From Cystobasidiopsis lactophilus (lineage: Eukaryota; Basidiomycota; Agaricostilbomycetes; Agaricostilbales; Chionosphaeraceae), in NCBI GenBank assembly GCA_001599975.1, contig BCIO01000003.1:682001-746000 (forward strand): DNA of 64,000 bases. Direction: 5' to 3'. The notes below the pieces were generated by a model. The model ran no database searches. It had not been told where the DNA came from and saw only the letters and a list, made by a program, of their open reading frames with translations. The position numbers were made by a program, and so were the translations under genes. Shown piece after piece: positions 1 through 64,000 of the stretch (positions within the stretch are counted from its first letter, which is position 1; each line of letters opens with the position of its first letter).

Positions 1-468
1 CCAGTGCTTGAAGGCAGCTAGGGACAGGACGCGCGGAGGCGAGCGCGCTGCCATTCAGCCTCAGCCACCATTGGGGACGCTCCACCGGCATTCGCTGCGT
101 TGCCGCATTGTTGCGACTCTATTCAATATGTATTGGGGAGTACTCGGATTTAAAATTAGGTCAAGCAATTGCCGGACGCGTTTTGATGATCTGCATCGGT
201 GCCGAAATCTGCTTTTGTTCAAAGTTGAAAGAACCCCACCGTGATGCAAATTTGTGTTGTTTTCCGCAGATGGTCAGACCTCTCTTGTACAGAAGCGGCG
301 GCCAGCAGCAATTTTCCGCTTCCCCTTTTGCCCCCCTTCTCTCGCTGACCGGCTTGGGGCAAGGCGCAAAATTCACCGGACTGCTGTCTGTGCTTCGCCG
401 GCCCTGCCCGCTTGACCCTCTCGCTTGATGGCGCTTCTTTTCTTCTTTCACTGCCACCAACCAACATC
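1..468. other. Upstream region without a supported gene
   Basis: Only short overlapping reading frames on both strands, none with family-like sequence or a convincing splice pattern. It probably holds the promoter and 5' UTR of the membrane protein that starts at 469, which is preceded by a pyrimidine-rich stretch and a CACCAACCAACATC-type start context. Confidence 0.4.
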
Positions 469-1777
469 ATGAGCAGTAACCCTTACGCAGTTCAGCCGTA
501 CCTTCGGCTTGCAGGTGAGCCCCATTCAGTGTTGTCGGCCTTCCTGGTGTCATCGGCTCACTTCGCTCTGCTTTCAGCCGCTTCCATCGGCTTTTACAGC
601 TATGTGACCACCTTGCCCTCAGAGTACCGGTTCGTCAAGCGCCAAATCTCAAAGCGGCCTCTCAGCCCCATCCTGTTCTTCTTGCTCGGCGCGCGCTGGT
701 TCAACGTCATCTACCTCGCCTCCATCACGGCCACCGTGTTTGGTAAAAACTACTCCAGAGAGGAGTGTATCCGCGTCATGTGGATCTCGCCCATCGCCCG
801 CGTGCTCGGCGCCATCTCTGCCAACTTGGTCATCGCCTGGCGCACTTGGGCGATCTGCAGGGGCAACCGGCTCGTTCTCATCATCCTTGGCCTACTGCTG
901 GTCGAGACCATTGTGCGTTGTGGCAATGACTGGCACTTTCGAACGAACGCACCGCTGACCGTTTTGTTGCCCTTCTTGCAGGCCTTGGACAGCTTCAGCA
1001 TCTCCATCAACTCTCCAATCCAAGATCCGGTCCTCCACAACTGCTCTGCCGGCACGTCGGCGACTCAGCCTAACTACAAGTGGGCCTTCTTCGCTGCCCA
1101 GACCTCCTTCGACGGCATCTGTATGGCGATGGCGTCCTGGCGGCTGCTCAAAGATTCGGGCTGGGGCCGAGGTGGCACTTTGTGCGTGATGTTTTGCCTT
1201 TTCGCTTCCTGCTTCTCCGATCTGACGACGAACCTGTGCAGAATGCCTTTCATGCGAGCGCTGTTCAAGGACGGCATCATCTACTTCACGCTCCTTACTC
1301 TCATCAACTCGATTAACATCTTCCTGCTTCTCGGCAGCAACCGAGACCTCTATAGCGCCATGATCGCGCCTTCAGCAGCCGCGACTCTCATTCTCACATC
1401 CAAAATCGTCTTCTCCCTCCAAGAGACCACGCTCATGCTCAGCACCGACGGCGACAACAGCAAATCCCGACCTATCCTGCCCTCCATTGGAGCGACTTCG
1501 AAACGTGCGCTCGAGCTGTTCTTACAATATCGAGTTGAGAAGTTGCGCTGACGCTGCTACACAGACCCGCACCTGTCGAGTGTCACAGTCCACCGAAACC
1601 ACGCCACTCACGTCGACCTCGTCGATCTTCCCAGTCCTGGACGGAACGAGAAAAATTGGTGCGTGGTGGCTGTTCTTGCTCGCTGATCGCGCATTGACGA
1701 CCGCCAGTAGGATTGAGATGGACCGCTCCCAAAAAGGAGGCACGCACGAGCCTTTCGATGTCCTTGAAGAGCCGTAG
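469..1777 (+). CDS. DUF6533-like multi-pass membrane protein, copy A
   Basis: Predicted integral membrane protein of the large basidiomycete family with a DUF6533-like N-terminal region; no molecular function is known. The 15-codon first exon (MSSNPYAVQPYLRLA) is followed by an intron with donor GTGAGC and acceptor TTTCAG at about 515-576, then helices containing ASIGFYSYVTT, SPILFFLLGARWF, VLGAISANLVIAWRTWAI and LVLIILGLLLVETI. Further introns begin after GAGACCATT (about 913) and after GGCACTTT (about 1180). The last exons encode a cytosolic tail that ends HEPFDVLEEP. Copy B at 2861-4180 has the same exon layout and near-identical sequence, which supports the model, including the small 3' exons. 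The motif IAWRTWAICRGNR matches the usual RTWA element of the family. A third, more diverged copy is at 55.4 kb. Confidence 0.8.
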
Positions 1778-2860
1778 CGACTTGAAAAATAGGGAATTGG
1801 AGGGCAACCTTTATGACTTGGAATGTCGCCGTGATCTTCAAAGCGTCGTGACTTGTCGACAATTTGCCACCCGCCTCCGCGTTCCGCCCTGAGGCCGTCT
1901 TTAATTCCTTCTTATGGAACGTTGCGCTCCATCTCGCCAGCTCCTGTAACACGACGATGTGGCGGCCGCATCCGGGATTCCCAAGTCCCAAGTCCGGGCG
2001 CAAATCGTCCCCTTGGGGCCGCTCGACTTGACTTGCCCTCTGACGTCCGCTTCTTTACGCGTCTCTTTCTGTCATATCGGTTCCTTTTCACGTCTAGTGA
2101 CTCGGAAAGCTGCAAGCACCAGGCACGCATCCAAATCTGGCCGCGTTGCATCTGTTCACTCTTACTTAAAACTGACCCACGACGCACCGGCTTTTTGGTC
2201 ACTGCTCAAAACGGCAGCGTGCTTTGATTCTTCCGTCGGCGGCCTGCTTGTCGCGGTGTCTGACGTTCAGGGACCCGCCTTCGAAGTTAGCAGGTCATGA
2301 ATTGTCCGAGGAATTGCTGCAGTATTGCTGGGCCCGATGCATTGTTGCTGGCTACATCTGACCAAGAGCAGCTCAGCACGCTGAATATGCCTTGCTACAT
2401 ATGTCATTGCTCAAATATCCTGGTCATCGAGGGCCATTGCACGCTTTCGCCCCTGGACGCTGGTTCTCAAATGCTCGCCAAATCTTCTGTCCCTATCTTC
2501 ACACCTCACCACAGCACTCGAGAACTTTCAAGTCATAGCATGACGCGCTTGCAAGACTGCAACTGGCCTTTGTTCGTTTGTTCGTCCCCGTCAAGACCAT
2601 CTAAATTTACGACGTGATTTTGGCGCCCTACGATGATCTGCAGACTATTTTGCCCTGCATTCTCCTATCCGTGCTGCACCACGTTGTCTAATGTTTGATA
2701 TAAGACGGATTCTCGGCCGATTGAGAGCGTTCCCCTTTATATTGATCCTGCAGTTTCGGGACGGGGCGCAAGGCCTTCCAAAGCGCTTGCTCCCCGACGT
2801 CTTTGAGCCAGCAAAATTTTCAGCTCCTTGTCCTATATAGTGAATCGTCCGTCACGCCAG
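1778..2860. other. Intergenic spacer between the tandem membrane genes
   Basis: About 1.1 kb with no reading frame that looks coding on either strand. It is the 3' flank of copy A and presumably the promoter of copy B. The first bases resemble the 3' flank of copy B only weakly, so I do not call a duplicated regulatory block. Confidence 0.4.
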
Positions 2861-4180
2861 ATGTCGAGCGACCCAAATGCCGTTCAGCCCCACCTGCGGC
2901 TGGCAGGTGAGAAAGTCTCAATCTTTGCAAAGCTTGCGTTCTTATGGTGAACCAACCAAAAGCTGCTTCCATTGGATTCTACGCCTATGTGACCACCCTC
3001 TCTTCGGAATATCGGTTTGTCAAAAGGCAGATTGCGAAACGACCCCTCAGCCCCATCCTGTTCTTCTTGCTTGGCGCTCGCTACTTCAACATTATTTACC
3101 TTGCGTCGATAATTGCCACCGTGTTTGGTAAAGACTACTCGAGAGAGGAGTGCATTCGGGTGATGTGGATCTCGCCCATCTCGCGGGTGCTTGGCGCCAT
3201 CTCTGCCAACTTGGTCATCGCCTGGCGCACTTGGGCTATCTGTCGAGGCAACCGGCTCGTGCTCATTGTCCTGGGCTTCTTGCTGGTGGAAACTATCGTG
3301 CGTTGGGCGTTACATTATACTCTCAAACAACGAAGAACTGACTAGACGCTGCTCTGTCCAAATTCCAAGGCCCTTGACAGCTTTAGCATCTCTGTCAACT
3401 CTCCCATTCAAGATCCAGTCCTGCGCAATTGCTCTGCTGGTACGACTGCGGACCAGCCGAACTACAAATGGGCGTTCTTCGCTGCCCAAACCTCCTTCGA
3501 CGGGATTTGCATGGGAATGGCTTCGTGGCGGCTGCTCAAAGATTCTGGTTGGGGACGAGGCGGCCGCTTGTGAGAAACCTTTTGTGCTGCTTCTCTCTGT
3601 CGCCAGGACTCACTTTCGAAGCTGAACCTGAGCAGGATGCCGTTCATGCAAGCGTTGTTCAAGGATGGACTCATCTACTTCACCCTTCTCACGGCAATCA
3701 ACTCGATCAACATCTTCCTGCTGCTCGGCAGCAATCGAGATTTATACTCTGCGATGATAGCGCCCAGCGTGACTGCCAGCCTCATCCTCACGTCCAAGAT
3801 TGTCTTTTCCCTTCAAGAGACCATCCTCATGCTCTCTTCCAAAGCGGACAAGAGCAGCAAGTCGAGAACCTTACTCCCCTCTGTCGGAGCCACTTCCAAG
3901 CGTGCGTTTGGTTTTCCTTTTCATTGAAGAGCTCGGCGCAGTCTGAATGCCAGCATACAGACCCGCACATTTCCAGTGTGTCTGTTCATCGGAATCACAC
4001 CACGCATATCGACGTGGTCGATCTTCCTGCTGCAGGGCACGACAGAAACTGGTAGCATCCGTGTCCTGTCATTTATTGCTCTCTTGCTGAATGTGGGTTG
4101 ACGCCAGGATCGAGATGGACCGCTCCTATCAAACCAAAAAGGCAACCCACGAGCCTTTTGACGTCCTCGATGAGCCGTGA
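2861..4180 (+). CDS. DUF6533-like multi-pass membrane protein, copy B
   Basis: Tandem paralog of the gene at 469-1777. Exon 1 is MSSDPNAVQPHLRLA, followed by an intron ending CCAAAAG. The body then repeats ASIGFYAYVTTL, SPILFFLLGARYF, ISANLVIAWRTWAICRGN and PFMQALFKDGLIYFTLL. The intron after GAAACTATC is longer than in copy A (about 65-70 nt) but has the same position and phase. The intron after GGCCGCTT ends at CTGAGCAG and restores L-M-P-F-M-Q. The C-terminus is HEPFDVLDEP, the same tail as copy A. The start is taken by homology of the 15-residue first exon. It is a recent duplication in which introns drift faster than exons. Function unknown; a seven-helix receptor-like role is often suggested for the family but nothing here proves it. 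Confidence 0.8.
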
Positions 4181-4401
4181 GGTAAAACAGCGAGCTCGAA
4201 TTGCGTTTTGAAAAACTATGCAATGACAAGTCGAAGATCAATGTCGCCACCTTCACTTCTGAGTTCAATGGCGCCGCTTTCGGAAGGATGCAAGAAGACT
4301 CTTTAGAGAGATGTTATGGGGTATATGGACTCTATCTACTGCCACACCAAAGCAACGAATAGAAGACCGCCTCTCTGGGACATTGGTGGATCTCTCGTCA
4401 A

Positions 4402-5895
4402 CTATATTTGCCCTTTGTGCTGAGAGAGTGGAGCGGTAGAGTCTGGAGGTGGCATGATTTCCGCGAAAGCGTTGGTCAACAAGGGAGAAGGTGGCGACAC
4501 GGAAGAGCGCCGCGATTCACCGCCGCTGGAGGCGTTTTCGTAGGTGGGCTATCAAACACGATATTTCAGTTCGGACGAAAACAACAATCAAGTCGGTCGC
4601 AAGCAACTCACAGGCAGAATGCCTTGATTGGCGTCTACTTCGTGGATGACCTCTTCAGGGTCTCCTCCGCCTCCACTTAAGTCTTCTCTGCCCGAGCCCG
4701 AATAACGGTTGTGCAGGTGTTGCAGAAGAGTCGAACTTTGGTTCGAACTCAAAGAGTAGCGGAAGGATGAGTCTCCTGTGGTGATCAGTGAATCGCATCG
4801 GATGGGGGGGATTTGGGGTGGCCGGCGAAAGCGGAGCGGCCAGAGTCTGTGGGTGTAGAAATGGCGTGTACGTGTTGCCATAATTTTCCATGCCTAAACC
4901 GGAGTCGGAATCCAAAGAAACGCGGCGCACGCTTTGCCCGCCACTTGCTTGACTTTGGCGCCGGCGGCGCAAACAGAACAAGGCCACGAACATGCCGAAG
5001 AGGAGGCCTGCCACGCCTCCAATGATGCCTCCTACTATTGCACCCGTTCTCGCCGAGGAAGAGGAGTGCGAAGGCTGGGTGTAGAAGGCTGACCAGGCAA
5101 TGACTGTCGCTGCAGAAGTCGGAGGATCGGAAGGGTATGCAGTAGCGGAGACGGAAGCAGCACCGATCAACGTCGTTGTCGCTGGTTCTTCATCGTACAC
5201 AACGTAATCGAGGCAAAGGTAAGGGAAGGTGTTGGGGATTCTCGGGTCCGAATCGGCAAAGTTGAAAACAGCCACAGTGTGCTTCGCTGCTGGCATGTCG
5301 GTCACTCCGAACAGTGAAATGGACGGGCCGCCGTTTTGCAACTGATCACCACCTCTGAAGTGAGCTTCCGCCGGACCAAGGTGCAGAGGGGCTCTCTTTC
5401 ACCCACCTGGCCATCGTAGGCATCTCCTGTCCCTGCCACCTCACCATCCTGCACGGGGAATAAGCGATCAAATCGCTGCGTCTAGGCCTCAAATATGCAC
5501 CACTTACCACCACGACGACAAACTTGCCTCGGTCCGCTTTTCGACCACAGAAGATGGCTGCAGCCACGACGTGTCAGTAAAAACCCTGTCCTCAGACGGC
5601 ATGTCCTCTGGGCTTACAGAAAGAAGTGCCAACAAAAGTGAAGGAGTAAGTCGCATCAACGTCGTTCGAAAACGAGAGCGTGCCATTGTAATCGGGAGGG
5701 ATCCACTGCCTCCTTTTACTTAGTGCCTGTGCAGGTGCATTGGAGAATCCCTACATGATATCATGCATTCGAAGTGGTAGGGTACCACGAGAATAGGGCT
5801 TGGTTGTCGTCGACATTAATGGAAGCGGCGAGGACCGCGTTCAAGCGGAAGAGGAGCAGGAATATTGCCGTTGCCCGAAGCTCTAGCGCGACCAT
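4402..5895 (-). pseudogene. Decayed paralog of the S/T-rich single-pass surface protein
   Basis: The exon structure parallels that of the intact gene at 6932-8367. It has a signal peptide (MVALELRATAIFLLLFR...), the start of the beta-sandwich domain (INVDDNQALFSW), exons with SIFCGRKADRGKF and DGEVAGTGDAYDG, a long exon with SLFGVTDMPAAKHTV and FPYLCLDYVVYD, a membrane segment after SSSSARTGAIVGGIIGG, a basic stop-transfer RRRR, and a tail ending in PPTYENAS. Two lesions are visible. Exon 1 reads TGA (complement at 5761-5763) where the paralog has TGG for Trp in SNAWYH. The reading frame also changes within a run of seven G at 4804-4810, so the tail continues in another frame. The second could be a sequencing slip; both together suggest a pseudogene or recently inactivated copy. 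Confidence 0.6.
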
Positions 5896-6931
5896 TTTGG
5901 TGAGTATAGCTTTGCTACAAGGGGCGTCAGACGAGCCAGGGCTGCCTGAGCAGAAAAAGCGTGAAACAACACGCCCAAGCCGACGCGCTTTCACAGCGCT
6001 CTAGAGCTCTGTAGTAAGGACAGCAGCTAAGGAACCAGAAAGAGGCACCGTTTAGAGTAGGTCAGGGATTGAGATAAGGCAGACCTAGGCAAGGACTGGG
6101 TGACGATGGCGCGAAAGGACAGTTGTCGGTGGAGGCGGTCCAAGTTCATGCAACCAAGCACCAATCTTTGACGCCTCCTTAGCTGCACATGGGCATTGTT
6201 GTTTCATTATTGAGCAGTACACAGCCGCCGGTGCTTGTAACAATGATCTCGCGTCCCAAGTAAATTTTGACACTTCAGGAAGGCTTCCTTGTTGACGGCA
6301 GCCATTTAACAGCAGCAGACTGGCCGCGATGACTGGGTCATGGTTACGAGCCGGTCGTCGCCTACGTTGAAAGACAGGGGCAGTCGATTCGGGGATTCCA
6401 TTCTTTGGGCGCCGCCTGGGAGATCGTCGTGCGCGCATCCCGCCCATTGCAAGTCGCAAAGCGATAGACAGAAAGTCAGCTCGAATACCGACAGCAAGGA
6501 CGGAAGCGAAGCCTTGAGATTATAGGACAGCAGCGAGCTTAAGAAGCAAATGCAAACTCTGATGCTGGAGAGAGCAAGTCTCGGGCAAGTGGCGCATTCC
6601 GGTCAATCGCCAGCTTGTCAGCCGTGGAGATGTCGCATTGGAGTACTGAAGTGGGCAAGTCGTCCTCTAACCAGTCAGGTTCGACGGGCTGGGCGAGCAA
6701 ACCTCCATCTCGTCCCAGCGAGCCGCCTCATGACAGTGACGCCACTTGCGCTTCTGGGTCTATTGGCGCCTCGTTAAACCATGCAAGAGGGTTCTCTGAG
6801 ATGGTACGATTTGCGATTACAATTGCAACACCCAGGCAATGGGGTAAAAGACCACAAAGGCTCTGCTCTCCACTGCCAGCTACGGTTCAAAGAAACCCAT
6901 CATGTATTAAACATCGGTGATCCCCTTGAGA
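5896..6931. other. Intergenic spacer between the two surface-protein copies
   Basis: About 1 kb. Small frames on both strands (for example 6085-6459 minus, 6615-6920 plus) show no family features. It contains the 5' flank of the decayed copy and the 3' flank of the intact one. Nothing else is recognised. Confidence 0.4.
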
Positions 6932-8367
6932 CTAAATTTCTCCTTTGGGGGTAGAGGCGGTCGAAGGAAGGGAAATGGCTTCCGCAAAGGTTTTGGCCAA
7001 CGGAGGAGAAGGTGGCGACAGGGAGGAGCGAGGCGATGCGCCGCTGGTGGAAGCGTTCTCGTAGGTGGGCTGACAGCCGCGGTAATTGAGCTTGAGCAAA
7101 GACAGTCGGACGAGTTCGCCAGCAACTCACAGGCAAAACACCCTGGTTGGCGTCTGATTCGTGGATGACCTCTGGATCTTCGCCCGAAGTCGAGTGGCTG
7201 CGGTGAAGATCTTGCCTGAAGGTCGAGCCTTGAACGGAGCTTAAAGAGTAGCGGGCAGACAAGTCGCCTGTGGTGGACACCGAATCGCGGTGAGGCGAAT
7301 ACGGCGTGGTCGGCGAAGGGGGAGCGGCTGTTAAGGCTTGGTGGAGGAATGGCGTGTATGTATTGCCATATTGTTCCATGCCTGAAACGGAGTCCAGCGA
7401 GGCGCGTCGCCCGAGCTGGCCACCGGTCCCTTGCGTTCGGCGTCGGCGACGAAAGCAGTACCAGGCCACCAGCAAGGAAACGAGAAGAACTGACACGCCT
7501 GAAACCACACCTCCTACTATTGCTCCCGTGTTTGATGAGGAGGAACGCGAAGCCTGCGTGTAGAAAGCCGACCAGGCGATGGCCGTGGTAGCAGATGTAG
7601 GTGGATTGGACGGGTAGGCAGTAGCGGAGGAGGCAGCAGCAGCTCCGGCCAATGTAGTCGTCGCTGTCTCTTGATCGTACACAATGTAATCGAGGCAAAG
7701 GTAAGGGAAGGTGTTGGAGATTCTCGGGTCCGAATCGGCAAAGTTGAAGACGGTCACTGTGTGCTTTGCCGCTGGCATATCGGTCACGCCGAAGAGTTGA
7801 ACTGACGGGCCGCCTTTTTGCAACTGATCACCACCTCGGAGATGAGCTTTCACCGCATAAGCTGCAGAGGGACCTTTTGACGCACCGAGCCATCGTAGGC
7901 ATCGCCTGTCCCTGCGACCTCGCCATCCTGCAGAGACAAAAAGTCTTCAAGTTCCTTTCTAGAGCTGTCTATACGAGATTGCTAACCACCATCACGACAA
8001 ACTTGCCTCGGTCTCCCTTTCGACCGCAGAAGATGGCTGCGGGCAACTCGGCATCGGCGAACACTTATTGTCCAGTCTACGAAAGGGAAACTTACCGAAT
8101 GAAGTTCCCACGATAGTGAAGGAGTAGCTCGCATCGACGTTGTTCGAGAAGGAAAGCGTGAAGTTGTGCTCGGGAGGGCCCCACTGTCCTCCTAGTCAGG
8201 CCAATTCGCTGCACGACAGATCCTGAGCGTACATGATACCATGCATTGGAAGTGGTCGGAGACCACGAGAACAGCGCTTGATTGTCGTCGACATTGATGG
8301 AAGCGGCGGAAGTTGGCCTTAAGCGGGAGAGGAGCAGCAGCGTCGCAACCGCCCAAAGGACAAACAT
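6932..8367 (-). CDS. Receptor-like S/T-rich single-pass surface protein with PPxY tail
   Basis: Predicted type I plasma-membrane protein of about 380 residues. Order: signal peptide (MFVLWAVATLLLLSRLRPTSA), an extracellular beta-rich domain with INVDDNQALFSW, WGPPEHNFTLSFSNN, AIFCGRKGDRGKFV and FPYLCLDYIVYD, an S/T-rich stalk, one membrane helix after SSSNTGAIVGGVV, the stop-transfer FRRRRR, and a long disordered cytosolic tail with many SP/TP sites. The last exon joins as ...NQGVLP to PTYENASTSG, making the WW-binding motif PPTY, then ends in TPKGEI. The short 3' exon and the small exons (for example the one ending DGEVAGTGDAYDGS) have good donors and acceptors, and all are paralleled in the decayed neighbour. 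Basidiomycetes carry many proteins with this plan; ligands are unknown. A sensor role is inference from architecture. Confidence 0.72.
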
Positions 8368-9298
8368 CTTATGTCTCTCGACGAGGAAGATGGACGAGCC
8401 TGAACCGCCTGACCAGAGAAACGAGGCCAAATCCCAAAAGGTGAACACGATTTCACAGCGCTGTGACCTCCGGGTACAAGGAGCAAAGAACACACTGTCG
8501 GAGGCGGTGCAAGACAAGACAGGCCCACGTCCACGCCGATCACCATGCAAGGTTAAGACAGGCGATTGCAGTCGATCTTTGGCCGTTAATCCGGTGATCG
8601 TGGTCCGCTGTGGGCCTCTAGATCGACGCGTGCATGCGTGAGATCGATACGCTTAGCTAGTAGGCTCGGAGTCCGAAAGCATGGGCGGATGAGAGCACTA
8701 CGAGGCCATTAGGTAGGGTAAGAGGCACTGCAGCGGCAAGTTGGGCGCAAGTGGCGTTCTCTAGTCAATGGACAGCATGGCAGCCCGTGTTCCAACCAAG
8801 GCATATCGTATGGTGTACTGAAATGGGCAAGCAATCCTCGAACCAGTCGGATTCTGAGTGAACACTCGGGCGGCATATCCTTTTGGGCTTGCGGAGTCGC
8901 CACCCGCTTCTGGTTTCTCAAAGTCGCCGAGCAAAGCACGAGAACGATGAGAGTCTATATAAAACTTTGTGGGTGGGGTGGTTTTGCAAGCTAGCACTAG
9001 AGCGGTGGTGTCGCTTGATGCCTTTCGAAGAAAAAAATCCTCCCCTTGAAACCGCGCCTAGGATTTTGGACCAACTTTTGTTTAACACGCCTTGGAAGAA
9101 AACCTCTTGCACAATTGAGGGTGAAGGCTGTGACGCTAGAGGGAGCACAAAAGCACCTTAGCATCGAAATGCTGGAAAACGGTGAAAGGCCTCTCACTGA
9201 TGAGATTTCCCAAAGCGCATGTCTGCAAAAGGACTGAGCCCACAAGACACGAATTTTCTTCTGAATGGAGAGCACTTGCCTATCGGCGAGGTCTTGCT
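8368..9298. other. Intergenic region between divergent regulatory ends
   Basis: About 930 bases: the 5' flank of the surface-protein gene and the 3' flank of VMA3. Frames at 8709-8997 and 8883-9161 lack coding character. Nothing recognised. Confidence 0.4.
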
Positions 9299-10827
9299 TT
9301 AAATGTAGCAAGAGGGGGCTTCGTTGGCGCGGGTGTTGATGATCACTGCGATTTCCAACACCTAGATTGAGCCATCTGGAACGCTTAAAAGGGAAGGAAA
9401 GCGACCCACGTGCAATGATGAGCCCGTACAAGCCCAAACTGTGAGGCAAAAGGTGCTCAGACATGAAGCGGCACTTCAGATCATCGGTGGCACGCACACT
9501 TCGGCGAAAACTGAGCAGATACCCGCGTTGTTAGCTAGGACATCAGCATACAGACAGACAGCAAGCCCTCACTCAAGATCAAAATCATGCCGACGAACAA
9601 TCTGCCAGTCCACATCATCTTTCTATCAGTCTCCGCAAGTGGCGATAAGGCAAGAAGGGCAACTGACCGTGGCTGTTGAGCAGTGCCTCTCACACCGGCG
9701 TTTCCGACGATGCCAATGGCGAAGCCGGCGGCGAGACCGGCGAGGCCGACCGAAAGGCCAGCGCCGAGTTGGATGAAGCCGGCGTACCTGCATGCCATAC
9801 GTGAACAAGAGTCCCTACGAATGGGACAGGCGCAAGTTCAGCATACAAGGACATAGGCGATTGCACTGTGGCCAACCATTCAATCACCGCTCGAGCGGTG
9901 GGATTGAGATGAAGCGCTCACAGCCTCCAGAAATCAAGACAGCGACGACCAGGCCGTCTGTGCCGTCAACATTCCATGGTCAGCCCAACGACCCGCGAGG
10001 AAGAGCTGGTGGTGGGTGCCACGTACAAATCTGCAAATCGTGGCCTCCCGATTAAGTTCTGTTCGTCGACCTTAAGAAAGGGCTTCAGCTTACAGCAATG
10101 ATACCAGCCATGACGACTGGCGGGTAGAACAGGCGCAGCAAGACATTAATCCCTGGCCAGAGTTCAATGGAGGGTGCTGGCCGACTGACCTGGCACGATG
10201 CACTTCATCATCTGTGGTTACCACGCCTTCATTCAGTCCTGGTCCTAACTGAAGCAACAGGCGAAGCAAACGCACCAAATCGGGCCTAAGGACACCCATG
10301 GCGGAGATGCCGACCTGTTCCAGCGAACCGCACAATCAGCCCTGGTGATCCATCGAAGGCAGGGGGCGGAGGTCAACGAACGCCTGATTTTGCGGTGCCG
10401 TAACTGCATTGGCCACCCAGGTGAGCTCGCGGGCAGAGCAAGAGCTCAGAGAGGGGAAGGGGCACGAACCTGGCTCCTATGCCTGCGAGCCACCAAACCG
10501 ACCCATTCAGACCTGTAAATCGGAATAGGTGCGGTCAAGGCTCACAGGTGAAGACGATGGCGCTTGTGCAGCCCTGTGTGCGGTCTGATTAGCGCGGACC
10601 CAGGCCGGAGAGCGCGGATGGGACCTCACCATGGCGCCGCTGCGAATCGCGGAATTTGAGCATCGTTCTCAAACGTTTGGGCCCCTCCCACTTTGGGGGC
10701 AGGCGCTGGCCACTCACAAGAACGGAGCCGAAGGAGGGCCTGTGAGCGCCACGGGCGATAGATAAGCTCTGGGAGTGAAGCCTTCTAGGAGGGAGAGGGC
10801 CTTACAGAGCTCTGAGATTTGCGACAT
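9299..10827 (-). CDS. VMA3: V-type proton ATPase 16-kDa proteolipid subunit c
   Basis: Encodes the c-ring proteolipid of the vacuolar H+-ATPase. The spliced model is 165 residues, the normal length for the family, with four helices. It starts [20 protein letters not shown] and contains [74 protein letters not shown] and [15 protein letters not shown], and ends NEAPSCYI. The proton-carrying glutamate is in FAEVLG, at about residue 140. The gene is split into about 17 exons. Several are tiny: 10 nt at 10630-10639, 13 nt at 10470-10482, 4 nt (ATTT) at 10027-10030, 13 nt at 9498-9510. Every junction has a GT donor and AG acceptor and yields the conserved family sequence. The start fits the short N-terminus of yeast Vma3 (MTELCP). 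The paralog Vma11 is less likely because the N-terminus matches Vma3 better. Confidence 0.93.
10027..10030 (-). other. Predicted 4-nt microexon of VMA3
   Basis: Read on the minus strand, the sequence is ...GATTTGCAG, then ATTT, then GTACGTGG.... Joining the upstream exon ending ATCATTGCT to ATTT and then to ACGGCCTGGTC gives I-I-A-I-Y-G-L-V-V, the exact conserved second helix of subunit c. Without the four bases the frame is lost and the isoleucine-tyrosine pair is missing. Flanking introns are about 63 and 69 nt with CTTAAT and CTGAC branch-like sites. Confidence 0.75.
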
Positions 10828-11246
10828 CGTGGGCTCGGTTCTGTGCTGGGCGGGCCTCTAAGAACCTGTTAAGGATCACAGCAAGCTCGACCACGCACTC
10901 TGAGAGGCTACAAGGGACTGGCTGAAGGGCGAAGGAGCAAGAGCCCTGGCGCAGGCCGAGCTGCCTGCGACCCGAGCTCAACACGACTTGTGGCGCAGTT
11001 TTCTTCGACAGCGAGGGCGACAGCGGCGTGTGTAAGGTGCTTTTAAAGAGCTCAGGTTTGTGATTTCGCGCGTTTCAGTGCGGTCGGAGCAGACTGCTTC
11101 GCTCAAGATGCATTCGCCACCCAAAATTCCAGGCGCGCTCTCCGTCACTGCTCTCACAACTTGGCACTGGCGGCAACCGTCGTAGTCAAATATGATTTGT
11201 GCATGATGAAATGCAGAGCAGAGCAGTCTGAAGCGCAGAAGGCGGG
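10828..11246. other. VMA3 promoter region
   Basis: About 420 bases between the VMA3 start and the end of the next gene on the same strand. No frame with coding character and no unambiguous TATA or other element. Confidence 0.35.
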
Positions 11247-12068
11247 CTAGCTCTTGAAAGCGGTGTGGACCGTCTTGACTCCAAGATAGCTGGGATCCTT
11301 GAAGCAAGTCATGATGGCCAGCGTTTCCTTCATCTTCACGGTCTGCCGGGAATTTTCAAGCCTGGTCAGCTGGAGAAAGCTGAAAAGGCAGGCACGCGGT
11401 CCTTACCTTGCTGTAGGCAACGTGGTCTTCCTTCGATCCCCAGCCCTTTCAGTCCAAAACTCAGCATAAGCAGCGAGCGAGGACATCGAAGAAGGCGACC
11501 CACGACAAAACAGTGCAGCCCGGCGGCCTTCTTCTTCTCCGGCCCAAACTCGACGACTTCCTCCGCCCAGCCCGCCGTCGATGCCACGAACCCCGGAAAC
11601 CCTTGCATGAGCACCGTCCCTTTGAGCACCTCGTCCACGTACCGCGCCTTCTTTTCCTCGCTTATGGACGGATCGAAGTAGATGGCGGCGTGCTCGGTCA
11701 CCGGCCCGTTCTTGGGGATGCTCGAGTCGATGGGGACGTGATAGACGGTGGCCTCAGCTACGGCGCTGAATGAAGATGAGACGGCTTGCTGGACTTCTGG
11801 GTTCTCGGACCAGGCGCGGTGAGCTGCCACATCCGGCCATTCTGCTCCCGACCATCACCTTCAGCCCAGTGCTCTCCATTTGACAGATGGACGGCCAGGC
11901 CTCACCAACGACCATTTCGATAGTATTGTCGGTGCTTTCTTGCGGGCGGCCCCAGAGGACCAGGCTGACGTTCGGCTCTTTAGCCAGCACGGCGAGCGAA
12001 GGTCGAAGCGACTCGGCCGGGTCCACTTCTTCCTTGAAACGAATTACGGCGATTTCACAGACTGTCAT
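11247..12068 (-). CDS. ABM/Dabb-type small alpha-beta barrel protein
   Basis: Predicted cytosolic protein with two ferredoxin-like repeats of the dimeric alpha-beta barrel superfamily (antibiotic biosynthesis monooxygenase/stress-responsive). Exon 1 gives MTVCEIAVIRFKEEVDP and NVSLVLWGRPQES. Exon 2, joined at GTCGTTG with an acceptor before AATGGCCGG, gives EWPDVAAHRAWSENPEVQ, PVTEHAAIYFD and VLMQGFPGFVAS. A last exon probably encodes KMKETLAIMTCFKDPSYLG and ends VHTAFKS at 11247, a typical final strand. The junction before this exon is uncertain because the best donor near 11385-11395 is weak. Such proteins can be cofactor-free oxygenases or have no enzyme activity; the substrate cannot be told. 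Confidence 0.62.
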
Positions 12069-12246
12069 TTTTTTGGATATCGAGTTTGGCGTAAGACTAA
12101 AGAGTGTGAGACTTTTGAAAGGTGGAAGGTTGCGCGCCGTCGGTTTTCGGAAACTAGCCGTGCAGTACGTTCGTTGGCGAAAAGAGACTCTGTATCAACC
12201 AAGCTCAGCAAAATTTTTTCTAAGAGAAGGGGAGCTGGCGACTAAC

Positions 12247-13632
12247 TCAATCCGCCGCATCGGAAAGCCTGAAGTTGATCCCGACTCGCTCTGCCTCGGT
12301 AGCGATATCGCGCAGTACCAATGCAAGAAGCTCTTGGGTCGGTGTTTCGGGACAGATTAGGCTGATAAGCTTCAGTGACGGAAGATGGGCTGCATTTTGG
12401 CCAAGTATGCGCAGGAGAGACTGGGCAAAGGCGGCGACGTGTCGTTGGGGCAAGGGCGACTTGGTGTCCCCCAGATGAAGTATCAGTGCCTTGAGCTTGG
12501 GCAAAGCAAGAGTATCCAGCCCCAAAAGGCCGTCGTTGGGCGAAAAAGGAGACGCCATCTGGCTGGGATCGCCAAACGCCTCACGAACCGAGACCATTGA
12601 GAAGACACAAAGGTTCAACTCTGTCAAATCAACAAGGTGGCCTAACGGGGACCAATCGTGAATGCCAGAGAACAAAAGCGTGCCAAGGTCGCCCGAGCGG
12701 TAGTGGAGGAAGAGGATGAGGCGTGCGACCGTGAATGGGAGCTCGGTCAAAGCTTGTCGCCAGTCGAGTTGAACGATGCCAGGCTTGCCAGGGCCCTCCG
12801 TAAACACAAATTCTATCGCTCTGCCCGAGTGAGGTCGACAAATCTGCCGTATCCACTCTAGGCCTCGTTCCTCGCGGCAAATGGGATGTTGATCGTAGAA
12901 TTCTACAGCCACAGAGCGAGCACGCAACTCGCCCTGCTCTACGCGCCAAATCATCCAATCGTACTTTCCGGTCGTGTAGGAGTGGTCGCAGTAGCGTATG
13001 CTGCAAGGACTCCTTCGCACTTCGAGGTGCCGAAGCCGAGAGCACCGATCTAGACAAAGCGTGAAAAACTCGACACTTTCCTCGATTGTCAAAGATGTCA
13101 GCCAGCCAGACGGCCAGGCATCACTCGCCATTAAGGCTTCGACCTGCCCTGCTTCGAAAGCGTGCAGAGCGAGCTCCAGGTCGACTGACTCCGAAGCCGC
13201 AAACGAAGGCAGCGAAAAGACGACATCCAGGTGCAATAGCGCGGCATTCGCTGCCAACGCGATCCGGAGGCTTCGAGTGTGCTGAAGCGAGAGGTGAAGC
13301 CCAGACAGCAGTGACTGGAAAGAATCGATGTTGTACAAAGGAAGTCCAGACAACGAGGGGATCTGAATCTCGAGTTGGTGCCACATGATCGGGGCGAAGG
13401 CTGCGAAGATCCGGCGACTCGTAGCGAGGAACGCGAAATTGAAGTTGACGAGCCCTTTTCCTCCTTGCGAAGCGTTGACACGCCACTGGGGCTGCCAGCT
13501 GTCCTGCTTGAGAATCAAGGCGTCCCAACGGTACTTTTCGCTGTATTCATATCCAGCTATGACGGGGGATAGATCGATTTGATGGGCGATTACAGCCAAA
13601 ACGTCGAAGGGCAGATCAACGAGGAGCATCAT
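12247..13632 (-). CDS. F-box-like leucine-rich protein, intronless
   Basis: Uninterrupted frame of 461 codons. The N-terminus MMLLVDLPFDVLAVIAHQID resembles the first helix of an F-box, and FAFLATSRRIFAAFAP follows as its second half about 60 residues later, after an insertion. The rest is LRR-like, with repeated L-x-x-L-x-L patterns such as LTELNLCVFSM, LALPKLKALILHLGD and LPSLKLISLICPE. In basidiomycetes such proteins are expected to act as substrate receptors of SCF ubiquitin ligases, but that is family inference. It is only distantly related to the three F-box-like genes at 53-60 kb. Lack of introns over 1.4 kb is unusual beside the intron-dense neighbours. Confidence 0.72.
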   Translation of the reverse strand: MMLLVDLPFDVLAVIAHQIDLSPVIAGYEYSEKYRWDALILKQDSWQPQWRVNASQGGKGLVNFNFAFLATSRRIFAAFAPIMWHQLEIQIPSLSGLPLYNIDSFQSLLSGLHLSLQHTRSLRIALAANAALLHLDVVFSLPSFAASESVDLELALHAFEAGQVEALMASDAWPSGWLTSLTIEESVEFFTLCLDRCSRLRHLEVRRSPCSIRYCDHSYTTGKYDWMIWRVEQGELRARSVAVEFYDQHPICREERGLEWIRQICRPHSGRAIEFVFTEGPGKPGIVQLDWRQALTELPFTVARLILFLHYRSGDLGTLLFSGIHDWSPLGHLVDLTELNLCVFSMVSVREAFGDPSQMASPFSPNDGLLGLDTLALPKLKALILHLGDTKSPLPQRHVAAFAQSLLRILGQNAAHLPSLKLISLICPETPTQELLALVLRDIATEAERVGINFRLSDAAD

Positions 13633-13689
13633 GTGCTGCAGCCACTGCGGACCCAGACTCCTCAGCTGGCTCTCCCACGTCTATCGGTA

Positions 13690-14110
13690 GCACTTCACAT
13701 ACCTTGAAATCACGGACCAAAGAGCGCCAGAGAAACGAACGAAGGAGGAAAGCCAAAGAAGACTTCCAGCAAAGGCGGCGGCAGTCAGCGTAAAGCCATT
13801 GAGACGCTACTACATAAGCGGCCGCCTGCAATTTAGCGCACCTGATTTAGACAGGTAGTGGCTTAGGGCGACACTCACTCGGGTCGAAGGCACCTAGTTT
13901 GTAGCCAGCGGAGTCCAAATGGGTCGCAAAGCTCTTGAGCTCTTGAGGCTGCCAGAGACGAGCGCAAAGACTGGCAAGGGGCGGCTGGCAACACGAGGGG
14001 AGTTGTAATGATGGTCAAGAGATTCTAGAGCGGTCAGATTGCAAAGCGTTAGGACGGGATCAAAGAGCAGCTGCCACCTCGAGTGACGAAGTCTCGTCGC
14101 GTCAAAGAAG
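13690..14110 (-). other. Possible F-box/LRR gene remnant
   Basis: Minus-strand stretches look protein-like but do not form one clear gene: LTLCNLTALESLDHHYNSP at about 14055-13990, WQPQELKSFATHLDSAGYK near 13950, and VVASQWLYADCRRLCWKS then RSFLWRSLVRDFK at about 13815-13705. The vocabulary is that of basidiomycete F-box proteins. No start codon with a good context and no complete exon chain was found, so it may be a degenerate copy or the middle of a gene I could not assemble. Confidence 0.25.
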
Positions 14111-14217
14111 TTGTGGTCTCAGCCCAGAGTCTCTCAAATGAGTGTGCTACAGATTACAAGCCCGCCAGCAGCTTCTCTGGATGCCTGGGTAGCCTGCTCT
14201 TATAGGAGTTTGCCACA

Positions 14218-14813
14218 TCATTCGTTGTCTGAAGAAACCCTCGTTAACACCACTGGCATTCGCCACAGGCAGCAACAACGTACCCGGAGACAGGTAAATG
14301 CTACCTTCGGTCCAAGCAGCGACGACACGGAATGTGCTAACCGTCAGAAGGCCCTGTTTGAGTGACACGTGTACACCAATAAGCTCGGAGTCGTTTGTGG
14401 CCCGCAGGAGAGGCGCTTACATTGTAGATGACCAAAAACAAGCCGACGAGCACGGTCTGTGCGATAGTCCAGGCGGCATTGCCTTGCTGCCAAGAAACGA
14501 GGGTGTTCAAGGTGAAGGTGGCAATCAAAAAGAGTGCCGACAGCAAGCCGACAATCCTGAAGTCGCGGACTCCCGCTTTGCTTGCACGGATGCAGGCCCA
14601 AATGCCAAAGGCATCGACTACGCAAGCGGAGGTCGCCAGCACGAAGGTGACGATGTCCAAGGCGCCCCAGAGTCGATCATACACGCCATCGCGGTAATGG
14701 GCGGCGTGAAAAGCTGCGGGCACGATTCCAAGCAGAATTAAGAGAATGATTCGACTGGATATGAGGAGCGAGAGGATGCGGCGAGAGGGTTCCATGGCGA
14801 GGCTGAATTTCAT
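14218..14813 (-). CDS. Four-helix membrane protein, copy A
   Basis: Small integral membrane protein. Exon 1 holds MKFSLAMEPSRRIL followed by helices LLISSRIILLILLGIVP, LDIVTFVLATSACVVDAFG, IVGLLSALFLIATFTLNTL and IAQTVLVGLFLVIYN. After a GTAAGC intron, a second exon encodes GLLTVSTFRVVAAWTEGSI; the paralog has LLVSALIFRAVAGDSEGG at the same place. A short last exon (acceptor AATGCCAG) probably ends TRVSSDNE at 14218. The plan of four helices and short loops resembles MARVEL-type proteins, but no signature is strong enough to name a family. The alternative start MEPS at 14795 is possible. Confidence 0.58.
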
Positions 14814-15321
14814 TGTTTTGCTCGGTCGACGTGGCGGTTCTGGGAAAACCACCAAATGGCTGACGGAGGATTCCGGTTTACTTAATCACACGTGGAAGAC
14901 GGCTATCAAAGCCTGAATGGTCCTCGACACCCAGCTTCAAGCCGGCCAGACCCACTTCAGCCAAGCGAGCGGACAGAAGCCACGATGAGCCGTCTGATAC
15001 GGTGACGACTTGTGAGAGACCAGTGTAGGCCTTGAAGATATTACGAATCTAGCCGTCTAACCGAAACAGATTGTTGGTGGGCCAAGAGCGCAGCGCAGCG
15101 CTCATCAGAGTGGCACTTTGATGTCACGTCGTGGGTTGGACAGAAGCGGCCTCGAAACGTCCATGAACAAACCAAGCCAGCATGACAAGTAAGGTAGACG
15201 AAAGAGGATCACAGCGAAAGGCCGGACACTTTGCACATAAGGGCCCACCGCCACAGACCGAGTCGCCTTAAAGGGATAAGAGTCCATGTTCTCCAGCCAG
15301 CATGCTCATGCTGCCCTTTCC
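14814..15321. other. Spacer between the two four-helix genes
   Basis: About 500 bases; the promoter of copy A and the 3' flank of copy B. Nothing coding seen. Confidence 0.35.
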
Positions 15322-16101
15322 TCAACACTGAGAGTCGGCTTTGCGATCCTCGTCCTCAGTCTGCTTTTCGGCCATAGTGGTTGGCTCCTCCAAAACCGGA
15401 CCCTCGCCTGCATCCTCGCCGCCAATCACTTCCTTTTCATCGACTTCCGAATAAGGTGGGCTATGCTCCCAAACGGAGGGAAGGGACGAGGCTGAGCAAT
15501 AGCTCTCTGATCCGTCTGCGCAATTACTTCAGAATGGTTTCACCATTCGGTCAAGGGAAGCCTCGTACCGGCAATGTCAAGGTAAAGGCCGCCCTCTGAG
15601 TCGCCGGCGACAGCACGAAAGATGAGAGCCGAGACCAAGAGCTGCAGAGGGGGGATACGCAGTCAGGGTCAGGCTTCAGAGACCGAAACAAAGACGAACA
15701 TTGAACGCGACCAGCGCGACGCCCAAGAAGATGGTCTGCATTATGCCAAAAACGAGGTTGCCATTGCCATCGAGCATCGAGACGGCGTTCAAAACGAAGA
15801 CGACCACCGAAATTGTGCCTGAGCAAAGCGACAGAAGCCGATAGTCGCGCAACCCCTTCTTGCTGCCACGAAAGGCGGTCCACAACCCAAACCAGTCGAC
15901 AACTATGGCGACGGAGGACAGAACGACGGAGGCGATGTCCAAAGGGTCGCAGCGCTGGTCATAATCGCTCCATCGGTAGTACGAATGATGTCGGGCGGCA
16001 GCAGCTGGCACCAGGCCGAGCAGAAGGAGGACGAGGACTCGAATGGCGATGACGCCAGAGATAGCGCCGCGCGACAAGAGCGGCAACACCAGGACCTTCA
16101 T
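15322..16101 (-). CDS. Four-helix membrane protein, copy B
   Basis: Paralog of the gene at 14218-14813 with the same exon pattern. Exon 1: MKVLVLPLLSRGAISGVI, VLVLLLLGLVPAAAARHH, SVVLSSVAIVVDWFGLWTA, ISVVVFVLNAVSMLD and FGIMQTIFLGVALVAFN. Exon 2: LLVSALIFRAVAGDSEGG, then LYLDIA. Exon 3 (after GTACGAGG...GCTCAG) encodes an acidic cytosolic tail with WEHSPPYSEVDEKEV and ends EDRKADSQC at 15322. The shared SRK/ASK-G-RDYR/RDF loop (KKGLRDYRLL versus KAGVRDFRIV) marks them as tandem duplicates. The cysteine at the extreme C-terminus is visible, but no prenylation box is present. Function unknown. Confidence 0.62.
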
Positions 16102-16793
16102 GGAATGATTATTCGAACCGGCCGACGTGGTCGATGGCGAATAAGGAAGCCTTTCAACTTCGGCCCTCAACGCTTATGTATCCGAGTCGGCTAACAAACG
16201 CTTTCGGGCGTTTCATGCCCTAAAGGCATTAAATACACCTGGCTCGTCGATCATGCAAGGGGCGGCGCTTATTGGCTAAGGAGGCGATGTCCTTCAACCT
16301 CGCGCCCTGTCGCGCCCTGCACGCCTCTCCCGCTGTTGAGCAGGGGAGTGTAATCCAGTCCCAAACAGCGAAACAGCGGAAATAAGCACAAGAAACCAAG
16401 GCAGACACAAAGTGAACGATTCCGAAGCAAACGCGAGGAGTGGCGAATCAGGCTGGCGCGGCAAGAGCCAGCAGGGCGGAGGGGAGCAGGTATTGACTGG
16501 GGCTAGCTGAGGTAACCGATCAAAATGCCTGGCCTACGTTGCCTACAGTGGAGTAAGAGTTGTTGCAGTTCAAGGAGAGACCTGCGCCAAAAAGTTCAGG
16601 GTGCAAGTGAGGCATAGCCTGGCCAGTGGTCGGACGCATTTCCGGTCGCTTAGCTGGCTCAGCAGCTCTGCATGATACCTCCAGCATGTGATTCAGAGGG
16701 ACAGGCAAAGGTCAACCAGTAGCGGCTGCTCACAAGCGGGCCAAGGCTCAAGACGACGACCTTGCGGCTGACTCCGCATCGGCGACGTCAACG
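16102..16793. other. Divergent promoter region
   Basis: About 700 bases between a minus-strand membrane gene and plus-strand ISA1. Contains GC-rich stretches and no supported gene. Probably a bidirectional upstream region. Confidence 0.4.
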
Positions 16794-17476
16794 ATGTTTT
16801 TGTCCACTTCGAAGCAGCTCTTCCGGCCCACATTAGTAGCAGCGCGGTGCACCTGCCAGCACCTCCGGTTCGCCTCGAGCGCCGCCGCCGCCCAGCTCCA
16901 GCAACCGGCCGTCCAACCTGCGCCTGCACCCGCTCGCCCGGCTTCTCGCATAAAGAAGGCCGCCAAAGCTGCTATCGTCCTCGTTCGTGTCCTGTTCCCT
17001 TGATACTCATGTCAGAGGCAGGAACTGACGGCCGGGGTGCCAAGCAGAAACCAGCGGCAGTGGACAGGCTCAAGGGCTTGCTCGAGGGGCCGACGCCACA
17101 GCTGATCCGGATTGGCGTGCGCAACAAGGGCTGCGCGGGCATGGCGTACCACTTAGACTACGTGTCCAAGCCGGAGCGGTTCGACGAGGTCGTAGAGCAG
17201 GACGGCGTCAAGGTCATCATAGGTCCGTCCGCTTAATCACTCCTTAAAACCTTCAAGTTATCCAAACCCTGGCGCCGCGCACAGACTCTAAGGCATTGTT
17301 TAGCATCATCGGCAGCGAGATGGACTGGGAGGAGTCCAGGCTGGCCTCCCGCTTCGTGTTCAATAACCCCAACATCTCGGACTCGTGCGGTTGTGGCGAG
17401 AGTGTGAGAGCGATCCTCCTCAACCCTTCCCTCGATGATTGCCTGACCCTTGTGTTGTCCACAGTTCCGAGTGTAG
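16794..17476 (+). CDS. ISA1: Mitochondrial iron-sulfur assembly protein, A-type (IscA/HesB)
   Basis: A-type Fe-S protein needed with Isa2 and Iba57 for [4Fe-4S] maturation in mitochondria. Exon 1 (MFLSTSKQLFRPTL...) is basic and alanine-rich, a mitochondrial presequence, ending IKKAAKAAI. Exon 2 begins KPAAVDRLKGLLEG and has RIGVRNKGCAGMAYHLDY with the first conserved Cys. Exon 3 (joined at GTCATCATAG) reads DSKALFSIIGSEMDW, FVFNNPNISDSCGCGES with the Cys-x-Cys pair. A tiny last exon adds FRV and the stop at 17476. About 162 residues, normal for the family. The NPN and CGCGESF signature favours Isa1 over Isa2. Confidence 0.92.
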
Positions 17477-17775
17477 CAGTCCTTACCCACCCAGGCTTGT
17501 GATCCCAATGCATTTTTTATCACCCCCGCTCCTTGCTCGATTTTGGGCCAAGACGTAAAACCCAACTTGCCAGCCGCCGGAACCCAGTGTCCAGTCTCGG
17601 ACTTTGCTGCAGCACCGCCGCAAACGTTCCCACGGACCGACCGAGACGATTCTGGCAAAGAAGCCCGAACTTGTTCCGCTCGTCTGTCTTCCGACCGGAG
17701 TTGGCATCTTCTCGCGCTATATAAGGCTCTTGCTCTCCGCTGCCATCACTTGAAGCTCACACCAACGAGACACGA

Positions 17776-18586
17776 ATGGCAACTCCAATCCAAGCTCCAG
17801 ACGCAGCTCTAGGTCACCCCCAAGCTCACATCGAAGGGGCTGACGGCGAGCCTGTGCCACCTTCCACCGCGGAGTCAGTCGCAGCTCGGACTGGCCGGAC
17901 TTTGCTTGTCTGTCTTGAGCACCTGGATGACGCGGTAACTGGCCAAGTGCTCGAGTTCACTGTGGCCAAGCTGGTCCAGCCGACCGACTCAGTGGTGCTC
18001 GTCTCTTGCCTGGACTATTATGTTCCGGCTATGAAAGGCAACGTGCCTGAAGATGCTTTCAGTGAGGGCCTTTTCCCACCAGGCCTGGTTGGGAAAGGCT
18101 GATGAATTTGAGTGGGCTCGATAGCCGACCTGTACCTCGCTCAGCAGGGCAGCTTTGAAGAACTCCGCAAGAGGCGTCTGGCCACTCTAACGACCATCAG
18201 AGATCGTTTTCCGAAGGGGGTCAAGATCACCCACCACGTATGCGGGGTTTTGCCAATTGCTCGCTTCTCATTGGCTCAAAGCTTCTTGGACTCATACAGG
18301 TCTCCTACCTCGGTGCTATTGAGGGCATCACTCATTCGATCGAATACCATGTATGCGCGCTTTATTGTACGCCACCTGAAAGGGCTGACCTTGAAGGTCC
18401 ACGCAGAAACCCGACTTGGTCGTGGTGGGCCGCCGAAAGCTCAAGGGCCTAGACAAGGTCTTCTCGTCCGCGTGAGCCTCTTTTCTCTTTATCGTATGCT
18501 AAAGGCCATCTGAGTGTCCTTCTTGCAGCTCGGTGTCAAAGCATTTGTTGCTCAAGGTCGACGTGCCTTTGCTGGTGGTGCACTGA
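17776..18586 (+). CDS. Universal stress protein family (UspA-like) protein
   Basis: Adenine-nucleotide alpha-hydrolase-fold protein. Exon 1 starts MATPIQAPDAALG and reaches RTLLVCLEHLDDA and DSVVLVSCLDYYVPA, the first two strands of a Usp fold. Exon 2 has LYLAQQGSFEELRKRRLA and FPKGVKITHH. Exon 3 has VSYLGAIEGITHSIEYH. Exon 4 KPDLVVVGRRKLKGLDKV; exon 5 SVSKHLLLKVDVPLLVVH. The canonical ATP loop (G-x2-G-x9-G-S/T) is altered: the GRR-KLKG region is followed by SSASVSKHLL, so nucleotide binding is not assured. Introns have GTGAGG, GTATGC, GTATGC and GTGAGC donors. Confidence 0.78.
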
Positions 18587-19465
18587 GTGGCGGGTTTGCT
18601 TGGGAGGTTTCAAGGACCCTGTTCCTTTCTCAAACTAGATGGATACTGGAATGGAGACTGCTATATGGAAGAATTTCCACTAGAACGTTTTGGTTTTGGC
18701 GCCCACCTGCGAGGCTGCGACGCCTGCGAGAAACTCAGCCGAACTACTCCGAGTCTCTTCCTCAGACGATCAACAATGCTGCCTACTCTTGCTCTTTGGA
18801 CTCTCATACTGTGTGTTTTGCGCCAAAAACATTGGGAATCAGGTCGCCTGGACAAATGAGTGCAAAATTGACCACTGCAAAGGCCGGTCGCTGGTCGAAG
18901 ACGATAGCCCAAGATCTACAAGACTGCACCCAACTCTGCTGCGACATGTATGAGAAAGTGTCTTTGACCGCGTGCGTAGATCGTCTGGCTCTGTCGAGGG
19001 CATCCAAGCTCCTGGCGACTTGGCGTCAAAACTTTGCGGCACCAATGACGGGTCTCTTGTCTTGCACACTGGGCTCCTTGTGCACCCTCTATTTCTCTTG
19101 TGGTAGTATTGCATCTCGTGACATAGCCGAACCTCTTGGCGGGATTCTCGCTTGCGACCTGTACGTCCAGCAAGGTTATCGATCAAACAATGCCCCTCCG
19201 ACTCTTACATCAAGCAACACACTGTGCACTGGTCACAGCTTCTAGTCGTCTTACAAGCTGTCAACTGATTTGTCTTGTGTGTAAAGCCAGGTCTCGCGAC
19301 CAATGCAATGACCTTCGCCGTTCAAATGCCTCCACCGTGGGCTCTTCGCGTTCAAGTATTTCTCTATGGCATGCCTCCGCCTGATTTCTAGTCGAAACGA
19401 CCTAGACGCCTGGCTTATAGATTCTGCTCGGCCTCAGAGGCTCACAGCTTGCAGCTAGCTTCTCC
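18587..19465. other. Intergenic region, nothing supported
   Basis: About 880 bases. Frames such as 18587-18859 and 18839-19186 do not resemble proteins and conflict with each other. It is the 3' flank of the stress protein and upstream region of the next gene. Confidence 0.4.
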
Positions 19466-20156
19466 ATGGCATCAGACAGACTGAAGGAGGCAGCTTATAG
19501 TCTTCATGCCATTTTGGAAGAGCTAGGCATAAATCACGCATTCTGTGGCGGCTTCTTGGCAATCTACCAGCTGGGTGCGCGAAGAAATACCGACGTAAGG
19601 AAAAGACCGGCTGAAACCGCGCCTTGTATGTTCTCATGAGCGACTCCAGGACGTCGACTGCATGGTCCAGTTTGCTCGAGGCAGAGGATGGAAGCAGCTG
19701 CGGAGTGCTCTGGAAGTCCATCCAAATTGGGATTCTGGCGCAGCTGGCCTGACCGGAATCTATCGAGTCACTTACAAACACCCGGACGGCGCAAATACTG
19801 TCGTTGACATCCTCGCAGCTGGCGAATACGGCCCTTTGAGACTAGACGACTCTACTACCGAAGCGGGCAGGACCGAAGACTTGCCCTTCCTTTCACTCGA
19901 AGAGTTCATCCGAGCCAAAGTCAAGGCCTGGTCGGGAAGAGGGCTGGCCAGAGATGTTGCGGACATAGCTCTGGCTCTGTCTGTGGCGGAAGAAGTTGCG
20001 ACGGAATTGAAGATGGATCGGATGGACTTTGATGGCGGCCTCCGCAGATTGGCACGACGAAGTGGTGACGTTCGCCAGAAACTTGAAGCGCTGGATCTGC
20101 TAGAGGATGACACGGATGACTCGGAAGATGCACAGTCTGCAGGGTCTGGTGCGTGA
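19466..20156 (+). CDS. Nucleotidyltransferase-fold protein
   Basis: Two exons. Exon 1: MASDRLKEAAYSLHAILEE, then INHAFCGGFLAIYQLGARRN. The intron (GTAAGG...CTCCAG) follows ACCGAC and exon 2 begins DVDCMVQFARGRGWKQ. The joined GG...LGARRNTDDVDC is the pol-beta-type nucleotidyltransferase signature (GG near the start of the fold, then T-x-D-V-D with metal-binding aspartates). DGANTVVDILAAGEYG probably carries the third carboxylate. The C-terminal part is helical and acidic (LEDDTDDSED). It resembles fungal proteins annotated only as nucleotidyltransferase-like; the substrate is unknown. It is convergent with another such gene 84 bp away. Confidence 0.72.
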
Positions 20157-20239
20157 GAAGCAAGTCCCGGAGCGGCAGAAGATATGGACATCCTGCGGCT
20201 AGGAGGGGAGCGCCTTCATAAGAATAGGAATATATGAGT

Positions 20240-21231
20240 TCAAAATTTCCATTTTGTCATGTAGCGATCCTTGTCAGTTCTCCATGCCCATTTGGTCGAT
20301 GCATTCCTCCGCTTGTTTTGTATGAGCCATGCCACTTCCGCGTTACCCTCTTTCGACATATGGCTCCCTAGCAAATCCTCTTCGAAGGTCGTCAGATTGA
20401 CCAAGTACTCCAGGTTGAGATCCCCTTGGGACTGTCTATCAGACTCATGGCGTCTCCAAAAACTGGCCGCCAGCGCTTGCGGGGTGGCGCAACACACTTC
20501 TGCGCCGGTCTCCTCGTGAATATCGCGCAGCAAGGATTTGGACTGCTCTGACGGGAATTGATCGCCATAATAGGGCTGAGCGGGCGACAGGGAGATGCCG
20601 CGGTTGTACATGGTCGAAGCCAGGTAGATCGTGCCTTGAGGGAAGGTTTGCAGAAGGCGAACCTCCGGGTTGGGAACAAACGTTTCAAAGTGAACCGACT
20701 GCAGCTGAGTGATGACCTGCTCCATATGCTCTTCGGGGGCGCAGATGGCGAAGAACTGCGAAATGCATGAGCTGGAAGCGTCTAGAGCTGCGGATGGTCC
20801 AATACGCACGTCCAGATCATTTAGAGGACACTAAAGGTGTGTCAGAAGAGGCAGCAATATTTTACAGACGGGAACGAACACCGAAGAACCGAAGCGCCGT
20901 CGCGTCTTGCACAACCCAAGGAACAGATTTCCTTCACGATTCTTAGCTTGAAAACAGATGAAAGCCAAAACAATAGATAATCACAGAGCAGCAGTGACAA
21001 TCGCTAGATCTTCGGTGGTCGGTCGGCGCAAGCCCTTGCAAGGATAGTCGATCTGCGGCAGTGGCGGAAGGCGCTTCCTGGGCTTCTTGGGCTTCTCGGT
21101 CTCCACAGGGGCCGGTTGTGTATCATCCTCGTCTAAAGACATAGTGAGAGAAGTCAGATGACCTTACGAGAGCACTCACGCTGAGCAAGGTCAGCGCCGC
21201 CAGCATCCGATGCCACGTCCTCCTCTGGCAT
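20240..21231 (-). CDS. Possible nucleotidyltransferase-like protein, multi-exon
   Basis: Main exon from about 20831 to the stop at 20240 encodes CPLNDLDVRIGPSAALD, FFAICAPEEHMEQVI, GTIYLASTMYNRGISLSPAQ and ends DRYMTKWKF. It has no in-frame ATG upstream and begins right after a CTTTAG acceptor. Working upstream, exons can be joined as MPEEDVASDAGGADLAQ, then ...EKPKKPRKRLPPLPQIDY, GLRRPTTEDLAIVTAALIV, KEICSLGCARRDGAS, then CPLNDLDVRIG. The NDLDVRI element resembles the metal site of nucleotidyltransferases, like the NTDDVDC of the convergent neighbour, but sequence identity is low. The join between the two halves (donor near 20910) is the weak point; the small 5' part could be a separate gene. 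Confidence 0.48.
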
Positions 21232-21909
21232 TGTGTCGCCTTCAACAAACCAAGAGCCCGTTCGAGAACGGCGGCGGATCAGGGTCAACCACGCATTTTA
21301 TCGACTACGTTTCTCGTTGAACAAAGGCAAGAACGACACTCAGAGATGAGCGTCAGTGGCAATTTTGGGGGCACTTTGATGGGTTCGAGGCATCTGTCTG
21401 AGCCGTCGCTCGTCGTCCAAAGCCAAGAACTCTGAATTGGGCGCAGGCAAGTCGCCACCGCCACGAGGTCTGCACAGAGCTTGGCTGCGCGTCATCGGCG
21501 GGCAAACTGCGCAAATCGTCTCTTCTTCCTGGACGTCGATGCCTGCTGCTGTTTTTGTTGCTCTTGCTGCCCCGTCGTGATTGCTGAAGCACAACAAGCT
21601 CCGAAACGCGCCTGCCGCATGCTCGAGACACCGCCCCTCCAGCCAAAATTGGCCGCTGATGGCGCGCGCTCGATTCTGCTTTGCCAACCGTGTCATCTTC
21701 GATGTTGACTGTCTACCTTTCCTTGCTTGGAGGCGGTGTCCAAGCAGCATTCCCTGACAGCAATCGGTTTCGGATTGTTGAGAGCGGCCTGGCTGGCTTG
21801 TCCCTTTTGCAAGCCAAATTAAGAAAGGCGTGCTCCAACTCGAGCTAGGACCCTTTTGGCGCGTCTTGTTCTCCGACGTCCTCTCCCTCACCCACCCTTC
21901 CCTGCCCGG

Positions 21910-22209
21910 ATGCAGAATCGCCGCGAAAGCCCTGGCGTGGATGCGATGCCCTTTTTTGAAGGAAACAGCTTGCCCTGGGAAGACGAAGAGGAGGAGATCG
22001 AGGCGCCCAGTCCACCCGGCTCTCCCTCGCGCCAGCGAAGAGGCATCGTACGACCGCATCTCACCAGGTGGTGGTATGCGCGGTCCGTTTGGGAAAGGAC
22101 ACCACGCGCGGTTCTTGCGACCATCGGTCTTGCCGCCCTCTTCTTCCTCCTCTGGCAACTCGCCAATCTATTCGCCCTACCATCTGTGCAACACACTTTA
22201 CTTCGATGA
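21910..22209 (+). CDS. Small single-pass membrane protein, unknown
   Basis: 99-codon frame. It has an acidic, proline-rich N-terminal half (SLPWEDEEEEIEAPSPPG, SPSRQRRGIVRPHLTRWWY), then a single helix AVLATIGLAALFFLLWQLA near the C-terminus. The profile of a tail- or signal-anchored protein makes it more believable than its antisense frame, which is long but has no domain character. No family recognised; it might be the first exon of a longer gene. Confidence 0.42.
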   Translation: MQNRRESPGVDAMPFFEGNSLPWEDEEEEIEAPSPPGSPSRQRRGIVRPHLTRWWYARSVWERTPRAVLATIGLAALFFLLWQLANLFALPSVQHTLLR

Positions 22210-22733
22210 TCAACTGCCCTTCACTTCGCCGTCCTCGTCTCAGCTTGCGCTCCTCTCTCTTTTGGTTGGGCGCGTCGGTTGTATTGGGCAACCGGCGATT
22301 TGGCGCGGTCTGTGTGTTGATAGTGGATTGAAGGATCGATGTGACGTGCGTAGCTTTGAGTTCCTTTCATCTGCGGGAAGGGCGGTGCTTACGAAGGGAA
22401 CAGGTTTTGGGAGGCATGGCGAGGATCACCACTTCGAGCATACGGGCCTGCTTTTTCTTTTTAATACCTGGTGTATGTCCTATCTCCTATCTTTACCAAA
22501 GTGATGCGAGACTGACACCCGGAGCGCAGTTTGGCTTTGGAGTCCTTCAGTGGCAGGACAACATAATGTGCAGGAGAATTTTTGGACAGGAAATGGACAC
22601 TTAGCATGGACACTTGATACCTCGCACTAATGATGCATTGTACTACAACTTCACGACTCCCATAATCCCTCGGAAGGGGAGAGCTTACGCGTTCGACCCT
22701 AAAGCGTGCGAGCACTCTTGTTCTCGTCCCGTC
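22210..22733. other. Intergenic region upstream of NAS2
   Basis: About 520 bases with no supported gene; the 164-codon minus-strand frame across 22461-22955 overlaps the NAS2 first exon and lacks domain character. Confidence 0.4.
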
Positions 22734-23636
22734 ATGAATCAGATGGGTCGCAGTCTGGACATCCATCTGCCCGAGCACAAACAGCCTCTCAGACAAAGCT
22801 CTTCCAGCGGCGTGAACGTGATACCCGCTGGCGACGGGAGCAGCGCCCGCCAGCAAGCTCTGATTTTGATGGAGGTGGGTCGGCGCTCTTGCTCGCTCTG
22901 TCTTGCCCGTCTTAGCGGCAATTGCGAACAGCGCAAGAAAGACACCGAAGAGCAAATCGCTGCTTTGGTCGAGGTCCTCAAGTCGGTGAGAGCGCTCACC
23001 ATTTGCTGCGCCTGGTCAAGGGCTGACTTTCGCGCATCAGCACAATGCCGACTTCAGCACTGCTTTGATCGATTCCCAAGGCTTTCCAAGAGCAGACATC
23101 GATGTGGCGGCCATCCGAACCGCCCGAGCTCGCATCATTCACCTCAGAAACGACTTGAAATCGCTCACCGACCAAATCGGCCTCGCCCTCCAGAATTTTT
23201 TCGAGAACGCACCACCTCCTGCCGAGCCAGCAGAGATGGATGTGGATGCTTCAGATGACCAACCCTTTGCCAAGACCGATGGAGTGGCGCCCGACTCGCC
23301 AGCTGCCGAGGCCGGGCTCCTGCGCGGAGACAAGATCGTCAAGTTTGGCCATATCACCCAGCTCAATCACGAAAACTTGAAAGCGTTGCCTCCTTTTCTC
23401 GCACAGCAAGAAGGGAAGCAAGTCACGTTGGTGGTCTTGCGGGATGGCCAGCAGCTGGAGTTGTCGGTGAGCAGAAGCCCCCTTGAGATGGCAGCGGTAT
23501 TCTCATTCGCCTCGGCACTTCCAGTTGACACCAAGGAAATGGAGTGGGCGTGGACTGTTGGGGTGAGTTGCCCTCGACTCTTGTTAAGTTCGCTGCTGAT
23601 GCCGCTTCGCCCAGTTGCCACATTGTACCGATTTGA
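22734..23636 (+). CDS. NAS2: 26S proteasome assembly chaperone Nas2 (PSMD9/p27)
   Basis: Chaperone that binds the C-terminus of Rpt5 during assembly of the 19S regulatory particle base. Five exons give 226 residues: 22734-22874, 22932-22985, 23041-23466, 23525-23562 and 23615-23636. The N-terminus is extended (MNQMGRSLDIHLPE...). The coiled-coil segment is ARQQALILMERKKDTEEQ, then DSQGFPRADIDVAAIRTAR, the family hallmark. A PDZ domain follows (DGVAPDSPAAEAGLLRGD, DKIVKFGHITQLN, VTLVVLRDGQQLELS). The small final exons restore the conserved end WSGRGLLGCHIVPI. The first intron is a multiple of three (57 nt), so an unspliced reading looks open; the family alignment argues for splicing. Confidence 0.92.
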
Positions 23637-23795
23637 GCCTCTTCCTTGGTCCCCTTGTAACATCGCACAACTTCCTCTCGATACTGTCTGGGACCACGTC
23701 TCTGTCTGCGACTTCACCGCCTCGCGTGTCGGGCAAAGACCGACTCGTCTTGTCCTTCTCCTCCTCACTTCACCCTTTCCCATTCTTTCTGCGCT

Positions 23796-25132
23796 ATGAA
23801 GTCCGACAAGAGCTGGTCTCGAATTGTCGAAGGTGAGCTGCCGCCGCGAGCTGCCCTCCCCCTAAACTAACGAGTTCGCCACCGGCAGGCGCTACCAAGC
23901 CCAAGGTTCGTTCCAAGACTCGTTGCAGAGATGAGTTATTGAGTAAACCTACAGCGCATGACCGCCAAGTACAAGTACGCCAAGCCCATATTTGAGGCCT
24001 GCAAGAACGACCCTGCGGGTTTTTCTGTCATTTGCCGAGCCCTGCAAGTCCGCCTGCATGACTTCAATCCGACCGTGGTGCTGAAAGGCCTGATCCTTGC
24101 CCACTGCTGCATCAACAACGGAGAGGGAGACAAGGTAGGACCCGAACTTCTCGTCTTTCATCATTGCTGGGTCGAATGCTGACGGCCTATGCCAGGTCCT
24201 GGCCGGCATCGCTCGCGGCAAACTCAACTTCCGCGTCATCTCCAATCGCTCCTCGATGCCGCTCAACATCGTGCGCTATTCCAAGTATCTAGACAAGCGA
24301 GTCGCGACCTTGGTTAAGACCGGCGCCGACGTTGTCAAAGCCAAGATTGACTACAGCGAGCACCCGGGAGCCGCCATGGGAGAGAAAGCGACTCGGATGA
24401 AGCGTCTCTCAGTGCAGACTGGACTCATCAAGGAGACCGAGGCCATTGAGAGCCTCATGGCCACACTCAATGACGCTTTGCTTGACTTCGATCTTGAAGA
24501 CGATGACTCGCTCATCGAGCAAGCGCTCGGTTTGCTGTTCCGAGACCTTTTCATGAGCGCCCAGGCTCTGTGCGAAGGCATCATCAACATCCTGAGTAGG
24601 TCCCTGGCCCTCCTCTGTGCAAGGCCTTACAGCCGGTTGACCGTGTGCCTTGCTCAGAGCACTTCTTCGACATGTCTCCTGAAGATGGGCGTCGAAGTCT
24701 TAAGGTATACATCAAGTGTGTCTCGTCCATCCAAGCGGTTGAAGGCATCCTGTGAGCGCTTTGCCTGACAAAGTTGGCGCAATAGCTCATCCCAAGAGTG
24801 CTTACAGCGATACTGCTCGCGAGCGTGGACATATGTACGCGATCAACGACCTGAAGACCCCGCCCATCTCACTGGCCGCGCGCTTGGAAGCTTGGCTCGA
24901 TCAAAACGAAGGCGACAAGCCCGGCAGTCGCCGCAGTGCCTGCCCAACTCTGCCGCCCAAGGACTCCCCCAAGCCGGCCACTATCACCAAGGAATCCTTC
25001 AAATCGTCGGCCAGTGCTCGCCAGGCGTTCTCCGAAAACATCGGCAGGGCTCAGCAAGTCGTCTTTCCGGAGAGGTCGTCGCAGAAAGGCTCGCGCTATT
25101 CGTCAGTCGAGAGCGTGGCAGAGATCCTGTAG
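23796..25132 (+). CDS. AP180/YAP180-type clathrin assembly protein (ANTH domain)
   Basis: Endocytic adaptor that binds PtdIns(4,5)P2 and clathrin at the plasma membrane. Exons: MKSDKSWSRIVEG, ATKPK, then MTAKYKYAKPIFEACKND with VVLKGLILAHCCINNGEGDK, then VLAGIARGKLNFRVISNR, SMPLNIVRYSKYLDKRV (matching the IVRxYxxYLD motif of ANTH domains). A later exon reads KHFFDMSPEDGRRSLKVYIK, then the last exon, beginning DTARERGHMYAINDLK. The C-terminal region after the ANTH fold is short (SRRSACPTLPPKDSPKP to SSVESVAEIL), with no visible NPF repeats, so the protein is smaller than yeast Yap1801/1802. Introns are 45-70 nt with regular GT-AG ends. Confidence 0.85.
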
Positions 25133-25622
25133 TTGAATGCAATATCCTTCACTCCTTACATGCCATTCAAACCCTGTTTACTCGAGCGGGGTGAATTTCG
25201 CCACCAGCAGCGCGAGCGAGTGCGCACTCTCCACACCTTTTCACTTCCGTCCGCCAAAGGGCTTGCGCCTTGGCTCCATCTCTTCTTCTCCTGTTTATAT
25301 ACGCTTAGTTGATTGCCCCACGCTGAGGCGGCAGCACCCGAGATGGCTGCTGCTGCCGACGCCGACCTCCTTCATTTAAGGCGCGTTGCGGATTGTCCTC
25401 CGTCTGGCTTTCAAATCACCTCTAGAGCGATCTCGGACTAGACCTGTTGCCTCTTGGTGGCCCGAGACACCCCTCAAATGCCTTATGAGCGACACATTCC
25501 TGCCAAATTCCTCGGGCCTCGTTGCGCATTCCGGACGTGTTTGTGCTTTGCAGATCACTCTCCGCCTCCGCAATTGAGTCTTCAGCTGCATTATTTTCTC
25601 TTGAAGAGCAAACCACTCCAAG

Positions 25623-27678
25623 ATGCGCCTGCCCGCTGCCCTAATTTTCCTGTTGCCGAGCGCTCTGGCCCAAAGCTTGCTCAAAGACAGCAAGTCTCTT
25701 CTCACTTACTTATTGACTTTGGCAATGCTGTTCAGCTAATGTTCTGGAATCGTCGACAGCCCTGGTCAAGCCTCCGTCGTGGAAACTACAACGACTTGCA
25801 CCCGCTGACCACAAGATCAATCTCCAAATCTCGCTCACTTCCGCTCGCCAGGCCGAGTTCGAGCAACGCCTTGAACGTATCGCGGACCCCGATTCTCAAG
25901 AGTACGGTCAACACCTCAGCTTGGAGGACGTCAACGCTTTCGCCGCAGCGGACACAGACGGCCTTGACAAAGTGCTGAAGTGGATTGAAGCGCACGGCAT
26001 CTCTGCGCCGTTCCTGTCGCCTACGAAAGACGTCGTCTCGTTCTCTACCAACATCGAAACGGCTTCTCGGCTTTTGCAAACGGAGTACCACATCTACACT
26101 CATGAAGACTCTGGCACGGCCGCCGTCGCTGTCCCGCAATACCACCTACCCAAGGAGATCCACTCTCACGTCGAGTTCATCCACCCCACCACCTTGCTAC
26201 ACGTGAAACAGGCGGCCGACGCATCCATTCCGGTAGAGTTGGCTGGCTTCGAGCGGTTCACCAAGCGTCGATCTCCGCCGCCCAACGCAGACTGCTCCCG
26301 GATTCCTTCCATCAAATGCATTAAGAAGGAGTACCAGCTGGAGAAATATTGCCCAAGCTCGCGCAAGTCGACCATCGGTATCGTGAGTGACACAATGCGC
26401 GCGGGTGGTGTTGTTCTGAAGGCTGCTGATTTTCGTTATAGGCCACCTACGACGGCGACACTGCTTCCCAGAGCGATCTGGACTTGTTTCTTCGGCGATC
26501 TGATGTGTCTGCCCCTGGCGCATCGTTTGGCGTCCTGTCCGTCCAGGGTGGTCTGGCCAACGGCAGTATTCCAACCTGCGGCGAGGGCCAGGCTGACCTG
26601 GAACTCGCCACAGCCTTTGGATACCCGCACAAGACAACTGTCTATCAAGTCGGTGGCCTCCCATCTTACCAAGAGTTCGGTCCTGGCGATCCGCCGTTCC
26701 TCGAATGGGCTCAATTTGTCTTGCAGCAAAAGAATGTAAGGTTTACCTCTCCTTGGGTCCATCATCGCTAAGCCACGTACATAGCCCCCTCTGGTCCTGA
26801 CGACGTCTTATCACTCTATTGAAGCAAACGTGCCAAAGTCTTACGCCGTGCAGACCTGCAAAGTCATGGGCCGCCTGGCTTCCAGGGGTATCACCCTCCT
26901 CTTCTCATCGGGCGACCATGGTGTCGGCCAAGACACGGATTGTGTCCCTTACAACACGACCAAGACCCTCTTCACGCCTTATTTCCCTTCCGTTTGCCCT
27001 TATGTGCTCTCAAGTAAGCCATTACTCTATCATAGCCGCCCTTACCCATGTGTTCCCCTGCAGTCGGTGCCACCGAGAACATTTTGCAGGAGAAGGCCGC
27101 CGCCGCCTTTGCTTCGGGCGCCGGTTTCTCCAACTACTTTCCTCGTCCCTCTTATCAGGACGCGGCTGTCACCACCTATCTGAAGAAGTATGTCAAGAAC
27201 CAGTACAAAGGATCGTACAATCCAAAAGGTCGAGCTTACCCAGACTTGAGCGCGTGAGTCCGCCCAACTTCACTGGCCTGCCATTCACTGAAAACCTTGC
27301 AACAGCATCGGTGTCAACTTGCCTCAAGCCTGTCGTGAACAGTACACCACCAACTTCAACGGCACTTCGGCCTCAACTCCCATCTCGGCGGGCATTTTTG
27401 CTCAAATCAACGACGCGCTGTTGTCGCGTGGGCGGCCATCTCTCGGATGGGTCAACCCGCTCCTCTACAAGAAGCTGCACGCGGGATTCCATGATATCAC
27501 GGTTGGCTCCTCGTTCGGATGTAACACGACGGGTTTTCCAGCAGCTCCAGGTTGGGACGCTGTCACAGTGCGTTTCATCCCTCTGGCTCGTTCTTGCTCT
27601 TGCTCAAGGAGTATCGGTATGCAGGGCTGGGGTTCACCCCGCTTCAAGGACATTCTCAAGCTGCTCGAATGTCACTAG
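25623..27678 (+). CDS. Secreted sedolisin (S53 tripeptidyl-peptidase-type protease)
   Basis: Acid-acting serine-carboxyl peptidase. The signal peptide is MRLPAALIFLLPSALA. The prodomain (PADHKINLQISLTSARQ, DSQEYGQHLSLEDVNAF, RLLQTEYHIYTHEDS) is followed by the catalytic domain. The Glu and Asp of the S53 site are in CGEGQADLELATAFGY (E-x3-D), the oxyanion Asp in LLFSSGDHGVG, and the nucleophile in FNGTSASTPISAG. The calcium site is at the end (HDITVGSSFGC, APGWDAVTGWGSPRFKD). Six or more introns interrupt it; GCTGTCACA joins to GGCTGG to restore VTGWGSP. The exon 1-2 junction near 25683 is unresolved: the available donor and acceptors do not give a clean frame to ALVKPPSWKLQRL. Likely an extracellular nutrient protease. 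Confidence 0.85.
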
Positions 27679-27791
27679 GCAGCTTGTGCAGCCAACAGGC
27701 CAGGAATGCGACCGCGGCGCCGCTTGGTTGTACATCTCAATCATAGAACTGTAACATTGCCATAATCACACTCTACTCTGCACAAGACTGC

Positions 27792-28991
27792 TCAGAGCTT
27801 ATGATCGCCTTTGCCCAGCGATTCCAAGAGGTCGAAGTAAGGGGAGGCTTCGAAACGCAGAGCCTCGTCCGACGCGGTGGCATCCCAGCTGTGGGCAGAG
27901 CTATTGAAAATGCGTCTTCCAGAGTGCGGGAGAGGCAACATACGTGAACTGGGCGGCCTCAGGCTTGATGACTTTCGCTTTGGAAATGTCGCCGCCACAG
28001 GCGGCTAAAACCTTGATGGCCGTGCCGCATTCGATTTCCAGCTACATGTCTTCTCTTTAGCGCTGTCAGTCCTTAATGCGAGTCTAGAAGCTCACGCTGA
28101 TGAAGCGCCCGGTTGCCGCCTCGATGGTATCGCCGACGGTGAGAAGGCCATGGTTGGCGAGCACGGCGGACCTCTTTGAGCCGATCGCCTTGCAGATACG
28201 CTTGCTCTCCGCAGTGTCCAGCACCTTCAGCATGTGATGAGATTGATCCTGGAGCTACTGGGTAAACAGGACGCACAACGCCTCCGTGCTGCTCGTAGAT
28301 TGCGCAATCGTTGTAAAAGACGCAAGCGTCCTGCGAAAACATTGGCAGCTCGATGCCCAGTGCCGAGAAGGCTTTCGCGTTGGGCGAGTGAGAGTGACAA
28401 ACGGCGTTCGCCTCGGGCCGTGCGTTGTGGATTTCACTGCTCGCACGGCGTTCGCTTCGTCATTCAGACTTCAGGAAGCGCCGACTCACGAATGAATGAC
28501 GAAAGCTGCTTGATTGTAATAGCACCTCTCAGGCTTGCCTCCAGCGACGATGTTGCCTTGATGATCAATCAAGAGCAGGTCGGATGCCTGCATCATTGAG
28601 AAATGGCGACCAAAGGGAGTCACCCAGAATTGGTCGGGGTGCTCGGGGTCACGGACGGTCAGGTGGCCAGCTGCCATTTCGCAAAGGCCCAAATGAGCGA
28701 ACACTCTGCACGCAAGCTACATAAATAGCGCTTCGGCTCGCGAGACCACTGCAATTCACCTGCAGGTCAACGCTTCGTCAGAATTGACATTGGGACACCG
28801 CAAGAAGCTCACCTATAGGCTAGAGCAAGTCTCTCCTTCAAGTACTGCCTCTCATCTTCCACGTTCTTGAAAGTTGGTGGCGGAGGGCCGTAATAAAAGC
28901 CTCTTGAGACGTTTTGCTGGTCGGCATTGGTCGGCGCTGGGCCATTGGTGGAGGGCGCGTTGTTGTTAGCTACGTTCAGACCGGGCGCCAT
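27792..28991 (-). CDS. Class II aldolase/adducin-domain protein
   Basis: Zinc-site fold shared by fuculose/rhamnulose-phosphate aldolases and adducin. The N-terminus is disordered (MAPGLNVANNNAPSTNG, then GFYYGPPPPTFKNVEDE, RQYLKERLALAYR). Later exons give VFAHLGLCEMAAGHLTVRDP, FGRHFSMMQASDLLLIDH, then HNARPEANAVCHSHSPNAK with the His-x-His metal pair, and RSAVLANHGLLTVGDTIEA with the third His. The end is FEASPYFDLLESLGKGDHKL. All junctions (for example GGCGTT to GTGCTGGAC) have GT-AG ends. A Glu normally used as acid-base in the aldolases is not obvious, so activity may differ. Substrate unknown; fungal homologs are generally uncharacterised. Confidence 0.85.
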
Positions 28992-29130
28992 TCTGCTATC
29001 GTCGTCGTTGTCGGCACCCAACCAATTTAGGCCCATTGAGCGCAACGCGGCTACAAAAATCAGAAAGGACATGTCGCTCAAGTCCGGGCCTCGCTGACTG
29101 CCGAGCGGACAACTTCCACCCCCTCAGCGA

Positions 29131-29785
29131 AAATGGACATTTCCAAAGTCGACATTGACTACCCTCTGTGCGTTCCTGAGACGTTGGCCAAGACGAGAAC
29201 TGAACGCTTCGGTGCAGCACGATCGTCTACGCCATCCTGGGCGCAGGGTTAACGCTGCTGCTGAAGTTCGTCTGGACGAAATTCATTCGGCCTCCGTCTA
29301 AGACTGTTCGTTTTCGCGTCCTTTCGCCCTCACCAGACACAGACTGAAAGCAGATGCGCCACCAGGGCTTCGGGCGGGGAGCGCCAGGCTTTCAAACAGT
29401 ACGCGACTTTGTGGCCCTCTTGTTGCTTTGTTGCCGAAAAGGGTAGAAATTCAACTGTTTTATTTGGCCACGTCGAGCAGAGCGTTAGGAAGGCTTGGGT
29501 GCCAGCAGACCAAGCGCCAGGCTATGGTCAGTCCAGCGTTCCTCTTCCAAGCAGGGGGAAGGCGTGTGCTCAAATCGCCGTGGGGTGGGATGCGCAGTGT
29601 CGATGAACGGGCGAGTGGCGGTTGAAGAGATCGACCTCAGGCCTGGCGCCCAAACGACTGCCGCTGGTGGCAAGAAACCTAAGCCTCTGCCGACCAAGAC
29701 GGTCCCGCCAGCGGAGAACGAATGGCTCCCGCCTTCGGCCTCGGTGGGCAAGCGCGCCGCTTCGTCCAAGTACCGCAAGAAGTAG
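29131..29785 (+). CDS. Small single-pass membrane protein, splicing unresolved
   Basis: Exon 1 MDISKVDIDYPL joins across a 50-nt intron to TIVYAILGAGLTLLLKFV, a clear membrane helix followed by WTKFIRPPSK. A later coding-like segment, about 29600-29785, reads VEEIDLRPGAQTTAAGGKK, KPLPTKTVPPAENEWLPPS, SVGKRAASSKYRKK and ends at a stop, a basic cytosolic tail as seen in small ER membrane proteins. The middle (29340-29600) contains several possible short exons and I could not choose between them. That both ends belong to one gene is inference from spacing and orientation. It is divergent from the aldolase-family gene, with only about 140 bp between the starts. Confidence 0.45.
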
Positions 29786-30149
29786 CCTAGCCTCCTCTCT
29801 GTCGGTTGTGCAAGGACGTCCCCCCATTTCGTGTCTGTGCTTCTTGTACCATAATAACCTCTTTTTGTTGGGCAAGAGGGCATTGTTTTCCTACTCGTGT
29901 AAAACATCTTGCTCTTTCGCTTTTCGACGAGAAAGTCTTTACTCTCCCTTGTTCCGTGCTCACTTTTTGGGTCCCTCTTAGCACACAAGGAGTACAAGCA
30001 TCGTATTTTGCGGCTCCAGATTTCATCAATGCGCCACGTCTACTCCTTTTACACCCAGTTCATCAAGGCACAAGTGAGGGTTTGCATAGTCCGTTTTTGG
30101 GGTATGTCTTTGGGGCTCCAGCAGCAGGCCTTTGACGTCTAGAGGCTGC

Positions 30150-31329
30150 TCAGACGGCGGTCTTGACGTCGGGCGTGCCAGCGACTTTTTCGTCGTGCGC
30201 GGTCGCATCGGCAACTGGGACGGCCGGGGCAGCAGCAGGAGCGGTGCTCGTAGTGGCAGCGGCAGCGGGTGGCGTGGCGGGCTTCTTCGAGTCGGCAATG
30301 CGCTTGGCTTCCTGTGGAGGGCAATGATGCAGCAGTGAACATTCGTCCGCACGCTGTAGGAAGGAGACGGCCAGACCTCGTGGACGTCCTGGACGGTCTG
30401 CGTGGTCTGGGTGTAGAAAGAGAAGACCTTGGAGCCGAAAGGCGACTGCAGGGCTTTGGAGTAGTAGTCGCGGCCAATCTGAGTGAAGCCCAACGACGAC
30501 AATCAGACCTGGAAAGGGCTCCACAGGGGAGAAGCCATAACGCACGTTCAATGCCTTGGAAGCAGACTCTTGGACGTGCAGCTTGGAGTCGGTCGTCGAA
30601 GCCAAGTTGGTGGCTGGTGGAACACGCAACCAAGAATTTTTCAGACTCCTCCTTGGCATACCGCTAGAGGAAGGAGCGCCACCGACCTTTCTGGGAGATG
30701 TTGTGCTTCTGGTCGACCTCCTGGGCCTTGGCGAAGGTCTGGTCCTTCAGCGGGTTGAAGAAGGTCAAGAATCGGTTGGAGATGCCGTATTGCTCTGTTT
30801 GAAGGCGATGGACATCAGCAAGAGCGCATATGATGGGGTCCAGGGCAGCACGCACGGTCAAGCTTGATGGCCTGCTGCACGGCCTGGTCGCTCAAGACGT
30901 AGCCGTGGGCCAAGAGCTCAGCAGCCACAGCGGATCTCTGTTCGCGGCGCAGCAAAATGCTCAGCCAGGCAATCCTAGAGAAGCAGAAGAGCAGCAGCAA
31001 CGAACGGGCTTGTGATCCTGGGTGATGTCGTCCTCGTGGTGGACCTCGCCAGGCTCGAGGCCGGCAGCAGCAGTGGCTGGGGTAGCAGCTGCGGCAGCAG
31101 ATCCAGTCGCTCCAGAAGTGATGGTGAGCTGGCTGCCGTCCAGGTGGCCGCCGTTGAGCAAGGCAGCAGTCTTGGCCGCCGACTCTTTGGCGAAGACAAC
31201 AGTGGCGGAGCCGCCTTCGAGCGCAATCGACTCAATTGAGCCGCAGAAGCCGACGAAGTTGCCCAGAGACTCCTTGGTCGACGTCGAGGACACGCCAGAG
31301 ATGTGGATGGTGCGGGATTCAGCGGACAT
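30150..31329 (-). CDS. RRM protein of the fungal Vip1 type
   Basis: RNA-binding protein. The RRM is at the N-terminus: MSAESRTIHISGVSSTSTKE, SIESIALEGGSATVVF, ALLNGGHLDGSQLTI. It is followed by an alanine-rich linker and an acidic segment EPGEVHHEDDITQDHKP. Later exons give SAVAAELLAHGYVLSDQAVQ, FNPLKDQTFAKAQEVDQKH, then SPFGSKVFSFYTQTTQTVQD, VHEEAKRIADSKKP, and an alanine/proline-rich end (DEKVAGTPDVKTAV). This order (RRM, helical middle, SKVxSFYT...QVxDIHEEA) is that of S. pombe vip1. The role in fungi is poorly known; in S. pombe it is a non-essential RRM protein. Introns are about 55-60 nt; exact limits of the middle exons are approximate. Confidence 0.82.
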
Positions 31330-32025
31330 GGTGGGATGCGGAAGAGGAGCGTCATCGCCTCAAAAGGGCCTTCGCTTCCTCTTGCGCAGCTGCGGCCACC
31401 TGAATTACCGCTGATGTGTGGTTTTGGATGTGCTGTCTTGCTCGGAGCTGACCTGAATGAGTCCCGCTGGTCCTAGGCAGAGCGCTATGGCCCCTTCGCT
31501 TGTTCGCTGCCCTGCCCCCAACTTGCTGCTTGTCCGCTTGATCGCTGGCGCGTTAGATGCTCATATGACCTCATGGAAATGATCTGGATGGTTGTGCCTT
31601 TTGCTGTAGATCCCAGACTTGGCCTGTTTGTGCTCGAGAAGCGTCATTGTTCGTCGACTCTCAAGGGCACTTAAACCCATTCCTTGGACCAGGCCTATTC
31701 AGCTCGAGTCGCCCGCACTGGAAGATGTCAAGGAGGCAGTGATGTTCAGCGCGCTCCTCGGAAGTCACCGCCACTTGCACATTTGCCGCCTGGGAGACTG
31801 CTTGATGGCTCATCTTGCCACTGCTCGGCGTTTTACCGCCAGTGGCCGACGCGATTTGAAGGGTTCTTATACTGTATGCTCGTCTGTTCGATAGAACGCG
31901 GGTACCGAGGAGCAGGAGGCGAGGAGCTCAGAGCTTCCTCGGTGCCGCCGCCACTTTCCGTTCGCCACTGGCTGAGGGACTTGCTCTTGACCCACCATTC
32001 TCTCTTCGCATTAAAAAGAATTTCA
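31330..32025. other. Intergenic region
   Basis: About 700 bases upstream of both the Vip1-type gene (minus) and a hypothetical gene (plus). The frame 31684-32283 is open but its first 110 codons lack protein character; only its last part is used in the next feature. Confidence 0.35.
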
Positions 32026-32943
32026 ATGCAGTGGGGTCAGCAGTATGCTGCGCTTCCTTGGGGCCAACAGAATCCTGCTGACGGAAGATCCTTGCATGTC
32101 GTGAAGGTATCATGCCAACGGGTATGCTCCCTTGATCAATTAGAGGCAGAGGACCGACACCTCACACCGAATCCCTCAATTTTCTTCGGCTCTCACAGAC
32201 AAAGTCCAGCTGGTCAAGCACCCGTCTATGCCGCAAATATAAGCATAGCGCGAGCGTCAGTTTATCCAATCTCGTCCTTTTGACTCTCACAAAATTCAAA
32301 ATAGCCATCATCGTCCTGTGTCGCAACCCGGACAACCGAATCCACATTTCCAGAGACCTCGACGTGAGGAGGCATTGGCAGGCCCCGGATTACGAGTTCA
32401 AGCTCCGTCTCCATCATCATACAGCTCGGAGACGTCGTCTGGCGAGGCATCTCCCGAGGAAGCCCCCGTATCGCCATACTGGCGTAAGTGTCTCTTGTGT
32501 TCGTGATGATTTTTGTGAACTGGGAGATCACAAAAGACCTTAAACCAACAGACCATCATGAGGCCCAGCCTCTGGCTGCGCCATTTGATCAACTGAGAAG
32601 GGAACAGCGTCAGAGAGAAGGCGAAGCGTGGCGGCGTCAACAAGAAGCAGATGCTACGTGGGCAATAATGCGACAACAACCAGCACAACGACGAGCCGGA
32701 AACGATCCCTTTCGCCGGCTACTTTTGGCGGCGCCGAGCCACACAGACTCTAACGAAAGAGCCACACAACTTGTGCACTCGCCGCAATCTGGTCACAGAG
32801 AATATCGAAACTTTGGCCGAGAAATCGCAGTAATCAGGTCTCGCTTGGCAGATTGGAGATACCGCGATCAGCGTCTCCAGGATGAAGCACTACTCAGGCA
32901 ATTGGAAATCTACCAAAGGGTGCAGGCCCAATATCCGCAGTAG
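32026..32943 (+). CDS. Hypothetical glutamine/arginine-rich protein
   Basis: Likely exons: MQWGQQYAALPWGQQNPADG from 32026; an uncertain second exon; one from 32305 with HHRPVSQPGQPNPHFQ, SYSSETSSGEASPEEAPVSP; and a last one joined TACTGGC to ACCATCATGAG giving PYWHHHEAQPLAAPFDQL. The end is helical and charged: RREQRQREGEAWRRQQEAD, REYRNFGREIAVIRSRLADW, LRQLEIYQRVQAQYPQ. The spliced intron at about 32486-32552 has a GTAAGT donor. Composition suggests a disordered N-terminus and a coiled-coil C-terminus. No family recognised; the 5' model is tentative. Confidence 0.45.
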
Positions 32944-33171
32944 TAATTTATGTGAAATGTTGACCCTTCCTCCGCGTCTCCGTGGCTAACACCTCGGCTG
33001 CCTTGCGTTCCTCCGTCATTTGCCACGCCTGATGCCGCTGCAAAAATTCTTCATAACCCTGCATCCCATTGAGAACGAACCCCGCGCCGTGCAAAACGAA
33101 AAAGACGATAGTACAATATTAAGAGAGTGCGCCCCACGATATAATCAACAAGTGTAGAGAAGAAATGGGCG

Positions 33172-35304
33172 TCAGACGAACAGCCGCTTGCGCTCCTCGA
33201 TGGACAGCCCAAAGTCGTCGAACAAACTGCCGCTGCTCTCGACCGGCGGCAAGTCCGGTATCGAAGGCGCCAAAGAGGGGATGCGCTGGCGGCGCTGCTG
33301 CTCTTCCAGCTCGAGCACCTCTTCGTCGTGCGAGGTGGCCGACTCCCGGTCCGAGAAGTCGTCCTCGGTGTCCATCGACGAGCCTCTCAATTCGGGCGTC
33401 TGCCGGTAGGACGGGTTGCCCAGGTTCGGCGGCAAAGGCGACGGTGGACCTCGCAAAGACTTTAATGAGGGTGCGTCCGGGGCTCGGAGGTCAGAGATGG
33501 ATGAGGACCGGGTCGGGGTGGCGCCGCTGACGCTGATCTGGGAGATGGACGCCGCGCTAAACTTGCGCTGGCGAGGCGAGGGCATGGGCATGGCGACGTG
33601 CGGCTTCGAGTCGGCCGACTGGAAGAAGTTGGGGTTCGGATCCCGCCTTGGCACATAAGTGTTGACGGGCATGGACGCTGGCGAGACAGGCCTTGAGGAG
33701 TCGCTGCCTCTTAGAGAGTTGGAGGAGAACTTTTGGGCAATGGGCGTAGAGTGCACTGAGGGCGACCGGTAAGGGGCGGGGGAGGGAGCGTTGAGGCGGG
33801 CGTCTTGCTGCGCCGCAAAGGAGGACGTGTAGGTGGCCGGCGCGGACTGCATGGCGTAGGAGTCGGCCGAGTCGGTGACGAAGGACGGGAAGCGCGAGTT
33901 TTGGAGCGAGTGGGAGGAGGACGGCTGCCTAGATGGGGTGGGCGAGCCAGTAGGAGTGGCGAGCGCATGGGCGCGGTTTTTGTCAAACAGCAAGGAGCGC
34001 TGTTCGACGAGCACTTGGAGTAGTGCCGGAGAGACCCTAAGTGTAGGTGAGAGGATGAGGCGCAGGTTGGAGAGCGTCATCTTGGTCCGCTCGGAGAACG
34101 AGTCCAGGGTGGCGAGGTGGTGCGCGACCTCTCTTAGCAAGTGCCAACGCTCCGACGGCAAAGTGGAGAGCAGGATGCACATTTTGTCGACCAGATTGTT
34201 TGGCGGATCGGCGGACGAGCGGGAAGAGCGCAAGTGGCGGTGGTCTGCGGAAAGGTTGGGCGAGTTCGGCCCGTAGGTGAGGCTCTGCTTGGCCGTCGCC
34301 GGCGTGCCTAGCTCGTCCATCATTAGCTTGTCCAGCATCGGCTCCAGCGCGGGCGTCAGGATGGACTCTGGTACTGCGTGATTGGAGAGGCGTCAAGAAT
34401 AGATTTCAGGAGATAGCTATTCAAAACTTACATTCACGCAGCCAGAGCTTGAAGACGGACGCTACCGAGTGCGGATCGAGTTCGGCGGTGGCCTTGGTGC
34501 GGAGGTCGACGTCCAGACCGGCGTCGAAGAGCGTCTTGAGCGCTTGCACTTCTTGATTCGAGCCCGGCACCCGGTACAGCCCCTCCTCCTTGTCGGCATA
34601 CAGCTCGATGTAGTCCAAACAGCGAATCGCCAGCGCCTGCTCGTCAAGAGATCCGATAATCAGATCACCGCGGAAAGAAAAGGTGTATTGGAGGCAGCAC
34701 GGACCGGCAAGTAGGCCCTAGCATCGGACCGTTCCCTCTCCCTGACTTTTACCGGATCCTCTGTTGCACCATCGACCACCTCGCAGGTGGCCCTCTCGAG
34801 CGCCTGCCTCTCGGGCGAGATCAAGCGGGTGGCAGAGGCGGCCTCCTTGAGAGTCTTGCCGAACACGAGCCTTGGGTTGCCGGCCCTGGGCACCTTGACG
34901 CCCAAGATGGTCTGGAAAGCGGTGGCCTCTGCGGCCGCGGCGGCAGCGACGGCGGAGGAGGGCGAGGTGGAGTGGTTGGACCTGTTGCGGAGGTTGCCAG
35001 CAAAGTTGGAGATGCCCAGGCCGATGCTGTTGCCGCCTGAGGACGAGCCGTTGCCCTTGAGCCGCTTCTTGCCCCACTCGTTCGCCCTCGCGGCCAAGGC
35101 CTTGCCCTTAGCGAAGCCATTCGGCGCGGCCGCGAATGGGCTTGACCCGCCGCTGTTGTTGCTGGTCGACGCCACAGGCGGAGGCGCTCCTGCTGCCGGG
35201 TGCGCTGGCGGGCCTGATTTGTGGCTGTTTGTGAGCGGGAGGTGAGCTGGTTTGGGAGGCTTAGGCGGGAGCGGAGGTGGGATTGACGGGTCTCGATTAG
35301 ACAT
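33172..35304 (-). CDS. Rho GTPase-activating protein
   Basis: RhoGAP domain in the middle of a long, mostly disordered protein. The N-terminus is proline-rich (PPPLPPKPPKPAHLPL). The GAP domain begins VKVPRAGNPRLVFGKTLKEA and, after an intron ending GACGAGCAG, continues ALAIRCLDYIELYADKEEG, LYRVPGSNQEVQALKTLF with the arginine finger in YRVPGS. Then VASVFKLWLRELPESILTP (joined at GAAT|GTAAGT), LLREVAHHLATLDSFSER and KMTLSNLRLILSPTL. The C-terminus has many serines, PSP motifs and an acidic cluster (DEEVLELEEQQRRQRIPSL). It should inactivate a Rho/Cdc42-type GTPase; which one is not visible. No SH2, BAR or C1 domain is present. Confidence 0.85.
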
Positions 35305-35648
35305 CTCTTGCGCTCGCTCTTGGCTACGGTAGCATCGGGTCGCGATTGGGATTTGGGAATCGATAGGCGAGAAGCTGAGGGTAACAAGGACTTAAAGGCG
35401 CAAACCCAATAAACAGCAACAAGACTAAAGAAAACGGAAACGGGAGGGCGAACGATGCGGTCGATGGACACCAAAACAACAGAAAAGTTTATTGACGCCG
35501 TGGGAGAGTTCGAGCTACTCATGGACTACGTTTCATGTTCTCAGCAGTAGTGTCTCAAGAAGTAGGCAAGCTCAGTAGGACGACCGAGTCGGTCATTTCA
35601 AGTGGTGGCGCATGCAACGACGTGGCAACAAGCATCAAAGATGTCAAG

Positions 35649-36662
35649 CTACTTGCGCTGAAGGGCTTCAGACAGGATGACGACGCCGTCGTTGTTTACG
35701 TCATAGCTACAGCATTTGCGAATCAGTTTGTGCTGGGAGGACTGAAGGAAGGAACGCCACGCTACTCACAGCTGGAATCTGTCCGCAAAGCTCTGATAGA
35801 GGCGCGAGCCCTCAAACACGTTGCCACTGCGATTCACGAATGCCATGTAGTCGGCGAGAGAGACCTCGCGGTTGTTGTTGCCTGTCGATTCCCGGGCATT
35901 TGAGCATGACTTCGACTGAAACAGAGGGCAAGCCACGGTGGCAACGCACGATCCATGAGGTAGAAGGTCTCTTCGTCGCTTGATCCGCAGGTTGAATTGC
36001 TGTTGTCCCGCTTGCCGAGGATCAGGCGGCGGCGCAGGTCATTCGAGCATGGCGCTGTAGGGTTGTTAGCATCGCAGTTTTGGGCGCAGCGGTTCAAGTC
36101 GGCCTGATAGGCGGTGTGACAGTTTTCTCCGCCGCTGGTGATGCAGGGCGGGTTGTCGCAATTGTCGGTGACCTGTCAGAAGTCTCAGTCAGTGGGCCAG
36201 GGAAGTAGTGAGATTGCCTACCTGGTTGATGCACATGTCGTAAACCTCGCCAGCTTCGCCGACGCCTGGATGTACAATACCTGTCAAAAATTCTAATCTG
36301 AGCTGAGGTTAAAGAGACTCACAAGTGTCATAAGTGGGCTGGCCAGTGTTGCCTCCGGTGCGGCAGCCGCCGTCGCAGTTGCAGCAGGCGATGTTGCAAG
36401 ATCCGACGCCACACTGCTCTGACGCTTGAGCTTGAATGGTCAACGTCAGTCAAGGGAAGCGAAGGGACCAACGCAGGGCGTGGACCTGAGCGCAAGTCTA
36501 GCTCAGCTGAGGCTCGCCCACTCGGATCGGGGACGAGACACACAAAGTACCATCGGCGCAGTAATCGGAGTACCATTTGACGGTCGAGCAACACTTGGCA
36601 GAGACTGTCGTCGAGAGCAGGCCGAGGCAAGAGGCAGCGATGAAAACGAAAGCAGAGCGCAT
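35649..36662 (-). CDS. Secreted cysteine-rich protein with two C-terminal EF-hand loops
   Basis: Spliced model of about 219 residues in six exons. The signal peptide is MRSAFVFIAASCLGLLSTTV, followed by a Cys-rich part (KCCSTVKWYSDYCADE, CGVGSCNIACCNCDGGCRTG, MCINQ, then DNCDNPPCITSGGENCHTAY). After TCGSSDEETFYLMD, an intron with acceptor ATCGACAG gives RNNNREVSLADYMAFVNRSG. A last intron with acceptor GCTGTAG gives FQL then YDVNNDGVVILSEALQRK. The two loops D-R-N-N-N-R-E-V-S-L-A-D and D-V-N-N-D-G-V-V-I-L-S-E have acids, Asn or Ser at calcium positions 1, 3, 5, 9 and 12. No homolog comes to mind with this Cys-rich plus EF-hand order. Extracellular calcium binding is inference. Confidence 0.68.
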
Positions 36663-37302
36663 GATGAAATTTTGCTAGAGGAGAGCAAGTGTGAAGGAGC
36701 AGAGCAAGAAGTACCCAGCTTTTATACTGCCAATTGCCAAAAAATTTTGCTGGGTCGCCATGCGCCTTCCAAGCCCAACAGCGCCAGTCCGGCCAATCCT
36801 CCGAGAGTCAGGCATCGCCCTCCTCCGCCAAGCAGCAAGGCTCTCTTCCGCTCGGGCGCACATTTTAAGACAACCAAACCGCTTTTCACAGGCCCAACGT
36901 GCTTTGTGCCGAGCAACTGGGCGCGAGAAGAGCCAAGGATCGTCGGGTGCCTCGCGTCGTACGTGCCTCCTTCCTAGCCAATGAGTTCAAAAGATGTCCT
37001 CCAAAAGACGCTCAGTTAAGTTCGTTGAGAGGGAGAAGGTGTTGCGTTAGCGAGCTTAGGCGGCTGGCGAGCTCGAGCATGATGAGGGCACGGTGTCACG
37101 ACCAAAAAAAGGCGCGGAAGAAGCGGCTTGGCTGGCACTCCGTCGCCCACGACCATCACAGTTACAGTCGTGACAGAATTTCAACGACATAGAACGAATA
37201 CAGGCGCAATTGAGGGGCGAAGAGGCAGAACACCGGGTGGCAAAAAAATGAGAGGAGCCCGAAGGTCATATACAGTGTTGGTACATGGGACCAAATACAA
37301 GT
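36663..37302. other. Intergenic region
   Basis: About 640 bases: the upstream region of the secreted EF-hand gene and the 3' flank of the next membrane gene. Frames on the plus strand (36426-36977, 36691-36984) are antisense or non-coding in character. Confidence 0.35.
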
Positions 37303-37909
37303 TCACAGCTCCACTCTGGTCAAAGCCAAAGCTAACAGCCCGGCGGCCGCCATCTCCCCAAAGAAGTACGCCCTCAACGTGTCCATGATCCAAAAGCGGC
37401 GCATGAGCTTCTTCCAGTCAGCTTCTGTCCCTTCCTTGTCGAACTCGGCGATATCGCGGTAGATGGGCAGGCCGTGGATGACTGTGTGCAGGAAGGTCAC
37501 GCCAGCAAAGCCGATGCTCGCCAGCAGAAGGATGTGATGCTCCCGAGGAATCACGGCCGGGCGCGCTGTTCCATTTCTCAGTTTGTGTTCATCTGCGTGA
37601 TGAAAGTGAGCGTACTGAAGAAGGCCAAGGTGTAGCCGCCAGCCGCAAGCCCAACGGAGGACAGGAAGTACTTGCGGCCGCGGGTCTTCAGCAACTTTGC
37701 GAAGTATGGACCGCGCTCCGATAGAGGAATCTGAGAGGGATCGTAAGATACTATCGTCTCGTGCACACAGAGGTAAGACTTACAGGCGAGTCCTTCAGAG
37801 CCAAGATTGACGGGAAAGACCTTGATTGGCAAGCGAAAAATATAGAAGCAGAGATCCCGGCCGCTTGGCCGAGGACAAAAGGGCTGAGGAGGTGGGTGGT
37901 CGAGGTCAT
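37303..37909 (-). CDS. DUF1772-like four-helix membrane protein
   Basis: Three exons give about 165 residues. Exon 1: MTSTTHLLSPFVLGQAAGIS and ASIFFACQSRSFPSILALKD. Exon 2 (after GTAAGT...CTCTCAG): IPLSERGPYFAKLLKTRGRK and YFLSSVGLAAGGYTLAFF. Exon 3 (acceptor GGAACAG): TRPAVIPREHHILLLASIGF, AGVTFLHTVIHGLPIYRDIA, MDTLRAYFFGEMAAAGLLAL. Length, four helices and the GQAAGISASIFF start fit the anthrone-oxygenase-like DUF1772 family, whose members in fungi are mostly unassigned small oxidoreductase-like membrane proteins. The match is by pattern only; conserved His residues cannot be judged. No polyketide synthase is nearby, so anthrone oxidation is not implied. Confidence 0.6.
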
Positions 37910-38848
37910 GTGTGTCGTTGCAGGAGTTCAAGCAAGTGAAAGGCCGTTATATAGGCGAAAATGGGCGGGCCGAGCACCGTCGTAATTAAGCCGGCATCTG
38001 GTTTGCGAAGGCAAGCGGCAGGGAAAGACTCGGAAAGGCAACCATTGGCACATAACATGACTCCTTGCAGCACTTCATGCCCAGTTAGGCCATCCAAGAC
38101 AGGCATCAAAGGATGGAGTCGAAAAAGATCGATGCGTGGTGGCAAAGTTTGCTCAGTCGGCTAGCAAGGCTTGTCACCCAAGATCAAAGCAGTCATCCAG
38201 AAACACTTCGCACCAACAAGCAGTCCTCTCGGATCAACGAGTGCAAGACTCCATTTCACGTGTCAGCGGCACCAGCCTTCAGTTAATTCAGAGAGCGAGT
38301 TGTCCCGCCGTCCTCAAGCTGGATGCTAGGGAAGCCGGGTTTGGGCTTGATCTGCTAAGCAAATCAACTCAAACAAGCCAGAGGTCCGACTAGTGTCTGC
38401 GCGAGTGCTAGAACGGAACCTGTGACTTGCTGAGGCACTAGCAGAAGGTGTGGGCGGGTGGGCAAATTTCGAGCTCAGCGCTGTCTCGAGGAGTCCAGCT
38501 GCTGCTGGGGAGCTTGTCAGGTGCGGTGTAGAAGCGGACAAGCTGGTAGAAGGGCAAGAGAGGCAGACAGAGAGAGGTTCGGACGGGCCCGGAAACCCGC
38601 TCTCCTCCGCGGGCCTCTCGCAAGCTCGAGGCCCGCTTCCAATTGATTCAGTCGTTCAGTCATTCAGTCGCTGTTGCTCTCCGACCCCGATTCACCCCCG
38701 GGTGAAGGCCATCTCTTTCTTGCACTCGTCCTTACGTCAAGGATGAGCGCTGCCAACACTCACAAAGATTCAAAGATTGCGAGCAGAAGTGGGGGACTGA
38801 GGCGGCGGAGACATCACGGCGTCCTTGCCGCTGCTCAACCAACCAGCG
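37910..38848. other. Intergenic region, nothing supported
   Basis: About 940 bases of divergent upstream sequence between a minus-strand membrane gene and the plus-strand kinase fusion. Short frames only. A candidate location for shared regulatory sites, though none can be named. Confidence 0.35.
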
Positions 38849-41155
38849 ATGCCAGTTGAGAACTTAGCTGCAGATCTGTCCAAAGAAGGCGAGACACCGG
38901 CCAAAAAGCCAAAGCTCTCCTTAGCGGACCTCACGAATGGCACGGGTGCCGCTCCGCTTGCTTTGCCCGTGGACGAAGACACTTGCCAATTGCACGGCGT
39001 TGTCATTGTACGTCCCTTGACCACAGCTATCAGAGTCTTTTTGAAAGGTGGAGGCCAGAAACCGCTGCATGAGATTGAGGATTTAACACCTCTTTGGCTG
39101 GCAACGTTTCTCAATCGCAAAGTGGCGGAAGAAGGGTTCTCGGTCAGGCCCATTGGAACTGGGCAGATGTCCAGCACTGTTCGAGTGGCTTTCCATACAA
39201 CGGATGAGCCAGACAAAGAGGAGACAGTGGTCGTGAAGTTCCCTTCGTCAGACGAAGACACCCGCAACTTGGGCTGGCAGTTTGGCCATTATCAACGCGA
39301 AGCAGGTATGGAACATCTATATCTCACGTGCAACTCTTTGTGTTGACAACAGTGGCCAAGTGTTCTACCGGCGCTTTGGAGAGCGACTGCTTGCTGGCTT
39401 ACCCAAGTGCTTTGGCGCCATCGTGGACCAAGACGGCTGGTTTACCATTGCGTTGGAGGACTTGGGCGAGCTTGGTTGCTATAATGCCGGCCAGCTGGAA
39501 GGTACGGACAAGGAGCACTGCGCCGTGGCTCTCCGAACACTGGCACGGCTCCAAGGTCCTGTTCTCGGCGACGCTTCTCTGGACTCGGATCCGTGGCTCA
39601 ATGCACCTCCCGCATTGACCCAAAAATTCTTCAGCGACAACCTACCGACTTTCCTTGAGCGCTATCCCCCGTCTCCCGAACACGAAAAAGTTCTCCACTG
39701 GATGGCAGACAACCTCGATGCATGGCACGCTCAGCGCTCTGGGCCTTTTGCGATCTTCCATGGCGACTTTCGGCTCGACAACATCATGTACCTGGAAAAG
39801 GACAAAGAGCGAGGTGCCGTCGCTTGCGATTGGGGCGGGTTGTCTTGGGCTTCACCGATGCGCGATGCAGCCTACTTTCTTGGAAATGGAGTGACCATCG
39901 AGAACCGTCGCAAGTGGGAGAAGGACTTGCTCAGGGAGTATGTGGACGAACTCAACAAGCTTTCCACCGCCAAAATCTCGTGGGAGCATGCGTGGAACGA
40001 ATATGCACGTCAGTCCATCTACGGCCTGGCACAGCAGTGAGTTGTTGCTGTTGCAGAGCCCCGACAGATGACTGACGAGCGTTTCGTCATAGCATCCCGG
40101 CCGCTGCCATAGTTCCGATCACCGAGCGCGGCAAGATCATGTTCAACGCTCTGGTCGAGCGACAAGCGCAGCACGTCCTGGACCTCAACGCCATGGCCAT
40201 TGTCGATTCAGCCAAGACATCCATCTCGGCCGAGCCAGGAGACGAAGCCCAGCACTTTCCGCCACCTGGTGCAGGTGCTCTTTGGTCTGAAAGCTATTAT
40301 TACGACGCGGTCAGTCCATCGGGAGACTTTGGGATGTATGCACGCATCGGAAGACTGCCCAACCAGAATTGCACCAGCTTCTTGGCCGCCGTCTTTCGTA
40401 AAGGCAAGCCGCCCGTCATGTTTGTCGACCACGCTGCACCGTTGCCGCCCATCGATGCCAAGACTCAAGAGTTCGAAACGCCCAGCTTAAAGGTCGTCTC
40501 GACTTGCGAAGAAGCCCTCAGAGAGTTTCGTTTCCGGCTCGATGGCTCTGGTACAGCATTTGAAGACGAAGCAGCTGGCCTTCGAGGGGAAGAGGGCAAG
40601 CCAGTGGACGGGGTCTCTATTGACCTGCGATTCGAAACGGACGGCATCCTCTACAAGAAACGTGGCGTCACACGGTACGAGGGTCCCTGCAAGGTCACCG
40701 GCTCTATCCAGCTTGGCGACGAGAAGCTGGAGTTTGCCGGCTTCCCGGGCAACAGAAACCACGGCTTTGGCGTCCGGGATTGGTGGGTAGTCGACTGGGT
40801 GTGGTCGGGCCTCCACTTGGACGACGGGACTCATATCTTCACCATCGCTTTGGGCAAGGGCAAGGACAGCAGCGGCGCAGCGGGCTACATCCAAAAGGAC
40901 GGCATCTTGACCGAGATCACCAGCGTCATCAACGACTTCGAGTTTCAAGAAAATGGCCTGCCCGGCGACTTGCACCTCACGATCCAGCCTGGCGATCTCC
41001 ATGTCGACGCATCGGTCGTCAGCGTCACCGCAATCCGCCTGGAGGCGCCCGACGGCCGTGTGGCCCATCTTCCAAGAGCGCTGTGCACCGTCAAGACCAG
41101 CCTAGAACAAAGCGGCTCTGGGTGGCTAGACTTCAACGTGGTTCAACGGAAATAG
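38849..41155 (+). CDS. APH-like kinase fused to AttH/CrtC-like (DUF7064/7065-type) domain
   Basis: Three exons (38849-39305, 39361-40036, 40093-41155) give 731 residues. The N-terminal half is an aminoglycoside-phosphotransferase/ecdysteroid-kinase-like domain: FSVRPIGTGQMSSTVRVAFH, ETVVVKFPS with the ATP lysine, REAVFYRRFGERLLAG across intron 1, the catalytic loop FAIFHGDFRLDNIMY, and the metal-site DWGGLSWASPMRDAAYFLG. The C-terminal half is a lipocalin-like two-part domain: WSESYYYDAVSPSGDFGMYA, FPGNRNHGFGVRDWWVVDWV and AGYIQKDGILTEITS. The GxRDW motif is typical of the AttH/CrtC (DUF7064/7065) superfamily. The splice CAGCA to CATCCCG keeps the frame, so the fusion is real in this model. 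The substrate is probably a small lipophilic alcohol; that is inference. It is convergent with the flavin monooxygenase, 105 bp apart. Confidence 0.82.
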
Positions 41156-41260
41156 CATCCATGTTCCAAAGCCCTATACATTGATTGCATCGCGATTGGA
41201 GGGCCCAATCAATTGGCCTCACCAAATCCAGCCCATCTCTTGACACTTAGCCGCACTCGT

Positions 41261-44087
41261 TTAGTACGAGAAGGTGAAAGTGTCAACCTAGAGCAGAGGC
41301 TCGAGTCAGCACGGCATCAGTAGGAACAGAAAGCAGCCTACCAGTCTGTTGGGGTCGCATGGCTTTGGCTTGATATCGTCTTCGTGAATAGAAATAATGT
41401 ACGGCGCGCGGTCGTCTGTCTGATCCCAGTGCGAGTGGCCATTGCCGAAGTAGAGGAAGGCGTCGGCGCCGTCTTGGCTGTCCATATACTGAAACGCAAA
41501 AAAAATCAGCTGGACTGACGAATGAACAAAGACAAAAGGCTGACGGTATAGTCGAAGTGTTCCCACCGAGGGTTACGCATAGCCTCCATCTGAGATCCAG
41601 AAAATCAGAGGTGACCAGACAGATAGCAGAAAACGATCTCACCATGTGAAGAGTAGAGCCGGGCCAGATGGCGCGAATGCGACCGTCCTTCTTGCCACCC
41701 TTGTACCAACTGGAGCATTCTTGTGCATGCACGGTGCGCTTAAGATACTCGTCGACGTAGAGCATGAAGTTTTTCTGTAAGCAGGGCTCAGAAGCGGACC
41801 CTCCGGGCAACAGCAACACGCGAAACGCACAATCGCTTGCGGCTTGGGCTCCATGGAGGTGATGCGCTCGCGTTGCATCTTCAAGACGCACTTGAGAATC
41901 ATGTCCATGATCTACAAAACTTGATTGAGTGGGGCGACAGTGTGCACAGTCCAGCAGATCACTCACGCGTTCCTGGCCTGGCAAGAAGTCGCCTGCAAAT
42001 GAAAGGTCAGCGACTGCTCAATGCGAACCGTCAACAAGTGGCTGACCATTGAAAGACATGAGAGCCTTGATCGGAAGAACCAAGATAAGCAGGAGTCTCC
42101 CATTCTTTCGACTACGAAGCAAGGGCTCACAGGACCAGCGATAGAGAAGTAGTTGGGATGCTTGGGCGCAAAGGCGACCATGTAAGACTGCGGGTTCTCC
42201 AGGTAGTGCTCGCCGTTCAAGCTGTAGCCGTCGCGGCCTTTGGAGGTCCATGGCGGGTTAAAGTCAGTGCGGAAGCCGGTGGCGAAGATGACCAGATCGT
42301 ATTGCTTCTTGTCGCCGTTGGTGTCGATGGTCTCGGTCTCGGTGAAGGCTTCGATACCGCGGCGGAACACCTCGACGTTGTCCCTCTGGAGTGCCATGTG
42401 GTATTCGACACCGGGAGTGGCACGGCGGCAGCCAGGATCCCATCGTGGAGTGCTGGTACAGAGGCCGCATGAGAACCTCAAGCAGAACGATCGCCTTCGG
42501 AGTCAACTCACAATAGGTCAACCAATTCGGGCTTCTTGTCTGGACACAAAGATCTCCAGTGGGCTGTTTGGTCACTATTGCGGCAAAAGCGAGACTCACC
42601 GAGCTTCGTCTTGGTGCCTTCGATGGTGAGCTTGCGGAACTCCTGGGAAAGCGCGCTGCCGGCGGCAGTGAGGCCATCATCGAAAACTCGGTTCAACGAG
42701 CAGATGATGTCCTTTCGGTGCTTGGCCAGAGTCTCGGGCTTCTCCTTCCACATTTTGCGGTGCTCGTCGGTGTAGTAAGGGTTCACGCGCTCGGCTTTGT
42801 CGGCCCTATTGGATCCAATTTTCAGGTTCAAGCACCAAAGCTGCCTAACACAAGTGACCTACGACCAGGCATCAGAGTGGTCCATGCCAAAGAACTCGTC
42901 GCGAACTTCGTGAGCGAACTGCGGGACAGATAGTCACACGTCAGACTCATCTTCGCGCATTTCCAGCGCGACGAGCTCACCATGGGGATGACCCAAGTGC
43001 TGCTACGAATATATACATCGACCTTGGCGGCATGAGGCTGGATCTGAGGGAGAACTTGGATGGAGGTGGACCCAGCGCTAAGGCAGAGCAAATCAGTGGC
43101 GCTCGGTAAAATCGGTAAGCTCGCAGGCGCACCCAACCAACGCGATGCGCTTGCCCTTGATGTCAACGTTGGTGTCGTACTTGGCAGTGTGCAAGATCCG
43201 GCCCTTGAACTTGTCCTGGCCGGGCAGGTTGGGGACCTTGGGCTGCGACAGAATGCCGGTGGCGTTGATGATGATCGGCGCCTTATCAGTGAAAGTCTTG
43301 CCAGTGGACTGGTCGAGAATTGTCAAAGTCCACTCCTTGGTCTCGTCGTTCCACTCGATGTGCTCTGCCCAGCTTGGTTTAGCCTAATTTCGAAGGTGGC
43401 GAAAGCTGAGCGCAACGCACGAATGCGAGAGTTGAAGCGAGTGTACTTCTTCGCGTCCACAAGCTCGGCCAAATGGTTGCAGTATTTCAAGCAGTCGGAA
43501 CCGTTGGCCTGATAGCGGGACCATTCGTGCCAAGGCGCCCACGACAAGGTGTAGCCCACGCTGAGTGTCTGGAATGAGACCCCATTCCCGGAAAGTCGGC
43601 AGTAGTCAGAGATAGCTCACCTAGGAGAGTCGACAGCGACTGTTGGATGAGAAGTTCAGTGCAAGGACTTCATCTACTGAAAAGTAAGTGGTGCTGACCG
43701 CCAGGATACTTGTTGCTGCACACTCAAGCAATGAGATCGGGCGTTACGTTCTCAACAGGGACCCTTACTTATACCAGGTCCCGCCGACGTCGGGGTTCGC
43801 CTCGTAGGCGACAAGCTCGATGCCGGGAGCGTAAGAGATAACACGGCCCATCAAGTGCATGCCTGTTCTACAATGTAAGGCCGATCCGCTTGTGATAGTA
43901 CGATCGATTTACCAGTAAGACCCTGAAGCGACGCGATGAGCTTCCAGCGCGTTCGGCCAAGCGTCGTAGAGAGGTGACTTACAACGCCGATGAGGATCAC
44001 CTTGAGGGGACGGTGGTCCAGGATGGGCTGCTCCAGCGTACGGAAGCCCGTGTCGGTTGGCTCATGGTACTTTTGTTCGAAAACCAT
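41261..44087 (-). CDS. Baeyer-Villiger/FMO-type flavin monooxygenase
   Basis: NADPH- and FAD-dependent oxygenase related to 4-hydroxyacetophenone monooxygenase. The start MVFEQKYHEPTDTG leads to VILIGVGLTGMHLMGRV, the FAD Rossmann GxGxxG, completed only by a 10-nt exon at 43913-43922. Then VAYEANPDVGGTWYN, SVGYTLSWAPWHEWS, IIINATGILSQPKVPNLPG, and the NADPH motif ALVGAGSTSIQ after an intron. Later FAHEVRDEFFGMDHSDAW, VIFATGFRTDFNPPW (the ATG-containing motif), YMVAFAPKHPNYFSIAGP, YLKRTVHAQECSSWYKGGKK and GRIRAIWPGSTLHM, HFDY..., ending VDTFTFSY at 41261. The terminal WYKxG...WPG...H...R part is typical of this BVMO-like group. More than ten introns; exact limits of several are approximate. 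A ketone or aldehyde substrate is expected; which one is unknown. Confidence 0.82.
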
Positions 44088-44376
44088 TCTGATATACTAA
44101 AGAGCCGACGATGGTCGCGGTGGAGGAACGAGAGAGAGTTGACCATCTTCCCCCGCTTCCTGCAGGATCCGCGCCGGGAAAGTGGAGACGCCATCTTTCT
44201 TACTTAAGCACGGCGCCACGACGTCCTCCTTTGTGAGTAGTAGTTCCGAACAACGGACGTGATCTCGAACGCCGTTCGCAGATAAGGAGGAAAGTTTTGA
44301 GGTGGTTTTCGAGCCTGCGCGGACGGGCGGACTCGGCAAGCTCTTGACACGTGAAATTGCACTTGAAATCCCTTCT

Positions 44377-47026
44377 CTAGAGCTTCGACTTCCTGTTGGC
44401 CTTGTCCCGCAACACACGGCTGGCGAGGCGGCAAAAGAGTGAGTTCGAGGTGCAAGCGAAAAAGGGAGCAAGCGACGAACCGAAGAAGCTTGCCAGATGG
44501 ATCTTGACGCCAGCATGAGCCGGGTAGGGCTTGCACGGCAGAAGAAAGTAGACTCACTCTTGGGAATGACACTGGAAAACAGGACGGTGAGAGGATGCCG
44601 CGATGCGGACAACGCCAGAACTCACTCAATATGTTCGATGCCTCCGACCAGCCACTTGTACTTGATGGTCTTACCCTTGACAAACGTGTCTACATCCTTG
44701 AGCACCTTTTCAATAGCCACCACGTCGCCCTTGCACTTGTCCAGCGCAGTGTGCGACAAGGCCACGTATGCTTTCGGAAGCTCGCCACTGGGAGAAGGTT
44801 ATTTTAGGCTAGTATTCATGCCGGAGAGGGCAACGCACGCATAAAGATCCTTGACACCGACCACACAAGCCTAGTCGCGCTCCAGATTAGTGAATCGCCA
44901 GAGTGCAGGAAGCATAATGCACGCACGTCCGCCACATCTGGATGGCTCAACAGCAGACCCTCAAGTTCTGCTGGCGCGACCTGCATACCCTTCGTTTTGA
45001 TCCTGTCGATAACTCTCAGCAAAAAGCGTGCTAAGGGTGGACAAGGCATCCACGTACAACTCTTTGAGCCGATCGGTGATGAAAACAGCCCCTCGATTGT
45101 CGATGAAGGCTTCGTCACCTACAAACAAACGAGTCTGAAATTTGGCCTAGTCGACTTTGGACAGGGATCGACTCACCCGTGTGGACGTAGCCTTCGGAAG
45201 CATACGTCTCGTTCGTGGCCTTGATGTTGTTCAAGTAGCCCCGGGCATTAGACGGACTCTGGAGCAACAGCTCTCCTCTGTCGCCCGGGCCAAGGAGATT
45301 CCCGTTGATGTCGATGATGCGGGCCTTGATGTTGGGAAGCAACACGCCCGCAGAACCTGAAGGCCAATCGGGGTGCTTGTTCAAATCGGGATAGTAAGTG
45401 ACCAATGTCTATAAAACGAAGATCAGGACTCCAACACAGCAATGGCAACCATTTATTTGGCTTACAGAAGTCTCCGTCATGCCGTCTGAGAAAGCCTCAG
45501 CCTCAAACTTATGATAATGCAACGGGCGGTAAACTCACAGCCTGATTCGCAAAGTCAGCACTCAAGGCCTCATGAAAGGAAGTATCAAAGATTCTGACCT
45601 TGTCCCATCCGGCAGCCGGGCATGCGTTTCTTGAGAGCCTCGAGAGTTTCATGGTCCAAGGGAGCGGCGCCAGACATAAGGTGCTTGACGGAGGAAAGAT
45701 TCGCCTTTTCCGAAGCTACATACCAACGTGAGGCCGCATCTCCAAAGATCACTGGACAAACGAACCCGGATGCTTGACAAGAAGAACTGCCATGGGCGGG
45801 ACCAGCATGAGGTCGGTGACACGGTAGCGCTCAATCAATCTAGAAAGGCTATGAGCTGAATGTCTCTATCCCTCCTGGCTCAACCACGCACCCAAGGAAA
45901 ACAGTGAACTCGAACTGCGGGAGGGATTATCAGACTCCTGCATTAGCACTCACCAGAAACTGGCGTACCTTAGGAAGAACGATGAGCTTAACACCCATAT
46001 AAATGTTGCCATGGAGCACCACGATCAGACCGTAAATGTGGTAAAAGGGGAGGCAGGCGATGGCTGAACTTTTGCCGGGGTCGAATCGCCCCTTGCGACC
46101 GCCCTGCCATTGCCTGCCAAGGTCGCATCAGTTTTTGGAAGGCTCTTCACACTCGAAACACGCACAATACATTGGCAACAACGCTGTAGTGAGTGATAAC
46201 AACGGCTTTGGGTAGGCCAGTAGTGCTAGAGAGAGCGAGGGAGTTAAGTGGGCGCAGATGACACGAAGGCTAGCACGCACCCAGACGAAAAGGAAAGTAA
46301 AGCCACCTTCTCTTTAGCCCCTCCCTTTTGAAGCTTATGTGGCTTTACAGCAGCACCTTTGGCATGCTTCCGGATGAGCTGATCTACGGACGGAGCGGGC
46401 AGCGAGGGATCTTCTTCCATCAGGAAAATCCGGTCAACCGCCAAACCAGCCTTTGCCGCGGCCTCTTTGGCAACGTCGTATGAAGCAGGTGCGCAAATGA
46501 AGCCCTTGACTTTGTAAGTGGCGGAGACGGCGGTGATCTGATAGGACAACTCGTCGACGTTGTACGACGGGTTGGCGCCGGAAACAATGCCACTGCACAC
46601 TCCTCGTTGGTTTTTGCTTGGAACCAGAAACAGATCAGGCAGCTTACCCGAGCATGAAAGTTGCCCACAGGGCGATGGGATAGTTGATCGAGTTGGGGGA
46701 GAAAATGACCAGGACGTCGTCAACGCCGAGCGAGTACTCGTCCCGGAGCGCCTTGGCCAAGTTCTCGCTGTTCTCTTTGACTTTCTCGTAGGTGAGCTCT
46801 TTGCCGTGCTCATCGACCAACCAGACATGGCCTTTTGGGTTTTGCCGCGGCTTGGTCCTGTCGTCGAACATGAAGGACGATATCGTTTGGTCATCGGGGA
46901 TTGTGATCGAAGGCTGCCCGCAACTAGAGAGTCAGGATACGGGCCCTCTAAGCTAGAAAGCAAAGGTGCCCGCACGTAGGTGGATGAGTATGTCCCGTCG
47001 CGGGCATCAAACTTTGCGAAGGCCAT
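44377..47026 (-). CDS. 4-coumarate-CoA-ligase-type acyl-CoA synthetase with PTS1
   Basis: ANL-superfamily enzyme that activates a carboxylic acid with ATP and CoA. Start MAFAKFDARDGTYSSTYV. Then TIPDDQTISSFMFDDRTKP, LVIFSPNSINYPIALWATF, GIVSGANPSYNVDELSYQI. The P-loop is split: LLSFSSG joins TTGLPKAVVITHYSVVANV. Later VLLPNIKARIIDINGNLLGP, EGYVHTGDEAFIDNRGAVF with the ribose-binding Asp, the hinge ITDRLKELIKTKGMQVAPAE, GELPKAYVALSHTALDK and GKTIKYKWLVGGI. Three tiny final exons give IPKNPSGKLLRRVLRDK with the catalytic Lys, ending NRKSKL: a C-terminal SKL, the type 1 peroxisomal import signal. The gene is on the same strand as the monooxygenase, about 290 bp upstream. Some introns near 45.5-46.2 kb are only approximately placed. 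The substrate class (aryl, fatty or other acid) is not decided by sequence. Confidence 0.85.
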
Positions 47027-47254
47027 GGCTTGTGCGGAGTCTGCGGCGTTGAAGCTTCAAAGGGCGACGGGTGCTAAGATCAAGGTGACGCTGGCCCTAT
47101 CAAATTTTCGAGGGTGGCAGAGTGAGAGGTCGGCGGGACAAACTGGTGAGTTTATCCTGGCCGGTCAGAAGCGGGGGTGGCGGAATGTTCCTCTGCGCGC
47201 ACAGCGCGACCCAACGCCAGGCCAATGGAACGCTCTGCCAACGACGACATGGTT

Positions 47255-48300
47255 TCATAGCTTTGTATCCGCAGGTGGGCGCCGAAGAAGAGGCACCGGC
47301 AGGCTGGTCAAGCCCACGGGCCCGTCCGGCCTCGCCATCGACCCCTCACGCCGCTCCTTGTCAAGTAGCACCAGCTGCCAAACTTGCATTCTAACACCGT
47401 GCAGTCCACCTCGAAGCGCTTGCACCTCTTCCTGAAGCCGCAGGGCCTCATTCATCACTTGCAAGTCGGTCTTCATCTCCAACGAAGAGATCGAGTGCGT
47501 GATGCTGGTGATGGATTCGGCCAATTGGTCTACATGGGCTGCAATGGATGCTTCTTGCAGAGGATTGAGGTAGGAGCCCAAGGAGTTGCGAAGCGAGTCC
47601 TCGAGTTTATCGACTTTTGTGGCCAGCTGCAGATTCTCGTGGCGCAGCCTGCTGTTCTGATCTTCCAAAAGCGTACAGCGCTCTTCAAAGCGAGAGAAAA
47701 AACCCTTGATGGCTTCGTATGGGCATTGGGGTGTGTGTAGAGCGAGCTGAGACTTTGGAAGCTGGGTAGAACAACCGTAGACTGCATGCGGACAGGCAAC
47801 GGGAACCGCCTCGCAAGTCAAGTAGTGATGCCCAAGGCCTTCGTCTGCAAAGACCAAAGCGTCGCAGTGAGGACAGAAGGTGTCTTCCACGCGCTAGACG
47901 AATGTGAGCTCAGTGCTGTCAAGGTCAACAGCGAAGGGCTGCACAAGCTCACCTGTTGAGAGGTCGACGCCTCTAATGAACTAAGCTCCTCTTTCAGGCA
48001 CTTGTGCGCTGTCCAGTCCTCCCGCCGCCCAACCCAAGTGCAGCTCCCGCACTTGACTTTCAGGTCATCAAGCAAGCCTCTGATCAATGCGGACGCCTTC
48101 CGCTTGCTGCTCTTGCCTTTCAGCGGTGAGCGGTCAATGGGACAAGACTGGGAGCCGGTCGCCAGGGAGCGGTCGAGGCAAGTTCGGCAGAAGGTGTGTT
48201 GGCAGGCGACGATTTCGACGGGATCCGCGAGCGTTGAGCGGCATATGGGGCAGTCGAGCGAGTCCGGTGGTTCAGAGACGTATTCCCAGTGGCTGTCCAT
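47255..48300 (-). CDS. RING and TRAF-type zinc-finger protein with coiled coil
   Basis: Probable E3 ubiquitin ligase. The RING finger is near the N-terminus: LDCPICRSTLADPVEIVACQ, HTFCRTCLDRSLATGSQSCP. It is followed by a second Cys/His cluster VKCGSCTWVGRREDWTAHKC and, after one intron, TRAF-type zinc fingers (DTFCPHCDALVFADEGLGH, YLTCEAVPVACPHAVYGC, LALHTPQCPYEAIKGFF). A long coiled coil (ERCTLLEDQNSRLRHENLQL, KVDKLEDSLRNSLGSYLN) is followed by a basic tail ending RRPPADTKL. There is no MATH domain after the coiled coil. This layout is common for fungal TRAF-like RING proteins; substrates are unknown. The intron near 47890-47950 has a GTGAGC donor. Confidence 0.85.
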
Positions 48301-48710
48301 GGCCTTCTCAGAACATAGCGAGGCACAAAAGTCAGAGCCGATGGTGGTAGCAGAAAGAGGAGCTCAGATTCAGAACGCCTCTTGCGCTGGAACAGCCGGT
48401 CGCCTGCAAGCTTAAAGACGGCCGAAGCAGATTAAAGGCTCATATGAAAGCGCCACCAGCTTGCCCCGCTCTGCCAGGGGACGAGGCATCTCGATCGTGG
48501 CCCAAAAGGGCTGGACTTCACTTTGGAAGCCGTCCCGCAGTGGCGGGCTCCCTTGCCAGTTACTCGTTGCCCTCAACGACCACTTGACCAAGGAGCCTCG
48601 TTTCTTGTCTTTTGCTTTGACGGCTTCGCGTCCCAATTGCCTTGAAACAATCGTGGCCCGCGCACATTGAATTCAGCTCCATCATTGAGATTTCTCGCAC
48701 GCCACCACTG

Positions 48711-49559
48711 ATGAAGCTCTGGTATCAGTGAGCATGCTGAGCTGTCGTCCAGGATCCTCACTGATACGGTGCACAGCCCTAACTCGGCCTTTTCGCGGAA
48801 GGTGTTCGCCTTTGCCATCGAGATCGGCGTCGAGGATCAGCTGGAGCTGGACCGCGTCGTGGTAGCCCCATGTGACATCAAAGGCTGGTCTGACAACAAC
48901 GACGATGTGGCCACTGCCAATCCATTGGCCAAAATCCCTTCTCTTGTGTCGCCCGAGCTGCCCGAGGGCATTTTCGACTCTTTTGTAGGTTTGCTCTCTG
49001 AATTCTTTGAATGCGACTAAGCAACCCATTGCTTTCGTAAGATAATCTGTGACTATCTGGAGACGTTACCGGGCGCCAAAAAGCCGTCTATTCCAAGCAC
49101 GATTGACATCCGGGTCCTGCACTCCATGGTAAACGGCATCGGCGATGCAGAAGGTGACAATTTACCCTGTTTATTTCCATTAGCATATCTGATCTACTAC
49201 CTGAAGTCCTTCGAGTCTACGAAGACGCGATCCGGACGCCTGCTGGAGTTCGCTACGAGCCTTGGTTCAAGGGCCAAGGCGAGAAAATCGAAAGAGGCTT
49301 TGATCGCATCGAATCAGAAGTCAAGCGTGGTCGAATCAGAACTTTGGCCGCGGGCGAGGTAGCGCCGTCAGCCTATGTCGCACTGGGCTCGCTCATGTTC
49401 ATGTTCGACGCGCGCAAGTACGACTGGCGAACGGGCCGCCCGCTCTTCACCAAGTGGTACGAGGACTGGCAGACGCGGGATAGCTATCTCCGAACGAAGG
49501 ACGATTTGATCGACTGGAGCACGGGCAAACCTTTCCCTCCCACCTTCATGCCCTGGTAG
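48711..49559 (+). CDS. Glutathione S-transferase-family protein
   Basis: Thioredoxin-fold N-terminal domain built from short exons: MKLWY (exon 1) joined after a 49-nt intron to HPNSAFSRKVFAFAIEIG, DQLELDRVVVAP, then NPLAKIPSLVSPELPEG, FDS, and, after an intron, IICDYLETLPGAKKP, matching the N-P-L-x-K-I-P and D-S-x-x-I-x-x-Y-L elements of GSTs. The C-terminal helical domain follows: VLHSMVNGIGDAE, LRVYEDAIRTPAGVRYEPW, KIERGFDRIESEVK, SAYVALGSLMFMFDARKYDW. It ends FPPTFMPW. The glutathione-contacting Ser is plausible in HPNSAFS. This resembles fungal GSTs that act on many electrophiles. About 240 residues, normal. Confidence 0.85.
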
Positions 49560-50185
49560 CTCGGCCCCGGGCTTCCTCTTGTAAAACACGGCTGTACCAC
49601 TTTAATGCATTACTTCGCTTCATTTGAAGACCCAACGTTAACTTCTTGAGTGCCGGCACGCCGAGAGGACCAACATCGCCGACTTGGGTGGCGTGCAGGA
49701 CTTCGCAAACGAGGCTTGATCCCGGACGGCCTCCTGGCGGCCAAACGACATCAAATTTCACTGTGTTGCACTTTAGTACTTCGCGCGAAGCTCCTGGCAC
49801 AGACGCTGCAGGCCAATTCCAGCTTCCGACTTAGACCCGCAACTGCATAAGTCAGCAAACCCTTGACTCCATTTTGCCACCCAACCGCGCCAGATTTTCT
49901 CTTCTCTTGCTACGACGTGCCCGTAACTGTCAGACTCGCCGCACAGAGCCATACACGCTTTGCACGACTTCATTTGGCCAACTTCATTTAACGAAAACGC
50001 GAAGTGCGCGTCTTGTGGCTGTTGTTTTGATCTGATGTTGAACTTGTTACGTCGAACAGTTCTTCGTCGCCCTACATCCTGAACGCTCACCTATCAACCC
50101 TTTTGGACCGCACCAGACCGCAGCTCAGTAAGGCGTCCAGGCGACGTACAAAGGTCCATGCTGACCTGCCCTCTCGTCAGTCAAA
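49560..50185. other. Intergenic region
   Basis: About 625 bases between the GST gene and the alkyltransferase gene. No frame looks coding; probably a 3' UTR and a promoter. Confidence 0.35.
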
Positions 50186-50711
50186 ATGCTCAAGCAAGCC
50201 GGCCGTGTCGAGGACGTCTCCCAAGTGGCGCTCAAGAAAAAGTCGGCGTCGACGCAGCACCCCAAGCTGGCCGCTCCCTCTTCTTCGGCCATCAAGGCCC
50301 TCTACAAAAAGATCGACGCCAGCTCCAAGACGCCGTTCCAAAAACTGGTGCTCAAGTGCCTGTCCCAAGTGCCTGAAGGCTCCTTCTCGACCTATGGCGA
50401 CATGGCCAAGTTCTTGCACTCGAGCCCAAGGGCGGTCGGTAATGCGCTGAGGGAGAACCCATTGGCGTGAGTCTCTCGCCTCCTCTTGGCCTGGCGTTTG
50501 TGAATCAAGCTCGAGACTGAACGGCGAACATAGTCCGGAGGTGCCTTGCCACCGAATTTTGGCTGGTGACCGCAGCATTGGCGGTTTCAAGGGCTCTTGG
50601 GGTGTGGACGGCAAATACTACGACCTCAAGATGAAGCTCTTGGCGGGCGAGAAGGTCAAATTCGACTCACAGGGCAAAGTGCTGGGCAAGCCTTTTACGG
50701 CGTTTGCCTGA
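50186..50711 (+). CDS. MGT1: O6-alkylguanine-DNA alkyltransferase (MGMT type)
   Basis: Repair protein that transfers methyl groups from O6-methylguanine to its own cysteine. Two exons: MLKQAGRVEDVSQVALKKKS and KTPFQKLVLKCLSQVPEG, then SFSTYGDMAKFLHSSPRAVG (helix-turn-helix with the arginine finger) ending NPLA. The second exon gives PEVPCHRILAGDRSIGGFKG with the active-site Cys in PCHR. It ends KVLGKPFTAFA at 50711. The N-terminal extension is short and basic instead of a full N-terminal domain, so the protein (about 150 residues) is close to the minimal catalytic form. PCHR is retained, so it is not an alkyltransferase-like (ATL) protein. Confidence 0.9.
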
Positions 50712-51158
50712 AGCTCTTGACGGGTTGGCCACTTCGAAGCGAGTCGCGGGTGGCGAAAAGCTGGGCAACGCGTTCGCTCTCAAGCCTCGGGTCGGCCCTC
50801 TGTAATGCTGTCGTTTCTCTCCATGTACTGTAGCTCTACCAAAAATGCAATCGCCCTTAAGCCCGGACCTCTACCCCAAGTCCTCCTCAGTCCAATCATG
50901 TTGCTCAGGTTTCGAAGTCTCTGGTTCCTTGCCCCTTCACTAATTCCGCCCGAAGGACTCGTGCCATCCACATTACTGTCCAGATGGCCTGCCCTCAAAA
51001 CTGAGCGCTGAAAGGCGTCAGCAGGCTGATCAGGCACCCGTCCATCGCAAAGACTGAACTGGGCACGCGGGCATCGACACCGCATCTGACGTTTGGCCGT
51101 GAGTCCTGTTGCGTTGCCCAATGGAGCAAGCAGCAACTTGAACCGAGACCACCAGACT

Positions 51159-53024
51159 ATGTCGACGGCCACGAGCAAGCCGAGGGCCGGCCTGTCGAGG
51201 AACCACAGCAAGACGCATCTGGCCCACTCTTCTCGGAGCAAGAGCAAGTCGAGCACCAACCTGCTGCACCTGCTCTCGTCCTCGCCCATTGCGAGCTCGG
51301 GGCTGATGACCAGGCGCAAGTCGACCGACTCGGGCTCAACCAACGGCGGCAAGAAGCCCAGGATGCCGGACCTGACCTTCACTTCCGCCGTCAACCCACC
51401 GCCGCCGCCTGCCAAATATCACCACCACCAGCGCAGCCAGTCGCACGGCAACTTGAACAAGCGCAGGGCCAGGGACCAGGACAGCGACGACGAGGGCGAG
51501 GCCGGCAAGGCAGCGGCGGACGATTCTTGGGTCTCAGAGTCCGAGGTCAGCGAGGCCAACACGCCGGTCAGCAAGACGCACTCGCCGCCCCAGCCTGTCC
51601 TTGCGCTGCCACCACCAGCTCAGCCAGAGCCCCAACAGCAGCCGGCGGAGCACCATGAAGACGCCCACGCGGCCAAGACGCCCACCATTGCCAACGGCTT
51701 CACCGTCGACCTGCAACGCAGGTCCCAGTCGGCCCGGCCGCCTCTGGGGGAGCGCAAGTCGTCCACAGCGTCCACCTTGGCTCCCTCCATCCGCTCCTTG
51801 TCCTACATCGGCAAGCCGCCGCTCACGCCTGGCTTGAAGAGGTCCACCGCCGCCATGCCCGTGCTCGACACCCACATCACCGGCCGGGGCGAGCTCGGGT
51901 CGCCCAGCCGCTTGGCCAACTCAGAGCACTCACCGCCTCTGCCGCATGACGCCGCCGACTCGCCCAAACAACAGCGCTTGCCGCCCAACGCCTTGCACCA
52001 CCCAGGCCACTACCGAGCCGACTCGTCCGCCAGCATCCGCTCCGTTTCTAACAACAGCACCCTGCGAGGTGCACCCTCAGATCTGACCCGCCGCCTGCGC
52101 GAGGCCTCATCCCAAGGCTCTCTCGATCAGCTCAGCCACCAGCAGCGCAAACGGACGTCTTCTTCCTCAGGCCTCGGCTTGGGCGGCCAGCCCATCAGCG
52201 GCTACTTTGACAGCCTGCGTAACCTTGCCTCCGCTTCGTCCACCTCTCTGGTCAACATGGTGGCGGCGGCTAGTGGGAGTGGCCACCAGGCTGCGGCCGT
52301 GGTCGAGACCCCCATCGAGGAATACGGCCCGTCTGGAAATAGGCCCCGCGCATCACCAAACGCCACTGGCTCGAGGCCACTGGTCGGCCGCGGCGGCTCG
52401 TACCTGGGATCAGTCAGCCACAAGCAATCCCCCTTGATCTCCAAGTTCATCACGCCCTCCTCCTTCGAAAGCCGCCGCCTGTTGCCCTTGGACTCCCCCG
52501 AAGAGCCGAGCAGCAGCACCCACTACAAGACGTCGCCGCAAAAGCGCGACTCGTACTCGGGCGGCGCCTCGTCGCGGACCCAGCAAAAGCTGCTCTTGCA
52601 AAAGAACGCGCCCTTCCCCGTTGCCCCGACCTTCCTGCAGTCCTCCGCCTCGTCGGCGCCGCACTACCACCCCGGCGCCTCCGAGCCGTGCACCGTCAAC
52701 CACGCCACCTCCACCTCCCTCTTGCCGCCCTCCCAGCTCGACTCGGTCTCCAGCGGAGGCACGGAGTGGCACTTGAACGAGCCGGCGGAGAGGGCCCAGC
52801 ATGTGCAGACGCTCCGCATGTGGGCCATGGCTGTACTCAAAGAGGCCGACCGGGTCGACCGGGAGCACGAGTTTGTGCGGCGGTACCGCGACCCGATGGC
52901 GGAGAGCTACCAGAGGTGGGTGTCTGCACTTTGCCTTCCGATTATTTGCCCTGATGGCGGATTCGTCGTCATCCACAGACTGAGGGACCGAACGAAGCCG
53001 GCTCAAGCGGCTCGAGTCAAGTAG
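51159..53024 (+). CDS. Large disordered protein of unknown function
   Basis: One long exon of about 590 codons followed by a short last exon (YQ then RLRDRTKPAQAARVK) after a GTGGGT...CCACAG intron. The first ATG in frame is at 51159 (MSTATSKPRAGLSRNHSK). Sequence is rich in Ser, Pro and basic residues: KTHLAHSSRSKSKSSTNL, SQSHGNLNKRRARDQDSDD, many SP sites and poly-Ser. Only the C-terminal part looks folded: WHLNEPAERAQHVQTLRMWA, VLKEADRVDREHEFVRRYRD. This resembles regulatory phosphoproteins in which a short C-terminal helix is conserved, but I recognise no family. The antisense frame at 50780-51415 is ignored. Confidence 0.7.
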   Translation: MSTATSKPRAGLSRNHSKTHLAHSSRSKSKSSTNLLHLLSSSPIASSGLMTRRKSTDSGSTNGGKKPRMPDLTFTSAVNPPPPPAKYHHHQRSQSHGNLNKRRARDQDSDDEGEAGKAAADDSWVSESEVSEANTPVSKTHSPPQPVLALPPPAQPEPQQQPAEHHEDAHAAKTPTIANGFTVDLQRRSQSARPPLGERKSSTASTLAPSIRSLSYIGKPPLTPGLKRSTAAMPVLDTHITGRGELGSPSRLANSEHSPPLPHDAADSPKQQRLPPNALHHPGHYRADSSASIRSVSNNSTLRGAPSDLTRRLREASSQGSLDQLSHQQRKRTSSSSGLGLGGQPISGYFDSLRNLASASSTSLVNMVAAASGSGHQAAAVVETPIEEYGPSGNRPRASPNATGSRPLVGRGGSYLGSVSHKQSPLISKFITPSSFESRRLLPLDSPEEPSSSTHYKTSPQKRDSYSGGASSRTQQKLLLQKNAPFPVAPTFLQSSASSAPHYHPGASEPCTVNHATSTSLLPPSQLDSVSSGGTEWHLNEPAERAQHVQTLRMWAMAVLKEADRVDREHEFVRRYRDPMAESYQRWVSALCLPIICPDGGFVVIHRLRDRTKPAQAARVK

Positions 53025-53429
53025 AACGCCCTATCCCATCCTTATGCTGGGCTCTCTCAGACGGAAGAGAGGCCGGGAAGAAAGGGTTGTACGACTGTGC
53101 CTGTTTTCGACCTTTCTCCTTTTGATTTATCATGGACAAGCGCGCGGTGGCGGACTCATAGATTTCCTTAGCAGGTGGGCCGGGCTCTTTTTGCTACTGT
53201 GCAGTTGGCTCAGTTCACTCTGCTCTTCAGACGAGATGCGGAAATGGGAGTGGGAGGCTCGTTCAGAATCGAAGATACGACCGCTAATGCCCCTTGCCTT
53301 TTCTCCGACGCCTCCATCCACATTCCTTCGTGCGCGCGGGTCTGCCGCCGCAGCGAGGAGGTCTCACATTCTGACGTCTCCATTGCATTTATAGCCTGTA
53401 TTTTTCATCTTTCTCGAACGGCCTGAACC

Positions 53430-54745
53430 ATGAGCGCCAAGCAAGCTGCACAGACCTTCGGGCCATCAGCGCCAAAAATTCCGTTACCGTTACCACCATC
53501 TCGACACACTTTCCTCAGAAAAATGCAGTTTCCAGTCGAGATTTGGGCTGAATGCATCTCCTACGTGGACATCGACGGCTTGCGGGCTCTTGAAGGTCTC
53601 AGATGTCGGAAGCTGCACACACTGCTCAATGCTCGGCTCTATCGTTCAGTCGTCGTCTCCTTCGACGCTGACACCACCAAGTTAAAGCGCCTTCTACGCA
53701 CAATCAGAGCAGCCAGAGACTTTGGTCTTCTTATTCGAAGCGTTCGGGCGAAGAAGTCATCTGCCCCTCGAGCTGAACGCGATCTGTTTGTGTCGGGAAG
53801 AGAGGCCGACATGCGCCCTGTCCTACAGCTCCTTAAGGCTTGCCCGTCGTTGGAGCGTCTCGGAGTTTTGGGGGTGTCCCCCGCTGGTGTTGTGGGATTG
53901 ACCAAGGCGAGTTCCCAAATTCATTGAGAGGAGGCTGTATGAACAGCCCAGCTGACTCGCTCTGCTAGTGTTTTTCCGGGAGAGGAGCGAGAGCCGGACT
54001 GCAGGCGCTATCTAGTTTGACGATTCATGGCGAAAAGACTGGTTGGCGGCGGATCGACTTCACGTTTCTCTACCCGCTGCTGAGCGTACTTCCACGTTTG
54101 GAAGAGCTAGACCTCGGCTATATCTGCTACCAAGGCCAACAGGGGCTAAGGGGAACCAACCCATTAATGGCGCTCCGAACCCTCCGTGTAACAGACATTC
54201 GAGGCAACGACAGAGACTGGACACTTCCGCTCGATGGACCCAACCCGGTACGACTGCCCCTTCTGCGCACGCTCGACATCAGCAATACAACAAGAGGCGA
54301 TACAGCAGTTCTTTTCCGCCGTTACGGACAGCAACTCACCCATCTGCGCCTTGTCAGCCAAGAGGGGGACGGATCGCCATACATGCTCGATTGGTTTTCA
54401 TTAGGTCAACAACTCGATCTCTCTCGGTTCCTGTCTCTTCAGCACCTCGACATCCAAAATCTCGACTTTTACGCCAATCTAGAACGAATCTTAGTCGCAT
54501 TTCTTGACGCTCTGCCACCGAATTTGGAATCCATAGTCATTGGCCTAAATCACGACTACCCGACAAGCGTCACTAGCTCTGCTCGTCGGTTCGACGTGAT
54601 CACCCTAAAGCTTCAGTCGCCAGCATTCTTGCCTCGTTTACAATCGCTGATCTTTCATTCGCCACATGGAACTCCGTTTATCCATCCTGTCGATGAGCGG
54701 CCTCACCTTCGATTTTCTTATGTTCAAGTGCCAGCCTGGGCATAG
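53430..54745 (+). CDS. F-box-like/LRR protein, tandem family copy 1
   Basis: Likely start MQFPVEIWAECISYVD at 53523 by comparison with copy 2; an upstream in-frame ATG at 53430 would add 31 residues. The N-terminal FPVEIWAECISYV...LEGLRCRKLH has an F-box-like pattern (L-P-x-E-I-W-x-x-I). Then KLKRLLRTIRAAR and PVLQLLKACPSLERLGVLG. The intron after GGATTGACCAAG begins with GC (GCGAGT) at 53907 and ends CTGCTAG at 53968. The second exon starts CFSGRGARAGLQALSSLTIH, then LLSVLPRLEELDLGYICYQG, QLDLSRFLSLQHLDIQNLD and ends RFSYVQVPAWA. LRR-like strands fit a substrate-binding role in an SCF-type ligase, by analogy only. Confidence 0.75.
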
Positions 54746-55447
54746 AGGGATGGATGCTGCGCACAAAATTGTTGTAAGGTGCGATGTTGGCATCTAAAGT
54801 GATTCATTGCTTATGGTCGACTCGCTGCAGCCACCTACATTTCAACACTTTGGGCTTAAGCTGACTGGCGAAAGTCTAACAAAGCACCATCATCTTGGCC
54901 CGATAAGTTAGTTTTGGCGGGTGAGCATTGGGTGAGCCGTTTTTTGCTGCGATCAATTAGTTGGTGCATAACAACTTGGTTGCAGAAACGTGTGGAATGG
55001 TGTTCTTGCGGAACAGCAGCATTTGCCGAAGCAGGAACTTGTAGAAGAGAAATGGGTCAATTCAATACCAAGCACACAGTCCTACGCCTTCCGCGCTCCG
55101 TTGTTGTACATATCTCCTGCTGCCGTGAAGCTAAAAGCATATTACATAGCTAGGCTCAAGTTGGCACCAACCATGAGCGCCGGCTTGTTGCCACCATTCG
55201 GTTCGACGCGGCTTCTACGCGTCTTCCTCATCAACCAACCCGATGAGGTTTAGCTGTCCTCTCACAGAGGAGCTCATACAAGCAATGTCCTCTCAACTAT
55301 GCAGGACCCATGGTGTCTGTTGCTTTCTCGTTAACGTTTGGCCACGCCGATTAGGCTTTGCCCGGCCATCCTGATTCCAATGTTTTTCTTCTCCGCCGAT
55401 CGCTTTTCACTCGAATTACAAGCCTTGTTTGCTCCCAACACATCAGC
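54746..55447. other. Intergenic region
   Basis: About 700 bases, AT-richer than its surroundings. No supported gene. Confidence 0.35.
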
Positions 55448-56897
55448 ATGACGACTATACCAGCAGCTCTGCGCATCGCGGCGGCGTCCATTGGCCTCTA
55501 CGACATGTGCGTCCAGTTCTGCCGGGCGCGAGCGTGGAATCGAGCTGACAGACCAGAACAATACTCAGGCTCATCACATTTCCAGCAGAAATGCGCTATT
55601 ATAGTCGACAGGCCGGTAGAAAGACTCTGAGTCCCGTTCTGCCGCTCTTTGTGCTCTGTCGATATCTGGGGGCTGCCACCTTAATCACGACCCTGGTCGG
55701 CTTCTTCGGTTCATTCTCGCCGACAGCGTGTAGCCACTTCTTCTACGTCCCGCCGGTCTTGCGTGTGCTTCTAGATGAAGCAGTGAAAGGCGTCCTTATT
55801 TGGCGGACATGGGCCGTGAGCCGAAAATCGAAAGCCGTCCTCATCGGTCTCATCTTGCTCGGAGTGGTACGTCCTAGCAAACAGCGTCTCCCGACAGTAA
55901 ACACTTACCGGTGATCAGGCTACCGCTGCGGTCGATGCCATGTCGATCGGTTTTGAACAACCGCAGACTGACAAGGGCAAGACCAACTGCTACTCTGCTG
56001 CCAACCCGGCGCACAATTACAAATGGACATTCTGTTAGTCTTACAGATCACCACACCTATTCCTGATTAAAAATTCAAACGATCATCGGCAGACGTCTCT
56101 AATCTGGCGTTCGACCTGGCAGTGACCGTCATCACGGTTTACTGCCTGTACAAAAGTGCCAACGGTGTTTGGCAACCCTTCACTAAGATCATGCTCAAAG
56201 ATGGCCTGTGCGTTATAGCCTACTATCCTTTATCAGGTGCTCAAGAAAGTGCAGAGTCTATTTTGTTTTGCTTTTGGCCGTCAACCTCCTCAACACGATC
56301 TTCCTCCTGCAAAGCAACCTGGCTTACAGGAGTTTGTTTCAATCTCTGGGTGTGGCGGCCCTCATGATTCTCTCTCAGCGGATCAGTCCGTCGTTTTGCT
56401 TTCGAGAGTCTGCATTAATAGGGCTCATCAGTCAAAACAGTCATCTCACTCCAAGAAACCGTCGTAAAGGTCAGGACAGAGTCGGAAGGGTCGCGTTCGC
56501 GCCTGTCGTCTGTGGTCAGCTGGACCAGCCGGAAGATGTCGACTGTCAGCTTGCCCCGGGCCAGCTTCGACTTTGGAGTGCGGCGGCAAAGCCAGGATGC
56601 GGGAGCCGGTCTACCAGGGCCAGGCAGCATACCGTCATCGCGACGAGGTTCTTTTATGAGCTTCAATCACGGCCACGCTCGGAGAGTGTCGTTGGCCACC
56701 ATTCCGGGCGGCGTTCCCCTGCCGTCACAGAAGGCTAGTCCTTCATCCATCCTTTTGGGCGAAAGTTCTGTGCTGACCATGGGTTGCAGGAAGAGGAGGA
56801 CGATCATGCCAATGAAAGCCATGACGAAGAGGCCGAGGTGGCGCGTCCGCCCAGGTTGACCCGACACGCCAGCTTCGCCGAGGACACGAAGCCGTAG
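55448..56897 (+). CDS. DUF6533-like multi-pass membrane protein, copy C
   Basis: Distant paralog of the genes at 469 and 2861. Exon 1: MTTIPAALRIAAASIGLYD. Exon 2 (acceptor AATACTCAG): MLITFPAEMRYYSRQAGR, LSPVLPLFVLCRYLGAATL, VLIWRTWAVSRKSKAV. Later ATAAVDAMSIGFEQPQTDKG, AHNYKWTF, NLAFDLAVTVITVYCLYKSA, LLAVNLLNTIFLLQSNLAYR. The segment VISLQETVVKVRTESEG aligns with VFSLQETTLML of copies A and B. The cytosolic tail is much longer than theirs (SSVVSWTSRKMSTVSLPRAS, RRGSFMSFNHGHARRVSLAT) and a last exon gives EEEDDHANESHDEEAEVARP and ends FAEDTKP. The last intron's donor is uncertain. Function unknown. Confidence 0.7.
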
Positions 56898-57285
56898 GGC
56901 CCGACGAGGTTCGTTCCCTTCCCTTCTGCTTTCAGTCACCTCCATCTGAACACCTTCAAGTCTTGTAGGCCGAGGGTCAGTGAGCAGACCTTAATTTGAC
57001 TAAGCTCGGGGCCGCCCTCCACGTAGCATGCAGCAGCAAGCTACTGTACATAATAGCATGCAATACCAGGCATTTCCGTCCAACGAGATACCATGAACCA
57101 TGAGCCTGTACTCTTGGCAGCACGAAGTGCCAGCGCGAACTTGAAGCGCAGCGGCTGCTCTTGTCCCTGTTGCCTACGCCAGCGCTACATATTGTTCACT
57201 TCTGCTAACTATAGAGCAACGAGCCCGGTCCTAAGCCCCGGACTTCACGTCGCTCGCTCTGAGTACCTCTGCGCAATCTTCGAAG

Positions 57286-58584
57286 ATGCAGTTTCCCGTC
57301 GAGATTTGGGCCGAATGCATTTCCTACGTGGGCATGACCGACTGGCGGGCTCTGGAGGGCATTAGGTGCCGCAAGCTACACGCGCTTCTGAACGCAAAGC
57401 TCTATCGCTCGGTCGCCATCTCGTTCGACGCTGAAACCGCCAAGTTGAAGCACCTCCTGCGGACCCTCAGAGCGGCCAAAGACTGGCAGCCTGGTGCCCT
57501 TATCAAGAACGTCAGCGCCACGAAGGTTCCTCCACCCAGGGACTTCTTCGCGCTGGGCCATGAAGAGAATTTTCGCCCGGTCCTCCAGCTCATCAAACTC
57601 TGCCCGGCACTGGAGCGATTGGATGTGTTCGGGATGTCACCCGCTAGCATCGTGGACTTGACCAAGGCAGGTCATTGGGCTTTAAGTCAGGCACTCCAGA
57701 CCGAAGTTTGACAGCATTCGCTTCCACAGTGCTTTGTCGGGCGTGGGACAACTGCCGGAACGCAGTCGCTGGTCGGCTTGACAGTTCATGGCGACAAAAT
57801 CTGCCCGGCCTTCGATATTGCATTGCTATACCCGCTCATCCGTGCACTTCCCAACCTTCAAAAGCTGGAGCTGGAGTTCTGCCACCACCAGGAAGGTGTC
57901 GCGTTTGGCGGCACCAGCCCGCTGCTAGCGCTTCGGTCCCTTCGGCTGGTGGATATTCTGGGAGGAGAGGACGTATATGCGCTGCAGCTCCCCATCTTGA
58001 GCAACCCGGTCCAGATGCCGGCATTGGACAGCCTGACCGTCGCGGACAGCACGATCGAAGACATTCAAGTGTTGCTGCGACACTACGGCCAGCAGCTCGT
58101 CAATCTTCAGCTGGGCACGCTCGACGAGCATGACTCCAGCGAAGCGTTCACGCTCGACCTCTTCGCGCCCGGCGAACCCCTGGACCTCTCAAACTGCACC
58201 CGCCTCGAGCACCTCGTCATCCAAGACGTGACGTTCGACTCCGACGAAGAGGAGTTGACTGTCTTCTTGGACGGCTTGCCACCGACTCTCAAAGCGCTGA
58301 TCATGGATTCGAACGACGACAACTTGTTCTATGAAGATGTCGACGAACACACCCTGCACTTCCGGATGTTCACCTCGAAGCTGAAATCGCCAGATTTTCT
58401 GCCTCTGCTCAAGCGCTTGTCGCTCCATTCGCGGTACGGTGGCTCGACAGACCATCCCGTCGAAGGGCGGCCCCATCTCGCTTTTACGTTTGGCTACGTG
58501 GACAAATACGCCGACAAGTATCTCGCACCCTATGGACCAGGAGGGCTGCCATGGCCGGGGATGATCGAAGCTTTGTCTTCGTGA
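57286..58584 (+). CDS. F-box-like/LRR protein, tandem family copy 2
   Basis: Two exons. Exon 1: MQFPVEIWAECISYVGMTDW, RALEGIRCRKLHALLNAKLY, LKHLLRTLRAAKDWQ, VLQLIKLCPALERLDVFG. The intron after GTGGACTTGACCAAG starts with GC (GCAGGT) at 57667 and ends CCACAG at 57729, at the same position and phase as in copy 1. Exon 2: CFVGRGTTAGTQSLVGLTVH, LIRALPNLQKLELEFCHHQ, LLALRSLRLVDILGG, QLVNLQLGTLDEHDSSEAF, LDLSNCTRLEHLVIQDVTFD, ending PWPGMIEALSS. Identity to copy 1 is highest in the F-box-like part, which suggests the LRR part diversifies faster, as expected for ligase substrate receptors. Confidence 0.8.
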
Positions 58585-58994
58585 AAGGTGGCGAGGGGCG
58601 AGTTGTGGCGACCACTGGGAAGTCGGTGAGCGGCGGTTCCCCACGTCTCGCCTGGGTATCTGCTAAACTGCACACCCCTCAGCCGATCAGACACAGTCTA
58701 TCTGGCTGGATGAGAGTAGATTGCAGCCAAAGGGAGGCTTATGTGGCGTGCTGTTCCCGCTTTGGACTCTGTGGTGATCCGAGGAAACGATGACCACTGC
58801 CCGTCTTCTCGTCTGGTTGACCAACTCTTGTAGCATCAGAAAAGGGGCTGCTTACAGCTGCCGACTGTACACAATACCACCGCTTGTGTGGACGCCGTCG
58901 ATCCAGAAACAAACAAACACCACCCTGCGCTCTCTTACGGGCGTCCATCTCGCGCGCACGCCGCTCCTCTACCCTCCCCATATAGTCAGACAGG

Positions 58995-60672
58995 ATGGCC
59001 TCGCGTGAAGGCATCAAGCTCCCCCTAGAGCTGTGGTCGTCCATTCTCCAGCAAGTTGCCCCCGCCGACTTTGGCGCGCTCGAGGGCTTGCGCTGCCGGG
59101 CCTTACACCAGGCCATCAACAGGAGGATCTACAACAGGATCGAGGTCGTGCTCTCGGAGGAATTCAAGAAGCTGCCCTCGCTGTTGCGCGCCGTCGCCGC
59201 CAACTCGACTCTGGTCTCCTATATCAAGCAGCTCGTCCTGGTCGCCGCTGGCCCCTCCAGGCGCACCTCGACCGGCCCTGCACCATACAGCATCAGCGAT
59301 GCACTGCCCTTGCTTCAACTGTGCACCTCGCTCGAGCGCCTCGAGATCCTGGACTTGCCACCTCGCGCCGTCGAAGAGCTGGACAGCGTGCGTGCCCCCG
59401 CTCTCGTTCTTCCCTGTGCGTCTTGCTCAGTTACACACCATCTTGCTTGGCGCAGTACTTCTTGAGCCCATCCAGCGCCAGTCTCCGGAGCTTCAAGGTT
59501 CAGAACGGGACAGAGAAGCGCGCCGTGACCCAGAGGATCCAGCTCTCGCGCCTGCAGTCGCACCTCTCTCGCCTACCCAAGTTGGAAGAGTTCGAATTGG
59601 AGTGGGCCGTCAGCAGCGGAGCGGAGCGCTTTCTGGGCCCGACGCCTTTGCCCACCCTGCGCTCGTGCAGCTTGATCAACCTGCAGTCGCCGTCCCTCCT
59701 TGGCCACTGCACTGATCTCCCAGCACTGACACACCTCACTCTCGCCGAGATCCTGTCCAGCCACTACAAGGTGTTGCTGTCTCACTACGGCCCTCAACTT
59801 CACAGCCTCCAGGTCGGCACGCTTGTCAAGGTGCCCGGCTGCCGCCCTTTTGACGTGGAAGACTTCTTCAAGGGCCACCCCCTCAACATGGCTGCCTGCA
59901 CCAAGCTCCGCAGGCTCAGCATCCAAGACATAGACCTGCGCACCGGCGATGTGCGCGAGCTGCTCGAGTCCATGCCCACCACCCTCGAGCGCCTCGTCAT
60001 CGAGACCATGCAGGAGGAGAAGCACGGCGTCGACAACAAGAGCTCACTCTACCAGCACGTGGCCTGCTCGCTCGGGTCGCCCGCTGTGCTCCCGAACCTC
60101 CAGCACCTCGAGTTTGGCTGGTTCAAGCGCGTTCCGTCTCTCTATACCCTCCCGCACCGTCCGGACCTGCTCTTCATCTTCGGAGCAACACCAAATCTCC
60201 AGGGACCGCTGCCAAGAAGCCCGACGTCCGCCCCAATGCTCTACCTCAAGGTGTGACGCGTCCGTGCCTTCAACTGCGGCGATTACTCACTCCCTTGGCA
60301 GACGCAGAAGGCAGAGCTCCTACAGAAACGCCCCAATATCACGACAGGTAGGCAACGATTTGCCTTGATGGTGGCGTATCCTCAAAGTTGATAAGGCATC
60401 GCAGCCGAATACAAAGCTCTGCTGGATGAAGCGTGGGCGGCACTGCCCGCCCCCGACAAGCTCCCTTATACGACCATGGCTACCGAGGCGTTGCGCGAAT
60501 GTCAGTTTTTCCGTTCGCTTGCTTCCGTCGTTAGCCGTCTTCTCAACCAAAGGCGCGCGCAGACTCGCAGCAGGTCCAGCTTCGTGCTGAGAAAGGAAGG
60601 CAATACCTGGAGGCCGAGCGAGCTCGACTTCAAGCCTCGATCAATAGCTGGCACCGCGAAAGATCAGCCTAA
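58995..60672 (+). CDS. F-box-like/LRR protein copy 3, apparently fused to an HMG box
   Basis: Exon 1: MASREGIKLPLELWSSILQQ, ALEGLRCRALHQAINRRIYN, PLLQLCTSLERLEILDLP. An ordinary GT intron follows GAGCTGGACAGC. Exon 2: YFLSPSSASLRSFKVQNGTE, RLPKLEEFELEWAVSSGAER, VLLSHYGPQLHSLQVGTLVK, ending like the other copies with RPDLLFIFGATPNLQG. Instead of a stop, the frame runs on into PLPRSPTSAPMLYLK. Splicing at CTCAAG|GTGTGA avoids the stop at 60254-60256 and adds TQKAELLQKRPNITT, AEYKALLDEAWAALPAPDKL, PYTTMATEALREYSQQVQLR, ending SINSWHRERSA at 60672. This last part has the HMG-box pattern (P-x-S-A-x-M-L-Y-L, W, D-K-x-P-Y). If correct, a putative ubiquitin-ligase receptor carries a DNA-binding module; two genes with overlapping ends cannot be excluded. 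Confidence 0.65.
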
Positions 60673-60788
60673 ATTGGCTCGCATTCGCGTCGCCTCCCCC
60701 ATTTGTGGGGAGACCCCTCTCCACCCTGTCCTCTGTCCTCTCTGTCTCTCTCTGTTCCCACCTACGACCTCTCTTTCTCAACTATAGC

Positions 60789-61248
60789 ATGGCACTTCCC
60801 GAACCTCCCAAGACTGCGACCGGCCGATTCACGCTTTCAGCGGTAGTGGACGTCAATGGGGCGGACAAGGTCGAACGGTTCAAGGAGGCCTTCAAGCCTG
60901 TCTTGCTTCGGGCAAGAACTGATGCCGAACCAGGAACTGTTCGCTCTTGCTTCCTTTGCGGATGCCTTGCCTGCAATCTCATGCGATTCGTCGTTCAGTT
61001 GTCTTACTACATCGAGCAGCACACCGAGATCCCCACCAGATTCGTTTTCTTTGAGGTCTACAAAGGCAAGCCATGTGCGCTCATACAGAGCTGGGCGAAT
61101 GTCTAATGGAAGCCGGATAGCAGATGCCGAAGCTTTCCACGCGCATTGCAACGCGGAGCCTTTTCAGACTCTCACCAGGATCAATCAGGAGGAAGGACTG
61201 TACAGTGAAAAGGGGATCAACCTCTTTGGATACTATGACACCATCTAA
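60789..61248 (+). CDS. ABM-domain (antibiotic biosynthesis monooxygenase-like) protein
   Basis: About 110 residues, one alpha-beta barrel unit. Exon 1: MALPEPPKTATGRFTLSAVV, DKVERFKEAFKPVLLRARTD, AEPGT. Exon 2: LSYYIEQHTEIPTRFVFFEV, YK. Exon 3: DAEAFHAHCNAEPFQTLTRI, ending INLFGYYDTI. The FFEVYKDAEAFHAH join is the conserved core of the ABM family, and it requires an intron that starts GCAAGC at 61066 and ends AGCAG at 61123, a GC-AG intron with a perfect AAAG|GC donor. The family includes quinone and anthrone oxygenases and heme-degrading enzymes; there is no basis here to pick one. Confidence 0.8.
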
Positions 61249-61264
61249 AGTGATCTAAATTATT

Positions 61265-63271
61265 CTAAGGTTGCATGGTGAATCCGCTCGTCAATGCGGC
61301 CCTGGAACCGTATGCCAGTGACTTGTCCCACTTGGGATGCTCCAACCGGCTCTGGTACCCCAATGCGCAGTGCGAGTAGTACACGCGCGGTAGACTGGCA
61401 AAGTAAGAATCGAACTGAGGCGCCAGCGCCTGCACAAACGTCGCCACCTCCCCGCCAGCGACAAAGGTGTCCGGGAAGAGGCTTTTGAAAGGTTGCGTGC
61501 AGACCTCCCCGACGCATGTCTTCATAACCAGGACTAAGGCGTCCAATCTTGTGGCGAGCTTTTGCAAATGTGGCGAAAGGATGGCATGAGTGTCGTCGCC
61601 ACGCAGGTCCAAGGCAGCGAAGGGTCCTGCCTCATTCAGAGGCGCCAACAGATTGTTGATCTGATGAGGGTCTTTAGTCAGGTCGTACAGCTCGCGTTCG
61701 CCAGTGCACTGCAGAAGCAGCTCAGCGAAAGGGACGTTGGAGGTGACTGGCACAAAATTCCGCCACAACTTACCCAGACTGAGTAGACATAGGTCAAGTT
61801 TGTGTCTTTGAGCTCTTCGTGTACCCTGACTGAGCGGTACGTGGTGTTTGTGAGGAAGGCTTTGGGCGTGTAAATTCCTTCCGCTCCCGACAGCGTCCAG
61901 TACTCGACCAAATTGAGGGAATTTGAGACAAGTGGCTGCTCGTGCAAAGGAATGGGCTGTCCATCTATTGCGTAGTCGGCTTTCGCACCGGCCAGATCCA
62001 AAATGGTGGCGGAGAGATCGACGATGCTGTGTGAGTCGACCGAATTGATTCTGCCTCTGGGAATATCTGGTCCTCTGATCACCAGTGGGATCTTGATGTC
62101 TTCTTCCAGATTCAATGTTTTGCTAGGATGTCGCCGGTGCGTCCCAAAAGCAAATCCGTTGTCAGACGTGAAGACAAAAACAGTGTTGTCCAGTTGGCCC
62201 GCCCGTGCGACTTTTTCGAAGACTTCCTCCACCATCTCATCCACCGCTTGCAGACTCCGCACCCTCCCTCGGAACCACTCATCAAAGTAGGCTTCCACGG
62301 TGGCATTGAAAGGCGGGAGTTTTGCCACCCAGGACACGCCGCCTGATTGGTTCCAGCTGGCCTTCCTTTCGGCTTGATCGTTACTGAATAGGTTAGCGTG
62401 ACGCCAGTGGGCAGCTGGGATGTGGACCGCTTGGGACTGAACGTCTGTTGGGATCGAGTCGATCCCTGCACCGATAAATTAGCAAATTGCGTGGACAGCA
62501 GTCAAAAATGACAAACAGCCATGACAAGCGATTGGGGCCAGGCCCAAGAAGAACGGCCGGCTCTCTGCCAGCGCCTGGTCCAGCTGCCGAAGACCCCTCT
62601 CCTTGACCGCATCTGTTGAATACGTCCCAACCTCTGGTTGCTCGGCGACACCATTCGTACAGAACGCTGGCTTCCAGTAGGAGTACGTATAAGGGTCGAC
62701 GAGGAAGGCACTGTCATTCCACCCGGGCACCGGTAGAGGGGCGCAGTTATCGATGGTGTGCTGCCACCACACCATTTGAGCATCATCCTTGAGGCGTTCC
62801 TCAAGACAGTACCTGGTTCATGTACTTTCCGGTATAATAGGTGTTGTATCCCGCTTGTTGCAGGAAGTCAGGCAGCGCATGGCCATTGTAGCCGTACTGG
62901 CGCAAAGAAGCGCTGAGTCCAAACGTCGCCTTCTGTTTGGTTCAGAAAGCACACACTTTTTCGTAAATTGTGTAACCACCCCAAGGTGCGTCCGTACTCG
63001 TCACATTGTGGTTGTGGCCGAATTGGCTTCGCAGCAGCGAGGTTCGACTAGGACAGCACACGGACACGGGCGCGAAGAAATTTTCCCATGATGTCCCTTC
63101 CTTGACTAGGTGCTTGAAGACGCTGGGCATATAGCGCTCTGTCACCGTATCGAGGCTCTGGTCGTCAGTCAGGATGAGGACAATGTTGGGCTTCGCTGCA
63201 GCAGCTTGGGCAGTCCGTGGCGTTTTAAAGCAGCATAGAACACAGAACACTTGGAATATCAAGGACAGCAT
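61265..63271 (-). CDS. Secreted sulfatase (arylsulfatase type)
   Basis: Formylglycine-dependent sulfate ester hydrolase. A hydrophobic N-terminus (MLSLIFQVFCVLCCFKTPR) is followed by KPNIVLILTDDQSLDTVTE with the metal Asp pair, then the active-site motif VCCPSRTSLLRSQFGHN (C-x-P-S-R; the first Cys would become formylglycine). Then LPDFLQQAGYNTYYTGKYMN, DAQMVWWQHTIDNCAPLPVP, KERGLRQLDQALAESRPFFL, VFVFTSDNGFAFGTHRRHPS (the second metal site), IPLVIRGPDIPRGRINSVDS, and the C-terminal CTGERELYDLTKDPHQINNL. It ends LTSGFTMQP. Seven or more introns. An ATG upstream at 63325 is possible but would bury the signal peptide. Tail-to-tail with the ABM gene, only 16 bp apart. The natural substrate is unknown. 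Confidence 0.88.
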
Positions 63272-63383
63272 ATATTGTGTTGAGAGCCAGTCGCTGCTCG
63301 CAGTCAACCCTTTTCGAGCTCGCAATCCTTGCTGACCCGAACGGGATCCGTTAATTTAACCCCAAATCTCTACCCGCAGCGCT

Positions 63384-64000
63384 TCACCAAGCCTGGAAGG
63401 CAGGTCGTAAGCATAACAGGTCGGACAAGGACAAGAGGCTTACTGTGTATCCACCGCTGACCAAGCTGAAGACGAACGCAGTCAGAACATGAAGGTGTCT
63501 GGTGTGAATTGGACTTACATGTCTGACCCTGCAAAATTTCCAAGGTGGTCAATTGAATCAGAACACATGATCAGCAGAAATCCATACCAGTGCAGAAAGT
63601 GCTCGCTGAGTTGTCGGGATCAGTCGTTGGAACATGAAAAAACAAACGACGAGCTCACCATCGGAAGCCAGCCAGGCGATGGCACCGCGCATCTCTGTAG
63701 ACTTTCCGATTCTGTTCATCGGAGACAGGCCACTCCATTTTGCGAGTGTCTCGGGCTGCGTGTTGAGCAAAGCGGCGCTCATTCTGGAGCGAAGAAACGT
63801 AAGACAGACCGCAACATGGAAGCCATGCTGACTACCTACTTGGACCAAAAATGGCCGGGAGACTGCAACAACCGCGTCAAAAAGGAAGATCAACACAGAG
63901 CACACAAGCCCTTACTAGCGAGTTGACCCGGATTTGCAGTGGTGCAAGTTCACACGCCATAGATCGAGCAAGGGCTAGCACACTCGCTTTACTCGTGTTG
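63384..64000 (-). CDS. Short-chain dehydrogenase/reductase, 3' part, runs off window
   Basis: Only the C-terminal end is visible. From the window edge inward, coding-like segments give SAALLNTQPETLAKWSGLSP, MNRIGKSTEMRGAIAWLASD, then after two introns GSD and ILVSGGYTV, the usual end of classical SDRs (R-I-G-x-x-x-E-x-x-G-A-x-x-W-L-A-S-D, then V-x-G-G-Y-T-V). A further 21 residues follow before the stop at 63384. The Rossmann and catalytic Tyr-Lys regions lie beyond position 64000 or in exons I could not place. Exon borders upstream of 63800 are uncertain. Confidence 0.62.

Follow-up and report, generated by a model that had tools for sequence, protein, structure and literature searches.

We analyzed a window of 64,000 nucleotides from the basidiomycete Cystobasidiopsis lactophilus (contig BCIO01000003.1, positions 682,001 to 746,000), in which a VMA3-like gene for V-ATPase subunit c occupies 10827 to 9299 on the minus strand; we traced it by eye and confirmed the reading with a script. 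The gene comprises 17 exons and 16 introns, and its coding sequence of 498 nt forms, once spliced, a single open frame of 165 codons plus a stop. Thirteen of the 17 exons do not exceed 30 nt, and the exons have a median length of 22 nt and a maximum of 120 nt; the introns are 56–78 nt long (mean, 64 nt) and begin with GT and end with AG in all 16 cases. The sequence-only reading had given the coordinates 9299–10827 exactly, omitting the strand, and had described 165 codons, 16 introns, and about 17 exons, including exons of 4, 10, 13, and 13 nt with GT-AG junctions throughout, all of which agrees with the chain that we read from the sequence. The features, all on the minus strand and in 5′ to 3′ order, are as follows; exons are supported by the script-checked chain and by spliced alignment, with other evidence given where it applies.

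9299..10827, minus strand: VMA3-like gene, 17 exons and 16 introns (script-checked chain, similarity, Pfam, spliced alignment)
10806..10827, minus strand: exon 1, 22 nt, start codon (chain; supported by the yeast reference alone)
10718..10739, minus strand: exon 2, 22 nt
10630..10639, minus strand: exon 3, 10-nt microexon
10546..10573, minus strand: exon 4, 28 nt
10470..10482, minus strand: exon 5, 13-nt microexon
10382..10403, minus strand: exon 6, 22 nt
10276..10314, minus strand: exon 7, 39 nt
10190..10211, minus strand: exon 8, 22 nt
10094..10116, minus strand: exon 9, 23 nt
10031..10093, minus strand: intron 9, 63 nt, GTAAGC...TTTGCAG (chain and splice-site scoring)
10027..10030, minus strand: exon 10, 4-nt microexon ATTT, between ...ATCATTGCT and ACGGCC... 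(chain, alignment, shuffles, and enumeration)
9958..10026, minus strand: intron 10, 69 nt, GTACGT...GCACAG (chain and splice-site scoring)
9922..9957, minus strand: exon 11, 36 nt
9847..9865, minus strand: exon 12, 19 nt, poorly conserved loop LQSPMSL (also similarity)
9668..9787, minus strand: exon 13, 120 nt (also tblastn)
9573..9601, minus strand: exon 14, 29 nt
9498..9510, minus strand: exon 15, 13-nt microexon, part of IFAEVLG
9410..9438, minus strand: exon 16, 29 nt
9299..9345, minus strand: exon 17, 47 nt, stop codon

Among solved structures, the spliced protein matches yeast subunit c best (E 3.4e-69, 235 bits, residues 5–160), followed by mammalian c (216–219 bits), yeast c′ (182 bits), and c″ (62–73 bits); the search returned molecule names, and the species labels of the matched chains are presumed here. 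Because the match to yeast c exceeds those to c′ and c″, similarity identifies the gene as Vma3 rather than Vma11 or Vma16. Pfam family PF00137 (ATP-synt_C) has two stretches above threshold in the spliced protein, with an E value of 4.7e-33 for the whole protein, and helix 4 contains the glutamate of IFAEVLGLYG, which is identical across five solved-chain alignments and which we take to be the proton-binding residue. The proposal that this gene is VMA3 is therefore supported both by similarity to solved chains and by PF00137.

A tblastn search of the window outside VMA3 gave no match to a second copy of subunit c below E 1.9; a finely split copy could escape such a search, because in VMA3 itself only the exon 13–14 stretch scores below E 1. 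No relatives were confirmed in viral contigs, and neither a tRNA scan nor a search of Rfam at gathering scores returned anything in the window. Two similar multi-pass membrane protein genes, recognized by eye at 349–1548 and 2911–3924 (plus strand), form an apparent tandem duplication; the first has a DUF6533 match of 31 bits (cut-off, 24.1), with no single stretch passing the threshold. The DUF6533 family is biased to basidiomycetes, and its match gives a slight hint of such an origin. Adjoining this pair on the minus strand are two near-copies at 4658–5398 and 6903–7946, both with GVTDMPAAKHTV and FADSDPRI, and with one transmembrane stretch by eye. On the plus strand at 53427–60253, open frames inspected by eye suggest a row of at least three related F-box-like genes (FPVEIWAECISYV..., LPLELWSSILQQV...).

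The exon chain was evaluated using a purpose-written spliced aligner, which knows GT, AG, an intron range of 45–110 nt, and a fixed intron penalty, and takes yeast or human subunit c as its guide; two references and four intron penalties (8, 12, 16, and 20 for yeast) gave eight runs. All eight chose ATTT (10030–10027), and three (yeast; penalties 8, 12, and 16) returned the complete 17-exon chain. The remaining five trimmed the ends, giving 14 exons for yeast at penalty 20 and 16, 16, 14, and 11 exons for human, either because the ends are poorly conserved or because the penalty outweighs them; their internal junctions were identical. Exon 1 and intron 1 were recovered in none of the four human runs, so the yeast reference is their sole support. 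With the yeast guide at penalty 12, the region scored 404, compared with a maximum of 41 in 30 dinucleotide shuffles, and both the score and the choice of ATTT were unchanged when introns of up to 250 nt were permitted.

Exons 9 and 11 are separated by 136 nt. Holding these two exons fixed, we enumerated every internal exon between an AG and a GT with flanking introns of 45–110 nt, which yielded four candidates; two are in frame, and ATTT alone restores Ile-Tyr (yeast residues 65–66). The suggestion that ATTT completes I-A-I-Y-G in helix 2 is supported by both the reference-guided alignment and the enumeration. When the composite intron was shuffled 20,000 times, AG-ATHT-GT appeared in 56 shuffles, in 13 with both introns of 50–85 nt, and in none with splice sites at least equal to the worst of the other 14 introns. 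In a cruder and weaker test of score only, 67 of 1,500 local shuffles reached the local score; this null also admits solutions without a microexon, such as one intron plus an extended exon.

We weighed two other ways of reading the gap. A 22-nt exon at 10044–10023 (GCCACGATTTGC...) is also in frame and gives the top chain once exons shorter than 5 nt are forbidden, although the score then drops from 404 to 382. Helix 2 would read AATICRFVHG instead of AIYG, and the segment AATICRFVHGLVV instead of AIYGLVV, with eight residues (ATICRFVH) replacing an IY that is identical across the five solved-chain alignments; moreover, its acceptor (GGAG) and donor (GTGGCA) lack the −3 C and +5 G present in all 16 chosen introns, and we regard this exon as extremely improbable. 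The 136 nt could alternatively be a single intron, leaving a truncated product or a decaying copy, and its outer sites, donor GTAAGC and acceptor GCACAG, do fall inside the score range of the remaining introns; skipping of ATTT may well happen as an error in some transcripts. However, 136 nt is far beyond the 56–78 nt intron range, and skipping shifts the frame and introduces a stop at the eighth codon after Ala, yet the rest of the gene is open, at 165 codons, and the protein is conserved. A single intron here strikes us as very unlikely. Since loss of ATTT leads to a frameshift and an early stop, its inclusion would be needed for a full-length protein. We read the locus as an intact VMA3 whose 17 exons are, in all probability, joined in a working mRNA, with each intron probably recognized as a unit. 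The exon chain, its reading frame, the splice-site pattern, and the effect of losing ATTT are shown by the sequence; we infer that the gene is expressed and that its exons are constitutively included.

The splice signals provide features that are independent of the alignment, as positions +5 and −3 were neither used by the aligner nor part of the sequence-only reading. All 16 introns have G at +5, a base found there at 48 of the region's 100 GTs (hypergeometric 1.7e-6), and C at −3, found at 39 of its 91 AGs (hypergeometric 1.4e-7). The GT-AG ends, together with an extended donor and acceptor consensus present in every one of the 16 introns, are those of U2-type spliceosomal introns. The same signals occur in an Isa-type Fe-S assembly gene (Fe-S_biosyn, PF01521), part of which lies at 17060–17476 (plus strand; read by eye and script-checked), with introns of 62 and 61 nt bounded by GTCCG/CACAG and GTGAG/CACAG. 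A branch point of the form CTNAY lies 12–40 nt from the acceptor in seven of the 16 VMA3 introns, against 25% of shuffled introns, which is a weak contrast; the only candidate in intron 9 is TTAAT, and introns 2, 7, and 16 lack YTNAY within 8–45 nt of the acceptor.

Several introns have features of their own. Intron 13 (9602–9667, minus strand; 66 nt) has no in-frame stop, and a transcript retaining it would stay in frame and encode 22 more residues; retention of introns 1 and 5 would likewise be frame-preserving and stop-free. Intron 11 contains a perfect 16-nt palindrome, CACCGCTCGAGCGGTG, at 9885–9900, where a hairpin is possible.

The uniform intron length and the unusual density within one gene could also be expected if the introns had recently been gained as a copy-paste family of introner elements, and three of 120 intron pairs do reach the shuffles' 99th percentile (score 19), about two above expectation. 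The top intron pair nevertheless scores 23, against a shuffle maximum of 28, and the means are 13.3 for the introns and 12.5 for the shuffles; elsewhere in the window, introns match by only 11–15 nt, the intron 11 palindrome aside. The similarity between introns at different sites that marks introners was thus not found among these 16 introns in this window, and we give a recent introner origin little chance; old introners could have diverged past detection.

With 16 introns in 498 coding nt, VMA3 has 32 introns per kb of coding sequence. Random placement of 16 cuts in 498 nt produced an internal exon no longer than 4 nt in 87.7% of 200,000 trials, and the mean number of internal exons of up to 13 nt was 5.25; VMA3 has four. 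A 4-nt exon therefore needs no special explanation, since 16 introns in 498 nt make it likely, and it is the density, rather than the 4-nt exon, that stands out as unusual. Certain other conserved genes of the window seem to be less interrupted: a match to the Pro-kumamolisin domain extends over 139 residues in one frame, and matches to Nas2_N and PDZ both fall within one open stretch at 22990–23796. The density is about 10 times the Cryptococcus neoformans genome mean of 3.35, a comparison of one gene with a genome mean that favors extremes; the intron density of C. neoformans was described in 2018 as the highest of any reliably annotated fungus (PMC5851062). It also exceeds the 8.7 introns per kb that have been inferred for the ancestor of metazoans (PMC5560861), again one gene against a genome mean.

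It is conceivable, if somewhat doubtful, that few known protein-coding genes are as intron-dense as VMA3 and that its density is maintained by selection, for example because splicing drives export or expression of housekeeping mRNAs. In C. neoformans, intronless replacement of a multi-exon gene is reported usually to lower expression strongly (PMC5851062), so it is possible that having many introns plays a role in expression here. Were the density selected, the gene would naturally lend itself to testing the limits of pure intron definition.

We propose that the sixteen short introns are each recognized as an intron unit, with U1 at GTNNG and U2AF/SF1 at the CAG end, such that exon size would hardly matter. 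The 4-nt exon sits between two ordinary introns; U2AF on its left and U1 on its right would probably collide, and we therefore infer that removal of introns 9 and 10 is successive and not simultaneous. According to one review, it is the length of the intron, not that of the exon, that governs efficiency under intron definition (PMC8624252). The same review ties intron definition to small introns flanked by larger exons, a setting from which VMA3 departs in that its exons are shorter than its introns, and Prp40 is reportedly required for including exons too small for enhancers (PMC8624252).

VMA3 is a clean and checkable case of a conserved gene whose structure automatic gene finders would probably get wrong, and a housekeeping gene that is missing or truncated in the annotation of an intron-dense fungus may reflect a fault of annotation. 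If spliced as proposed here, it would support the recognition of short introns as units whatever the exon length, and it could serve as a natural minigene in studies of splicing across a 4-nt exon. Among the matches listed from a search of the open-licence literature (titles and abstract openings), no paper on an intron-dense VMA3 was found.

The internal exons of 4, 10, 13, and 13 nt fall below the upper limits of 30 to 51 nt that literature sources give for microexons. It had been noted that exons this short are rare in fungi, which may be fair as a count; they are nevertheless on record, with exons down to 1 bp in C. neoformans and bglA exons of 5 and 6 bp. An RNA-seq-based annotation of C. 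neoformans var. grubii mentions exons down to 1 bp; like the VMA3 host, this is a basidiomycete with very short introns (median, 56 nt), and its genome has 3.35 introns per kb of coding sequence, 5.7 introns per gene, and a median exon of 194 nt, compared with 32 per kb and 22 nt in VMA3, although a gene and a genome mean are not like for like (PMC3990503).

Short exons also occur in the bglA genes of basidiomycetous yeasts, whose exons were set by cDNA comparison (PMC9142197). As described there, Rhodotorula minuta bglA has 22 exons, the smallest of 6 bp and 10 of them under 30 bp, and introns of 60 ± 4 nt; the smallest exon of Sirobasidium magnum bglA is 5 bp, against 4 nt in VMA3, whereas Sterigmatomyces elviae bglA has only six introns and no microexon. 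From the table in that report, we compute that three of the four bglA genes have about 7–10 introns for each kb of exon, and VMA3 has about three times the density of the two densest. Cytochrome P450 genes of Phanerochaete chrysosporium, another basidiomycete, share with VMA3 the presence of microexons and frequent introns (45–55 bp), the shortest reported exon being 6 bp against 4 nt here (PMC1184071).

Exons of a single nucleotide provide a further parallel. Fusarium CYP621A has a 1-nt exon confirmed by reads and by 20 orthologues, and, as in VMA3, a conserved protein and the phase demanded a tiny exon, within a stretch roughly double the usual length of an intron (139 nt for F. graminearum CYP621A and 136 nt in VMA3); it differs in being an ascomycete gene with a 1-nt, read-backed exon, whereas the 4-nt exon of VMA3 is predicted from sequence (PMC12940212). 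That report calls its exon the first of 1 nt in fungi, yet 1-bp exons are mentioned in the 2014 C. neoformans annotation (PMC3990503), and a Trichoderma Xlr2 paper states that functional microexons were previously undescribed in filamentous fungi. Arabidopsis APC11 has a constitutive 1-nt exon, the splicing of which was shown with reporter constructs; unlike VMA3, it is a plant gene with a single tiny exon, of 1 nt, and is not densely split (PMC4674806). Set beside these systems, a 4-nt exon in a fungus is not new, and what is unusual in VMA3 is so many introns in so short a gene.
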